Assembly (NCBI GenBank): GCA_947184155.2
Contig: CAMXCT020001824.1
Coordinates: forward strand, 355,427-419,426
Direction: 5' to 3'
DNA from: Cladocopium goreaui
Taxonomy: Eukaryota; Sar; Dinophyceae; Suessiales; Symbiodiniaceae
Length of the DNA: 64,000 bases
Shown here in pieces: positions 1-64,000 of the stretch. The first letter of the stretch is position 1. Every line of letters begins with the position of its first letter. The position numbers were made by a program, and so were the translations under genes. The notes beneath the pieces were generated by a model. That model was not told the origin of the DNA and ran no database searches. It saw only the letters and a list, made by a program, of their open reading frames with translations.

Positions 1-208
1 TCCCAATGCTTAATGGTATAAAACGACCAACATGAGGATATATATATATATATATGATGGGATTTGTTGGTGTAAGCCCTCATTTATAATACCTTTGCTG
101 GTTACTAGAACTTGTAATTCACTGTTGAATTGAAACAATTTAAACGTATCCCAATATCTTACCTTGAGCATTACAGCCAACGAAATCGGTATCTTCACCT
201 GCTATGAC

Positions 209-338
209 CTGCTATTGTTGGTCAAATCCTCGTAAGACGTGGTACTTTGAGCATCATCGCGTACGGCCATTAGGACCAGCGTTCCAGCAGGCAGGGTATC
301 AATGAAGGACACCAGGGCCTGAGATTCCCAATGGGACA
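209..338 (-). CDS. ILEI/FAM3-like domain protein, exon with C-terminal half of the domain
   Basis: The minus strand reads SHWESQALVSFIDTLP then AGTLVLMAVRDDAQST. This is the ILEI/FAM3 core pattern: a tryptophan, a helix, then GT(L/V)VLxAVxDDA. Such domains occur in secreted or lumenal carbohydrate-associated proteins in animals and in many protist proteins of unknown role. The acceptor is read as CTGACACAG before TGTCCC. The 3' end is uncertain: the donor region holds a 10-bp near-repeat (CCTGCTATGA, then CCTGCTATTG on the plus strand) and a second good donor (AAG|GTAAGA) lies near 168. It pairs with the exon near 2.4 kb; an exon for the middle strand (usually ending FDTH) was not found between them. 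Confidence 0.55.
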
Positions 339-339
339 C

Positions 340-2340
340 TGTGTCAGCTCAACAGATTCTGAAACTCAGAAAAGTCAGACCAATACATGATTAAATAAAT
401 ATATATATATATAATAATATATGTAATATACACATACGATAATATCTACACGAACAAAAATGGGGTTAACCGATATGGGACTTAATCATCAACCAGGGGG
501 GTAAACTCAGTGGTGATGGGATGTGATGGGTAGCTTCATCTTAATACCACCTACCATCCTCCCAACTAGCATCACAAACTGGCCATGAGTGGGAAGACAA
601 TCCTTTCCAACCTAAACATAGGTAATTCTTCCGGGTCTATGTTATGTCAGGGCATGGAAACCCCCGTAGAACTGTGATGATGAACCTACTAACTTTTGGG
701 ATGGCTAATTCTTCAGGGTCCTGCTGTTAGCTGGCGTGACAATAAGTTTAAAAAAATGACCCCAAAAAAACTATCCCCAAAAAAGTAGCTATATATAAAT
801 AGTGCGTGAGCAACGTTCAAAACCATCTGTCGTCCCTAAACATACTGCTTGGTTAAGAACGGGTTTCCCGAAAAAAACAAACGTGACAATCCCTAATAGT
901 TCATCATCAACCATCATTGATCAGTTGTATCCTCCTATATCCCCTCCATTTTTTCGCGACCTATCATCAACCAACCGTTGCGCCAGCGATTCACCAGCCG
1001 GTCGCAGCCATGGAAACCCACCGATTCACCAGCTGATTTTTTTGAAATCCCCATGTTTAACCAGCTTGAACCAACATGTTTCATCATTTCCCCATAAAAT
1101 GCCTCCATTCCCATGCCGATATCATGATATCGATGTCCCACCTCCGAGCCATCCGCATGGGTGTCGAAGAGGTGAAAACTGCTGAGTGAACCATCTGCCT
1201 TGGCTGAGAAACCCTGTTGTTTCTCGTTGTTTTTTGAAAAAATGATGAAACATGGAGATCAAGGCCATTCAAGGCCTTTTTGGGGGCTCTCATGGAGGAC
1301 AAAAAGTGACGTGGATTCATTGTGATTCATTTAGGCCCGATTGTACCTTTACGAACTTGACAGTGACATACAGTGACAGTAAACTATGGGGACCAATCAA
1401 CAAAAGAACACTCTATATTTATACTTGATTATATAATAACGAGATATCAACGAACCAGAACATGTAGAGACTGTAGAGATGAAACAGCAACAATTGGGAT
1501 CAATAAAAAACAAGTGGGAGATTGGCCAACCCAAATTTGGAGATGAACTTCTTGACCCCTTTTTGGGGGAGGTGGATTGACACATAAGATTTACCTTCAT
1601 GGAACTTAAGAGGCTAACCTCAAACATGAGAAGATTGACTGGAGAAACTGGTTAATGGTTTCAACATGTTTCAACCTCCCTGAAACACATGTTTCTAACC
1701 ACCAATGACAGAAATATTCCATTGCCCCCCAGGGTCAGTTCCATGCGAGCTGATCCAACTGGGAGAACGAAAAATCCGCTGGGAGTTGTATCTTTCAAAT
1801 GGGGAGCCCATTTGAGCTACTAAGAACTTCCCAAGCGCATGAAAGTCTACACATTTTTTTTTCCGAAATTTAACACATGGCGGGGGCTCTGCAAACCCCA
1901 AATCCCGTGGTCCTTCTCAGATTTCTCCGCTTGAAAATTGTTGAGTCAGCACCTTTGGTGGGATAGATTTCCCCCAGAATTGCAATTCTGGATAGGGTAT
2001 TAATATTATTAACTATATAATTAATATAAGAAATGAAAACGGCAATCTCGAACCTAAAAGCTGTCCGTGATGATGTTCCCAAAATGAAGCATGGTTTGTG
2101 GGGTTTGGTCGCAGTCAATGTCACTTGTACCAGTGTCTTGTTCTTTACCATGTGCGTTGGTTAAATCCCCCCTCTTGTGAGTGAAAATCACATTGTGTGT
2201 GAATTTCCCAATGCTAAAATTCCCTATGCCTATCTATATCCCATGTAATCTAACATGGACCCCCCCCCAAAAAAAAAAACATCGGAACACGATTTTAGGC
2301 CCTATTTTTTTGCTTCCAGGTGATTCTCAAAACAATTTTA
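340..2340. other. Intron or spacer of the ILEI gene
   Basis: AT-rich DNA with short runs of T or A and a GC-richer patch at 950-1030 and 1860-1940. A plus-strand frame of 127 codons (802-1185) lacks any family resemblance and is probably chance. The missing middle ILEI exon should lie here. Confidence 0.4.
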
Positions 2341-2354
2341 TCGCCACGGGGCGA

Positions 2355-2418
2355 TGTTCACCGTGGCCAGATTCACACCACGACCAGTTCTTGCTATCTC
2401 AAAGGTCTTCGCATTGAC
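2355..2418 (-). CDS. ILEI/FAM3-like domain protein, exon with N-terminal half of the domain
   Basis: After an acceptor GATGCTAG the minus strand reads VNAKTFEIARTGRGVNLAT, the N-terminal strand pair of an ILEI domain (usual pattern vnGxxvxxaxxGRGvNvvvv). A GT donor follows ACG; a frame stop comes about 25 bp later. It lies 2 kb upstream, in transcription order, of the exon holding the other half of the same domain, which makes chance similarity unlikely. The 3' boundary is the least certain part because phase does not match the next known exon directly. Confidence 0.5.
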
Positions 2419-3837
2419 CTAGCATCAACCCTTTGGGAGCGGTCATCGGTCACCAAAATTGGCGTCATTTTTTTGTGAAATCCCAATGATTCCATAGGGA
2501 TTTAGTTGGTGAACGTCACTGGTGAAAATCCTTAATATTGGTGAAAAATTGGTGAAATCCCAATATATTGGTGAACATAACTGGCTTAACTACTAGAGTT
2601 CTTGTGGTTTATGAACCAACTTATAACTGGGGGGACCCCACTTTGCAGGAAAAATAAACTACACCTACGGCTGGTGTCGGGCGTGGGTCAAACATTGTAG
2701 AGCATATTTCATGAGATCAATGGGTGTGCCTGAAAAATGGATGGTATACCCTTCAAATGGCATCTTAATAGGGAAATGATGCTTAACCAGTGAGATTTGT
2801 TTGGTGTAGCCCCATCAAAATCATCCCAAATGCCGATGGATCCTCCATAATTTCCTCATGGTGGGCCCCGCACAAACCGTTGTGTTTGTTGGATTACAAC
2901 CTCATCTAACAATAGATACATCCCCGATAACTCCTAGTTATAGTATAATAGTATGTAAATAGTTGTAAACATGTATAAACCAATTTAGCTATCTTGGGCC
3001 CCACATTGCAGGTGTCCAACTGTTCTGAATCCTTTTGGGGCCTGCTACAACGTATGTTCCTTGAAAGATTGAGTGAAGCACAGTTTGGTTCAAATATCAA
3101 GAATCTGAACGGCATAAATGGGCCCTATCTTTGATGTCCCCCCAAGTGTTCAAAGCCGAAACCATGACCATGCCTCACAATAGCCAAACAATAAATGTGT
3201 ACAGGTAATCGATAAATCATCAATTATCAAATTTTGGTGCCCAAAAGACAAAAAGTCGGATGTCCACTACCAAACCGTATCAATCCGTCAATGCTAAGTG
3301 CGTCTTCATCGCCCCGGCGTATATTCCTTTCTATTGCCATAAAATGATTGGTGTCATACCCCATTACCCTCCGGTGGTCTCGCATACCTATGAACAATTG
3401 CCTATTTTGTTCGATGGTTTACTTGTTAAACATTGGTGATATTCCATAACTATGTTAAATTACAAGAGGCTAATTCCCATATGTTCAAATCATCAGAAAA
3501 GGGAGTGAATTATCAAACATGGTGGTTTGACCACCAAAAATATTGGTTTCTTTATCAAAAGAGGGGATTTCACCATCAAACATAAGGATTCATTTTTTGT
3601 TTAATCATCAAAGATGATAACGGCTATCGGATTTAACGATATATTTAACCATCAAACATAGGGATTTGACTACTTACTTGTGCTAAACGTAGAGAATTTT
3701 CGGGAATGATCCACAATAACTATCAATAATCATCCCAGCAAACCCCAAGCCATCGATTCCCAGCCATTCCCTACGTAAAACGCACCAGTAAAACTATCAT
3801 CTCAACAAAACCAAACCCTTCAATCCGTTAAAGGTCT

Positions 3838-3888
3838 CCCGGTGACCCGCACCTCAAAGTCCACCTGATTCCCCTGGCTCCTGGATAG
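3838..3888 (-). CDS. Candidate exon, unrecognised
   Basis: A GC-rich patch reads SQGNQVDFEVRVTGRPL on the minus strand after the possible acceptor CTATCCAG. It lies upstream of the ILEI exons on the same strand and could belong to that gene. There is no family match; the call rests on local base composition, the open frame and strand agreement only. Confidence 0.22.
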
Positions 3889-3934
3889 GTTTAAAACATG
3901 GCGATGTGGGAAAAAACGACCATTTATAGATACT

Positions 3935-4040
3935 TACCCTCTGGTAAACTAACATAACTATGGAAAATCACCATTTTTGATGGGCAAATTCACTATTTCT
4001 ATGGTCATTTTCAATAGCTATGTTAAATTACCAGAGGGTA
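3935..4040. repeat. Palindromic element family A (TACCCTCTGG ends)
   Basis: Family A: 105-120 bp, ends TACCCTCTGGTAA / TTACCAGAGGGTA, nearly full-length inverted halves (AACATAGCTATTGAAAAT and its complement) around a short centre such as CCCATTAAAAATGG. A TA at each end suggests a TA target duplication, as in Tc1/mariner-derived MITEs. This copy is complete. Confidence 0.8.
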
Positions 4041-4117
4041 TCATAGGGAAAACATGGATTTTCATGGATTTTCCACATTGTTCATTTAGCCTGTAAACAA
4101 GCGCTCTTGAACATCTG

Positions 4118-4221
4118 GAGGTTTCCGAAAATGGGGGCTACCCCTAAATCATTCATTTTAATAATATGATGTTCCACTATAAACAAACCATTTGGGGGTA
4201 CCACCATTTATGGAAACCCCC
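4118..4221. repeat. Palindromic element family F (GGAGGTTTCC ends)
   Basis: GGAGGTTTCCGAAAATGGGGG at one end, ...GGGGGTACCACC..GGAAACCCCC at the other. Related pieces at 13050-13111, 21536-21570, 33040-33070, 39830-39856 and 54285-54353. Confidence 0.6.
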
Positions 4222-5058
4222 GTCTATCAAGTCCAGACTGGTACGGTGAAAAACTCTCGAACTTGATGAAGATCCCACAATCGACTGGTGCTTGAGCCAT
4301 CATCCCACACCTAGTTGAGAAAAAAAGACACCGACCAGTTATAATCATTAATATTAAATCCTTATAATCCATCCAGTTAAGGCTAAATCCACCGTTTTGC
4401 TTGGTAGAATATGTGCAATCCTCACTTGTTTGTCAATCTCCATTTCCATCCATTTCCTATATCCATGACACCATGACTCTGGCCGTCCACCCAACCTCGA
4501 CGTACTCGTTACCGTGATGTCCCTAGTCCAAGGCGACAACTGGGACTTAGATAGAAATCAATCAAGTCCCACCACAGGATCCATGGTGCTGCTATATATG
4601 GTAACATTTACCATAAATATACCCCAAATGTTAGCATATATAGCATACATGGATCCTATGGGATATTATGCGTGCATATATACATCATTTTCAGACACAT
4701 CTATGATTCATTATGATTCTATGTTTATTGGTGAAATCTGGATATAACTTTGGAATACTTTGGACGGGAAACAACTAGGCTGCTTGATGGCTTTGATACC
4801 AAATCCCAGAAAAATTGATCCATGTACCCTCCGTTGGATTGAAACCATTGGACCCAGTGATTGATCTGTATCCGTCCTGGGTTGTGTCCCACCTTTGTTG
4901 CCCCTTAAACGTCCCATGTTTGTCAGTCCAAATTCCAAGAATTTGTCCAAAAATATACGGTATCCCGAAATCCATTAATCATCATTATCCCATATTATGG
5001 GTGTGTATATGTGATATATATATATATATATACATACATACATATCTAATCATATCTA

Positions 5059-5192
5059 TACCCTCGGATAAACTAACAGTTTGCTATTGAACATTGCCAT
5101 AGTGAAATAGTTGATTTACCCGAATTTATCCATATAAAAATGGTGATTCTAAAAAGAATCTAACCATAGTTATCTAAACATTTACCAGAGGC
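5059..5192. repeat. Family A element, degenerate
   Basis: Ends are TACCCTCGGATAAAC and TTTACCAGAGGCTA; the centre is expanded and mutated relative to complete copies. Confidence 0.55.
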
Positions 5193-6746
5193 TACATCAT
5201 TTTCAGACACAAATTTTACCGTAAAATCTTGGGTGACATCCGGGGGGTTGGACTTGGACCATCTACAAACATGGCCAAGCTTAGATACGCAAAAAAAAAA
5301 AACTAGATGGTTAGTAGATAATTCCATTGATACCAAAAACACGAATACTAGGATGAGTTTCTAGCCAGTCGATTGACCTAGGGAATCTTATACTTATATA
5401 TGATATATAAGAGGATATTATCTTAGGATTATAATATTAATCGACTTATCTTATCCCAAAGGGAATCTATGTTCGGAGGTTTTAGTGCAGTGAAAGACCA
5501 TAGACCATTTTGGGGCTTTTACTCTAGGAGTTGACCCACAAAACATTTGACCCACCGCCACAATTTTTGTCTAAGAAAGAGGCGAATAAATCCGCGGAAC
5601 ATATGGAAGTGTCGAACAAATAGAACCAACATATATATATATATATTATATTATATATATATATATGTTATTATATACTAGTATGTCAATAGATTTCTGA
5701 TTTTGTGAACATATTGAAGAATATCGATGTAAATTTGATAGGTAAAGCTCTGGTTTTCTTCAGATGAACCCAGAGATTTCACCAAGCGTCCAGTCGGCCA
5801 CCGCCACTGCGGCCTGACGATGTTTACGAAGGGAATGGGCCCATGGGCCCTCGGAGAATTTTCAGGGGCCACAGCTCCTTCCATATGTTTAAATAATATA
5901 ATATCATATGATATAATAATAGTAGTAATAATAATAACAATAGCAATAACAAAAATAAAAACAATAGTAGTAACAATAACAATAATAATTATTATCATAT
6001 ATATATATAATTATATATATATACATTATGTGTTTAATCAGAGAAGAAAATGAACATATTGATGTAGATCCATGTTGAATCTCAAACTACCAAACACTGA
6101 AATGGATGTTTGATATGTGTGAGAATGTGGTATAAATCCCAAATAGCCATGTCATATCCTTTAACAGGGAATGATTATACACCATTTTATTTTGGGGGGG
6201 TGGGGACCCTTTTCTCCAACAACCCCAAACCTGTTCCTTGCCGATTCCATGGATTGGAGATAACACGTGTTGCAAAATACAAATCAGAGCGGGTTCAGCT
6301 ACGCTGGTTACAGTGGCTTTACTGAAGTTGTCTCAAGTTTTGGAAATCCAAGATTCCGTACTTGGAAGTGCAGTTCCAGTGAACTAAGTGGATGTATTTC
6401 ACCACTTCGTGGAAAACCGTTGCTTTTAGTTTACCCAAAACTAGTGGATTACCCTTAAAACAGCCAAAGAAATTGATGAACATGATCATGGAGTTTCAAA
6501 ACACCTACACAAATGTCAAAATGGTACCTAGTTTCAAAGTGTTCAAACCATATTCATATGGTATCGTACCCTATTTTCATCTATTTTCAGTCAACCCATA
6601 TGTTGAAATGCAGGAGTTGGATGCTCCAAGCTTGAGAGCCTGGAACAAGAGCAACACCAGACCTGGTCGGGGTCACCATTCGACGGGAAGGCAATGCACG
6701 GGGATGTGAAGCAGCATTTGCTGCTGTGTTTGGACACAAAAACAGT

Positions 6747-6836
6747 ATGAAAGGTATATGAAAGGTATATGAAAGGTATATGAAAGGTATATGAAAGGTA
6801 TATGAAAGGTATATGAAAGGTATATGAAAGGTAGAT
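6747..6836. repeat. 11-bp tandem repeat, about 8 copies
   Basis: GAAAGGTATAT repeated almost perfectly. Confidence 0.9.
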
Positions 6837-7159
6837 AAATGTACCAGCTAATATCAGAAAGCGTGGGATTCGAAACCCGATCTGAGGCGAATTGATGTTG
6901 CGCTTGTATCATACAAACATCACAGGATGTGGTCGGCAATGAGGACCTTTCGTGAGAAAAGGGGCTGCAGCCTTCTATGAACATCACTTCTTTGGCTGGA
7001 TTGGCCAAAACACTGAAATAGCAGGAAGGTGGTGAGTTCCGGGCGAGCTTAAACCCAAAACTATGTGTGTATATATATATATGTATATATGTGTATTTAT
7101 AAATATATATAGGATTATATACTAGTTCCATATGTGGTACTGTTTATATTAAATATATA

Positions 7160-7216
7160 TGATGTGTATCTATGTATCTATGTATCTATGTATGTATGTA
7201 TGTATGTATGTATGCA
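7160..7216. repeat. Tetranucleotide microsatellite (TATC/TATG)
   Basis: TATCTATG units passing into TATG units. Confidence 0.85.
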
Positions 7217-8544
7217 TTTATATGATACTGTATATACTATATATAATATTATATATATACATAATACATATACATGTATATACATATATCGTTTACCTCC
7301 AGCCACAGGATGCCCCAACACCCGGCAGCGTCGTACACAAGGCATCCGGACATCTAAAGCAGACCCACGACCTTTGTGGTCAGTTGTGGTCAAGACACCA
7401 AAATGGAAGCTGGTGGATTCAGTGAAACATGAAATCTGAGATGTTTGGAATATCGCTCTGGGTGCTTATTGGAATCCAGTTTGAGGGACTGACTGAAATG
7501 TATCCACATCAATCTACCCAGTGATTCTGGGGGTTAATTGATGATCTTTAGTTCCTCATTTAGTAGGCAAATTCCTCTAGAATCTATTGCGGCCAAGTGG
7601 TTTCTTCCGCCCCTCCCACTGCTCCCACTTTGCCGCTCTTAGCTTCGGGAATGTGCATCCCACTTTCTGAGTTCCGTTTCAAAAAAAATCCTCCGGTCAT
7701 CAAAAGTGGCAATGGGAATTCCCTTAAAAAAATAAGGTGTTAATCCCATAGGATCCACGGTGCTGCTATATAGATCCCATCAATATATCCCAAATGTTAG
7801 CATATATACCAGCACCATGTATCCTATGGGAATGGGATAATTATCATCATGCTGCATGTTCCATTGCCATGTTTGAATTCCGGAGAAATCCGGAGGGTAC
7901 AATTGTTGAGGTTGGAGGGTATCTTTTTACGAAAACCAATGTGGAGTTCGATGGAGTTGGAGTTGGAAAACCACTGTGAACCTACGGTATATGTTTTTTT
8001 TCTTGCATGTAATTTACACCACATGAAAAAATCATGGCAGTTGAATGCCCCAATGTCCTGAAACTTGGCGACATCACCGTTTGTTCTGGTAAAAATCCAC
8101 AATCTGGTTTGCAAAACCTCCTTTTTTTGTGGCATTATCCCCGTCTCAAACCACCAGCTCAGCATTGGTTCAGCCCCAGTTGATTGGAGTCAGTGATATG
8201 TTTTTATTAAGCCTTAAGAATACTCGCAACCATATATTGTTATATCATATACATATGTGTCGTGCTATACAAATGTATGTATATGTATATATGTATGTAT
8301 ATATATATATATATATATGAAATAGTACTACTACGAATAATTACTGCTAATGACAAAGCAAATTATGATAACACCAATCAGTAAATAATGATAACAAAAA
8401 CAACACCAATAAACACGTAACATTAAAAAACAAATACTTTCTTCGAATGATCGCCACCCTGAAACACTATTCTGACATAGTTCTGACACACCATCTGGAA
8501 GTATATACATATATATATATATGTGGCACATTTATTCTGACATT

Positions 8545-8640
8545 CTTTCTGGCATTCTATCTGGCAGCTCACGGTTGAGGTCCGGCAGGCCCACTGATCT
8601 CTGGAGCTCGCGGTTGAGAAGGCAAAGGAGAAGGAGGACG
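8545..8640 (-). pseudogene. Fragment of a dinoflagellate repeat-type coding sequence (LNREL / MPERMSE)
   Basis: The minus strand reads LLNRELQRSVGLPDLNREL followed by PDRMPERMSE and a stop. The unit LNREL occurs twice about 13 residues apart. Short repeated MPERMSE/MPDRMSE strings are frequent in gene models of Symbiodiniaceae (from memory, not checked). No flanking exon is visible, so this is probably a stray repeat fragment rather than a working gene. Confidence 0.3.
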
Positions 8641-9374
8641 ACGAGGAGTATGATAGATCTAATATCTATTATGGTATAATATATAGTCATCCTGGATAGA
8701 ATATGATGTTTTCCATAGATATTTTCACGTGTTGACAACAAATATACTAATGATATCTAATAATGATATTAGTATACAAGAATGACATATCTAACAATAT
8801 CTTTTATGCCTTATCGTATAATTTACACATATATAATATATATATATATAATATTCACACTTGTAATTGGAGGTGTCCTGAAACGGGAAAATCCCTAAAT
8901 CATGTTTTTTTTTTATTATTTGTAGATTTCCATTATAAACCATTCAGCAATTGGGGTACTCTCGTTTTAGGAAACCACCATACATACATATAAAGTATAT
9001 ATATATACATATCTTATAACTATTAGGTGTATGTTAGTCTATGCTTAATATTAACCATCTAAGTATTCGGGAATCCCATTTTGACTCATACCCATATGTA
9101 ATTATATCCATATATACACTATGGATAGTGTATCAACTATCATAATCTATGATATGTGGTATACTCAAATCACTATGGATATTGTATACACTGTTATACC
9201 AGATATATGGTAGAGTAATGTATCGTATCCACAATGGAAATAGTATGGATAGTAGTATACACCAGTATACACTAATATATTTCAGAAGCCCCCATGTATA
9301 TAAGTATGATATTGCCCAGTGATGGCCCAACTAACAGTTCGAAATAGGATTATAACTCCTACAACTGAATTTAT

Positions 9375-9473
9375 CTGGTTGGTGGTTTCAACCCTCTGAA
9401 AAATATTAGTCAGTTAGGATTGTTATTCCCAATATATGGAAAAATAAAATTCATGTTCCAAACCACCAACCAG
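9375..9473. repeat. Palindromic element family D (CTGGTTGGTGGTTT ends)
   Basis: Ends CTGGTTGGTGGTTTC and CAAACCACCAACCAG; interior CTCTGAAAAATAT...CAGTT...ATTCCCAATATATGG is shared among copies. Confidence 0.8.
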
Positions 9474-9559
9474 TTATATATATAAATCATTATAATCTCA
9501 TTTATAACTGTTAGTTGGGCCATCACTGCAACTTTTATGTATTCAACGCTTCCACATGT

Positions 9560-9627
9560 CCGAAAAGCCCCTCTGAGCCCGCTGCGCCATTCTCTAGCCA
9601 GCTGCAAGCCTGGAAGGGACCAAATGG
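9560..9627 (-). CDS. Candidate exon, unrecognised
   Basis: This GC-rich patch is bounded on the minus strand by the acceptor GGTCCCTTCCAG. After it one frame reads ACSWLENGAAGSEGLFGH with a GT donor following. Another frame (LQLAREWRSGLRGAF) is also open, so even the frame is unsure. It stands out from AT-rich flanks and has the same orientation as the recognised genes. No family is recognised. Confidence 0.22.
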
Positions 9628-9655
9628 TCACATGAGGCCAGGGCTTGTTCCATGG

Positions 9656-9755
9656 AATTTAATGTGATAGGATTTAATAGGATTTAATGAGATTTAATTG
9701 GATTTAATGGGTCTTAATGGGATTTAAATGGATTTAATGGGTTTTAATGTGATTT
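9656..9755. repeat. 10-bp tandem repeat, GGATTTAATG type
   Basis: About nine degenerate copies of GGATTTAATG, the reverse complement of the ATTAAATC unit of the large array at 50.9 kb. Confidence 0.75.
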
Positions 9756-10439
9756 ATACTGTGGGGTTCAATGAAATCGAACAGAATTTCATGAGTTTTG
9801 AAAGATCAAACATAGCCGCGATATGGCTGGTATAGTTGTGTACATGCAAAATCTTCCCCACCTGTATCCTGTATAGGAAAGAGTGAAGTAGATATAGAAA
9901 AATGACCCATTTTCCCCTCCTTCTGGCCATGTACCTATAATATGTTGGAACAATGCTGAATATTGAGGTCATAACTTGGGGAATCGCCGTTAAAAATAAG
10001 AATAAAAAACATGTCTTGGGAAAGATACATCCAGTAGTCCTCATATATTTTTTGGTTTCTTGGATCCCAAAATATAGCTATCTGCATCAAAATAGTGGTA
10101 TCCCATCCCCATCTGCACCAGTATCCCATCCTCATCCGTGTTCCTGTACATTCGTTGGATTTTCATGAATTTACACAAACATATCGTTGTAAATACCAAT
10201 GGTTTTTACGCCCTAAGAGTGGTTCAATCCCTGTGGTTCTCATGTTTGGTAGGTTAAGTCGCGTGTATACTTGACCAGTCTATATACATGCATCCCCATT
10301 TTCAACCGTCAGGTAAGGAGATTGGTCGCCCAAAAAGGCACCATGAATTCTCCAGGAACGTGGGAGATAAACAACATAATGCATGTTATATGTGTACATA
10401 TGTATATGTGTATACACATATATATATATATAATATCAT

Positions 10440-10615
10440 GTAAATGTGTATGCATATGTGTGTACGCGTACATATGTAAAAATGTAATATATATATATAT
10501 ATAAAAAGGTGTGAATATATGCGTATGTTTGTATGCATGTATCTGTATATCTGTCCATATGTATGGTATCGTATGGCATGGTATGGTATGGTATGGCAAT
10601 GTAATGTAATGAAAT
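10440..10615. repeat. Simple repeats (TATG, GTATG)
   Basis: ATATGTGTATG and GGTATGGTATG runs create several overlapping open frames on the minus strand that should not be taken as genes. Confidence 0.7.
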
Positions 10616-11387
10616 GGGTTTGACTGACACAGATTCTCCATTCCATCCCATGACTTAATGGCCTGTAAACTTCTGAAATACCAATCATATATTGGGAATC
10701 TCTGGAAAAACAACGAACAAAAACAAACGAAAATCAACTACATCCCAGTTCGATGTCTCATCTCAACATTTTTTTTTCCACCTGAGCCTCCGCCTTTGGA
10801 TACTGTAGTCATATACCATCCACCACCAACTCCACTAGGGCCAAGCCTCTGTAGTTGGGCAACCGGGTAGAGATGAAAAAAAAATCGCGTGGATCACGGC
10901 CGTGGCGGTCTCCGTCACGCGTGGATCACGTCACTTGAGCCTCCGTCAAGCTGAGGTCCTGTCATGATGAGAATCCTGGGGATCTTCACATTGGGGCCGT
11001 AATCCCAATGAAACCAGTCATTATAACACCCCAAAAAAACCTCCAGCACAAGGATGCACTTAGCAGTGCGAAAATCTTATATTTGCCGGGAAACGGTGAT
11101 ATACAAATCGAAAGCAATTCTTTCCCATTGCGAGTTTTGATCACCACAAGGTACCCGGAATAGTTCTGAATAGTTACGGATTGTAACCTCCGGAGAAAAA
11201 ACATGGAACCCAACTGAAACTGGGTCTGGAAAAGGAGTTTCTTACGGAAAATATAGACATGTCAAATTTGTGGGGTTCTATGTTAGTCTCTCCCGAGAGC
11301 GCCTGAGCGTAGGGTTCTTCCAAAAAAAGGAGATAATACGTTTTCATTGCATCTTCACATCTTCACATCTTACATATTCTTACATCT

Positions 11388-11401
11388 TCTCTCTCTCTCT
11401 C

Positions 11402-11443
<42 letters not shown>

Positions 11444-11460
11444 CTCTCTCTCTCTCTTTT
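11388..11460. repeat. CT microsatellite
   Basis: Nearly pure CTCTCT for about 70 bp. Confidence 0.9.
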
Positions 11461-12368
11461 CTCTTGTCTGCTAAGCTAATTTCTCTTCTCTTTTAAGGCG
11501 AGGGCGGTGGCCACGAACGATCAGAAAACGCAACCCTCTATATCCCCACTATATCCCATGTTGTTCATCATAAATCCTACTTATCTATCTTGGCCCCCCG
11601 CTCTCGTACTGCAGGACTGTTTCTTGGCCCATATCTCTTGGGGCATCGCGGCAAGGACGTCATCCTCTTTTGAGGAGACTGCGGCTCGGTGCGTCCGAGA
11701 GGAGTTTCCAATGGATGGACAATGTCTCTGGAAACTCCGGATTGATGTAATCACCCCCACGATCCAGAGAAATAGCAAGGGTATGAAATTATGAAACGGT
11801 GAAAAAATTACATAAATTTACCACAAACTTTCAATGTAAGATGTGACTTTTCTATCTCTTTGTGGTTGCCAAAAAGGAACATCTCCTAGTGGAACAGCCT
11901 CCTCGGACTTCTTCATTATCTCATTTCTGAGCAGCGTCGCTGGGCAGTTTCATTCACTGGAAACGATTGATGGTTCTCGACACCAATGGATCCACAAAAG
12001 CTGAAAATGATAAATCCAGCCGATTTTCATGGCCATTTCAGCTATCGATCCACTGGAGGTACGGTGTAAATCCATATTTTGTATGTATATCCCCTTACAT
12101 AGCCATTACATAGACCTTATATATGGATATATGGTAGTTACCTCCGATTCAGGTTCCTGAAATGGGGACTGACAATTCCCTATATGATTTTGTGGGAGAA
12201 TATCGCTGCGCCGAATTCCGTGAGCTTCCAGGAAATAGCATGCATTAGTTACATGACTTCTCTTCTTGCAACTCAATCAAGTTCCACTAAATTTGTTTAA
12301 AATTGTCATGGAAAATCAACAGGAAGACCATGGAACCCCCATGGATTCATGGATGTCATGCTACAAAC

Positions 12369-12452
12369 CTTCTCCAAGTGCCAAAAGAGGCCCGGGAAAA
12401 ACATCGGTGAGTCGGTCCACCGCTCCCTTTGTGCAAGTGTCCCTCCGAAGCA
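12369..12452 (-). CDS. Candidate exon, unrecognised
   Basis: Minus strand: acceptor GCCTCCAG, 84 bp open, donor GAAG|GTTTGT. The favoured frame reads LRRDTCTKGAVDRLTDVF then PGPLLALGE. A second frame (LQCFGGTLAQRERW...) is also open. On the plus strand a good GTGAGT donor occurs after GGGAAAAACATCG, so orientation is not settled. It does not look like a TPR unit; it could belong to a gene between the ILEI and TPR genes. Confidence 0.27.
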
Positions 12453-12937
12453 CTGGAGGCATGTGAGTGTCAAAGAAATGAGATAATGTGTGGTTTATAC
12501 ATGTTCATTGTTATAACCACTGATAAACCACATTAATTATCCCATTCATGGTCAATATAATTATTTAAACAGTATAATTTGATGATATGTGTAATGGTCA
12601 AAAATATACCGTGCAACGTTTGTGGATTTGATCATCCGTCCCATGTCATGTGAATCCATACAGTTGTCCAAACATAATGGATATTAATGACCCCTCTCGA
12701 AGAAAGGATGTTTATTTCCATCACCCAATATTTTAACCATTATTTAAACAGTAAACAAATAATTTAACCATAATTAAACCCGGTATAATGGTTTTTATAT
12801 ACAGTATAAAAAACAATCTTTTGATCATGGCACAGCATCGACCATCGGCACATATGGTATTCAACCACCATTTTGAAACTGTCGCTGGACTAGAGCCCCA
12901 AAAAATGGCTGGGAATGTGTGGTCACATGGAGGTTTC

Positions 12938-13023
12938 GAAATCCTGCACCAGTTGATAGATGGTTTATCCGTTTATCCCATTATTCATTGGGTTTCAAAC
13001 CATCCAAGGTGGTGCAGGATTTC
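12938..13023. repeat. Unassigned hairpin element
   Basis: GAAATCCTGCACCA at one end and TGGTGCAGGATTTC at the other, with ATGGTTT / AAACCAT further in; single copy in the window. Confidence 0.55.
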
Positions 13024-13122
13024 TTCCATCCACAGTAGGTCTCAATACTAAAAATGGTCATCCATGACTTGGATGATTTCGGGGTATCCCCCAGTTTTCG
13101 GAAACCTCCATGTATATCGATA

Positions 13123-13232
13123 TACCCTCTGGTAATTTAACAGTTTGCTAGTGAAAATGACCATAGAAATAGTGGATTTTCCCATTAAAAATGGTGATTT
13201 TGAATAGCAAACTGTTAAATTACCAGAGGGTA
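13123..13232. repeat. Family A element
   Basis: Complete, with the AACAGTTTGCTA variant of the inverted arm on both sides; arms match each other better than they match other copies, as expected for a hairpin. Confidence 0.8.
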
Positions 13233-13763
13233 CATATTATCTTGCCACCTTGATTTCCAATATCCACAACCGCTGCTCGCCCGGTCAACCGGCCAATCAC
13301 TGCTGGTCAAACCTCGAATCCGGGGGAAAGCCAGTGGCAGCCAATGGATCTCTAGAACCATTGTCCCATCTACAGAGCCTGGCACTGGATCTACAGAGCT
13401 TCAAGTGGAAAATCATGGAAAATCATCTCCACAAAATGTGTATCTCGATAAATTTCATCAGAATTCACCCGAAAAATGGTGCTTCTGGGGCGCAGTTACC
13501 CCAATCCAATTCCCATCATTCCAGTGACGGAGAACGACGCGAGGTGATCGAACAACAAAAGCTATCACTGAGTCAGTGCGATCAGCAACTGTAAGATGTT
13601 ATCCCAAAAATGGTCAATAAGATACAGGATCTGTATTACGCAGATACCCATGGTTTTGAAGCGGTTTTGAAGTTTTTGCCGCAAAAATCACTACCACATG
13701 GAGCCTTGTCTTGCATTAAATCTGGACCCAGCAAGTCCATCTTAACCTTCCAATCGTGGATAT

Positions 13764-13862
13764 GGGTTTGTCTGAAAACAAGGTGCCGCAACATTTGGTC
13801 GTTGATTGTCATGTTTCCATTAAAATTACACGTTTGGGGTATCCGGCGTTTCCGGACAAAGC
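13764..13862. repeat. Element family G (GTTTGTCTGAAAA ends)
   Basis: GGGTTTGTCTGAAAACAAGG ... GGTATCCGGCGTTTCCGG ACAAAGCC, with inverted ends. In one frame it reads MGLSENKVPQHLVV, a peptide type I recall as frequent in Symbiodiniaceae gene models. Fragments also near 23690, 43478, 43690 and 61784. Confidence 0.6.
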
Positions 13863-14137
13863 CAGTTATATATGTATATATAGTCATATCATGTGTCTGG
13901 TTACATATTCCATGACACCCTGGATATGGTCTTTATCTTTATACACCTCTATCACATGAAAAATATTGAAAAATCCCATGTCTTCATTCACATGCCAAGC
14001 TTCCATTAGATCACCATTTCAAATTCTTCACTTGGCGCGGGATGATCATCCCATCTTATCCGTGGCAAAAATCCACCTTCGGTTTTTGTGGAGCGCACTA
14101 TCCATGGCTTAATTTGTGGTTATGACATGTTAAAAAA

Positions 14138-14281
14138 CCCTCTGGTAATGACTAACAGTTTGCTATTGAAAATGACAAAACATTATGACATATTATGACC
14201 ATTGTTTTTGTTGATTTCCCTTTGAAGAATGGTGATTTTGACCATGTTTTTAATACGTTTACCATGTTTACCAGAGGCTAT
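14138..14281. repeat. Family A element, degenerate
   Basis: Left end ACCCTCTGGTAATGAC, right end TTTACCAGAGGCTA, centre enlarged. It flanks the candidate exon at 14.3 kb on one side. Confidence 0.55.
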
Positions 14282-14294
14282 ACCTTATGGATCC

Positions 14295-14378
14295 TGGTAG
14301 ATCCACCAGGATCCTCCAGGTATCCATCCAGGAGACCGCCACTGTTCCAGAGTTGCACACGCTGCAGCCAACAAGGAG
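14295..14378 (-). CDS. Candidate exon, possibly the last TPR-gene exon
   Basis: Minus-strand acceptor CTTCTGTCCGCAG (or GTTGGCTGCAG 21 bp further on). One frame reads RVQLWNSGGLLDGYLED, loosely like the NNLAGLLxxxGKLE part of a TPR unit but two or three residues short. The other reads AVSLLAAACATLEQWR. It sits between two palindromic TACCCTCTGG elements. Membership of the TPR gene is not proven. Confidence 0.27.
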
Positions 14379-14469
14379 ACCGCCTGCGGACAGAAGTGGT
14401 GATATGAACCATGGGGATATCATGACATGGAAATATAGGAGGAATATGGCATATATATATATATATATA

Positions 14470-14573
14470 TACCCTCTGGTAATTTAACATAGCTATTGAA
14501 AATGACCATTTATAGTGGATTTACCCATTGAAAATGGTGATTTTCAATAGCTATGTTAAATTACCAGAGGGTA
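14470..14573. repeat. Family A element
   Basis: Complete copy with perfect TACCCTCTGGTAATTTAAC ends and matching right arm; inserted in a (TA) run. Confidence 0.85.
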
Positions 14574-15059
14574 TATACACGGAAATATCATGGGGATAAT
14601 GATGAAATATTCCATGGGAATATTGATGGGATATAATGGAATATAGGTTAATACCCTTAATTCCCTCTGGTATCATCAAACATGAGTGGCTGGAGAATCC
14701 CGTCGAAATGGAGGTTTATAGCTGGAAAAATCATCGAACTTAAATGAGGGACATTTCGCTGCCACGTTTGATTACTGAAGGGTAGTGGGAAATATCTCAA
14801 TTTCTTCCCGTGTTTTGACAGTTGGAACTTGGAATTCAAAAAAACGGAAATAACATATGGTATTTCCCATTGAAAAACTATATTTACCATTCGTACTGAT
14901 CAAAACATGGGAATAGAATGTGCATGTTAATTGGTCTACGAGTGGCGATATATATCGTAATCTATATATCACGATACATGGAATACATGGAGTATGGTCA
15001 TCCGAGTCATCCCAGTATGAAATTGGCCATATATAATCCCTGTGAATGGTGGCATGACC

Positions 15060-15235
15060 ATTCTTCAATATATTATATATATGATATTGATATTGATATA
15101 TATATATATATATCATATAATATATATATATATATATCATATGATATATATATATATCATAGTATATATATATATATATATCAATATTATATCTAATATA
15201 TTATATATAATATATTATATATATCATCCAATTCT
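15060..15235. repeat. AT-only palindromic simple sequence
   Basis: ATATCATATGATAT-type repeats able to fold; source of several spurious open frames. Confidence 0.7.
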
Positions 15236-16080
15236 TGACCATGGCTTTTCTCGGGATGGCACATTTCCTGACATCCCTTTTTCGACCTTCGATGAGTAGA
15301 AGAAAAATCGCGAAACTCATCCCCCTTATATGAACACATATGAAATACGTTGAAATACCTCCACACAAAATAGAGATTGGTACTGGATCTTTCCATAGTG
15401 TGGTATCCAAAATTCATCAGGGTTAGCTGGTAGGTGCAAATGTTCATCCCCATTCATATGGTATAATAGATAGGGATATGGATAAATGAATGATATTGAA
15501 TGATAAATGGGAAGTTGATCTCAAGATCATGGGAATACATATTCTTAGAAGGATGATTCAGCTTCAAAACTGTGTACACCAAATAATTGTTGGGCAAACC
15601 AATTTAGTAGGGATATAAGCACGGATTATGTCTTCGTCCCTCCATACGCGAAAATCATAGGTTTTGACCCAACTTCATACAGTTTGGATTAAACAAAAAA
15701 ACAGGTGCTGGGATTCATACAGATACAGTATTGGCATGAGATATTTACGGTTGACTTTTGCAGGAATAGGTCCCCAAGAAAAATAGTTGGTACGTACTAC
15801 CCTTTGGTAACTGAAAGTAGCTATATATGGAAAACCATCAATTTAATAAAATCCTCGAAGTAAATCGACGATCTAAAATATCTTCATCTTTTGACCATAG
15901 ATTATGTCAACCCTGGATTAATAAACACCTAGGCTGTTTAATTGGGAAAGTATCATTTAAGTATCAAATCATGACTATTGTGGGAATACCCCCCTAATTG
16001 TCATAAACCATGATTTATTAAATAATCCGGGGTTGACATGACATCCATAGCATTCCATAGCATTCCATAGCAAGTGGCAC

Positions 16081-16135
16081 CTCCCCAAGTGGCTTCCTCT
16101 GGAGGCTTCACCAACTCTTTCAGATGCCGTTGCGC
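16081..16135 (-). CDS. TPR protein, exon (helix A segment, last confidently placed)
   Basis: Reads AQRHLKELVKPPEEATWG. It aligns without gaps to the TPR segment AQGKLEEAEPLYRREALEG and follows in frame from the exon ending ...SAAQQ at 16837. Acceptor CTGCAGCCAG; donor GGAG|GTGCCA, leaving phase 1. Exon length 55 bp. A competing acceptor 4 bp upstream (CTCTCTGCAG) gives another frame that fits the repeat spacing poorly, so it was rejected. Whether the gene ends soon after is unknown. Confidence 0.6.
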
Positions 16136-16408
16136 CTGGCTGCAGAGAGATGACATCGACATGTTGCGCTTGCTGGTAGTTTTAATTTTTAAATGTTGAA
16201 GTTCATCCCAATAAAGAACATGTACTTAAAGGTATTGATCCATAAACCAATGATGCAAAGAGTTTTTTGGTAAAGCCATGGCAGGGAAGTAACAGCCACT
16301 GCGAAACAGATTTGATTTGCAACATCAAAGCAAAATCGGAGGAAGTAAATCAACAATGGGATGGAAATGTCACAAAAACATAGGTGCTACATCTCCATTC
16401 TGAAAAAA

Positions 16409-16525
16409 TCTGGGTAAATCATAATATTTCACTAACCTGAAATAAGGATTGGGATAATTCCCCTTACTAACTACTAACCATGATTCCAGCAAGGTCACAA
16501 CGTGAGGTCACTATAATTTGCCCAG
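16409..16525. repeat. Palindromic element family B (TCTGGGTAAATTATAA ends)
   Basis: Ends TCTGGGTAAATCATAA and TTATAATTTGCCCAGA. The inside is not palindromic and carries ACTAACCTGAA and a CAGTGAGGTCGCAGTGAGGTC-like duplication. This copy is the more diverged one. Confidence 0.7.
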
Positions 16526-16836
16526 AAAATGGTTCAACAAATATCAAGGAATTCCCAATTTATCTCCCAGCGGTGGTGGCAGCCCAAGTATCTGGCAAGT
16601 TTGATAGTCTATACCCCAATCACATTTCATTCCCTTCAGATCCTGTCTTTCCTAATCTTTCTACTTTGATTTCTCCTATTTTCCAAGCTAATCCATGCTT
16701 GTCAGGTGGTTATCCGCACAGAAAAAATAATAAAATCAGCAAATTAAGGATTATATCCCGATCATTTCCCTATTATAGCCCTGTTTTTTTTTGGTTTCCA
16801 CAGTTCCACCCTGGGAACATTTTTTCCACAGCTCAC

Positions 16837-16914
16837 CTGTTGGGCCGCGCTCAAGTTCCACGCTGCAGCCATGGTGTCGGGGTGCTTCTCACCTAGCCTC
16901 ACCGACCACGTGAT
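16837..16914 (-). CDS. TPR protein, exon (HPDT loop and helix)
   Basis: 78 bp, exactly 26 codons, reading ITWSV then RLGEKHPDTMAAAWNL and SAAQQ. The LGEKHPDT core is the most conserved part of kinesin-light-chain-type TPR units. Acceptor TTTCTCATAG, donor CAACAG|GTGAGC, phase 0 at both ends. Joined to the upstream exon ending QEVL, the spacing from the helix to LGEKHP equals the consensus EGRRRVLG. Confidence 0.75.
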
Positions 16915-17136
16915 CTATGAGAAATTCTGATACTTTGGGGATATGATGTGATACAGTGATATAGTGATATGATGTCGGAGTATAATTGTGTGTAGTATAT
17001 AATTATATATATAACATTATGTATATATATATATATTATATGGTGTTTATTAATATATATATATATATACTACATACACTGTATATACAAAACCAGATCA
17101 GATACAACCAATAACATGATATTTGGATGTATTCTG

Positions 17137-17214
17137 GTTTGTTTGAAAATGAGGCATTCCTGAAATTGCTCGTGCGCGCAATGACAAGAACGGGGCTATC
17201 CTATTTTCAAACAA
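17137..17214. repeat. Family G element, short
   Basis: GGTTTGTTTGAAAATGAGG ... CTATCCTATTTTCAAACAAC; ends pair with each other; centre CGTGCGCGCA. Confidence 0.6.
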
Positions 17215-18107
17215 CACCATATGTCATCTGCCTTCGATGGAAAAATACCATCTCCGCAGTAGAAAGATGATATACCATAGAGTGAACCAACACAGCAATG
17301 AAAACCATTGAAATTCACCTTTTTAAAACACATGTGTTCATCTTTTTTTCACATGTTTAATTCAAACTACTACAACCCTTCTGTAGCTCAGTTGGCCATG
17401 ATAAATATACTTTCGTTGCTTTTCCATGGCGATGTTCCCAAGGGAATCTGGGATCCAAAGATTGGACGTCCCACTGTTTCTTGCTGAATTCCGACATGGG
17501 AACTCTTGGCCAATTTCATTCTTGGGGCTAAGTTCTCCATCCTTGTTGGTTAAATTCTCATCAAAACATCCATGTCAGGAAGATGTTCCTAGTAAAAAAA
17601 TCTGAGTTCTCCATATTAATCTATAGTAATCTTCACCAACAATAGACATTCAAAATTGAATTGCCCAGATCCCAAACGGTTGGATCAAAAAAAACAACAT
17701 ATATCCCAATTACATTCAGGTCACTCCAATTATATCACTATACCCCATGTTTGGGGAATATAAATCCATTTGGGTATAGTGATATATATATATATACATA
17801 ATCCATCATAATCCCATTTAAACAAACAGATACTAAATCATTCATTGTGGATATATCCCTCTTATATCCCTATCAAACCACCATTAATTGGATTTGCTCA
17901 AGGAACCTGAAACAAATAATCTATTCCCCCAGTAGTGGATTTCACCTTGGGACATCAAAAATATCATCTTCAGCAAATCAAGGATTATACCCCTCTCATA
18001 TCCCGATTATATCCCTTTCATATCCCTGTTACATCCCAATTAACCATTTATTGACCACATCTATTAGCATGAAACATGGATAATATATTCGTATTAACCA
18101 TCTATAT

Positions 18108-18231
18108 TAAGGTGGCGCCTCATAGTTAGCTACGTTGATAAATAGCTCGAATACCTACGGTTTATAGTAGATATATCTATAGTTACTCTGGTTTATAAAC
18201 CAACAAACATAACGGGGGGTGCCACCTTGTA
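18108..18231. repeat. Palindromic element family C (TACAATGTGGGGCCCCC-type ends)
   Basis: Ends TAAGGTGGCGCC and GGTGCCACCTTGTA; inner arms CATAGTTAGCTA and TTATAAACCAAC are shared with the copies at 33358, 60701 and 63041. Confidence 0.65.
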
Positions 18232-18536
18232 TCATATCCTTATCATGTTACTGGGATATAAACATAAACCATAAACCTAAATCATGATAGGATATCCTTT
18301 TAGTATAGTGTAGCCATCAATATAACATTGATATTCCTATCATGATAGTTTCCATTAATATGTCATCAATAATACATGACAATATGTGATACTACCATGT
18401 TATTTCACTAATATTAATATTCCTATCATGAAATATCCCATACACATATATTAAAATTGTATTGATACCATTAACATTTTAGTTAACACTATTAACTATA
18501 TCCCGTTAATATTACCCTATCATCTGAATACACATA

Positions 18537-18649
18537 TCTGGGTAAATTATAATATTTCACTAACCTGAATTACGGCCATTTGGGGATGATGTCCCTTATT
18601 AACTATGATTCCAGTGAGGTCGCAGTGAGGTCGTTATAATTTACCCAGA
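18537..18649. repeat. Family B element
   Basis: Complete 113-bp copy with perfect 16-bp terminal inverted repeats; almost identical to the copy at 52272. Confidence 0.85.
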
Positions 18650-18731
18650 CATATGTCACATGTCACGTTTCCACTCCGCAGCACCGATCAAAAAACCCGA
18701 TCTCAGCTGCCGACTGCACCCTTCGCCCGGC

Positions 18732-18758
18732 CAAGACTTCTTGGAAGATCTGAGTGGC
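18732..18758 (-). CDS. TPR protein, 27-bp micro-exon
   Basis: Nine codons, ATQIFQEVL, correspond to AEPLYREAL of the TPR consensus. Acceptor GTTACCTTAG; donor TTG|GCCGGG is a GC donor. This choice keeps frame and repeat spacing with both neighbours (...REDYAQ before, ITWSVRLGEK after). The first bases of the following intron would read AGRR, which also fits the consensus; using them would break the spacing to the next exon. Confidence 0.65.
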
Positions 18759-19169
18759 CTAAGGTAACGGCGCCGCGTTGCCCAACATAGAAATGGAAAG
18801 TAGAACTGGATTCTGGGGTTTCCATATGTTTTCTTTTAGGGATATTATATGTATATACCTATCATATATATATATGTGTGTGTATGTATATCATTCTATA
18901 TCCATATACTGAGAATCTATATGTGGTGCCCTCACAGTGAAATGTGTGTTGGCTTATGTTACCCCAATTATATATGTATATATATGTATATCCATCACAA
19001 ATCCTAGTGTAGAGGGCTATAAAGTTATGAACTAGCTTACACCTAGTGAAGTGTTCGGGCACCCCGAGACCTGTGGAGCGTCTCGTCTTTCTCTTGGGAC
19101 TCATTAGGTCACCACATGGGGAGTTCCTACAGCTCCAAGATATGGAATTCATGTGGTTCCTTTGCAAAT

Positions 19170-19281
19170 TACCCGGCCTGGTAAACGTTTACATAGCGAA
19201 CTGGAAAATCACCATTTTCAATGGGTAAATCCACTATTTCTATGGTCATTTTCAATAGCTATGTTAGTTTACCAGAGGGTA
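19170..19281. repeat. Family A element
   Basis: The left end is altered (TACCCGGCCTGGTAAACG), the right end intact. Arms with different sub-types suggest recombination between copies or decay. Confidence 0.65.
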
Positions 19282-19332
19282 TCACCTAATTATCGGAGGA
19301 TTGCCCGTAATTGTTTACTAGAGGGCAGTTGA

Positions 19333-19360
19333 GGACGTCCAGCTCAATTGCTGGACGTCC
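19333..19360. repeat. Perfect 11-bp inverted repeat
   Basis: GGACGTCCAGC, 6-bp loop, GCTGGACGTCC. Unlike the MITE families it is GC-rich and isolated. Confidence 0.6.
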
Positions 19361-20188
19361 AAGTAGATGGATTTAGTTTTACTGTATATATCTCTGCCCT
19401 TTGCTCAAACATGGCTGGAATATCCCCCGTTTCTATAGGGGATTTCCCAGCGAACATGGACACCCTGGACACCCATCCCACTAAGATTGGCTGGAAGCTC
19501 TGCAAAATGATAGTCCTAGTGGTCACTTTCAGGACGAAAAACACTTTAAATAATTTAAGAATAAACAATAATTAAACAATAAACAATAAACAACAACATT
19601 AATTCTAAATATATACAATTATATACAATCGGGTACTTGCCTATGCAGCATACTTTATGATTGCTTTAGGGTTACCCAGAGGGTATACCCCAGTCGTGTT
19701 GGACAAACGTTGGAACCAAAACCAGTCAAACTATATCAAAATGACAGACAGTGCTCAGCTATGTTCAGCTTCTACACTGATCTTCATTTGTTTGGTGTCT
19801 TGTTTTTTTTAATGCCATTTTTATGCGTTATCCGTAAGTGAAGCCTCTAGACATCAGGATCAAAACTTTGAGACCATGACTTGACCCTCCAAGTTGTCCG
19901 GAAATCTGCCAGGGGTTTTCTCATCCTTCAAAAGCCGACATCCAAAGACTATGAATTCGCGAACACTTAATACTTGAGTTTGGCTAAAGATTCTAACCCT
20001 CCATGTATCATATACATAATTATACATATATATATATATACACGTGTATGTATATCCCATTTATGCTCATAAATATGTACATGTTTATATATATATGTAT
20101 ATGTATATATTTATATATGTTTATGTTTATATATATGTATATGTGTACGCCCATTTATCCACGTGTACGATATCCCCAGGCTGGTCAC

Positions 20189-20238
20189 CTGCGCATAGTC
20201 TTCCCTGGAGTACAACAGCACTGCCAAGTTGTTCGCAC
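20189..20238 (-). CDS. TPR protein, exon (NNLA helix)
   Basis: 50 bp reading (G)ANNLAVLLYSREDYAQ, a textbook TPR helix A (NNLAxLLxxQGxYxxA). Acceptor CGCCTCAG; donor GCGCAG|GTGACC. It begins in phase 1, completing a glycine codon with the upstream exon that ends DTLT(G), and ends in phase 0, joining ATQIF. Both junctions restore consensus spacing. Confidence 0.75.
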
Positions 20239-21632
20239 CTGAGGCGAGTTAACTGACCGCCAGGGAACCAGTTTCCACATGGGTTTTCGTAGGATATCTT
20301 GAAGATATTAACCAACAAGGGTATGATGATTTGGGTTTCATACGGTTTTATACAGTTTTATACTCTATATACCTGTATATAAATATATAAAATGTTAAAT
20401 CCGCATGTTAGTATTTGGCAGGCGGAGCCTAGAACGCCGCCAAGTCTCAACGCATCTGTGTTGATTTGTCATCATGATGTTGCTTGATATATTGATGCTA
20501 CGCTGAAAGATCTTCTCTTGCACACGTACTTCACGTGCGGACAAATAGTTTTCAAACAATCCAAGGATATTCCAAAAAAAAGCAAAAACGCCCTTTGACA
20601 CAAAATATGCCGCATATAATATACCAGAAAAAAAACACGTGTTCATCAACGTATAGCAAGTATGAACCAAGCGGCGTCTTTTAAAAAACGCCGCCCACCT
20701 GGTAATTAGATTGGCACCATGAAACATTTAGAAATGGGGGTTTGACCAACAATTTTAGGTATATATTGGGGATATTAACCAGTGGACTAAGTATAGCTAC
20801 AAATAGTAGTAGTCATATATAGTATAGTGATATATATATATAATGGATTAAGTCTAGTACAACTCTTTCTTTAACTATAAATGGCTATGTGTCAAAACCC
20901 GATCAGTACCCAACTGCTCACACCAAAAGAGATTGGATGTGATGTTCATCGACCAGGTCAGATGGCAATATGAGTTTTGATTCATCCCCACATTATGTGG
21001 GAATATCAACAAACGAAAATTGGAGATTTTAACCGATAACAACTGGGCGTCTGGGTGTCACAAAATTGGGGATAGCCATAGTGTATGGCCGTTGAATGGA
21101 ACATGTGATGATGATGAAGGATTTTTTTGGGGGGACCCCACATTATCATGACCCTAATGGGAGCAAAACTGGATGGTGGATAGGTCATATTGGTGGCTTT
21201 GTCAAGACATGATCTGAAGATGGGAATGAGATGAGGAAAACCACAAGGCGGAGGAAAAGAACGAGACTTCAGCGTTTGGGGCAAAAAGTAAAGAAGTAAA
21301 TAGGCAAAATCACCAATTGCCACCCCAAAAGTTGCTATAACTTGTACACAGTTGGTTTGAGCAACCCTGAACAATGATATTTTGGGATTTCACCTCATAG
21401 TTTTAAAACAAGGTTCGCACCCTCACACTTGCTATGCATGATGAGGTTTGTGAATAGGACATTGACTTTGCAGGTAGTGCAATGTTTTAGTTTTAACTTG
21501 TAGATATTAGTAATTCCGATGTGTAGGCTAGAATGTCCCAATTTGGAGGTTTCCTGTATCATGGGGTATCCCCAAAGCATCAAGTTTAAGAGGATTTTCC
21601 ATTGTCATATTTTAGGAACCTCCCATTTAATG

Positions 21633-21749
21633 CTGGTTGGTGGTTTCAACCAACCCCTCTGAAAAATGATGGAGTGAAAGTCAGTTGGGATGATGAAAAT
21701 CCCAACTGAATGGAAAGTCATAAAATTCATGTTCCAAACCACCAACCAG
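21633..21749. repeat. Family D element
   Basis: Complete ends; interior contains CTCTGAAAAATGATGG and GGAAAGTCATAAAATTC. Confidence 0.8.
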
Positions 21750-21923
21750 AATAACATCATTAACCATTATTATCCATGATTATTATCCATGACTATTATC
21801 CATGATTATTATCCGTGATTAACCATCATTAACCATTGATTAACCAACCGGGCAATTTCTATCGAACAGTTTTCATGCTGAAAATAGAGGCCGTTCCACA
21901 ACCGTTCCCTCCAAATGGATCGC

Positions 21924-21978
21924 CTGTGAGCGTATCCAGGTGCTTCTCGCCGAGCTGCTCCCGCAGACCCGTCAAGAC
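21924..21978 (-). CDS. TPR protein, exon (HLDTLT loop)
   Basis: 55 bp reading VLTGLREQLGEKHLDTLT, aligned residue for residue with ALEGRRRVLGPEHPDTLT. Acceptor GGCTTCAG; donor ACAG|GCGATC is a GC donor. A TACCCTCCGG palindromic element starts only 31 bp upstream of the acceptor (22009). Confidence 0.75.
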
Positions 21979-22008
21979 CTGAAGCCCATTTGGGATTTCA
22001 CCAACAAA

Positions 22009-22118
22009 TACCCTCCGGTAAACTAACATAGCTATTGAAAATGGCCATTTATAGTTATAGTGAGTTTTCCCATTAAAAATGGTGATTTTCAACAGCTATG
22101 TTAGTTTACCAGAGGGTA
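22009..22118. repeat. Family A element beside a TPR exon
   Basis: Complete copy, 31 bp upstream of the acceptor of the exon at 21924-21978. Confidence 0.85.
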
Positions 22119-22925
22119 TCCCACAAAATCCAATGACTCATTTTATCCCTGGGTTAATTGTGGATCTTCACTCTTCTAGAAAAAGTGGATAAATATAGAT
22201 CTGGAATTCCATAGTTTCGAAAGTCGCAAATCAATGTGGCTGCGAATAAAGCAGCTTTTGTTTAAATATCACATGTTTTTTTTCGCAAAGTGAGTTGGAT
22301 GTGATCACACGTGGAGTTGACCTATTTTTGGTCGAAAAATCGATGGGAAATCAGCTGCCATCCTTTAGACATCGACCAGGAAGGCGGCGTCTAGCCGTTG
22401 GAAATTGAAGATTTGGGTTTTTGCCAACAAAATACGGGAACAATTGGTCAACCTTGATTATTCCATCAACCCATATATATATATATATCCCAATTTTCAT
22501 ATCTATATTTGCTGAAGATTTTGGGTTACTTTCCCATATTGGATGAAACACTACCATTTCCGAACCCAAGCTATATACATATTCATATTAATCATCACAA
22601 AAACCGTGTTATCTAATCATATCTAATCTCAAAACAATAAACATTAAACAACAAATATATTAATCATGGATCTCTAATATGATATTATATGTATATATAT
22701 CAACTGATAATGTTACAAAAAAATACAAAACATTATCAACTACCACCAATACACCATTAATGAACTGACCATTCATCAACCATCTGACCATTCCTTGACC
22801 TTTAAAAAAACCGTTCATCATGTCATCAACAATAACATACAATAACCGTTAATCACCACAAATAATCATCTAAATCAGTGTTATCACCCAAAAAATAACT
22901 TACATTAGCCACCATTAACCACCAT

Positions 22926-23029
22926 TACCCTCTGGTAATTTAACATAGCTATTGAAAATGGCCATTTATAGTGAGTTTTCCCATTAAAAATGGTGATTGT
23001 CCATAGTTACGTTAGTTTACCAGAGGGTA
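22926..23029. repeat. Family A element beside a TPR exon
   Basis: Complete copy, 51 bp downstream of the donor of the exon at 23080-23118. Confidence 0.85.
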
Positions 23030-23079
23030 ATCAACATTAATCCGGCCTGAAATTCACCACTAAAAAACAAAAGTCCGGC

Positions 23080-23118
23080 CTTGCGCAGCACAGGTTCCGC
23101 CTCCTCCAGACGCTCGGC
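23080..23118 (-). CDS. TPR protein, exon (AEPVLRK)
   Basis: Thirteen codons, AERLEEAEPVLRK, match QGRLEEAEPLYRR. Acceptor ACGAAACAG; donor CGCAAG|GCCGGA (GC). Both ends are phase 0. A complete palindromic element (22926-23029) lies 51 bp inside the following intron. Confidence 0.75.
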
Positions 23119-23732
23119 CTGTTTCGTGGGAGATTTTTATCATATCAGAATAGAAATGGAAAGATCATGGGAATAATCTGGAATAATAACCACACATGTT
23201 CTTTTTTCTCTGGTTCATTTTTTTTGACAGTGCATCATGCAGAGTGGACGTATACTTGCATCCCCGTTCATATTCATAAAGACTGGACATATATTCCCAT
23301 CCCATCCGCCTAATAATGCTCATCCCCCGTTCACATGAATTAACACACGCATTCTATGGTCCCAAAGAAGTGCAAATCCCCTACTAAACCCATGGTTTCC
23401 TATAATGGAAACATAATGAACCAATGGAGATCTAAGGTACCTAATTTGGAGGTACCTGACATATTTATATACATATATGTATATATACAGCCCAGGTAAG
23501 GGCAATGTAAAGGGACATCCCAAAAAACATCCCTTCCCCCTATTAAACACCCCCCCAGAAACCACGGTCTAGTTGGGAATCTACATATGTAGGACCATGG
23601 AATGGGGGTGTTTGATATTAGAGGGATTCGGTTGCATGTTTTTTTTTGTGTATACCCCCAAAATGACAGGTTAATAGGGAAAATATCTTTTGCCCAATGG
23701 ATTTTGAGGTACCTATTTTCAAGCCTTCCCGC

Positions 23733-23789
23733 CTCGTGTAGGAGGGAACCCAAACTGTTGGCAACGGTCAGCGTGTAGGCGTGCTGCTC
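23733..23789 (-). CDS. TPR protein, exon (HAYTLT helix)
   Basis: Nineteen codons: EQHAYTLTVANSLGSLLHE. This is the EHPDTLTSVNNLAGLL segment. Acceptor AGTGGTAG; donor CACGAG|GCGGGA (GC). With this donor the join ...SLLHE + AERLEEAEP has exactly consensus length. Read-through past the donor gives AGRLENR, a near-duplicate of the start of the next exon. Confidence 0.75.
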
Positions 23790-24429
23790 CTACCACTGGA
23801 GGTAGCTGGGGGACCATGGTAGACTATTTATATGGAAAGATCTAAAAAACAAGTATGAAAGGGAACACGATTTAATAAGATAAATGGGAACATCACCTAC
23901 AAGCCTCGGCTAAATTAGATTCAACTAGAATAAGTATGTAAAATCAATGAAAATCACTGTTTCAAACGGTAAATCATCGAACGAGATGGGCCATGGCTTT
24001 GTTAAATTACTGGCGGGAAAGGGATACACTTGGGGAATCGAACCCCGTCCATTGCCATCTTTGATCACCAGAGGGTGTATATGCTGAAGCATGGGGATAT
24101 CATGGTAATTGACCATTTTTTTTATCATAAGAATAAGGGTAAGATGTGGATATATTGGGATAATCATGGGATATTATATATATAACCAGTAAAATGATAT
24201 ATGTATATATCCCATGATCTGGTACCATGATGGTGTATGTAAAAGTAGTATATATATATATATATCAGTAACATGTGGGATAATCATATCATATTTATAT
24301 ATACGGTAAACAAAAATAGAACACAATTGGACATCGACCCGCTGGTTCATGACTTGCATTGATGGGGAAAAAACAACTGGGTGTGACTCAACATGTGTTT
24401 TTTTTTGGCTCCAAAACTGCCATATATAT

Positions 24430-24497
24430 ATATATATAGGGAAATGAATGATTGCACAGTGGTTTATTTTGGGTACTCTATTTTCAAACACACCCAT
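24430..24497. repeat. Family G element, partial
   Basis: Right end GGGTACTCTATTTTCAAACA; minus strand reads MGVFENRVPKINHC. Left end not visible. Confidence 0.45.
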
Positions 24498-24656
24498 ATC
24501 AACCAGACAGTATCATGTTTTATCACAGTCTGACTCACACTTATTGTTGATCTGTTGGTACTCTCGAAATCAGTCAGTATTTTTGTTGGGTGTATTTTGG
24601 CTAAACAGCACCTATCATCAAGAGCAGTGGTAATAAGATCAACATTTTCATCCCTT

Positions 24657-24768
24657 TACCCTCTGGTAAACTAACATAACTATGGTAAATCACCATATTT
24701 AATGGGTAAAACTCACTACAAATGGCCATTTTCCATAGCTTTTTGTATGTTTACAAGGCCGGGTAAAT
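24657..24768. repeat. Family A element, right end decayed
   Basis: Left end intact; right end reads TTTACAAGGCCGGGTAA, similar to the altered end of the copy at 19170. Confidence 0.6.
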
Positions 24769-25792
24769 TGCGCCCAGGAATGCGGTTTCCATTTCATGGG
24801 TACGCTATACCCAAGTCCAGGTAGTGTGATCCCCTGTTAGCAATAACGATTGGAGGTTCTTAGCATGATTCTAAGAAAATAACGATATATTATCACATAT
24901 ATTATTGTTGGGAGATTATTAACAATATATTGGGATGATAATAATATATCCATATATATATATATATTTATGTATGTGTATCATCACAATTGTTTGTCAT
25001 GTGTTGCTGATTGTTACGACTTTAACGGTAATTTTTGAGATCGTATGATCATCCGAAAACGGAATCTATCATAAGCATTCATAAGCCATACATTGGTTAC
25101 TGTTGGGTGTTATCAGGATCCATAATATAGAGATTTTTGGGGAGTATGACCAAGGGTTGATTTGTTGATCAATCATGTTTAGTGATTCTTTAGGTGGGCT
25201 AGGATCAAGGTTTTAATCAATCATTTGTGCTAAATGTTTGATGGGTCGGGTAGGAACAAAGTTTGAGTGTTTTTCCATGATTCTAGGGATTTGTGCGAAG
25301 ACTGGAACAAAAAAATGGATCGACAAACTCGAAATTTGAATGGTTTTTGTTTGTAGGGCTCGCCCAACATTTGTGCTGAGGGCCTTTTTTGCGGACGTGG
25401 GTCAATTCATGGTGGTCTCTTTTCGACGCGGTGGGTCGTTGTCGCTATTTTTCCCTTTCAAAAGATCCTCTGGGTTTGTAACATCAAGTATATACAGCTA
25501 AAAAAAAAAAACAGTCTTTCTTAGCACATCTGTATCTGTATCTCAAAGTAGCATCCAGTAAACTAGAGACTTCATCCACCATGAAAGTAGATCATGTCAA
25601 AGGGAAACCCTGCAATTTCTATGGTCAATCTATAGTTTTATGCTGGTGTTTCATTGTTAAAAGTTTTAGATGGTAAAGTTCCATTTATATCCATTCATGA
25701 TGGTTTTTGTCAATGTGAAATCCCCATTTTTGGTGGTTTAAATCCCATTTATATCCATCAAATCCCATTGGGAAATCACCAGGTGCCCCGAC

Positions 25793-25857
25793 TCCCAAGG
25801 CTTCGCGACAATGTTCCAAGACGTCTTGGAACATTTCTTCAGCCCGCCCCAATAATC
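25793..25857 (-). CDS. TPR protein, exon (AEEMFQDVL helix)
   Basis: 65 bp encoding LLGRAEEMFQDVL then EHCREALG, aligned to KLxEAEPLYREALEGRRRVLG. Acceptor TCTGCGCCAG; donor TTGGGA|GTCGGG. The donor gives ...CREALG + EQHAYTLT, the correct spacing to the next exon. The incoming phase does not match an obvious GT or GC donor in the upstream exon. Confidence 0.7.
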
Positions 25858-27060
25858 CTGGCGCAGAAAAATGCCAAGGCCTTTGTTTGGTATACATATT
25901 ATGTATGTATACATATATATATATATTTAACTAACTAAATAAATACATATATACATAAACAAATAAGTAATATATATATATATGTATATGTATACACAAT
26001 ATGCATATATATATATAGTATATATATATAACATATTATGTATAAACTATTTATATTATATTCTACAGTACATAATAATGCTGCATAGTTAATTACTTAA
26101 AGGGACCCCAGATTTGGCCGCAAGTCCAGCTGTAAGGGTTTCACTTCATTTCACCTTTTCATACACCAAATGGTACACTGATATATTTATGGTTTCTTCA
26201 AATGGTGGTGAAACCTATGGTTATTCCCAAAAAAAACATAGGTTTCAGTACAAAAAAAACCATAGGTTTCAGTACAAATCACCATAGGTTTCATGACTTT
26301 CTGATGACATTTTTCTGATAGTTGGGGTACATGACTTGGGACGCCTCCAAATATTGACCACAAGTCATCAAGGGGACCACCACCACCAGGGATGTTCCCC
26401 TATGTTTGATGTCGTTCCGCATGTTTTGTCGCTTAAATCGTGGTAGTTCGTGTTGCACAGTTATGGCCATTTACCAGTTATAATTGGTTATAAATGGGAT
26501 TATACATTCTATGAATGGGGTTATAAGTACTTATAACTGATACATGGCCATAACTGCATGAACATGGAAAACCCCATCTGTTTTGTCGCACAGCAATCCA
26601 GCCTCTGTTCATCAAGCACAAGCCTCACTTGTGATGCAGGAAACGACCCGATTCCCATATTGATCCGATGCAGGATACCCTCCTTAGAATTCCTGGTGTA
26701 TTGGATCTATTCAATCCATTTCGGCGATTCACGAATGGGGGGATTCACGAAGGGGATGACCAAGGTTGCAGTCAAAATCCTGTGCTCCGTGGTTCCAATC
26801 AAAATAGCTGGTATAGTTGCTGGTAGTTGCGAATGTTCATGATGCAACGATCATGTCATAAATAAAGCTGTTATTCTGATATTCTCATGTTTGTTGGGAT
26901 TTCTCCTACTTCTCCATTGCAAGTACCCGTAAGGGAATCCACATCAAAATAAGTGTCATAGAGCTGGATCTTCATGGGCTTTTCTTGTAAATGTTGGCCA
27001 TAAATATAGCTCCCATATACTGACCTCCAAAAAATAACGGAAAAGAAATGCGTCACAACT

Positions 27061-27167
27061 TTACCCTCTGGTAAATTAACATAGACCCTGGCAGATAGGG
27101 GTTGGAAGACTAGTTTCCATTAAAAATTGGTGATTTTCAGGGTCTATGTTTATTTACCAGAGGGTAA
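27061..27167. repeat. Family A element with a replaced arm
   Basis: Ends conserved, but the inner arms carry TAGACCCTG / CAGGGTCTA instead of TAGCTATTG, changed symmetrically on both sides. Ends 54 bp from the donor of the exon at 27221. Confidence 0.75.
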
Positions 27168-27220
27168 TTGGAGTTTAGTTTTCTGCTGACCGGTTGATGT
27201 AGGGGGTGATTCTCTTCCAC

Positions 27221-27307
27221 CCCGCAGGCTGCCCAGCCATAGTTGTTGGCCGTCATCAAGGTGTCCATATGGGCACTGCCCAACAAATCCTTCCGACCCC
27301 TCAGCGC
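27221..27307 (-). CDS. TPR protein, exon (HMDTLMTANNYG)
   Basis: Reads ALRGRKDLLGSAHMDTLM then TANNYGWAACG, a complete loop plus helix of a TPR unit. Acceptor GATGACGGAAG, directly continuing ...EDLYEE of the previous exon. The 3' end is unsure: GGG|GTGG and GTG|GA are both possible, and spacing to the next exon favours keeping two more residues. A palindromic element ends 54 bp away (27167). Confidence 0.7.
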
Positions 27308-27988
27308 CTTCCGTCATCTTCAGTTGCGGTAAACTGGGGAGTCAACCAACCCTCAGGTGAATGGTGGGTACCACCATGAAAAATGCCGGTTTCACCTTCA
27401 AAAAAGTGGGATTCCACCAGGGAAATTGGGATAATAAGTGTTTGTTACGGGCTTTTTTTTACCCCCTTTCAATGGTCGGATTTCACGTTACTTTCTTGGA
27501 ACAGCCCCCTTATTGTAAATCAACAAGGTCTTATTGAATCCAGGGTTGGCTTCCATGAGAACCTTGACATAACCAAGGGAAGGACATGCACAGTACCAAA
27601 CGGTTTCTACATCGGTTGCTCTACCAGATTTTAATTGATTACATTCCTCATTAATCATGGTGTCTTCGCTCTCTTTTCCCAACCATGGGTATTAATTGCT
27701 TCCCCACGACAAACATGCCCTGAAGCCTAGTGTTGGATCTTTTCATTGGGGTTGCAAACAGTGAGTATGTTTTATCATGGCAAATCTGGGAAAGCCACTT
27801 TCCCTCTAATGGCAATTCACAATAAACCATCCAAACCACGTGTCATTGCTGGAAAGGACACCTACTTGGGATATCTTGTGATGACTTACAACAGCTACCA
27901 AAAGGTCTGGAGGTAATTGGGGATAATTTATTACTGTGGATCCCTCATTGGGTGATGGCTTTGATGGGAAAGACTAACCGAAACACGC

Positions 27989-28040
27989 CTCCTCGTAGAG
28001 ATCTTCTGCTTCCTCATGCTTTCCCCGCGTTCGCATGAGC
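27989..28040 (-). CDS. TPR protein, exon (GKHEEAEDLYEE)
   Basis: 52 bp reading (G)LMRTRGKHEEAEDLYEE, equal to LLQAQGKLEEAEPLYRR. Acceptor GCGAAG; donor GAGGAG|GCGTGT (GC). The single leading G completes a glycine codon with the upstream exon that ends NNLA(GG), giving NNLAGLMRTRGKHEEAE without a gap. Confidence 0.75.
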
Positions 28041-28613
28041 CTTCGCTTCAACGGTGAAACATCGTTGGGTATCCTGGAACTCAACTGATTGCGATGTGAA
28101 GCTTTCTCACAAGGGAATGAATCTCCAGAATTTGGAGAAAAACATAGAAAAACAGCTATCTGTCTGTCACAGATCCATTCTTGCTGCTGAGTTCCGAGGC
28201 CCATATGTCCATGGTGATATTATCACCAACCAGGAATGTCTTTTTGTGGCATTTTGGAGATTCATGCGAAGGATATAATCTGGATTGATCTGGTAATCAA
28301 CCCCGGCCGGAAAATTCCAGATTTTTTCTTCGATGATTTTCCTAGCTACAAACCTTGCTACGCCCGGATTTGCCCAGCTCGCCCTCTTTGCTTTCCTGGG
28401 TTTACATCACCTGAATCCATGGTCGGACCGGACACACCGGACACGTGCCACTCCGTGATTCGATAAAATTGGTCACCCATCGCAAACCCCGAACGATCAA
28501 AAGTGGTTAAATCATGATGTTTCCATATGTTAATATATGTTCCCAATGAAAAAATGACCATAGTTTGATCATTTTTTTCTGGGATTAACAGAATCCGGCT
28601 GGGCTCTCCAAGC

Positions 28614-28664
28614 CCTGCAAGGTTGTTGATGGAGGTCAAGGTATCTTTGTGCATGTTCCCCAAC
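28614..28664 (-). CDS. TPR protein, exon (HKDTLTSINNLA)
   Basis: 51 bp reading LGNMHKDTLTSINNLA(G). It contains the diagnostic DTLTSxNNLA string. Acceptor TTTCCGAG; donor GCAGG|GCTTGG (GC). With this acceptor the join to the upstream exon (...NGRRL + L) preserves EALEGRRRVLG spacing; the more T-rich acceptor CTCTCCAG 9 bp upstream does not. Confidence 0.75.
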
Positions 28665-29160
28665 CTCGGAAACTGGAGAGATCGCCCTGGGAATCGATCT
28701 CGAAGTGAAGATGAACATCCTGAGATATCCTGAGTATCTAATATTCGTAGGGTCGGTGTCTTTAATTCCAATATATTCCAATGTTTCTCCATGTTTTTTT
28801 TCCCATTTCCACTTGTAGAAATTCAGTATTGGCAAAATTATTGGAACACACTCCGATTTCACAAGAAAAAGGAGGTAAGACATTGGACTGTTCTGAAAAA
28901 CATTCCGAAGATCACTTCTGGGGGCTGGTCGGCCAGTGGGCTTGCGACACCAACATGTTGATGCGTTAATTTATATCAGCAACCTCCAAAGAAAAGAAAG
29001 GAACCATTGTTTCTCTCCTATGTCCTATATATATATATATTATATTTGTATATACATATGTAACATATAATATATATATATAAACACCATGATATTCTAG
29101 AGTATATCCCAATAACACCAATTTTCCCATCGATAAAGAACCCGCCCTGGCGTCCCCCAC

Positions 29161-29204
29161 AGCAAGCGACGGCCGTTCAACGCTTCGTTCATCAGTTTCT
29201 CCGC
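29161..29204 (-). CDS. TPR protein, exon (AEKLMNEALNGRR)
   Basis: 44 bp reading AEKLMNEALNGRRL, equal to AEPLYREALEGRRR. Acceptor TGATGTTCAG; donor TTGCT|GTGGGG, phase 2. It joins in frame to LGNMHKDTLT. The upstream exon (the LLQAQGKLEE part) was not identified with confidence. Confidence 0.7.
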
Positions 29205-29624
29205 CTGAACATCAGTTTTTCATCTGCAAAGTTCGACGATTTGATCGGGGAAAATGGATAGGTTTTGATCATCGAAGATGTTGGGTTTTATATGTCCTAT
29301 TGTTGGTTTATAATAAGTTCTATAATGTTTTTTAATGTAATTTTCTACTTGATTGAACCATCAAAGATGGGAATAATGATCTATGGACAGCTAAACACTG
29401 GTCTCACATGGTTTCTACCCACATGTTTTCAAAAAAAATGTGCATTCTACTTAGGCCACAGGAGCAGAGGTGGATCATCAAACCTTTCAAACACTCCCCA
29501 CATAAAAAATGGCTTAAGAACGGGAGGGCTTAAGAACGGGAGTCCTAGATCCTTGATGATTATCATCCTCACTTAATCTAGAGGGAACTACAATAGCATC
29601 AACCAACCGGGGTGTGGAATGCGG

Positions 29625-29690
29625 CCACTGATCCCTTAAATCTGTCAACGGTAAAATCCCAAGTTGTGTTGTTCGTAATACTTCCGCCAT
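29625..29690 (-). CDS. Candidate TPR-gene exon
   Basis: Following AAACAAG the minus strand reads DHGGSITNNTTWDF, reminiscent of EHPDTLTSVNNLAWL but two residues shorter than a proper unit. Position and strand are right for the missing exon between 30.1 and 29.2 kb. It may equally be chance. Confidence 0.22.
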
Positions 29691-30112
29691 GGTCTTGTTT
29701 ACAAGGCAGTGATTCTTCACAGATGTGGAGGTTGTTTTCTTTACATACCCTCTGGTAATTTAATACGTTGTTAAATAAAATCACAAATTTAATAGGTAAT
29801 CCTTGGCAAATGGGCCATCTACGGCCATCTATTTATACCTTTATTCATAACAAACTGTTCTTTTCCTGGAGGGCGGGTATCAAAAGGGGCCCACAGATTT
29901 GCATTTTTTTTCCACCCATCCCCCGATATATAAACAACCCCCGACACATAAACAACATCTCCTACGAGTACATCGTCCCAAATATGTGCAAATACCCCAT
30001 TAAACCATGGATTTCGTTGGGTGTTGAATAATAGGGGAAGGGACTACAAACAAAAAAACAACATGTTTTTCTTTCTATACTGTTTGCATTTGCCCAGAAA
30101 TGGCGAATGCAC

Positions 30113-30160
30113 CCAGTTCACGGCAATTTCGTGGAAGCAATGGTTCTTGGAGGCATTTGG
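30113..30160 (-). CDS. TPR protein, divergent exon
   Basis: 48 bp reading (A)KCLQEPLLPRNCREL(G), matching AEPLYRRALEGRRRVLG in length and at A, L, L, R and LG positions. Acceptor TTATTTCCAG; donor CTGG|GTGCAT. The sequence is more divergent than its neighbours, so it might be decayed. It lies just below the AT-rich bacterial-like insert. Confidence 0.5.
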
Positions 30161-30319
30161 CTGGAAATAAGAAATCCCATTTCATCCACTAGTTGATCAG
30201 ATGTTCTCTCTAAAACTACCGTGCGATCGATATCCATAAATCGGCTGTAAATCCTCTATTTTCAGGTCTAAATCCAAATGTCATGTTGATTCATTAATCA
30301 TACTTGCTTATGTGCATAT

Positions 30320-30600
30320 ATATATAAGTTATTATATTATATTATATTGTATTATATTATATTATATTGTATTATATTATATACTATACTATACTATATT
30401 ATATTATATTTTATTCTATTATTATTTATATATTATGTATATATATTGTATATATATATATATGTTATTTATACATACCATCTATGTGTTATATATATAT
30501 ATATATATTAATTATTTATATATTATGTATATAAACATATATATATTATATCCCACCAATATATTGTTATATAGAATGTTTTAAACATATATATATATAT
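30320..30600. repeat. AT simple-sequence block
   Basis: TATAT and ATTATATT units; the listed tyrosine/isoleucine-rich frame here is an artefact. Confidence 0.85.
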
Positions 30601-31209
30601 ATATGCAACCCCCCCAAGACCTACCTTTTGTGTAGCAGGTATGTCCTTGAATGCCTTGTCTTCCTTCTTATCTTATCACCTATTGCAGCACTGCATCAGG
30701 AAAGTATCTTGGGCGCATGCGCCTGGACACATCCTGCCCACATATGTAGCCTGCACAGCGCTGTAACATCTATATTCGACATATTTATTTCATTATATAA
30801 GTTTTATTATTATGCTTTCAGACATGTTTAATATATCAACACGAATCTTATATCTATGATCTGGTTCTTGCAAGTCTGTTTTTTCAATATTTTCTACAAC
30901 ATTTGGTATTTTTTTACGTAACCTTCAGGATTTGCATCAATATGATTTGGGGAAAAGATGGGTTGAAATTTTGTTATTTGTTTTTTACAATAGTATGGCA
31001 TACTATTCTTATTCTTTTTGATGAATACAACTTTTGTAAGGTAGTTTTTTTTAATAATGACTACTGGCGGAATTCATGTTAACTGAATGTTCTGTAGCAA
31101 TTTGAGCCCTTTTAGCTTCTACGAAAGCTGAGCTTTGTGCAAGATTAGATGATATAGTTAGTGCATCGTGAGATTTTACATTTTTATTTACGTAAGATTT
31201 TGCAGAAAA

Positions 31210-31500
31210 TCAAGGTGTAAAAAGTACAATAGATAGGTAAGACTGATCTCCAGCTATATTTCTTAGACATATTGATTTTATAATGCAATTACCTATTAAT
31301 CTTCCTACAATTTCATAACATTCCATCAAGCTGTGCATATTATTCTCATTTGGTGTTATTTGTCTTATTTGTTCTTGTGAATCTACGGTATTTCCATTAG
31401 CTTTTTCTTCAGCATCTACATTTTTTGGTGGAAGAGTTGATATTTTTTGCTGTGATAAATCATCTTTAAATCTGTATATTGCAAATGATATTGTAATTTC
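31210..31500 (-). pseudogene. Unrecognised bacterial-like reading frame in the AT-rich insert
   Basis: About 96 codons open on the minus strand without a start: EITISFAIYRFKDDLSQQ, then VDAEEKANGNTVDSQEQIRQ, MECYEIVGRLIGNCIIKSI, ending at TGA. Codon content is AT-rich but the amino-acid mix is protein-like. After the stop the same frame continues KNVKSHDALTISSNLAQSS then AFVEAKRAQIATEHSV, so it looks like one gene broken by a TGA, or TGA may have been a sense codon in the source. Family not recognised. Confidence 0.45.
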
Positions 31501-31636
31501 ATTGCCTTAAATACAATAGTGCTTGACTTAGAAATATTGTTTGTTAAACACAAACAATTTTGATGATAATAAATTGATAAGTGCAAACAAAAAATCTAGA
31601 TCAGTTTTTAATACAACTATCATATTATAAATTGTC

Positions 31637-31760
31637 TTAGTTTGTTATAATTCTTAATTTTGTGATTCTATGAGGTATTATAGAAGTTTCTAGCATTGGG
31701 TGAATATGTATTTTTACTTCGAAATATTCTATTTTTTTATTGGTTCTTTTTGCTCTATTT
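31637..31760 (-). pseudogene. rplI: bL9-like C-terminus (decayed rplI)
   Basis: Minus strand reads KKIEYFEVKIHIHPMLETS then IIPHRITK and a stop. Bacterial bL9 ends in (I)GEFEVxIxLHPEVxAxIxV, so the match covers the last 25 residues. The N-terminal part is missing or unreadable. It follows the bS18 relic in the usual bacterial gene order. Confidence 0.45.
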
Positions 31761-31789
31761 CTCTGGATCTAGTCGTTCGTTAATCAAAT

Positions 31790-32051
31790 TATGTTTTTAT
31801 CTTGCATATGTTTTTTTCAGATTGATTTGTTTGTATTTTTGAATGATAATATTCTACCATTTTGTGATGTGAACTTTGATAGCGTTTCAGGGTTTTTATA
31901 GTCTATTGCCTTTTTCTAAGCATAAATTGCAGCAATGTTTGTTTTTGAACGTTTTCTTTGCCGATCTATCTGCAACCCTTTCTAATACATTTTGTTGAGA
32001 AGTTTTTGATTGGTCTGTAGATAAAGAGGTATTGCTATCGGATGAGCTCAT
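31790..32051 (-). pseudogene. rpsR: bS18 ribosomal protein relic (rpsR), frameshifted
   Basis: From an ATG at 32051 the minus strand reads MSSSDSNTSLSTDQSKTSQ, then KKTFKNKHCCNLCLEKGNRL and a stop. One frameshift later it continues DYKNPETLSKFTSQNGRILS, then a TGA and KKHMQ. This is the bS18 pattern: C-x2-C, then (I/L)DYKxxxxLxxFxSxxGRIL, then KK(H/Y)xRQ. One frameshift and several stops show it is not functional. The AT-rich codons differ sharply from the GC-rich host exons. Best explained as DNA of bacterial origin. Confidence 0.65.
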
Positions 32052-32118
32052 GCATTTTTACTTATTATTGCTTATTTTGTTCTTCTTGTTAAACAAATAC
32101 TGTTAAGATTGCAGAAGG

Positions 32119-32220
32119 TTATATATGTTTTTCGTTATTTTTGCCAAAGGTGATTGATTTGCTTGGAAGCATAAAAAATATTTTGCTTTTAGAATTTTCT
32201 TTTACAGGATAAGCAAGTTT
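32119..32220 (-). pseudogene. rpsF: bS6-like C-terminus (decayed rpsF)
   Basis: The minus strand reads KLAYPVKENSKSKIFFML, then SKSITFGKNNEKHI and TAA, ending 68 bp before the bS18 start codon. (R)KLAYPVxKxxKGxYxxM is the central strand of bS6. The part upstream of KLAYP is not bS6-like, so the insert probably ends near 32220. On its own weak; convincing mainly through its position before bS18. Confidence 0.45.
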
Positions 32221-32310
32221 ATTTGAGGAATGTCCTTCGCAAACAGGCCAATCATTTGCAAGAAATTGCAGGAAAATGCAAGTTCTGGTGACTAATATTA
32301 TTCCAAGTAT

Positions 32311-32442
32311 AAGGATTCAAGATTCAAGATTCAAGGCTCAGAAAAAACTTCTTTAATCCAACCTCTTTGGATTCAAGGTTCAAGATTAAAGGCTGAAGGC
32401 CTTCGGATTCAAGAAGTTTTTTTTGGATCTTGAATCTTGAAT
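32311..32442. repeat. Hairpin of TTCAAGA repeats beside the bacterial-like insert
   Basis: GGATTCAAGATTCAAGATTC on one side and GGATCTTGAATCTTGAATCC on the other, with further GGATTCAAG copies inside. It lies within 100 bp of the insert's right edge. Confidence 0.65.
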
Positions 32443-32914
32443 CCGATGTACTTAGGGAAGGGTGGGATGGGAACAAACTTGCAAAAAGATACATGTTTGA
32501 TCACCAAAAGATGCCCTAAGTCTTAGAGTTCAAAATGTTAAGAAAAAACAATGTAAATTTGTAAATACCACTAAATTTGATTGAAAGGTAGGTCTTGGGG
32601 CGGTACCATATATATATATATATCCATTGTATATCCAATATTGTCGCTTATATATGTCACTATCTCCCATTGATTCCCATTAATTAATCCACTACATCTT
32701 ACTATATCCCATGACCTATCCATACCCTTCAATGCCGTAGTTGTTTGCATCCGACCCCTATGCTTGCTTTGATCTCCATTTGTCAAAATGGTCAAACCCT
32801 TTTAGTCCCTATTGTTAACTGGTGTCATAGCTATAAAGTCACTCAAAAAAACACATGATCTGATTGATTTTGTTTGATTTTGATCATCTAAAAATAGCTG
32901 ATCAAAATTGCTAT

Positions 32915-32993
32915 TTTGGGGATGATTCCCTTTTAAAAAAAACATGATTCCAGTGACGGAAAAGGACGTGAGGTCATGATAATTCATCCAGAT
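32915..32993. repeat. Family B element, partial
   Basis: Right two thirds (GGGGATGATTCCC ... AGTGACGGAAAAGGACGTG ... ATTCATCCAGA). Another right-half relic is visible near 13510-13550. Confidence 0.5.
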
Positions 32994-33202
32994 TTTATGT
33001 AAAATTCATCTGACCCTCAGATCCGAAGAAATGATCATGGCCTTGGAGGTTTCCTAAAATGGCGGTATCCCAAGTTACCATGGCTGGCTTTCAAGGGCCA
33101 GGGTCCCAGGGTCATGTGTGACTTGGCTTTTGGGGGATCCTCATGACTTAGAAACTCTATAAACTTATAAGTCACCCCACCCCATGATATCAGTATCGTC
33201 AC

Positions 33203-33232
33203 ACGACTCGGCACAGGACCTGCCTCCTCAAG
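33203..33232 (-). CDS. TPR protein, 30-bp micro-exon or frameshifted exon
   Basis: Reads LEEAGPVPSR after ACCAG, with donor CGT|GTGACG. Immediately upstream (33233-33290), in another frame, the strand reads SHLNAWRLNAKAHLEPA, which looks like the preceding helix of the same unit. The two parts would fuse perfectly as NAKAHLEEAGP if a 10-bp CTTGAACCAG segment were absent. So this is either a micro-exon or a coding exon broken by a 10-bp near-duplication. Confidence 0.45.
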
Positions 33233-33357
33233 CTGGTTCAAGGTGTGCCTTGGCGTTGAGGCGCCACGCGTTGAGATGGGAGCCACGGGCCACGGGCCGC
33301 GTTGTGGATATTTTTCACTTGGGAACATCATCGATGTGGGTAAAGCAAATAAACACC

Positions 33358-33482
33358 TACAAGGTGGTGCCCCATAGTTAGCTAAGTTGGTTTATAAGTC
33401 CCATGACTATGGTTTATGGCAGATATAACTATAGTTTATGGGGTTTATAAACCCACTTATAACTGGGGGGCACCATCCTGTA
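33358..33482. repeat. Family C element
   Basis: Ends TACAAGGTGGTGCC and GGGGCACCATCCTGTA, with GGTTTATAAG / TTTATAAACCCAC inner arms. Confidence 0.75.
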
Positions 33483-34818
33483 TGATGTACCCAACTTAAA
33501 TATCAAATCCAATGAATCCAATGTGGACAAAAATGTCATTTTAGCCACCGGATTGATGGGTTATACTAAAAGAATTTATAGCAAAGTTGGAGATGGTGGA
33601 TCCCATCGCTTGACTCATAACAAAACCCTGTTTTTATGTCTTTTTTAGTCCCAAACATAGCTCAAAAAAGCCCAACTGGTTCCCAGGTTACGGGACAGAA
33701 TGTTGACTGGGAATCCTCTGCTTTGCTTGGGGCTATGGAAGATGGACGCCGTAGGCAAAAACAGGGCTCTTTCTTGTCAGGGATTCCGACCAAGTCCATG
33801 ACTTTCCGGTCAACTGATCCGATCGTCAAATGGATCGAATGCTGTCCCATTTGAGTTCATATGGCGAACATCAAAACCCTGTAGCCTTGTTGAACAACTA
33901 AATCGCTGGGATTTTTGAATGGTCATTGCCTCAACATGTCAGTGGTATTTCATAGGTAAGCTTTAAACATCCATCCCCATATTATTCAGGTCAATTTGGG
34001 ATGTCAATTCGCTTGCTGATGCAATAGGAGGATATAGGAGGATCATTCTACTAGGAGTATAGAGTTGGTTACTAACCATTGCTGAAACCCAGTTGTATGT
34101 GGGACAAGCCCACGAAATGATGACTTACGATACCAGGCTTATATTTATATAAACACTAGTTATTAAGTAATGATATGGCATGATATGGCTATATATATAT
34201 CTATATATCAGTATCTATAAATTAAATTTTCATTCTTAGGCTTTGAACATCTCTAAACCCGAAACCCTGCTATTTTTCTTGATGTGAAAGTTCAATTTTC
34301 TGTGGTCAACTAAAGTTTTGATCTCTTGTCAGCGGCTGGTGATCACACACATGTCTCTCCCCATTGTAGTGTGTGTCCATTTTGTTGGGTATGGGAATAG
34401 GTCAAAACCCTTGCACCCTGGTCACTGGTTTCCACATCCCAAACAAATGAATGGCATACGTAATCTATGGTGGTATCTTCATTAACCTCACTTTGCGAGA
34501 AAAAAAACGGGATTGACCCAACCCATATTTATCAAATGTTTGCATTTCATCTTATAGTCCGTTTTGTCAGTAAAGTTCCCTCGTTTGTGCTAGATGCATC
34601 TCCAATGGGTTCATCGTCATTCGTGGGGATTCTCAGTTGCATCATGAGGCTAGCTTAACAAGTCTCAAAGATCAACAAATTGTGAAGCGCCATAAACATC
34701 AACTATTAATACTATTAATCTCAATGGCAATATCTTCAATGGATCTCAATGGCTCCATCAAAAACATCAACAAAAACATCGACTTTTATAAAACCCTGAA
34801 ATCTCCCATGAAATCCAC

Positions 34819-34885
34819 CAAGGTACAGAAGCGAGGCCAAATTGCTGCAACTCGTCAGGGTGTCTGGGTGCATGTCCTCGGATCG
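34819..34885 (-). CDS. TPR protein, exon (MHPDTLTSCSNLASLL)
   Basis: 67 bp reading RSEDMHPDTLTSCSNLAS then LLYL. The HPDTLTSxxNLAxLL signature is unmistakable. Acceptor GTGACCAG; donor CTTG|GTGGAT. Phase 0 at the start joins AGRRN of the upstream exon with consensus spacing. The exit to the next exon is unresolved. Confidence 0.78.
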
Positions 34886-35768
34886 CTGGTCACAGTCCAA
34901 GCAGTTGTGAGTGAAAAAAAGTCGCCACATGGGACAAAAATCACTGGGGACAATGGTGATATGGCGATTTTATGGGAATTAGTGATTAGTGGGATTTAAC
35001 TGGGGAAAATGGTGATGATTGAATATGTTTCATATGGATCTAGTGGGATTTTATGATACTTAATGGCATAATGGAATTTTTGCTGGGGTATGATGGGATA
35101 TCCTACCCTACTCCAAAAAATATTCAAAAAGTTGTTTGCCACTGTTTTAAATGGATTGTAGTTTTCTATCAGATTTGCAGGTTGCTATGATCGCTAAACG
35201 AATGGAACAAAGGGAACGATGAGTCAACCATTTTGGTGATTCAAAGTACTCAAACAAGCTAAGCAACATGGGAATGCCCTACGCAACCAAAGGGGAATCT
35301 AAAATGGGCATCCAACAAAATGGGAGCTAAAGAGCTAAATCCAACTCACCTGGAGAACTCAAAAGTTGTTACATTGCTACGTTTTATTGCCAAAGGATTA
35401 AAGTGGGGAATGCAACCCAGCGGCCTACTGTGCATCAAAGAAAGGATTCAGCTCTTTAGTTTCTCTGTAGTTTTCCTGGACGGGATTTGGGATCCAGTAC
35501 GTCCAATGTTTCGAAGAGTGCTTTGTTTTTTTTCTGGGTGCATGTTGAAGTAAACAGTAGTAAACAAGAATCTGGCATTTTGTTCAACAACCCATTAACT
35601 CAAGAATGTGTCTAGTCAATCGTCCATGTTTCCTGAACTGTGAATATCAACTTTTTGTACACACTAAGACCCCGCGGTTGATCACCCGTTGCGGCCCGTT
35701 GAGAATGGTGGAGTTCTCTTGTATCGCCCATCAACAAATCCATATCATATTACAAAAATATCACTATT

Positions 35769-35840
35769 ATCTATCTATCTACCTATCTACCTATCTACCT
35801 ACCTACCTATCTATCTATCTATCTACCTATCTATCTATGT
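35769..35840. repeat. CTAT/CTAC microsatellite
   Basis: CTATCTATCTACCTAT units, about 70 bp. Confidence 0.9.
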
Positions 35841-36004
35841 ATACAAATCATTATAAATCATTACATCTGCTATCACATTTTTCCCATTGCATCCCCATCT
35901 GAATTTGTGAAAAAATTACCGTACGGTTTGCCTGGTTGAATCCTCCAGTTTTTGGTGCCCTCCAGCTACAGTACTTGCTTCAGCCCCCCTTAACTAGTTC
36001 GATA

Positions 36005-36108
36005 TACCCTCTGGTAATTTAACATAGCTATTGAACATGGCCATTTATAGTGAGTTTTCCCATTAAAAAGGGTGATTTTCCATAGTTATGTTAGTTTACC
36101 AGAGGGTA
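36005..36108. repeat. Family A element
   Basis: Complete copy, 67 bp from a second copy (36175-36286). Confidence 0.85.
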
Positions 36109-36174
36109 TCATACCTGGAAATTTCTGAAAGCAATTCCGAACGAGCACGGCATATATCCGCTTATATTTCAATA

Positions 36175-36286
36175 TACTCTCTGGTAAACGTTTACATTGC
36201 GAACTGGAAAATCACCATCTTTAATAGGTAAATCAACTATAAATGAACCATGTTCAGTAGCAAACTGTTAAATTACCAGAGGGTAT
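36175..36286. repeat. Family A element
   Basis: Left end TACTCTCTGGTAAACG, right end intact; arms of two different sub-types (AACGTTTACATTGCGAAC versus AGCAAACTGTTAAATT). Confidence 0.75.
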
Positions 36287-36346
36287 ATCAATGGTGGATT
36301 GTCCATAGTCAATGGTTATATTTCAATGTAGCTTTCTAAATCTCAT

Positions 36347-36462
36347 CATATGGCTATGGATCAATATCTATACATACCATTTTTAGGGGGATGAACATCC
36401 ATAAATCCCAGCTATTTTGATGTGAACTACAGGGGTACAAGGTTTTGACACACTGCCATATG
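36347..36462. repeat. Palindromic element family E (CATATGG ends)
   Basis: CATATGGCTATGGATCAA at one end, TTTTGACACACTGCCATATG at the other. Interior GATGAACATCCATAAATC and CAGCTATTTTGATGTGAAC is conserved in all copies. Confidence 0.75.
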
Positions 36463-36544
36463 ATTGCCGTTCATATCCCCAACATATCTCCATCTTGCAG
36501 CCCGGATGATTTTTTGCGCATCGCAGCCCGGCGGCTCCCAAGAC

Positions 36545-36586
36545 GTTCCGCCGGCCCGCCAGCGACTCGCGATACAAGGGTTCGGC
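36545..36586 (-). CDS. TPR protein, exon (AEPLYRESLAGRRN)
   Basis: Fourteen codons, AEPLYRESLAGRRN, the clearest helix-B segment in the window. Acceptor CAGCTGTCCAG; donor CGGAAC|GTCTTG. Both ends are phase 0. Read-through past the donor would give VLGA, again consensus-like, but spacing to RSEDMHPDT requires splicing here. Confidence 0.78.
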
Positions 36587-37484
36587 CTGGACAGCTGGAA
36601 GATCTGTTGACTTTTTGCATCTTATCACATTATATAAGCATATAAACATGTATATAAATAATATAATATATATATATACACATAACGATATTGGCTTGTG
36701 TTTATATATGTTTATATATCCTTATAATTTTGTATATGTAAATAATTATATATATATATATACCGTATACATACATATTCATGTTTATGCTACCGGGGGA
36801 TTCATGCAATACACATAAACGCAGGAGATGTGCCACTGTGGCACTACCTGATGTCACGGTACATCATGTGACGTTACATGCGGAGATGTCATGATGTGAC
36901 GCTACCGGATATCAATAGATGGTGTAAAGTACCCGCATTGACAGTAGAAATCTCCACTACTCAAACATGGCAATGGAAAATCCCCTATGTGTATTATATA
37001 TGTATATATATATACATAGATGATCATTTCGTTACAACATACATTTAGTTCGGGAATTTCCCAGCCAACCGTGCTTGGTTACGGGACGTTACGGGTAGCC
37101 ATGAGACCTACCACATGACCTCAGGGTGTTCATCCAGTCTTTGTTAAGTCATGGCGTTAACCCATCTTTTGCCCGGAGAGATGTAGACATCTCAACAAGG
37201 GAAACACATAAACATTGCTTTTGTTTCATTATGAGATGGGAAAACCAATATATCATTCTGGCTTATACTAATGGAATATTAATGCATTAATTATGGTTAA
37301 TGGAATATTAATGGAATATTAAATACTAATGGAATATTAATGGAATATTCATGAACATGGCTTTTGTCCATATATTTTCCTCCCCCAAGTTAAAATGTTT
37401 GGCAAATGGGTAAGGTTTAATTAACCATTCTGCCAGGAGTAGAGGCACCTACTTTCGTAAAGGGGGCATCCCTCCAGCTCCAGC

Positions 37485-37505
37485 CTTGTCGAGTCGCCCG
37501 CGTGC
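37485..37505 (-). CDS. TPR protein, 21-bp micro-exon
   Basis: Seven codons, ARGRLDK, match AQGKLEE and join AEPLYRES in frame to give ARGRLDKAEPLYRES. Acceptor CATAGATAG (the TAG is an in-frame stop just before the exon, so the start is well defined); donor GACAAG|GCTGGA (GC). The smallest exon proposed here. Confidence 0.5.
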
Positions 37506-37547
37506 CTATCTATGAGGGGTCATCTCAAATCAATATCACATACTAGG

Positions 37548-37651
37548 TACCCTCTGGTAAACTAACATAGCTATTGAAAATCACCATTTATTGTGGATTT
37601 TCCCATTGAAAATGGTGATTTTCCATAGCTATGTTAAATTACCAGAGGGTA
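37548..37651. repeat. Family A element beside the 21-bp exon
   Basis: Complete copy starting 43 bp upstream of the acceptor of the ARGRLDK micro-exon (37505). Confidence 0.85.
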
Positions 37652-38214
37652 TATCAACCAACCTTTAAATAGACTCTTAAGAAATAAAAACAGTAAATCC
37701 AACATGTATGTGTATATAATTGTATATATATACCAGAATACGATATCTTTTAAAACCGTTGTGGGTGGGATAAAAACACTGCATACTCAAAAATAATGGT
37801 TACTACGCATATATGCTAAATTACAAATAGGGATCATGTCGAATTCAGGAGAAACCCAATCACCGGAGGTGACTGTGGCCGGGGCCTCAAAAATCTGGAG
37901 GAACTATGATTTACCCTTCGGTAATCAAAGATGGAAAGTGCTTATCAATGGAGGTACATAGCTGGGAAGATTATATAAATATAATATATCTAAAAATGAT
38001 CCATTTTCCAAAGCTATGTGAAATTAATGGAAGGTAATCAGGCAAATTGCTCGCTGGAAACTTCCCCATTTACATAGATGTTTTCCCCAAGTATACACAC
38101 TATAAACCTCCATTGATTTAAAGAAGGTGTTCCCATCGTTTCCTCTGTTTTTCCCATATGTTCCTTCTGTTTTGATGCCGAGCCAGAGTTTGGGGATTTC
38201 CAGTTTCAGGTCAG

Positions 38215-38244
38215 CGGCGAAAAGGTCAGCTGATTGACGCGGGG
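38215..38244 (-). CDS. Candidate TPR-gene exon
   Basis: After the acceptor TCCCGACAG the minus strand reads PRVNQLTFSPL, loosely fitting SVNNLAGLLQ and placed just upstream of the ARGRLDK micro-exon. No convincing donor. Confidence 0.28.
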
Positions 38245-38754
38245 CTGTCGGGAATCTTTAAAAAAAAGCATCTTGCAATTTGAGGCATTAAACATACCCC
38301 TATCCGATCTCACAAAAAACTGGATGATTGATAGGTTTCCCTACTATTGATCGGATGATCAGATGATCAGAATCCCCATGAAAAACCAGGCAGGTGATTA
38401 ATCACCTATTTCATTAATAACAATCAACTAACCATAACTAACCATGGTATTTTTGAAAGCTAATTTAAGTGAACCATGATGGCGGTTTAATGAAATGCTG
38501 CGACTTTATGGCGGAAATTGTAACGCTTTATACATGTTTATACTAGCTTAATAATCGATATCTTCCCTCAAATATTCATGTGTGGGTTTAAAGACAAACA
38601 AATGGTTGTTTCATTGGATATACGCAAGGAGATATGATATAATGGCTTATAGCTAACTAGAACAAATCCCGGAATCCCACCCCTAATCGTTCTTAAAGAC
38701 ACCTCAGAAATCATGGGTTTTTCGTAGGGGATGAAAGATGATGAAACCACATGA

Positions 38755-38873
38755 TTTGGCAAACTCTGAAAAATGATGGAGGAATCGTCACTTGGGAGGA
38801 TGACATGACCCCAATATGATGGGAAAGTCATAATCCATTCCATGGTTCCAAAATCCCCCCAACCAGGATACAG
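38755..38873. repeat. Family D element, degenerate
   Basis: Interior (CTGAAAAATGATGGAGG ... ATGATGGGAAAGTCATAA) clear; terminal repeats decayed (CCCCCCAACCAGG). Confidence 0.55.
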
Positions 38874-39224
38874 TAACATCTGGGTTTTGACATGTTTTGA
38901 CCCTTCCTACCTTTTTTGGTTTTGAAGCTGCTGTTTGATGAAGCCCCCGGCTTTGATTCTCCGATTGGAACCCCCGTGAATTAACTTGTAGCTGATCGGG
39001 GCTGGACCGAGGCTTACTGATGGATGAAAAAGATCATAAAAAGCCAGTTCATCTTGAAAAAAATCCATTGCGAATGTGTATCCGGAGAGCTTTCCTGGAT
39101 ATTTGTTGGACCAAAAACTTTAGAAACTGATGGACACCCCATGGCACACCTTCTTTAATATCTGTAATGAGTAAAGTACATGACATGCCATAGTCATAGT
39201 CATCAGTGACAACTGATGCGTTGT

Positions 39225-39286
39225 TCCCCGGCCCCAGACATGCTTTGCTTCCAAGTGGGATGTGTCGAATTTGGCTTCAACCCGTA
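39225..39286 (-). CDS. Candidate TPR-gene exon
   Basis: After TGGGTCCAAG the minus strand reads RVEAKFDTSHLEAKHVWG, similar to EEAEPLYRRALEGRRRVLG but two residues short. A second frame gives NSTHPTWKQS, similar to the HPDTLTS loop. Location between two confident TPR exons supports it; frame and ends are uncertain. Confidence 0.33.
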
Positions 39287-39914
39287 CTTGGACCCAGCAG
39301 TGCGCCGATAACATCAAGAGGGGGTGCCTCTTATATACCTTCCCCACCATTGGTAAGTCTCTTCGTGATGATGTTTGGACATCCCAATTTACAAGAAAAA
39401 TAACAAGATATTCATGCATAATCTCTCAATAGTCCTGTAACACTTAACATTATATAATATTTGTGGTATATAATGAAATATACAGCAGTAAAAAATTGCA
39501 TACAATATCAAATCATATCATATCATTATACAATGATATATACATATAAACACATAAAACATATATATATATGTATATGTCAAAATAAAGACACAGGGGG
39601 TCCCTGCAGATTTTACTGGTCATCGACTACAATGTATCCAATCCATCGAGAAGCCCAATATATCGTTGTTCCCCAAAAGGATGCAGAAAACTTGGAGCCG
39701 ACTAGATATGTTCAAGCATCTGTATAATTTATATGATATCTTCATTGAATCTTCATCACCATTGTTCATGTTAAATTCTTATCATGTAACATCATATATA
39801 TATATATATATATACATATGTGTATATATGGAGGTTTCGATCAATGGGGGATCCCCAAAAACGCTGCCAGGGATGGTTTAAAAATCATGGATTTTATCCA
39901 TCGATGACTGGGAC

Positions 39915-39956
39915 CATCTTCCCGTCCTGAAAGAGCGCCGCCAGGTTGTTGGCACT
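39915..39956 (-). CDS. TPR protein, exon (SANNLAALFQDGKM)
   Basis: Fourteen codons, SANNLAALFQDGKM, a clean NNLAxLLxxxGK helix. Acceptor GAGGCTTCAG; donor AAGATG|GTCCCA. It continues in phase 0 from the exon ending DPATQL, giving the expected DTLTSVNNLA spacing. Confidence 0.75.
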
Positions 39957-40066
39957 CTGAAGCCTCGCTGAAAAACAAAACAGGCTGTCCATGTTCGAAG
40001 GTATAGAAAGTGCTAGGTATAAAAATGTATTTCATTTAGAAAATGCGAGCTGTTTTTTTTCATCAT

Positions 40067-40183
40067 CATATGGCAGTGTGTCAGAACCAATAGTACCCCT
40101 TTTGTTCACATCAAAATAGCTGGGATTTATGGATGTTCATTCCCTAAAAATGGTATTCATAGGTATTGATCCATACCCATATA
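40067..40183. repeat. Family E element, opposite orientation
   Basis: CATATGGCAGTGTGTCAGAA ... TTGATCCATACCCATATAG with the interior reversed relative to the copy at 36347. Confidence 0.75.
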
Positions 40184-40589
40184 GGTGTCTAATGCTTAGC
40201 CATTACCGTCCAACTATTTTTTGGTATATTTATATATTGATAGAATGTAATTGCATCAATACAGCTATAATTCAAGATATAGCAGCATAGAGCAACCCCC
40301 AAAGAAGCAAAAATCCATCTCTGAGATGCAGTGGTCAATTTTAAGCTGATTCTAATATGTTTTCTTTGCGGGTCTGGTGTACCTGTGTATATACGTGTAT
40401 ATATATATATATACACCTATAGCCCATATATATATATATATATATACTGTATATGTATATAACATATACGCAATTGAACCTGCGTCCGTGTGAACTCGCC
40501 AAAACCGATTCTTAATTTATTCATCTTTAGTTTATGTGACTATGTCAGGTATAAATGCCATGGGGCATCCCATAGCGGGTTAGTTATGG

Positions 40590-40635
40590 CTTTTCCACAA
40601 GGATGAAAATCGAAGACGTTCTGCAGAGCTTCTGC
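40590..40635 (-). CDS. Candidate exon after a strong polypyrimidine tract
   Basis: CTTTCTTTCTCCGCAG is one of the best-looking acceptors in the window. It is followed by (E)ALQNVFDFHP; AAC|GTCTTC could be a donor, mimicking AAC|GTCTTG of the exon at 36545. The coding length would be very short. Confidence 0.25.
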
Positions 40636-41313
40636 GGAGAAAGAAAGGACCAAGAATGTGGCTACCCCCAAGTCTCGGGTTATAACATGTTATAACAAAT
40701 CATGCCAACTCATCACTGAAAACAAGGTTTCAGGGACATATAAAAGCTTCTCCTCAACATGTTTTAAACATATGACCAGTTGTCACCGGAAATCAAATGT
40801 GCCGGTTGATTTATGGGCATTTATAATCTTCCATAATCCCTGAAACCGGTGGAAACTGCAAAAAAGAAACGCAGTTTCTGCATTCTACTAGTGTCTCTGT
40901 TTGGTCAGGTCTATATACAGTAATCATATCAATATTAAATTTTCCAAAACGGGCGGGAGCGTTTTATAAAAATGATCTTTTGTTGGGATGGTCCCTCAAA
41001 ACAGCAGGTGAATCAAAGCCAGGAAGCGTTGGGATATTTGCCGCCTACGGTATATAAAGTGGGCCCACGAGTTATAAGCTGGTTTGCATGTATATGTATG
41101 TATATATATAATGTATAGAACCCTATCTAACGAGGCGATATATCCTCCATGCAGTTATTGTCATATCCTAACATACCTGAAGACAATCATCTTCTCTGAG
41201 CAGTTTTCCCAATAGGTCGGACAGTGTAACACCCGAACTGATCATCAACATCATCAACCAAAACGGGTCTAGCAGCCACTGCTAACTTCTTAGGATTCTC
41301 AAGATACCAGTTA

Positions 41314-41412
41314 GTACCCTCTGGTAATTTAACATAGCTATTGAAAATGGCCATCTATAGTGGATTTTCCCATCAAAAATGGTGATTTTTCATAGCCATG
41401 TTATATTACCAG
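41314..41412. repeat. Family A element, right end truncated
   Basis: Lacks the final AGAGGGTA; ends in TATATTACCAG, partly repeated just afterwards. Confidence 0.65.
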
Positions 41413-41699
41413 TATATTACCAGTTAGTATAACCCACAATTTCAATCAATGAATCATACCCCATCAACAGTTCAGGGGTACAACTCTCAAGACTCATTTT
41501 GCATATTGTTGTTTTGTGTCCATTCAATCCTTTACACATGGCCTTTCCATTCTATTCCAACGACAAAAATCCCCGGAGATTTATACATGGCCCCGAATCA
41601 TCTAAGTGAGACCATTTTAGCGTATTTTAGCATTAAAACATGTTTAAACCAGCATCAGGTGTTCAACCAACCACCATTTAGCAGGTGAAACCATCATGT

Positions 41700-41822
41700 C
41701 TTGGTGGTTTCAACCAACCACTCTGAAAAATCATGGAGTTCGTCAGTTGGGACAGTTGGGATGATGAACTTCCCAATATGATGGGAAAGTCATAAAATTC
41801 CATGGTTCCAGTCACCAATCAG
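41700..41822. repeat. Family D element
   Basis: Ends CTTGGTGGTTTCAACC and GGTTCCAGTCACCAATCAG; followed by TTAAT/ATTAA-rich simple DNA to about 42050. Confidence 0.75.
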
Positions 41823-42124
41823 TTAATAATAATCCCACGTTAATTATCCCACTATTACCCTATTATCCACTATTAACCATTATTAATGATAGGTCATGAT
41901 GGTTAATTTTGGCTAATAGTGGTCATTACCCACATTACTGGAAAAAAAACATCATTGATGATGTTTAGTTAATAGTGGTTAAACTAATGATGGTTAATTA
42001 ATAATGGTTAATAGTGGTCATTACCCACATTACTATTATTACCAACCTATAATGATCATGTGTTGATGATGTTTCCGTGATATCCCACCAATTCCCCCTG
42101 AAAAAACCTGGCTCAAGCTGGGTC

Positions 42125-42199
42125 CAGCTGCGTCGCCGGATCCTGTCGTCCTAGCACCGCACGGCGCCCTTCAAGGGCTGCGAAGAAGTGCGGTTCTGC
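42125..42199 (-). CDS. TPR protein, exon with apparent GA donor
   Basis: 75 bp, 25 codons: AEPHFFAALEGRRAVLG then RQDPATQL. Acceptor TTGGATCAG. No GT or GC donor fits; CAGCTG|GACCCA gives exact frame and spacing to SANNLAALF. GA donors are described for dinoflagellates, so this is read as a GA-AG intron. Confidence 0.75.
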
Positions 42200-42947
42200 C
42201 TGATCCAAGGAATTGGATCAGCAAAACATCGCAAACCCCCAGAAAAACATCGGAAAAACATAGGAAAAATACCATGGTTTCCTATAAAAACAATATATTT
42301 CACCATAGTGCTGGGTGATTTTAAAATCGACATTTCACTGGGTGATGGGGGCAACTCTTGGGATTCATATATGATTTAGGCGACAAACATGGAGATTTAA
42401 CGTGCAAGTTTTCAACCAGCAGGGAAAATTTCATCTTATTTCATGGTGGTCGATCATCTCGATCATCATGCTTCAGAAAAGTTGAATGGAAAATAAATAT
42501 CGTTTGAAACCACCAGGTGAATCACCTCCCGCGTCATGGCCATGGCTGGAAAAATGGATAAAAATGGTCCATGTTCTTCGATGAGCCACCCTTCTGAAAC
42601 CTTCATTGTTCCAAATATTGTTCCTATATTTTCCGGTGATTTTCACATGAAAAACCCTCCATTTATAATTAGGTAACATTAGGTAACTTCCGATGTGTAA
42701 TGACACTGGAGGCGAATCAGTCATGGGATCTCCTTTACCAAGTTTGCTGTGGTGCCATATTGGATACAACTGACAGCAACTGATTCAAGAAACAAGAAGT
42801 TCAAACTCAGAGTTTCCAGCCATGATTTTTCACTTAACATAACTCACATGACTCATGGATTTCTCATGAAAAATGCTGCTTTGTTTGTTCATGGATTTCT
42901 CTTCTGAAAAAATCCAGGCAGGTCCCAGATGTCCCAGCTGCTAGCAC

Positions 42948-42975
42948 CTCTGCCCAACGGCCCCAGGTGAAGTAC
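42948..42975 (-). CDS. TPR protein, exon (YFTWGRWAE)
   Basis: Reads YFTWGRWAE and joins AEPHFFAAL in frame, giving the LLxxQGRLAEAEPLY pattern. Donor GCAGAG|GTGCTA. The acceptor may be GTTCGCCAG (28-bp exon), or the exon may start about 50 bp further upstream, where the same frame reads EPFIPWSWRFAR, itself TPR-like but one residue short. Confidence 0.5.
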
Positions 42976-44019
42976 CTGGCGAACCGCCAGGACCAAGGGA
43001 TGAAGGGCTCGCAATTTGGCACTATGGGAAACCCACAAAATCATGGAATTTTCCATGGGATTTTGGATGGAATGTTGATGGGAATTTTGATGGTTAATAG
43101 ATGTTAATAGATGTTAATTTTTGATGAGCATCTGGTACTCAAATACGTGGCAATGGAAATATTGGAAAATCATCAAACTAGATGGAGGTTTTAATCGGAG
43201 AATCATGGAAGTAAATGGGTAAAAAAATCGAGCAAGCCATGTTTGATGACACCCGATGGTAATTGTTTTTTGGGCGGAGATATCCGAGATATCCAGACCA
43301 ATGTGGGTAAAACAATAATAAACAATTCCCCTAATCATAAATAGGTGGTATAAACATGTATAAACCATTCCCAAATGGGTGGTTCATTATTGTTTTACCC
43401 ACATTATATGGGATCATAATATGATTTAACCAACACAAAGTGGGAAAACCATCAAATTTCCACCATGACACTGAAATGGGCTTGTCTGAAATAGGTTCTC
43501 CCAGATTTGATGAAACCATCATCGCGTTCCCCAGTAAAATGCGAGTCTAGCCAACAAACATGGTCTGAATCAACCATTTTATTGGATGTAAGGTGGATGC
43601 AATAGGACATAATTAGGATATATATATATATATGTATAATGATGTACATATATATATATATATATAACCAGTAGTATGATATGGGTGTGTCATGGTTCGT
43701 CTAAAAATAGGCTCCAAAATGCATCCAAATCTATCCATCCAAATCCGCCGGGAAACCCAAAATCATCCCAACGACGTACCAGGTACCCCAATGCTCAGCA
43801 CCCACATCTGTATATATATGTATATATTATAGATACATACATAAATATATATATATATACACATTTAAATTTACTACTTGCTGTCATTCATGGACTATTA
43901 CTTTTTTAACTAATATCTGAAACACACATCACCTTCACTTTGTTGATTACATAAACTGATGAACTATACCCTACCTGGATGTCAAAACTATCTTTGAACG
44001 CAAAAACTAACGCCGTGAC

Positions 44020-44056
44020 TCGGGTTGCAAACAGCGGTGCTTCTGCACAATGCACA
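44020..44056 (-). CDS. Candidate TPR-gene exon
   Basis: After CTACAAG the minus strand reads VHCAEAPLFATR with donor CGA|GTCACG, similar to LEEAEPLYRR. One residue differs in spacing. It fills the expected position between 44.6 and 43.0 kb. Confidence 0.35.
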
Positions 44057-44639
44057 CTTGTAGGCACAAACATACAAATGTGTATATTTATATATATACA
44101 TATATTCAAATGGATAAGAAACATCTAATCAAATAGTAGAAATAAAGATAGTATACATTCCGTTTCAACCAGCAATTGTGCTTGGCCATGGTTGCTCACC
44201 ATGCTACCAACTTGCACCTTGGAGCTTGATAATCAACAGTTCACTGCCCAGTTTAGGAGCATCTCAAAGGTACGGAAAAGCCCCACTTTTCATGGGTCAT
44301 GGACCATCTTCTATCGCTATGTTAAATTTCCAGAGGGTATGTATTTTTTTCCAAAAGTATCTCGACCAGTGGTTCACTGGTGATATGGGTTGAATTAGGA
44401 TATCCAAACAATTGCAAACCAGCAGCCCGAAGCACCAGTGAACCATTGGTTGAAATAATTTGGAAAAAGCATCCCCTCTGGTAATTTCAGTCAGTTTAAC
44501 ATTGGCTCTAGGAAATGCCTAGTTAGTTGATTTTCCATAGGGAAAACCTATGGAAAAGAACAATGTTCCCTCAGTTTTCGCAAACACGCCATCACCAGCA
44601 CCAGGCTTCCCCAGGGTTTCAGGGTTCCCCACAAGCCAC

Positions 44640-44709
44640 CCAGGTTGTTCAGGGTCGTCAGGGTCGCCGGGTCGCTTTCACCCAACAATCTCATGCGGCC
44701 CTCCAAGAC
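44640..44709 (-). CDS. TPR protein, exon (LLGESDPATLTTLNNL)
   Basis: Reads VLEGRMRLLGESDPATLT then TLNNL(G). All landmarks of the loop-helix segment are present. Acceptor TTTGTCTGCAG, joining LMLE of the upstream exon in frame; donor CTGG|GTGGCT is likely. The intron end just before it would read AEALSA, another consensus-like stretch outside the exon. Confidence 0.75.
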
Positions 44710-44854
44710 CTGCAGACAAAGCTTCCGCGATCTACAACCGCCAGGTGTTTCTTGATGTTTTTAACATTTTTTCACTATTGCTATGCGGTTGAAGCTGTCC
44801 AAGAGGCCAGAATCGGTTTATGATCAGTTTATCAATTCTAATTGCCAGTTACGG

Positions 44855-45246
44855 TACACATAATATAATATAATATAAAATAATATATTATAGTATAATA
44901 TAATATATATTATAGTATAATATATTATATATTATAGTATAATATAATATTAACATATAATACAATATAATATAATACAATATAATATAATATAATATAA
45001 TATAAAATAATATATAATAAAATATAATATAATATATAATATAATATAATATATAATATAATATATAAGATAATATAAAATATATAATATATAATATAAT
45101 TTAATTATATATATAATATAATATAATATAATATAATATAATATAATATAATATAATAAAATACAATAATATAATATAATAAATAATATAATATAATTTA
45201 ATATATAATATAACATAATAATGTAATATATTATATTATATTATAT
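44855..45246. repeat. AT-only block, (TATAA)n
   Basis: About 390 bp with almost no G or C; minus-strand open frame of Tyr/Ile/Leu is an artefact. Lies in a TPR-gene intron. Confidence 0.9.
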
Positions 45247-45382
45247 TGCTATTAAATATAATCTGTCGGACAAACACCAAAAAATCACAGCCCATCGCCA
45301 TGCCCAAATCTTCTGCTCATCAAACGTGGCCTGGAAAATCGGCCAGCAAATGGTTTTTCCATGGTAATTTAGTTCGGTGATT

Positions 45383-45512
45383 TACCCTCTGGTAATTTAG
45401 CAAAAAGCTATTGAAAATGGCCATAGAAATAGTTGATGTTCCAATTAAAAATTGTGATTTTCCATAGTTTTAATGGTGATTTTCCGCAGTGATGTTCGTA
45501 TACCACAGGGTA
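45383..45512. repeat. Family A element with an internal duplication
   Basis: The ...TGGTGATTTTCC... right-arm segment occurs twice. It ends 49 bp from the donor of the exon at 45561. Confidence 0.65.
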
Positions 45513-45560
45513 CCAGTTTTCCCCACGTTTACCGGGTATAGATCTGGAACTGCCAGGCGC

Positions 45561-45612
45561 CTCCAGCATGAGCTCCTCTGACTCCTGCAGCATTCCCTGC
45601 TCGTGCAAGAGC
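45561..45612 (-). CDS. TPR protein, exon (LLHEQGMLQESEELMLE)
   Basis: 52 bp reading (R)LLHEQGMLQESEELMLE, equal to GLLQAQGKLEEAEPLYRR. Acceptor TAAACCAG; donor CTGGAG|GCGCCT (GC). The leading G completes an arginine codon with the upstream exon. A palindromic element ends 49 bp into the next intron (45512). Confidence 0.77.
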
Positions 45613-46383
45613 CTGGTTTAGGCCATTTTGACACGGGGTCCATCTTAGATTTGGGATATAATTTGATATAATGCAAAAACTATCCGTATGTGTCCAGGTA
45701 TATACTGTAGATCCTGCTATTTGAGAAATGCCAAAAAAAACTGTAGATCCTATTGGGAAAATGTTTCTTCGGGCTGGTCAAAGATTGATGCGTTTACACA
45801 CGACGAAAGAAGATAAATGTATATATATATATATAGTTATACATGTTAAACATTGTTAAACCCTCTTCCTTTGTCAAATCGCCGTGTGTCTTGGCAAAAT
45901 TCAGCTTGTTCCTTCGTTCCTAATCAAAACGTGAGAAAACCGTACATGCCAACAGTATTGAACCACACAACGTGGGAAACTAAAATGGTACGTGAGTCTA
46001 CGTTTGAGGTAAGTGGACCAAAGAGTGGCTGGTGATCATCAATCATCACCATCATATCCATCATTGTTAACAAAATCAACGAAACTGTGCTGTTTGGCTC
46101 AAAAAATGTTGCACCTGCGGTTGTTTGGGAAATAACATCGATGCACCTGAGCAGGGCAAAGACAGAGTCAGTCACCCGAGTCAGTCGCCCCAAACGTCCG
46201 AGTCAGGAACCCCATAGGACAAAGTCAGTCACCGGTGAGCATTAGCACAGGATGCAGGGAAACCAGGAAGAGGAGACAGAGAGTCAGCAACCGAGAGTCT
46301 GTCACCCCTCGGAAGCCGGCAAGAGATCAAGGAACCAGGAGGAAAACATAAAATCAACAACAAAGAGTCGGTCAGCCCTGAAA

Positions 46384-46475
46384 GCTATCTATCGATCTAT
46401 CTATCTATTTATCTATCTATCGATCTATCTACCTATCTATCCATCTATCTATCGATCTATCTATCTGATTATCTA
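46384..46475. repeat. ATCT microsatellite
   Basis: CTATCTATCGATCTAT units inside the 2 kb inverted-arm unit. Confidence 0.85.
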
Positions 46476-46534
46476 GGAACCCATGGGAACATGGAAAAAC
46501 GGAACGTCAAAAACCAAGAGTCCCCCAAGAAACC

Positions 46535-47505
46535 TTAACGCAACCCCAAAACAAACCCTGACGAAACAATAATTCAACCCTAAACCAAACCAAAAGAAAG
46601 CCTGAACCAATCATCCATAAACCCCACACCAAGACTACACAAACCCTAAAAGCATACACGTTCAGATTCCTAGACACAAACAAACAAACATAATCATAAA
46701 AACTGTTGGCCAACCCTAAAACAAACCCTACAGAAGCCTACAGAAACCCTAAACCAACCCTCAAGCAAAACCCTGACAAAACCCAAATGTCACCTTAAAC
46801 TAAGCCGGAATAAACCCTAAACCAAGCCAAAAAACCCAAAACCAACACTAAGTAAACCCTAAAGAGACCCTAAAACAAACCTTGACGAAACCCTGCATTA
46901 ACCATTAATCCGAAACTAACCTCAAATAAAACCTAAACCAAGCCTAACTATATGTACCCTAAACCAAGCTGAAATAAACCTAATCCAACCCTCGCACAAA
47001 CCATGATGAAACCCTAACTTAACTTTAAACCAACGCTTAAAAATAACCCTAAACCAGGCCTATATAAACCCCAAACCAACGCTAAGTAAACCCTAAATAG
47101 ACCCTAAACCAAACCTCGACGACCCCCTACATTAGCCCTAAACCAACCCTAAATAGAACCTAAACCAAGCCTGGATATACCCTAAACCAAGCCTAAATAA
47201 ACCCTAATTTATATAAGCCCAAACCAACCCTAAATAGACCCTAAACCAACCTTAAACAAATCCTGACGAAACCCATCATTACCCTAAACCAACCCTTAAA
47301 AAACCCTAATCCAAGCCTAAATAAACCCCAAACCAACACTAAGTCAACCCCAAACCAACACTAAGTCAACCCTAAATAGACCCTAAAACGAACCATGAGG
47401 AAACCTGGAGAAACCTTGAACCAACCCTAAAACCAACCCTAAATAGACCTGAAACAAACCTGAATACACCTTGAAACAAACCTGAACCAACCTTAAAGAA
47501 ACCAT
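46535..47505. repeat. Degenerate telomere-like array, CCCTAAAC(C)AA
   Basis: For nearly 1 kb the plus strand is built of AACCCTAAACCAA-type units, many with an exact CCCTAAA (C-strand of TTTAGGG). Units vary between 10 and 16 bp and are interspersed with CCTGACGAAACC. Confidence 0.75.
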
Positions 47506-47509
47506 GTCA

Positions 47510-47575
47510 CTTTGATGGCCCACAAGGCACGCCGCAGGGCCACCGCTTGCCCCACAATGGGGCTGTGGAGGGCGA
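47510..47575 (-). CDS. Candidate exon, unrecognised helical segment
   Basis: After CCCTCCACAG the minus strand reads PIVGQAVALRRALWAIK, helical and loosely TPR-like (AEPLYRRAL minus one residue). It sits between the telomere-like array and the 36-bp tandem repeat, inside the 2 kb inverted-repeat unit, so it may not belong to the TPR gene. Confidence 0.2.
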
Positions 47576-47619
47576 CTGACTCCAACATGGGGGTGACCGA
47601 TTCTGTCTCCACCTGGGGA

Positions 47620-47870
47620 TGTTTGGGAAATAACATCGATGCACCTGACGCTGTTTACAAAATCGATGCAACATACGAGGGAAGCTGCATTGATTTTTGA
47701 TCTCGGCATCGTCTCCGGTTTCCCAAACACCCCTGGTGCATCGATTTTGTTTCCCAAACATCCCCAGGTGCATCGATTTCTTTCTCAAAAATCGTCAGGT
47801 GCATCGATTTTGTTTCCCAAACATCCTCAGGTGCATCGATGTTATTTCCCAAACAACCGCAGGTGCAACA
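47620..47870. repeat. About 36-bp tandem repeat, five or six copies
   Basis: Units of the form CAGGTGCATCGATTTTG then TTTCCCAAACATCC. The outermost copies form part of the right arm of the 2 kb unit. Confidence 0.7.
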
Positions 47871-48491
47871 TTTTTTTGAACCAACCAGCACAGTTTCGTT
47901 GATTTTGTTGACAATGATGGTGATGATTGATGATCATACCAGCCACTCTTGGGTCCACTTACCTCAAACATAGACTCACTTGCCTCGAATGTAACATAAA
48001 ACAACATAAAACTAAGACAACGTTCTTTTCTAGGAAGCGAAGCCCATTCCCAAATTTCCCATACCACGTGCCAGGTGCCATGAAATTGGTGACATGCCCA
48101 TTTCTCTTGGCAAATGTTACCCTGAATCCCGAAAGCCCGTTCTCTTCCTTGTACGATCGGTGATTTGAAAGGGGCATGAACAATATAAACATAGTCGTTC
48201 AAGGCATCTACAGTGTTGATACAAGCTACAACTGCCAGGATTGTAAGGAAAAATAAGCCCCACACATCAACTTCGGCCAGTGAGGTTATTTGATGTCCAA
48301 GGTTGGGGTACCAACAAATGTGGTCTCCAAGGGTGGGTCCGGCTGTAATCAAACATGGCTGAGAAATCCCCGAACTAAATGGAGCTTGAGTTCGCTGGGA
48401 ACATGCACCATTTCTAAAATAGTTGATTTTCCGGCCGCGGGAAAGATGACAGGTGTCATTTTTGAGCTATTTGATGGCAACATCCGTGAAC

Positions 48492-48609
48492 TACCCTCTG
48501 GTAAACAAACATAACTATGGAAAATCACCATTTTTAATGGGTAAATCAACTATAAATATTATTATAAATGGCAATTTTCAACAGCTTTTTGTTAATTTAC
48601 CAGAGGGTA
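48492..48609. repeat. Family A element
   Basis: Complete ends, centre enlarged by an AT-rich ATTATTATAAA stretch. Confidence 0.75.
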
Positions 48610-48712
48610 ACTGGATCATCTTTGCAATTGTTTTTGGGAACGGGAAATTGTCAAAGTTGACCCATTCAGACCCACCACAAGTAATGAATTCCGTTCAATT
48701 CATATACCATAA

Positions 48713-48818
48713 CTGGTTGGTGGTTTGAACCCCTCTATCCTCTGAAAAATATGAGTTCGTCAGTTGGGATGATGAAATTCCCAATATATGGAAATAAATG
48801 TTCCAAACCACAAACCAG
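48713..48818. repeat. Family D element
   Basis: Ends CTGGTTGGTGGTTTG and CCAAACCACAAACCAG with the usual interior. Confidence 0.8.
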
Positions 48819-49231
48819 ATAAGATCCCACATTGCATAGAATTCCATTAAAACCATATTCTGCTTTGAAAATAACACCACTGTTCAAAAGCAGCGTTCAA
48901 AACCCTCCGTTTTCAATACTGGTTGATTCAATGCGAGATTCCTGGTTTATGATAATCCCAATTGCTACAAGGAGCAAGTGAACATCAGCCCCGAACTAAT
49001 CAACAATCCTTTATCACCCACTCCCCATATGTTTGATGTTTAAATTTCGATCCCATTTCAATCCCAAATCAAAGCCATGCACGTCCCATTGTTTTCTCAC
49101 ATTCAAATCCCAAATTCCAATGACATCCCATAATCGAAAATCCCATAATCTAAAATCCCAGTTCCAAGACTTTCTGCTGTTTCATCACTGTTTCATCCAC
49201 CACGACTTTGTTGTTTCCTCGCTGCTCGCGC

Positions 49232-49305
49232 CTGGCTAAGCAGTTGCCGCTCTGCAGCGTTTGTTCATTGCAGGTGCCCAGCAACTCGCGGCAGCCTTGC
49301 ATCGC
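49232..49305 (-). CDS. TPR protein, exon (AMQGCRELLG)
   Basis: 74 bp reading AMQGCRELLGTCNEQTLQ then SGNCLA(R), aligned gap-free with ALEGRRRVLGPEHPDTLTSVNNLA. Acceptor CATCGCCAG; donor GCCAG|GCGCGA (GC), phase 2, completing arginine with the exon at 45612. Confidence 0.75.
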
Positions 49306-50311
49306 CTGGCGATGTAAGCGCGGTGATTTCACCATGTTTAACATGATTTAACAATGGCCAAATGATGAAAAATAGATTTAAAAAAGTATGATAAATGGTG
49401 AAAAATGCTGATTTACTCATATTTAGGATCCTTTTAGTCGGGTTTTTTCAGGGTTCTAATAGGATTTTGCTGGGGTTTTTATTGGGATTTGCCAACAATG
49501 GCAGCAGATCATCCCACAGATCGTGTTTCTGGTTTTCATAAAATGTTGATTTTTGCCTAGTTAGTAAGTCCCGGCTTTGTATCGGAAGTTCGTGGGTTTT
49601 TTTCTCCATTTGGAAACGTGGTTTTTACCAGCTATGGTTCCCAACTTGGTCTATAGTAATCTGCACTTTTACGACCAGTACCTGGGATGACTTCCACAGA
49701 TACTTCGAAAGCGAAGAACCCCCCAAAAAAAAACGGTAAAGACCATGGGGCTTGCTACTTTTACCACAACGTAGACGAGAAATAGCCTAATTCGACATGT
49801 AATATATAATAATAATATATATATATACATATTTGTATATATAAATATACTGTAGCAATCCAATTGCTCTTCTAACCAGTATTTTTGCCACTGTTTAAGC
49901 GACATTTCAGAGCTCACCAACTATCAACCACCGTTAATCAATTCTATAAGAATTGAACCAATCTCACCAGGTCGGTGCCCCTCTAAGAATAGATGGTTAA
50001 ACATTCGCCCGAATCTCATGGTGGTTGTTGACCTCACCTGTAGTGGAACAAAAATATACAGGGTACCTAGAATCGTATTCTTAAGTCTCTATCCTGATGT
50101 GGTAATCCCAAAATTTGTTCTTTTTTCAAACTGTCCAAAAAAAATGTGGTACCAAAACAAAACTGTTTGCCATCATATCCCCCCAAATGTCATGCTCGAT
50201 CACCGGCTTCCTCAAAAACATGCCATAAGTTGAAAGGATATACAACCATATACAACCCATTTCCGGACACGCCCACATCATAGTACTACTCTTACATCCC
50301 ATTGTACCCCC

Positions 50312-50421
50312 AATATGGGTATGGGTCAATACCTATAGATACATTTTTAGTGGGATGAACATCCATTTACCAGCTATTTTGGGGTTCACTAGGTACCAGG
50401 GTTTTGACCCATCCCCATATG
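50312..50421. repeat. Family E element
   Basis: AATATGGGTATGGGTCAA ... TTTTGACCCATCCCCATATG. Fragments also at 26760-26840 and 33856-33890. Confidence 0.75.
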
Positions 50422-50854
50422 CTTTCTTTTATACTTGTAGACCCCATCATTCCCCATCTCAAACTCCAATAGACTGTCGATACTTGTGACTTCATACGAA
50501 AATTACATAAAATTACCATAAATTTAAGGTTAAAACAAAAATCAAAATCCCAAATGTTATGATATTAATTGTGAATCAACCATCATGTTCAAAAAATCAA
50601 TTTAATATATTTTAGTATCATATCCCATCATGTTCATATCATTTTATCTGATCCCATGATCTCCATTGATCTCCACATGTTAGCATCTAGAGAAAACGTT
50701 TACAGAGCGTAAAAAAAAAAACACAATCTTTAAGTTTGGAAAATCATGGAATATATATATATATGTGATTAGTAAATCTATAAATGTGATATTAAAATTG
50801 ATTAAATGTGCAATTTAAAATAGCAAACTGTAACAAATTACCAGAGAGTATCTC

Positions 50855-51836
50855 CATTAAATCACCCTTAAATCCCATTAACACACATTAAATCACAATT
50901 AAATCCCATTAAATCACATTAAAACCCATTAAATCACCATTAGGTCCCATTAAATCACCATTAAATCCCATTAAATCCCATTAAATCACCATTAAATCAC
51001 CATTAAATTACCATTAAATACCATTAAATCACCATTAAATCACCATTAAATTACCATTAAATCCCATTAAATCACCATTAAATCACCATTAAATTACAAT
51101 TAAATCCCATTAAATCACAATTAAATCCCATTAAATCACCATTAAATCACCATTAAATCACCATTAAATCACCATTAAATCACCATTAAAACCCATTAAA
51201 TCACCATTAGATCCCATTAAATCACAATTAAATCACCATTAGATCCCATTAAATCACAATTAAATCCCATTAAATCCCATTAAATCACAATTAAAACCCA
51301 TTAAATCACCATTAGATCCCATTAAATCACCATTAAATCCCTTTAAAACCCATTAAATCACCATTAGATCCCATTAAATCACAATTAAATCACAATTAAA
51401 ACCCATTAACTCACCATTAAATTACCATTAAATTACCATTAAATCCCATTAAATCACAATTAAATCCAATCCCATCACCATTAAATCACCATTAAATCAC
51501 CATTAAACCACCATTAAATCATCATTAAATCACCATTAAATCACCATTAAATCACCATTAAATCATCATTAAATCACAATTAAATCACCATTAAATCACC
51601 ATTAAATCACCATTAAATCATCATTAAATCACCATTAAATCACCATTAAATCACCATTAAAACCCATTAAATCACCATTAGATCCCATTAAATCACAATT
51701 AAATCCCATTAAATCACAATTAAATCACAATTAAAACCCATTAACTCACCATTAAATCACATTAAATCCCATTAAATCACAATTAAAACCCATTAACTCA
51801 CCATTAAATCCCATTAAATCACCATTAAATCACCAT
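50855..51836. repeat. Large ATTAAATCACC / ATTAAATCCC array
   Basis: Almost 1 kb of 10-11 bp units, fills most of the intron after the exon at 51852. Same motif, inverted, at 9656-9755 and in short form near 62695-62745. Confidence 0.9.
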
Positions 51837-51851
51837 GGGGGAAATCGGCAC

Positions 51852-51893
51852 CTCTCTGTCCAAAGCTTCAGCTTCGTCCAGGAGGCCACGGGC
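51852..51893 (-). CDS. TPR protein, exon (ARGLLDEAEALDRE)
   Basis: Fourteen codons, ARGLLDEAEALDRE, equal to AQGKLEEAEPLYRR. Acceptor AAGCACCAG; donor AGAGAG|GTGCCG, phase 0 at both ends. It directly abuts the ATTAAATCACC array that fills the following intron. Confidence 0.78.
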
Positions 51894-52138
51894 CTGGTGC
51901 TTTGGATCGAGAACTGCAGCACTTCGCCCAGTTGGAATATCACCACATGGGATGAAATATATGGATATTATATGGATGAAAATCATATATCAACCATATA
52001 TCCATAAAATATGGACTATATCTGGATATTATATGGACTATATTAATGGATATTATATGGACTATATCTGGATATTATATGGATTTAATATATGGATGAA
52101 CAACATATTAATCAACCATGTCGCCCGTGTTTCGTCGC

Positions 52139-52184
52139 CTGTTTCAGCCCTGCCAGATTCACCGCTGTCTGCATCACCACAGGG
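52139..52184 (-). CDS. TPR protein, exon (PVVMQTAVNLAGLKQ)
   Basis: 46 bp reading (H)PVVMQTAVNLAGLKQ, equal to HPDTLTSVNNLAGLLQ. Acceptor CTCGACCAG; donor AAACAG|GCGACG (GC). The intron to the next exon is only about 245 bp. The first codon needs two bases (CA for histidine) from an upstream exon not found. Confidence 0.72.
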
Positions 52185-52271
52185 CTGGTCGAGCCCAGTT
52201 GAGACTCGGCAGTAAAGGAGGGACTGAAGATTTCACCGATTTCACCAGAGATTTCACCAGAGCATCATATA

Positions 52272-52384
52272 TCTGGGTAAATTATAATATTTCACTAACC
52301 TGAATTAAGGCCATTTGGGGATGATTTCCCTTATTAACTATGATTCCAGTGAGGTCGCAGTGAGGTCGTTATAATTTACCCAGA
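52272..52384. repeat. Family B element
   Basis: Complete 113-bp copy, near-identical to 18537-18649 across the non-palindromic interior as well, so the two separated recently. Confidence 0.85.
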
Positions 52385-53143
52385 TATATGGGAAATTCTT
52401 CCCATTTGCCGAGTTTTTTTAAATATCTGTTATTTAAAATTAATGAAATTTCTGCAATTTTAATGTTTAATATGAAATTTCCCATTAATGATGTTATAAT
52501 CTGAAAGGATTTTCTGTTTAATATATCTGGTGACATCCTTTCATGTTTACTGGTAAAACTATGGGGAAAATCACCAGTTCGAATGGGTAAACCAACGAAC
52601 CAAATGGGCCATGTTCAATAGCTATGTAACCAAAAAAAACCTGAGGCTATAGCTGATTTATGATAGCATATGATAGCTAAGTTGGTGAACATAACTCTAA
52701 TTTTCACTATGGTTTAGTGAAATGTTTGTGATACTTGTAACTAAATAGTGGGGTTTATAGACCTACTTATACCTAGGGTGCACCACAGGACTTTGATGGG
52801 AGACGAGTGGGAATAGTAACGGTTTACTAATGCTGGATTTAATCAAGAATTTCACGGTGATTTAAAGGGACAAACATTGGGATGTTTACGGGTATATTAA
52901 ATGGATTGCAATGGGATATATATAATATATATATATATTACGTGTATATATAACTATATATTATATATGTATATATATAATATAAATATATGTGTGATAT
53001 AGTATATAACCCAACTACAATTAAAAGTTGGACCTAGACAAAAGCAGGTGCAGGTACCAATGATCATCTACGGTGGATGCCTTCAGCCCTGTAGCAACTT
53101 GGAGTCATTTTTTTCTAACCCACATAGAAGTGTACCCAATAAT

Positions 53144-53252
53144 CTACCCTCTGGTAAACTAACAAAAAGCTGTTGAAAAAATGGCAATTTATAGTGGATT
53201 TACCCATTAAAAATGGTGATTTTCCATAGTTATGTTAGTTTACCAGAGGGTA
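53144..53252. repeat. Family A element
   Basis: Complete copy with the AACAAAAAGCTGTTG arm variant on the left and AACATAACTATGG on the right. Confidence 0.8.
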
Positions 53253-53752
53253 CTCACATTGGGGATGAAAAAAATGTTGGGCTTACGATAAGCTAAAACG
53301 GGTTTACGATAAGCTAAAACTGGCTGGTTGATGACTACAACATTCATGGAATATAATTTGAAGATTGGATATCTGTGGCCATTCTATTGATTTCCTGAAA
53401 CACGCATATATCGAGTATATATCGAACCAACACTATATGGAGATAAATGGATTATACTAGTCACTTGTTGTTTTTCATTGTTTTGACAATGGCAATACCA
53501 TGTATAGTATCCCAATTTCTGGACATGTTCATGTTCGGAAACTGATGATACGACATGGGTTTGGGAGGTAACCTCTCAATGTTCAGAAAAACTGTACCAT
53601 GGATTATGGATCCAACATGGTCCAACCACATTGTCATTCATGGAGATGGGGAGATTTTGTCATCCAAGCATAAGAAAATCTAACAACCAGATCATGATGT
53701 GTTTAAACCAACCACTTTGACGTAGCCATGGGGAGAACTGGCATCATGGCGC

Positions 53753-53791
53753 CTTCTGACCCTCGTAGGCTCTGACATACAAGGGCTCGGC
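53753..53791 (-). CDS. TPR protein, exon (AEPLYVRAYEGQK), most upstream confident one
   Basis: Thirteen codons, AEPLYVRAYEGQK, equal to AEPLYRRALEGRR. Acceptor CCGGCGCCAG; donor CAGAAG|GCGCCA (GC). About six residues (RVLGPE) are missing before the next placed exon, so a further very small exon or a deletion is implied. Confidence 0.72.
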
Positions 53792-54559
53792 CTGGCGCCG
53801 GACACTCGGTTGGAAAGTTGAGTCCCACTTCCCCAGGCCATCAAACAGCCCAAAAAACTATAGGGATTTGGGCAGGAATTGTTCAGTTATTGAATTGAAA
53901 TATTGAAACAGCCAAAGATTTCACCTGCAACATGAAGATTTACATAGATTTATTAAAGCAAATGAGTTCTAAATGATGGTTGGTTGATGGTGAAGACTGG
54001 GGGAACAGGGACCCAGAATGGGTAGACATAGGGAGTAGCCATCTTTATCAACTGGGGGGCAAAGGACCTTTGTGCTCTCAAGCCTGTGAACCAACAATGG
54101 GTTGAAGGTTCAGAGTAAGCCACAAACAGGTAGAAAAATGGTTCCAGGATGGTACTGATTTTTTCCACTACTCATCCCAATTAACATAGGAATCTCGGTG
54201 GGAATGTGCTTGCCACTTTGGCTTTAAAATGATTCCTCTCCAGGATTTTTAAACAATAGCAATAGCCATGGACAATGTTCCATGGGGGTACCCCAAAATG
54301 GATTGTTTATAATGGAATATCCTATAAAAATGGATGATTTCGGGGTACCCCCATTTACCCATCAAAAATGTGATCTTCCATAGGACATTGCAAAACTTTC
54401 CAGTGGTTATGGGGGGGTTTTCCATTGTCCTAGCTGAAGGGCAACTATCTCCAGATGAAAGCGACGCTTCTTGCTTCCTACAGGAAAAGAGAACGTTCCG
54501 GATACCGTGATTACAGTCTGAAACTTGATGGCTCTACAATTCTACATTTGTTACATGAA

Positions 54560-54662
54560 CTGGTTGGCGGTATACCTACCCTCTGAAAAATATGAGTTCG
54601 TCAGTTGGGATGATTATTCCCAATATATGGAAAAATAACAAATGTTCCAAACCACCAACCAG
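54560..54662. repeat. Family D element
   Basis: Ends CTGGTTGGCGG and CCAAACCACCAACCAG; the left arm is partly deleted. Confidence 0.75.
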
Positions 54663-54711
54663 ATGAATCATTCCGAATCCTTGATCCTTTTTGGTCATCC
54701 CATTCCGAATC

Positions 54712-54786
54712 TCCAGTTTCGTTTCGCTTCGCCCGTCGTTGGCTCTCTTTGGCTCTGTGCAACGGCACAGCTTGAGCTTCAGCGAG
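54712..54786 (-). CDS. Candidate TPR-gene exon
   Basis: Minus strand reads ALAEAQAVPLHRAKESQRR, resembling LAEAEPLYRRALEGRRR with a shifted register. Possible acceptors CTCGCTGAAG or AGCTCAAG. Another open frame (SLKLKLCRCTEPKRAND) competes. Confidence 0.3.
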
Positions 54787-54878
54787 GGCAAACCCGACAA
54801 ATCTGACAGAAATTGACAGAACCTCAGAATCTTTGGAGGTTTCTGACAGAAGCTCATGTCATCTGATGTCATCTGATG

Positions 54879-55922
54879 TCATCTGAATCTTGAAAATCGG
54901 GCTTCGAAACCCAGGTTGCTGCCGCGCCTTGTGCCCTTGGGGCTGTAATGCCCTGGTCCAGGTGTGCCAGGTGTGCCAGGTGTGCTCGTCCGGGATACCC
55001 AGCGTAATGGCGCGCTTCCTGGTCGTGACCTGGACATGGACCTTCCAGGTCCGGCACCTGTGGATGTGGGGCTTGTAGGAGCGAAACCTACCAATAGGAG
55101 AATCATGGGAGTTTTCCGCTCTGGAAGGTCTTCAGTTTGTCTTGGCATCTGTGGTTTTTGTCCCTCCAAAGAAGTTGTTGGTGGAAGTGGTGGCAACGAC
55201 ACGTCTGGCGGCGGCTTGGTGTGCGCGGTGCACACATGAGGTGATTTCGGGGGCAATGGAATGAAAGGCTGGTTGGAGTCTGTCATGAGTGGCTGCCAAA
55301 GGTTCAGGTGGGGTCCTCCTTCCCTTGGCGCCTCCTTCCTCTCTATGATGCTCTCTCTCGCCCCATCCATCAATCTCCCGACAGCCATGTGGCGCCTGCT
55401 GCCATTGAACCCAGCAGGCGTTGCTTTCAACCTGTCTGGCACCTGTGTGGCTCGCTGCTGCGGGTGCTGTTCCACCACCTCAGCCTCCCACTGTGGCAGC
55501 TGGGGCGTTGGCAGCGGCCTGCAGACCCACCGCGCCCGACGTTGCCACATGGCTTGCTGCCGCGCCGGCACCACGCGGACCCAGCACCGGGCTGGTAGCT
55601 GGACCAGGTTTGGCAAAGGCGGAGTGCCATGCAACGGCACAGGGCGATGCCGTGCCCTGGGATTTGCAGGGGGCTCCAGCTGTTGAGTGTTGAAGACTGG
55701 TGGGGAACAAACCACAAAGCAATCTGCCACTGGTGCTACTGGTGCTCCTGGTGTTACTGATGCTGATGCTGGGACAGAAGTCTTGTCACGTTTTGGGGTC
55801 ACTTTGGATGAAGTGAAGTTGCAGTGGCGAGCTACCAAGAATGTAGTTCCGATACCTCGGATGCTGAAAAGATGGGGGGGTGGGAACTCAAGCAGGGCAA
55901 GGGGAACATGAGCATACGCAAG
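54879..55922 (-). CDS. Large open exon: Pro/Ser-rich protein with a SHIPPO-like C-terminus
   Basis: A GC-rich minus-strand frame stays open for about 349 codons, far longer than anything else outside tandem repeats. The first two thirds are low-complexity Pro/Gln/Arg-rich. The last 60 residues contain GAGPGRSMSRSRPGSAP and STPGTPGTPGPGHYSP, like the PGPGxY repeats of SHIPPO/STPGR flagellar proteins. Parts of other frames on both strands are also open because the DNA is GC-rich, so the frame in the middle is not certain. The start may be an acceptor (AAATGCAG) rather than the ATG at 55928. It lies among TPR candidate exons on the same strand; relation unknown. Confidence 0.45.
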   Translation of the reverse strand, partial: LAYAHVPLALLEFPPPHLFSIRGIGTTFLVARHCNFTSSKVTPKRDKTSVPASASVTPGAPVAPVADCFVVCSPPVFNTQQLEPPANPRARHRPVPLHGTPPLPNLVQLPARCWVRVVPARQQAMWQRRARWVCRPLPTPQLPQWEAEVVEQHPQQRATQVPDRLKATPAGFNGSRRHMAVGRLMDGARESIIERKEAPREGGPHLNLWQPLMTDSNQPFIPLPPKSPHVCTAHTKPPPDVSLPPLPPTTSLEGQKPQMPRQTEDLPERKTPMILLLVGFAPTSPTSTGAGPGRSMSRSRPGSAPLRWVSRTSTPGTPGTPGPGHYSPKGTRRGSNLGFEARFSRFR

Positions 55923-56463
55923 CTGCATTTAGATATCTTAAAAATGAACTGAGCCGTTCGGGTATGAAAGTAAAATTCGATACTTGGACACGAGTCAAAT
56001 ATATTCAAAAATGGCTTCGCCGGTGACTTGTTTCACAACAAAACGCATCCAACGAATCTTCCCTGTTTTGAAACAACTCAAAACACCTCAACACCTCCCC
56101 ATTTCAGCTGAAACACTCACCAGCAGCACCACCAAAAAGATGGATCCCACCATAACCCATGTCACGAGATCAGGGGACATTCACCGTTTCACGGTGGGCG
56201 TGTCCTCCTGGGTCCATTTTGGCGCCACGGCCATGGGCCCACTCTGGGTTTCGAGCCACTGGGCAGCGAGATGGACATGTTCTTGGCATTTTAGCAACCA
56301 AAAAAATGGATTTGACCATCAACAATGATGACTTGTAAGTGGTTCTATATTCTATATATATAAATTTCATGATGTAAGTGGTTCTAAATGGTTCGAACCT
56401 CTAAGGAATTCCAATGAATTTACATGGCGCCATGAAAAACCGTCAAAAACCTAACGGGTTCTC

Positions 56464-56530
56464 GTCGCAGGCGGCCAGATCAATGGTAAACCGGTCGCAC
56501 GCCGGATGGGGCAGTGGATTCAGTGGAGAG
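56464..56530 (-). CDS. Candidate TPR-gene exon (HPACDRFTIDLA)
   Basis: Minus strand reads NPLPHPACDRFTIDLA, the same length as LGPEHPDTLTSVNNLA and sharing HP, hydrophobic and LA positions. No clear acceptor. A palindromic element begins at 56547. It could be a decayed or divergent unit of the TPR gene or of a second TPR gene. Confidence 0.38.
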
Positions 56531-56546
56531 TAGAATCTCGTAGAAT

Positions 56547-56656
56547 TACCCTCTGGTAATTTAACATAGCTATTGAAAATGGCCCATTTATAGTGGATTT
56601 TCCCATTGAAAATGGTGATTTTCCATAGTTTTCTGTAAACGTTTACCAGAGGGTAA
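56547..56656. repeat. Family A element beside a candidate exon
   Basis: Complete ends; abuts the HPACDRF candidate exon within about 20 bp. Confidence 0.8.
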
Positions 56657-56891
56657 TACGGACCAAGCTCAGAAATTGTCAGAGAACTCCTGCAAAATGG
56701 TGTTTCTATACGTCTCATCAAAGGAAACGATTGATGTATTCATAGATTCATTAAAAAACATATAAACAATATATATGTACAATATATGTACTACTTAAGA
56801 CTCAAGACTTTAAATATACATAGAGTATGTATTGTATTGTCGATTCATGTGCCTTGGACTGCCAGTTGCATCTGGGCACTTTTTACTTCAC

Positions 56892-56927
56892 CTGCGTTGC
56901 GCCGCGAAGCCGGCGGCTTCTGCGGTT
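56892..56927 (-). CDS. Candidate exon with good splice signals
   Basis: GC-rich 36 bp between acceptor GCCAAAAG (or AACCGCAG) and donor ACGCAG|GTGAAG, reading NRRSRRLRGATQ. The frame is not fixed. A palindromic element starts 54 bp upstream of the acceptor (56981). Confidence 0.3.
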
Positions 56928-56980
56928 CTTTTGGCAGTCCTCAGGGGATCATACTGTAGCTGGACCGGGTTTTTCAGGAG

Positions 56981-57084
56981 TACCCTCTAGTAATTTAACG
57001 TAGCTATTGAAAATGGCCATTTATAGTGGATTTTCCCATTAAAAATTGCCATTTTCAATAGCTATGTTAGTTCACCAGTGGGCA
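56981..57084. repeat. Family A element
   Basis: Ends TACCCTCTAGTAA and TTCACCAGTGGGCA, slightly mutated; 54 bp from the candidate exon at 56892-56927. Confidence 0.75.
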
Positions 57085-57547
57085 ATTTTAGTTGTAATTA
57101 TCTTTGGGTTTGTGACAGCAGTTAACTTCAGTACCAAGTTGGATGAACCACCAAGTACCCAAAAAAAACGATGGGTTAATGGGTTAGCAGCATTTGAAGG
57201 GATCCAGTCCAAGTGCGAATCGCAAGGTCTTACTGGAAGATGTGAAACCCACCCAAAAAGCATGTAGTACATGTGTGTACCCACAAAGTATATCACGTGT
57301 ATATAGGGCTGTATATATATATATACATAACGGAGTATATATATATATGTGATTATATCAACATAAACAATAATGATAATAATAAAAACTAATAATAATA
57401 AATATAACATAGTATATGTATATATATATATGAATATATACATATATATATACACATGGTACGTGACAACCAGGAAGAAGTCCATGTTGGTTCTCTTTCC
57501 ACTGAGTTTTGTGTCCTCTTCATTGCTTTGTGATCTTGAGATGCATA

Positions 57548-57606
57548 GGATGCAGGTCCCCTCTCTGATCTCATCCTGTCCACAGCTGCAAGCGGCTGCG
57601 CTGCGG
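57548..57606 (-). CDS. Candidate TPR-like exon
   Basis: Minus strand reads SAAAQPLAAVDRMRSERG, similar to LAEAEPLYRRALEGRRR. On the plus strand the same patch reads LQAAALRLNELYDQKY after the acceptor CTGTCCACAG, so orientation is ambiguous. Confidence 0.25.
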
Positions 57607-57619
57607 CTGAATGAACTAT

Positions 57620-58430
57620 ATGATCAGAAATATGTATATATATATATACACACACAGATATGTAGTATATATGTAATATGGATTATATATATATATTGAT
57701 AGATGTAATATGGATGGACAATATTACACCATTGTACTATGTATTTTTATTTAACATATGATTGGTTTGATAAGGTCACTGAAAAACATTGTGTTTGGGG
57801 TAGTTCCCCCGTTCCCAACAACTCAGCAACACATATGGCAAGGTCTTGGTGAGGCAATCTCCGAACATGTTCATGCTGAGCATAAATTGGATTGTGTAAT
57901 CAATCACTGGGATGTGATATATATATATATACACATAATATTACTGGTATGCATATATATATATATATTGATTGATATATAATTACATGTGAAGACGTAC
58001 ATATATGATCACATATGCATGCATAATCATGTATACATATGTAGATGTATTGTGTTGATATTAAATACATGTGGATATACCCCAGCTACCGGCCAAGCAG
58101 TTTTCTAATGCTTCCACATGTCAATCTTGTGGTTTACATCACCTAATGTCGGTTATCTATTTCCCAATTACCCAATGACTACGGCAATGTTCCATGTAAC
58201 CAGAAACCAGTCCTGACTTCAGTTGGACTATAATTACTAGACGACGGATGGCCCGAGAGCGTAGAGGAGCAGAGTCTTCTTCTGCTGTTAGTATGGCGAC
58301 ACTATATTACAAGACAATATATTAAAGATGTATTACAGGCAGACGAGAAGAGTAGTATCAAGACAATATTATATGGCATCGTATCTTTTGCATCGTATCT
58401 TTCAAAAAGTTTTTCACGCACAGAACTTTT
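57620..58430. other. Spacer left of the satellite block
   Basis: AT simple repeats and a short GC-rich patch at 58240-58300 (plus strand RRMARERRGAESSSAVS); no gene recognised. Confidence 0.4.
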
Positions 58431-59370
58431 TACAGACAGACGCTTTTGCACACAGACGCTTTTACACACAGACGCTTTTACACACACACAAACACTTTTA
58501 CACACAGAGACTTTTACACACAGACGCTTTTACACACAGAGACTTTTACACACAGACGTTTTTACACACAGACGCTTTTACACACAGAGGCTTTTACACA
58601 CAGACGCTTTTCCACACAGAGACTTTTACATACAGACGCTTTTACACACAGAGGGTTTTACACACAGACGCTTTTACACACAAACACTTTTACACACAGA
58701 GCTTTTACACACAGACGCTATTACACACAGAAGCTTTTACACACAGACTTTTACACACAGACGCTTTTACACACAGAGGCTTTTACACACAGAGCTTTTC
58801 CACACAAACACTTTTACACGCAGAAGCTTTTACACACAGACGCTATTACACACAGACGCTTTTACACACAATAGTTGACACACAAACAGTTTTACACACA
58901 AACACTTTTACACACAGACGCTTTTACACACAGAAGCTTTTACACACAGACGCTATTACACACAGACGCTTTTACACACAAACACTTTTACACGCAAACA
59001 CTTTTACACACAGAGACTTTTACACCCAGAAGCTTTTACACACAGACGCTTTTACACACATACACTTTTGCACACAGAGACTTTTACGCACAGACATACA
59101 CAGACGCTTTTACACACAGACGCTTTTACACACAGAGGGTTTTACACACAGAGACTTTTACACACAAACACTTTTACACACAAACACTTTTACACACAGA
59201 AGCTTTTACACACAGACGCTATTACACACAGACGCTTTTACACACAAAAGTTGACACACAAACAGTTTTACACACAAACACTTTTACACAGAGACGCTTT
59301 TACACACAGAAGCTTTTACACACAGACGCTATTACACACAGACGCTTTTACACACAGACGCTTTTACACA
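58430..59370. repeat. 16-bp satellite (CTTTTACACACAGACG)
   Basis: About 58 copies. The unit has no stop on the plus strand and its length is not a multiple of three, so all three plus frames stay open and cycle through the same 16-residue peptide (FYTQTLLHTDAFTHRR). The long frames of 308 and 289 codons come from this and are not evidence of a gene. Confidence 0.9.
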
Positions 59371-59379
59371 CATCGCAAT

Positions 59380-59948
59380 TTTACTTCAGTTTTTGGCGAT
59401 CCAACCTCATTTCGTGCGAAAGGGACGTGCGAAAGGGTCGCGCGGGACAAGTTGAAATCGCAATTTTACTTCAGTTTTTGACGATCGAACCTCATTTCGT
59501 GCGAAAGGGTTGCGCCGGACAAGTTGAAATCGCAATGTTACCTCAGTTTTTGACGATCGAACCTCATTTCGTGCGAAAGGGTTGCGCCGGACGACTTGAA
59601 ATCGCAATTTTACTTCAGTTTTTGGCGATCGAACCTCATTTCGTGCGAAAAGGTTGCGCGGGACAAGTTGAAATCGCAATGTTACCTCAGTTTTTTGACG
59701 ATCGAACCTCATTTCGTGCGAAAGGGTTGCGCCGGACGACTTGAAATCGCAATTTTACCTCAGTTTTTGACGATCGAACCTCATTTCGTGCGAAAGGGTT
59801 GCGCGCGGACAAGTTGAAATCGCAATTTTACCTCAGTTTTTGACGATCGAACCTCATTTCGTGCGAAAGGGTTGCGCGGGACAAGTTGAAATCGCAATTT
59901 TACCTCAGTTTTTGACGATCGAACCTCATTTCGTGCGAAAGGGTTGCG
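59380..59948. repeat. 72-bp satellite, about 8 copies
   Basis: Unit CGCAATTTTACCTCAG ... GACGATCGAACCTCATTTCG ... GACAAGTTGAAAT. Being a multiple of three it keeps one frame (LTIEPHFVRKGCAGQVEIAI), a peptide type I associate with dinoflagellate gene models; coding status unproven. Confidence 0.85.
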
Positions 59949-60029
59949 TTTCGTGCCGTCTCGTTGGCACTGCCCCTGCTCCCGCCTTCAAGAGAGAAAT
60001 AGAAAAGAAGGAGAGGGCAAGAGGGCAAG

Positions 60030-60485
60030 AGGGCAAGAGGAGAAGGTGTGAGAAGATGTGAGAAGATGTGAGAAGATGAGAAGATGTGAGAAGATGTGAG
60101 AAGATGTGAGAAGATGTGAGAAGATGTGAGAAGATGTGAGAAGATGTGAGAAGATGTGAGAAGGATGTGAGAAGATGTGAGAAGATGTGAGAAGATGTGA
60201 GAAGTGAGAAGATGTGAGAAGATGTGAGAAGATGTGAGAAGATGTGAGAAGATGTGAAGATGAGGAGAAGATGGGAGGATGAGAAGATGTGAAGATGAGA
60301 AGATGTGAAGATGAGAAGATGTGAAGATGTGAAGATGAGAAGATGTGAAGATGAGAGGATGTGAAGATGAGAGGATGTGAAGGTGAGAGGATGTGAAGAT
60401 GAGAAGATGTGAAGATGAGAAGATGTGAAGATGAGAAGATGTGAAGATGGGAGGATGATGAGAGGATGTGAAGATGAGAAGATGT
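60030..60485. repeat. 10-bp satellite (GAGAAGATGT) passing into GATGAGAAGATGTGAA
   Basis: About 45 units; minus strand translates to SSHLHIFSSSHLLIF, again a repeat artefact. Directly follows the other two satellites. Confidence 0.9.
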
Positions 60486-60700
60486 TTTACAGACCCCCAC
60501 TATTGGAAGAACCCTGCGCTCAGACGCTCTCGGGAAAAACAGCTATAGCTGGCTCATTTGGTTGGCAATTTCAGCTGCAATCCTCCCCTACTCACCACAT
60601 GATCGTTCTGGATTGGATTCGACGCCGGAAAATCTCGCCCAAAGTAAACCGATCCCAAAATCCCAAAATCGGAGTTCTATTTTCTAAAATAATTACATCT

Positions 60701-60825
60701 TACAATGTGGGCCCCCCCAGTTATAAGTTGGTTTATAAACCCCATTAACTATTGTTATAAGTACAATAAAACATAGTTATTGGAGTTATAAACCAACTTA
60801 GCTATCTAGGGGGCCCCACATTGTA
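60701..60825. repeat. Family C element
   Basis: Best copy: TACAATGTGGGCCCCCCC at one end and GGGGGCCCCACATTGTA at the other, enclosing AGTTATAAGTTGGTTTATAA and its complement. Confidence 0.85.
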
Positions 60826-60906
60826 GATATCAAAATATCTATCAAGATCTATCTCTCTCTCTCTCTCTATTCACACCACTTCAGTGGATTCCCACCCGGC
60901 CCTCAC

Positions 60907-60948
60907 CATGCCGTCCTCTGCACGTGTTCGCGGATCACATGCCCATTA
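60907..60948 (-). CDS. Candidate exon, possibly Dus C-terminal extension
   Basis: Acceptor GGGGCGCCAG and a very good donor (GCATG|GTGAGG) bracket NGHVIREHVQRTA on the minus strand. Basic helical C-terminal segments of the RxHxFK type occur in Dus proteins. Phase does not match the preceding Dus exon end as placed, so assignment is tentative. Confidence 0.33.
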
Positions 60949-61450
60949 CTGGCGCCCCAGGTGGAAAAACACACGTTCTCATCCTCAGCACCGAAGGTTG
61001 CACCTCAGCAACATGGACCCAGTAGACTCAGTAGACCCAGTTTAAGTGAGGATTTGTTGAGGTTTTTTGAGGATGTTTGTTGGGTTGGGGCTTCAAAAAA
61101 TCACCTGAATCCATGATGCTTCGGTGCCATGCCCTAAAATGTCCAGGGTGGTGTTCCCTCATGGGCCATCCTCGCTCGACCTGGTCTTACCATGAAATTC
61201 AGGTGCTTAAACATCCTTACTGGTAAATGTTGTATTTTGCTTGGTTTAAGGGAAACAAATACTAGGAAACCTCTATTTCTTGGCAACACACATGGCAATC
61301 CAATGATTTATCCCACAAAAGCCCCCGAATCACCATTTGGAGGGCTTGAAAGCCACCCAAAAAAGGCAAGCGCCCTCCAGTAAATTTACCTATCTAAAGC
61401 CCATCTGTTGATTTGTTGATCATGTTCCTTCAGTTTCCCATTTTCCAGAC

Positions 61451-61600
61451 CTTTTTTGTGGCCGCCCAGCCACAATGTGCCAGGTATTCGTCCACCAACT
61501 CCTCTGCACTAGGGCCAGGCCCGGCAGCAAATGCTCCGATTGCGGTGGCACGCGCGAAGAGGGCAGGGTCATTCAGCAACTGCTCTGCCACCATGATGCC
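61451..61600 (-). CDS. tRNA-dihydrouridine synthase (Dus family), exon 3 of those visible
   Basis: 150 bp, 50 codons: GIMVAEQLLNDPALFARA, then AAGPGPSAEELVDEYLAHCG. GxMxAExLLxxPALF is the FMN-phosphate-binding end of the Dus TIM barrel, and EELVDEYL is the start of the C-terminal helical domain. Dus enzymes reduce uridines in tRNA to dihydrouridine using FMN and NAD(P)H. Acceptor GTGTCCCAG; donor AAAAAG|GTCTGG or an earlier GC donor. Joined to the exon at 62558 it gives STGCEGIMVAEQLL, an exact family match. Confidence 0.8.
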
Positions 61601-62557
61601 CTGGGACACGTATGAACATGTGCCATCCAAAAAAAGATCAACCATAGTTTTGTTTATCATTTTACCAACACAATATATTAAAAATATTTCAACATGGATG
61701 TGTAACCCTTACCTTTTCCTATGGGATTCTATGGGAATATACTGCGATATACTAAAATGTATATAACCAACTTGCCATGAGGCCGGCTTGTCTGAAACTT
61801 CGAACATCCTGCATTTTATGGCCATTTTAAGGAGGACCCCAATAGCCACTTGGCATAGAATGAATGGCTGCTTTCAACTTGAGGCTGATGCTGTTCCCAA
61901 GATTCACTATCTACTGTGCGCTCAGAAATGAGGTCACAAAACTATGTATAATATATATATATATATATTACATATATAATATAATATAATATAGTATAGT
62001 ATAATATAATATAATATAATGAAATATCATCATATTATACTATATTATCTATAAGTACATTGCCCAATTCCTTCGATCCTTCACAAACAAATAAGACACG
62101 ACTGGATGTGCACATGGCCAGATTGGCCGCATGAATTTTGTAGCTGGGTATGATATTCCAAAGTATTGCCCTCCTGAAAACTGCAAAAGATATGGAAAAC
62201 CCACCATGAAAATGAAAGTACTCTATATAATTTTCGGAAACTGAAACATCACGGTTTTTCTATATACCATCTGCTTATTTAGTATGAATACATCCGGGAA
62301 GAATGGCACAAGTCTAGATGAATTATGATGAATTATATTGAATTCTGATGAATTCTGATGATTTACGAATATGTCTGCTGATTTTTCCTATGAAAAAAGC
62401 TGTGAGTTTCCATAGAAATCCATAGATTTTTTTTAAAAATAGGAGATGGAAATTATAGCAAAAACATATTGATATGAAATTATGGCATTTTACCAATAGG
62501 AGATGAATTTACCATAGAAATCCATCTCCTCCATCCCTAGGATCGATACGCCCAGGC

Positions 62558-62656
62558 CTCACAGCCAGTGCTCCGCAGATTCCGCGCCACATCCGCCGGA
62601 CAGCGCACGTTGCCGTTGCTCAGCACCGGAATGCGCAAAACGCCACGGACGGCTGC
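62558..62656 (-). CDS. tRNA-dihydrouridine synthase (Dus family), exon 2 of those visible
   Basis: 99 bp, 33 codons: AAVRGVLRIPVLSNGNV, then ADVARNLRSTGCE. IPVLxNGNV is the conserved Dus strand whose Asn-Gly-Asn/Asp lies near the flavin (the IPVFANGNI of Dus1 relatives). Acceptor ACCCGCCAG; donor TGTGAG|GCCTGG is a GC donor. Phase 0 at both ends. A TACCATCTGG palindromic element begins 94 bp upstream of the acceptor. Confidence 0.82.
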
Positions 62657-62749
62657 CTGGCGGGTTGGAGCTGATATGAAAGCCATGAACTACAGTTTTA
62701 ATGGTGATTTAGTGGGATTTTATGGGATTTAATGGTGATTTAATTAAGA

Positions 62750-62858
62750 TACCATCTGGTAATTTAAGAGTTTGCTATTGAAAATGGCCCATAGAAATCA
62801 ATGATTTCCCTAAAGATTGTGATTTTCCAGTTCGCTATGTTAGTTTACCAGAGGGTAA
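62750..62858. repeat. Family A element beside a Dus exon
   Basis: Left end TACCATCTGGTAA, right end intact; 94 bp from the Dus exon at 62558-62656. Confidence 0.75.
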
Positions 62859-63040
62859 CTATAAGTTGTAAAGGCCAGATAAATCATGATAAAAAGAAAA
62901 CAGTTATAAGGTTGGTTTCGAAACACCATGAACTAAAACTATGTATATATAGTATATATATATATATAGTCATAAAGAATTTGAGTTGTTAAACATATTC
63001 TCATACACTAACATATTGAGATGCACATGGAAAATACTTC

Positions 63041-63184
63041 CATAGTGGCGACCCCCAGTTATAAGTTTGTTGGTTTATAAACACCATGAATACTATCGTT
63101 ACAAATATCATTAACCATATTGGAACTACAAGATCCTACAAGTATAAATACCAACTTAGCTATCGTTTGGGGGCCCACATTGTA
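63041..63184. repeat. Family C element
   Basis: Left end decayed (CATAGTGGCGACCCCC), right end GGGGGCCCACATTGTA intact. Half copies are visible near 2600-2650, 2970-3012, 41045-41075 and 52640-52795. Confidence 0.7.
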
Positions 63185-63448
63185 TCAAAATATTGGGGTT
63201 ATGAAAATCCATAAAATAAACTCAGTTGATGGGAAGCCAAAGTTGATGGGGAATTAAATACATAGGAAACAAACCCAGTTGATGTGGTTCTTTTGTGGTT
63301 TTATATTCGCGATCACCAAGTGGAATGCACATCCAAGTAGGTTTAACCGTCGAACTTCAGCTGGAGGAAATCCCCAACTCGAAATTTGACCGAAAATCCA
63401 AAGACAAACCTCTGGGAGGTGGACATTTTGGACATCATTGGACATGAT

Positions 63449-63565
63449 CTGGTTGGTGGATCTAAACCCAATATATGGAAAATATGATTAGTCAGTTTGG
63501 ATCTGTTTATTCCCAATATGATGGGAAAGTCATAAAATTCCATGGTTCCAGTCACCACCAACCAG
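63449..63565. repeat. Family D element
   Basis: Ends CTGGTTGGTGG and GTCACCACCAACCAG; just downstream of the Dus exon at 63682 in the same intron region. Confidence 0.75.
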
Positions 63566-63681
63566 TGATAGTTGTTCATTTTCTCTTGCAACGTAGGCCT
63601 GTTTTTGTAGCACCAGGGTTGCAACTCTCCTTGCGGACGCGACAACTCAACAGGGCCCTTTGCTGCGACACGCCAAGGGAC

Positions 63682-63739
63682 TATGGCCCCCAAATCTGCT
63701 GGACCCTCACGATGCTTGCTCTTGCTACAGAGAAGCTTC
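63682..63739 (-). CDS. tRNA-dihydrouridine synthase (Dus family), exon 1 of those visible
   Basis: 58 bp reading KLLCSKSKHREGPADLGAI, the segment just before the NGN strand (family pattern GRxxxQ...GPADWxxI). Acceptor CATCTGCAG; donor GCCATA|GTCCCT. In-frame join gives GPADLGAI + AAVRGVLRIPVLSNGN. The N-terminal catalytic half, with the active-site cysteine, lies beyond the right edge. Confidence 0.7.
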
Positions 63740-63862
63740 CTGCAGATGGGAGCAAAGAACTTGTTTTTTTGTTTGATTTATATCGTATCTACATCATATC
63801 CCCATCTATATTATTGTTTTTCATCTATATGATGTATATAGTACCATATTATTCCATATAAT

Positions 63863-63974
63863 GGTGGTTTCTTAAAATGAGGAATCCCCACCAAGTCACC
63901 ATAGCTTTCAATACTAAGTCATGATCTTATGATTTGGACGATTTGGGGGTACCCCTACGACTCAGGAAACCTCA
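63863..63974. repeat. Family F element
   Basis: GGTGGTTTCTTAAAATGAGG ... GGGGGTACCCCTACGACTC then GGAAACCTCAC, just before the right edge. Confidence 0.6.
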
Positions 63975-64000
63975 CTATATATATATAATATGGTAATGAT

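Follow-up and report, generated by a model that had tools for sequence, protein, structure and literature searches.

How the decayed remains of a bacterial ribosomal gene cluster came to lie in the DNA of a dinoflagellate is the question raised by this locus of Cladocopium goreaui. The window that we analysed, a stretch of 64,000 nucleotides on contig C1824, belongs to an assembly of 1.166 Gb in 6,202 contigs, which served as the host search space. An earlier reading of the letters alone (hereafter the sequence-only reading) implied a lone insertion of one bacterial segment. This did not hold: the decayed rpsF-rpsR-rplI sequence, at about 30,790-32,222 on the minus strand, lies as cargo within a 2-kb repeat, a dispersed element whose cargo was shown at 49 of the 61 host loci that we defined. 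Beyond what had been noticed before are the terminal inverted repeats (TIRs), the repetition of the unit and a flgB-flgC part of the cargo at about 30790-31623. We think it very probable that a Pack-TIR-like non-autonomous TIR transposon captured bacterial DNA and spread in the dinoflagellate nucleus. The parts of the element, and the host motifs around it, are located in the window as follows.

30589..32623, minus strand: whole element including the outermost TA-rich bases, delimited by inverted repeats and by ends that recur in other copies.
30616-32596, minus strand: core of the element between the AAGACCTACCTTT ends.
32584..32623, minus strand: 5' terminal inverted repeat (5' by the reading direction of the cargo), about 24 nt besides the TA run.
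32313..32444, minus strand: palindromic minisatellite of the 5' arm, units of about 55 bp with internal inverted repeats, copy number differing among elements.
32103..32222, minus strand: rpsF', the C-terminal half of bS6, broken (consensus PF01250, E 4.5e-11, profile 44-90 of 90; TIGR00166, 1.4e-10).
31846..32051, minus strand: rpsR' (bS18), N-terminal and central part, frameshifted, last third missing (PF01084, 6.8e-8 in the window and 1.4e-7 in the consensus).
31680..31830, minus strand: 'rplI, the C-terminal part of bL9, limits approximate, found by tblastn and fused to rpsR' by a deletion common to the copies.
31290..31623, minus strand: flgB, flagellar rod protein, in two frames (consensus N part PF00460, 1.0e-3; TIGR01396, 2.0e-3).
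30787..31270, minus strand: flgC, flagellar rod protein, in two or more frames (consensus C part TIGR01395, 3.1e-12).
30629..30770, minus strand: 3' arm, the best conserved part of the element (consensus G+C 0.44).
30589..30628, plus strand: 3' terminal inverted repeat, from the inverted-repeat search and other copies.
28004-28024 and 28616-28645, minus strand: a pair of TPR-like host motifs to one side of the element, by motif pattern.
34835-34864, minus strand: host TPR-like motif on the other side, by motif pattern.

The inverted repeats at 30589-30628 and 32584-32623 are 40 nt long, including a 16-nt TA run, and are 93% complementary; across copies the usual form of the ends is (TA)n-ATG-[GC][TA]-A-C(n)-AAGACCTAC[AC]TTT. 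The 3' arm has 0.959 identity to the consensus, against 0.89-0.93 for the cargo, and elsewhere in the assembly it is matched seven times in tandem at a spacing of about 220 bp (G000:C2591:158601-160044). The palindromic minisatellite is strongly expanded, to many units, in loci L043, L059 and L066. Scans of the window for Rfam families and tRNAs found none. Other repeats lie in the window as well: a palindromic, MITE-like repeat of about 133 bp at 33347-33489 has partial copies at 18109, 60694-60826, 63046 and other positions, and the stretches 46001-48000 and 51001-52000 show a strong strand asymmetry (AT skew 0.39; GC skew -0.70) and are probably simple repeats.

All cargo genes run in one direction, in the order rpsF'-rpsR'-'rplI-flgB-flgC, and they were scored with HMM profiles as open pieces of the majority consensus of 20 copies. 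When ten pieces of the window were scanned, only the bS18 piece (31817-31915, minus strand) passed a cut-off, with PF01084 at E 6.8e-8 and 32.9 bits versus the Pfam cut-off of 21; the piece at 30894-31073 (minus strand) gave a weak FlgC match (E 0.015), and the remaining eight gave nothing convincing in the profile scan. The bS18 gene named in the sequence-only reading is thus borne out in the window itself, and the bS6 tail that it described is clear in the 20-copy consensus. Its bL9 tail was recovered by tblastn against alphaproteobacterial rplI (E-values of 1.2e-5 and 3.1e-5 at best, with a query joined across the frame break and a database limited to 17 loci), but it gave no HMM match in either the window pieces or the consensus pieces. 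The C part of FlgC reaches 46.9 bits with TIGR01395 over positions 76-137 of 137, that is, up to the last position of the profile, and the N part reaches E 0.04. The N part of FlgB scored 19.4 bits with PF00460, slightly below the cut-off of 20.7; its C part had no relevant HMM match in the consensus scan and was assigned by position and by eye. The profile matches to bS6, bS18 and FlgC support the bacterial source that had been proposed, and the frameshifts, the stops and the AT-rich DNA (cargo G+C 0.23-0.30) were all seen. The left bacterial edge is the start of the bS6 match (NKLAYP), and the right one lies a few codons past flgC, where possible first codons of fliE were noticed by eye and G+C climbs to 0.44 in the 3' arm.

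The spread of the element was followed by searching the host assembly with its parts. Matching stretches numbered at least 71 for the insert DNA (best 40 of 114 candidates), at least 121 for the 5' end (best 40 of 147) and at least 46 for the 3' end (best 40 of 111), and the bS18 family profile gave 12 matches, one of them on a bacterial contig. With places within 10 kb merged, at least 61 host loci on 58 contigs hold an element end or cargo, a lower bound given that each DNA search scored 40 of 111-147 candidates. The cargo is present at 45 of these loci by a cargo or bS18 search match and at four more by reading (L041, L048, L058 and L063); it is missing within the fetched 1.5 kb at four (L050, L054, L065 and L067), and eight are undecided. 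Among the 30 loci found by the 5' arm, four have neither cargo within 1.5 kb nor a 3' end there. In L054 and L065 (C2335:1327550 and C271:118092) the 5' arms end at an identical base just before the cargo and are followed by different DNA.

Under a fixed end rule, both ends were found in 20 of 30 fetched loci (L009-L038). These two-ended copies measure 1.9-2.6 kb and have a mean pairwise identity of 85.8% (range 74-91%). Their flanks, compared from 20 nt outside the element ends, are essentially unrelated, with one match of at least 60 bp at E 1e-8 among the 40. Within the 40 nt outside, 34 of the 40 ends have TA/AT runs of 8 nt or longer, compared with 8.7% of 1000 background windows taken at these loci; among the 40 ends, the 5' end of L028 is probably misplaced. 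Such (TA)n flanks mask any short target-site duplication. Shared end repeats and copies at unrelated sites are what a TIR transposon would leave, and cargo of identifiable origin between TIRs (bS6, bS18 and FlgC, FlgB more weakly) is what defines a Pack-TIR. An assembly chimera at the window site was ruled out, as the element recurs on dozens of contigs and 20 copies have independent flanks. Short two-ended members of about 1.5 kb were also seen at G000:C439:100393-101846 and C3799:2229-3761; they are possibly mutual duplicates and are absent among the scored cargo matches.

The end pattern CCCCAAGACCTACMTTT, allowing at most one mismatch, occurs 262 times in the assembly versus 22 times for the reversed pattern. 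Of 100 exact places listed, 48 fall no more than 3 kb from one of the 61 loci and include 15 pairs by hand count, and 52 lie more than 3 kb from all of them, none with a listed partner within 3 kb (for example G000:C58:262993, C254:254146 and C736:67942/78005/86755). These 52 may be one-ended relatives, unscored copies with an altered mate, or another repeat. An estimate of about 120 elements from the 262 end sites, which supposed nearly all of them to belong to one family, was dropped because of these 52 places. They also made us slightly less confident of the transposon reading and slightly readier to consider a larger carrier element.

The state of the cargo speaks to the order of events. 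The rpsR-rplI joint occurs in 18 of the 20 copies (L019 retains part only and L034 is without the stretch), and an in-frame TAA stands ahead of the bS6 tail in 13 of the 16 copies that retain the tail (hand count). Since both lesions are shared, the genes were broken before amplification or early in it. Substitutions relative to the consensus are distributed over the codon positions as 369:396:361, with 238 synonymous changes (expected 278), 851 non-synonymous (841) and 37 stops (53); inherited changes are counted here once per copy, and copies with more than 30% gaps in a block are excluded from that block. As substitutions are even over the codon positions, we take the cargo to have drifted as non-coding passenger DNA, with no sign of coding constraint in the sequences compared. 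That the cargo makes a useful protein or RNA and is kept for it seems to us very unlikely. Stop changes are indeed fewer than expected, as raw counts to which no significance is attached, and the N-terminal and central pieces of bS18 are open in 11 and 13 of the 20 copies, respectively. However, the three codon positions vary alike and there is no surplus of synonymous changes; moreover, one open frame matches both halves of a gene in four of the 20 copies, FlgB in three and FlgC in one, the latter frame being 91 amino acids long.

Other accounts of how the copies arose have to be set against transposition. If one bacterial segment had entered the nucleus and been multiplied by segmental duplication, with the inverted ends as part of the unit, pairs of contigs should look duplicated, and some do: C2617 and C781 share 99.6% identity across 4.5 kb that takes in their flanks, and the pairs C59/C5522 and C856/C5987 are also close. 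Yet the 20 two-ended copies stop at common TIRs and their flanks are unrelated save for that single match, so that segmental duplication as the general explanation is extremely improbable. Also quite unlikely, if less so, is descent from a virus-like or otherwise larger mobile element that had the bacterial genes on board and later lost those of its own. In a dinoflagellate, polinton-like viruses bearing terminal inverted repeats are known to have integrated (PMC12721341), and with 52 end-pattern places unpaired, further elements that end in this way are conceivable. In the pieces that were scanned, however, no viral family reached its cut-off, two viral names appearing at E 0.06 and 0.2.

Somewhat less improbable, though still unlikely, is a capture of the cargo as two pieces, one ribosomal and one flagellar, perhaps from different bacteria. 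A tblastn search for ribosomal genes found no rplI beside flgB among the 80 FlgC loci listed, and in three alphaproteobacterial loci inspected by eye rplI is followed by a dnaB-like frame; in the genome G138, flgC lies about 830 kb from rpsR. Against two captures, both parts run in the same direction, are separated by a short spacer and have a similarly low G+C.

Who the donor was can be narrowed to some extent. Both FlgC and the tail of bS6 point to an alphaproteobacterium, with modest support from the sequence comparisons. In the FlgC relative search, whose patterns came from the query aligned with two solved FlgC chains, the best 26 of the 80 relatives listed are all Alphaproteobacteria by title and genus; a search with the FlgC piece by itself retrieved no relative from the genome collection. 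FlgC is matched by 199 of 385 alphaproteobacterial genomes, the best at 45% identity (G329), and Pseudovibrio FlgC is about as good (43-44%). The bS6-bS18 query is matched by 302 of the 385, best by G138 (5.6e-16), the sole representative of its order in the collection. In an FlgC tree of 78 rows and 63 columns the element joins two alphaproteobacterial genomes (SH-aLRT 87), and the enclosing part (83) holds 31 named alphaproteobacterial rows, 11 rows without class, the element included, and two Bdellovibrionia; the element's end branch measures 2.39 and no starred set contains it. The consensus bS6 tail, IEKEPSAIL, resembles the E-x-PS-type tails that 16 of 20 alphaproteobacterial loci have, QKPS in one of the 16, in a comparison made within Alphaproteobacteria only and on loci chosen with a query that contained the tail. 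The best PDB match for both bS6 and bS18 is entry 9i5v, whose letters we take to be Bacteroidota-like, and this counts against a purely alphaproteobacterial reading of these two pieces.

Several other donors were considered. Rickettsiales or Holosporales, proposed in the sequence-only reading, may include the donor; a mollicute, which it had also offered, is unlikely and was ruled out by flgB/flgC, flagellar genes that speak against such a donor, and by the bS6 tail. A plastid or mitochondrial origin had already been thought improbable and we agree: it was ruled out since flgB and flgC are bacterial genes. The assembly also contains a 7.38-Mb contig, C1, which reads as a bacterial chromosome co-assembled with the dinoflagellate, planctomycete-like by eye, and whose own rpsR is near-complete or intact (locus L001, G000:C1:3754098-3757241). 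It was ruled out as the donor, its rpsR being intact and L001 being without a blastn match to the window region. Beyond C1, the assembly yielded no contig with an intact rpsR that could be the donor, and 11 of the 12 rpsR matches end by position 35 of the 52 in the profile.

Transposition after capture would thus run as follows. A non-autonomous TIR transposon in the dinoflagellate nucleus would have acquired about 1.5 kb from the chromosome of a bacterium, probably an alphaproteobacterium, comprising the 3' half of rpsF, rpsR, rplI, flgB and flgC, perhaps as filler DNA in repair or by template switching as proposed for Pack-TIRs (PMC8277862). The cargo would have been broken already at capture, or in the founder, by the rpsR-rplI deletion and the rpsF stop. 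The TIRs would be recognised by a transposase of outside origin, and copies would thereby reach TA-rich sites, with the cargo drifting thereafter as non-coding passenger DNA. We infer the cut-and-paste movement, the supply of transposase in trans, the single capture and the capture route. No transposase or autonomous partner was noticed in the analysed copies.

The host was taken to be a dinoflagellate because of 34 matches to the dinoflagellate-specific DVNP family, which bear out the earlier assignment; none was found in 14 control genomes, among which there are no close eukaryotes. Some of these matches form an array with a spacing of about 1 kb (G000:C1225:598030-617938). The TPR exons said to flank the bacterial segment on both sides are matched by three minus-strand motifs, versus a mean of 0.05 (largest 1) in shuffled sequence, with a pattern devised after such motifs had been seen in the frames; Pfam TPR around the element, however, gave nothing at its cut-off (best E 0.032). 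From this arrangement of motifs, it is plausible that the element lies inside an intron. The possibility that the bacterial DNA is an assembly chimera, which the sequence-only reading had held open, is excluded by the repetition of the element at dozens of sites.

Dinoflagellates are thought to have acquired many bacterial genes, but the entry and spread of foreign DNA can seldom be observed. In this case the element's ends, its bacterial cargo and its dispersal are all readable from the sequence, and shared lesions order decay relative to spread. The case also carries a warning, as bacterial matches in such genomes may be repeats, which may fall to contamination filters or be counted as many transfers. 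One could go further and propose that bacterial DNA regularly enters dinoflagellate nuclei, and spreads there, by way of TIR transposons, with breakage repair taking symbiont DNA as filler and transposition multiplying it. We regard this as speculative and doubtful; if true, other TIR families in these genomes would carry other bacterial gene clusters. In open-licence PubMed Central, a collection that leaves subscription journals and preprints mostly outside, we found no eukaryote described as having a family of inverted-repeat transposons with a cluster of bacterial genes as cargo.

Among known systems, nuclear inserts of endosymbiont DNA are alike in being decayed bacterial DNA in a host nucleus. 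Such inserts are known as single or locally duplicated tracts, whereas the bacterial DNA described here sits inside an element that has defined ends and is dispersed. The rice element Micron, a short non-autonomous element in (TA)n microsatellites that is flanked by TA repeats, can be likened to the present one by description only; it is much shorter and is not known to carry bacterial cargo. Dinoflagellate introners, in the parts of PMC7789003 and PMC11453091 that describe them, are likewise dispersed repeat-bearing elements without transposase genes. However, as these same parts relate, those of Amoebophrya are themselves introns, with inverted repeats of 8-20 nt, while our element measures 1.9-2.6 kb, sits beside (TA)n and may lie within an intron. 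The closest parallel to our reading is offered by Pack-TIRs and Pack-MULEs, in which, in the extracts of PMC8277862 that deal with them, gene-fragment cargo lies between transposon TIRs and multicopy families are ascribed to transposition after template switching. Both systems have sequence of non-transposon origin between TIRs, with gene fragments as the cargo. In those extracts the cargo comes from the host genome and multicopy cases are few, whereas here it is a bacterial gene cluster found at dozens of loci.
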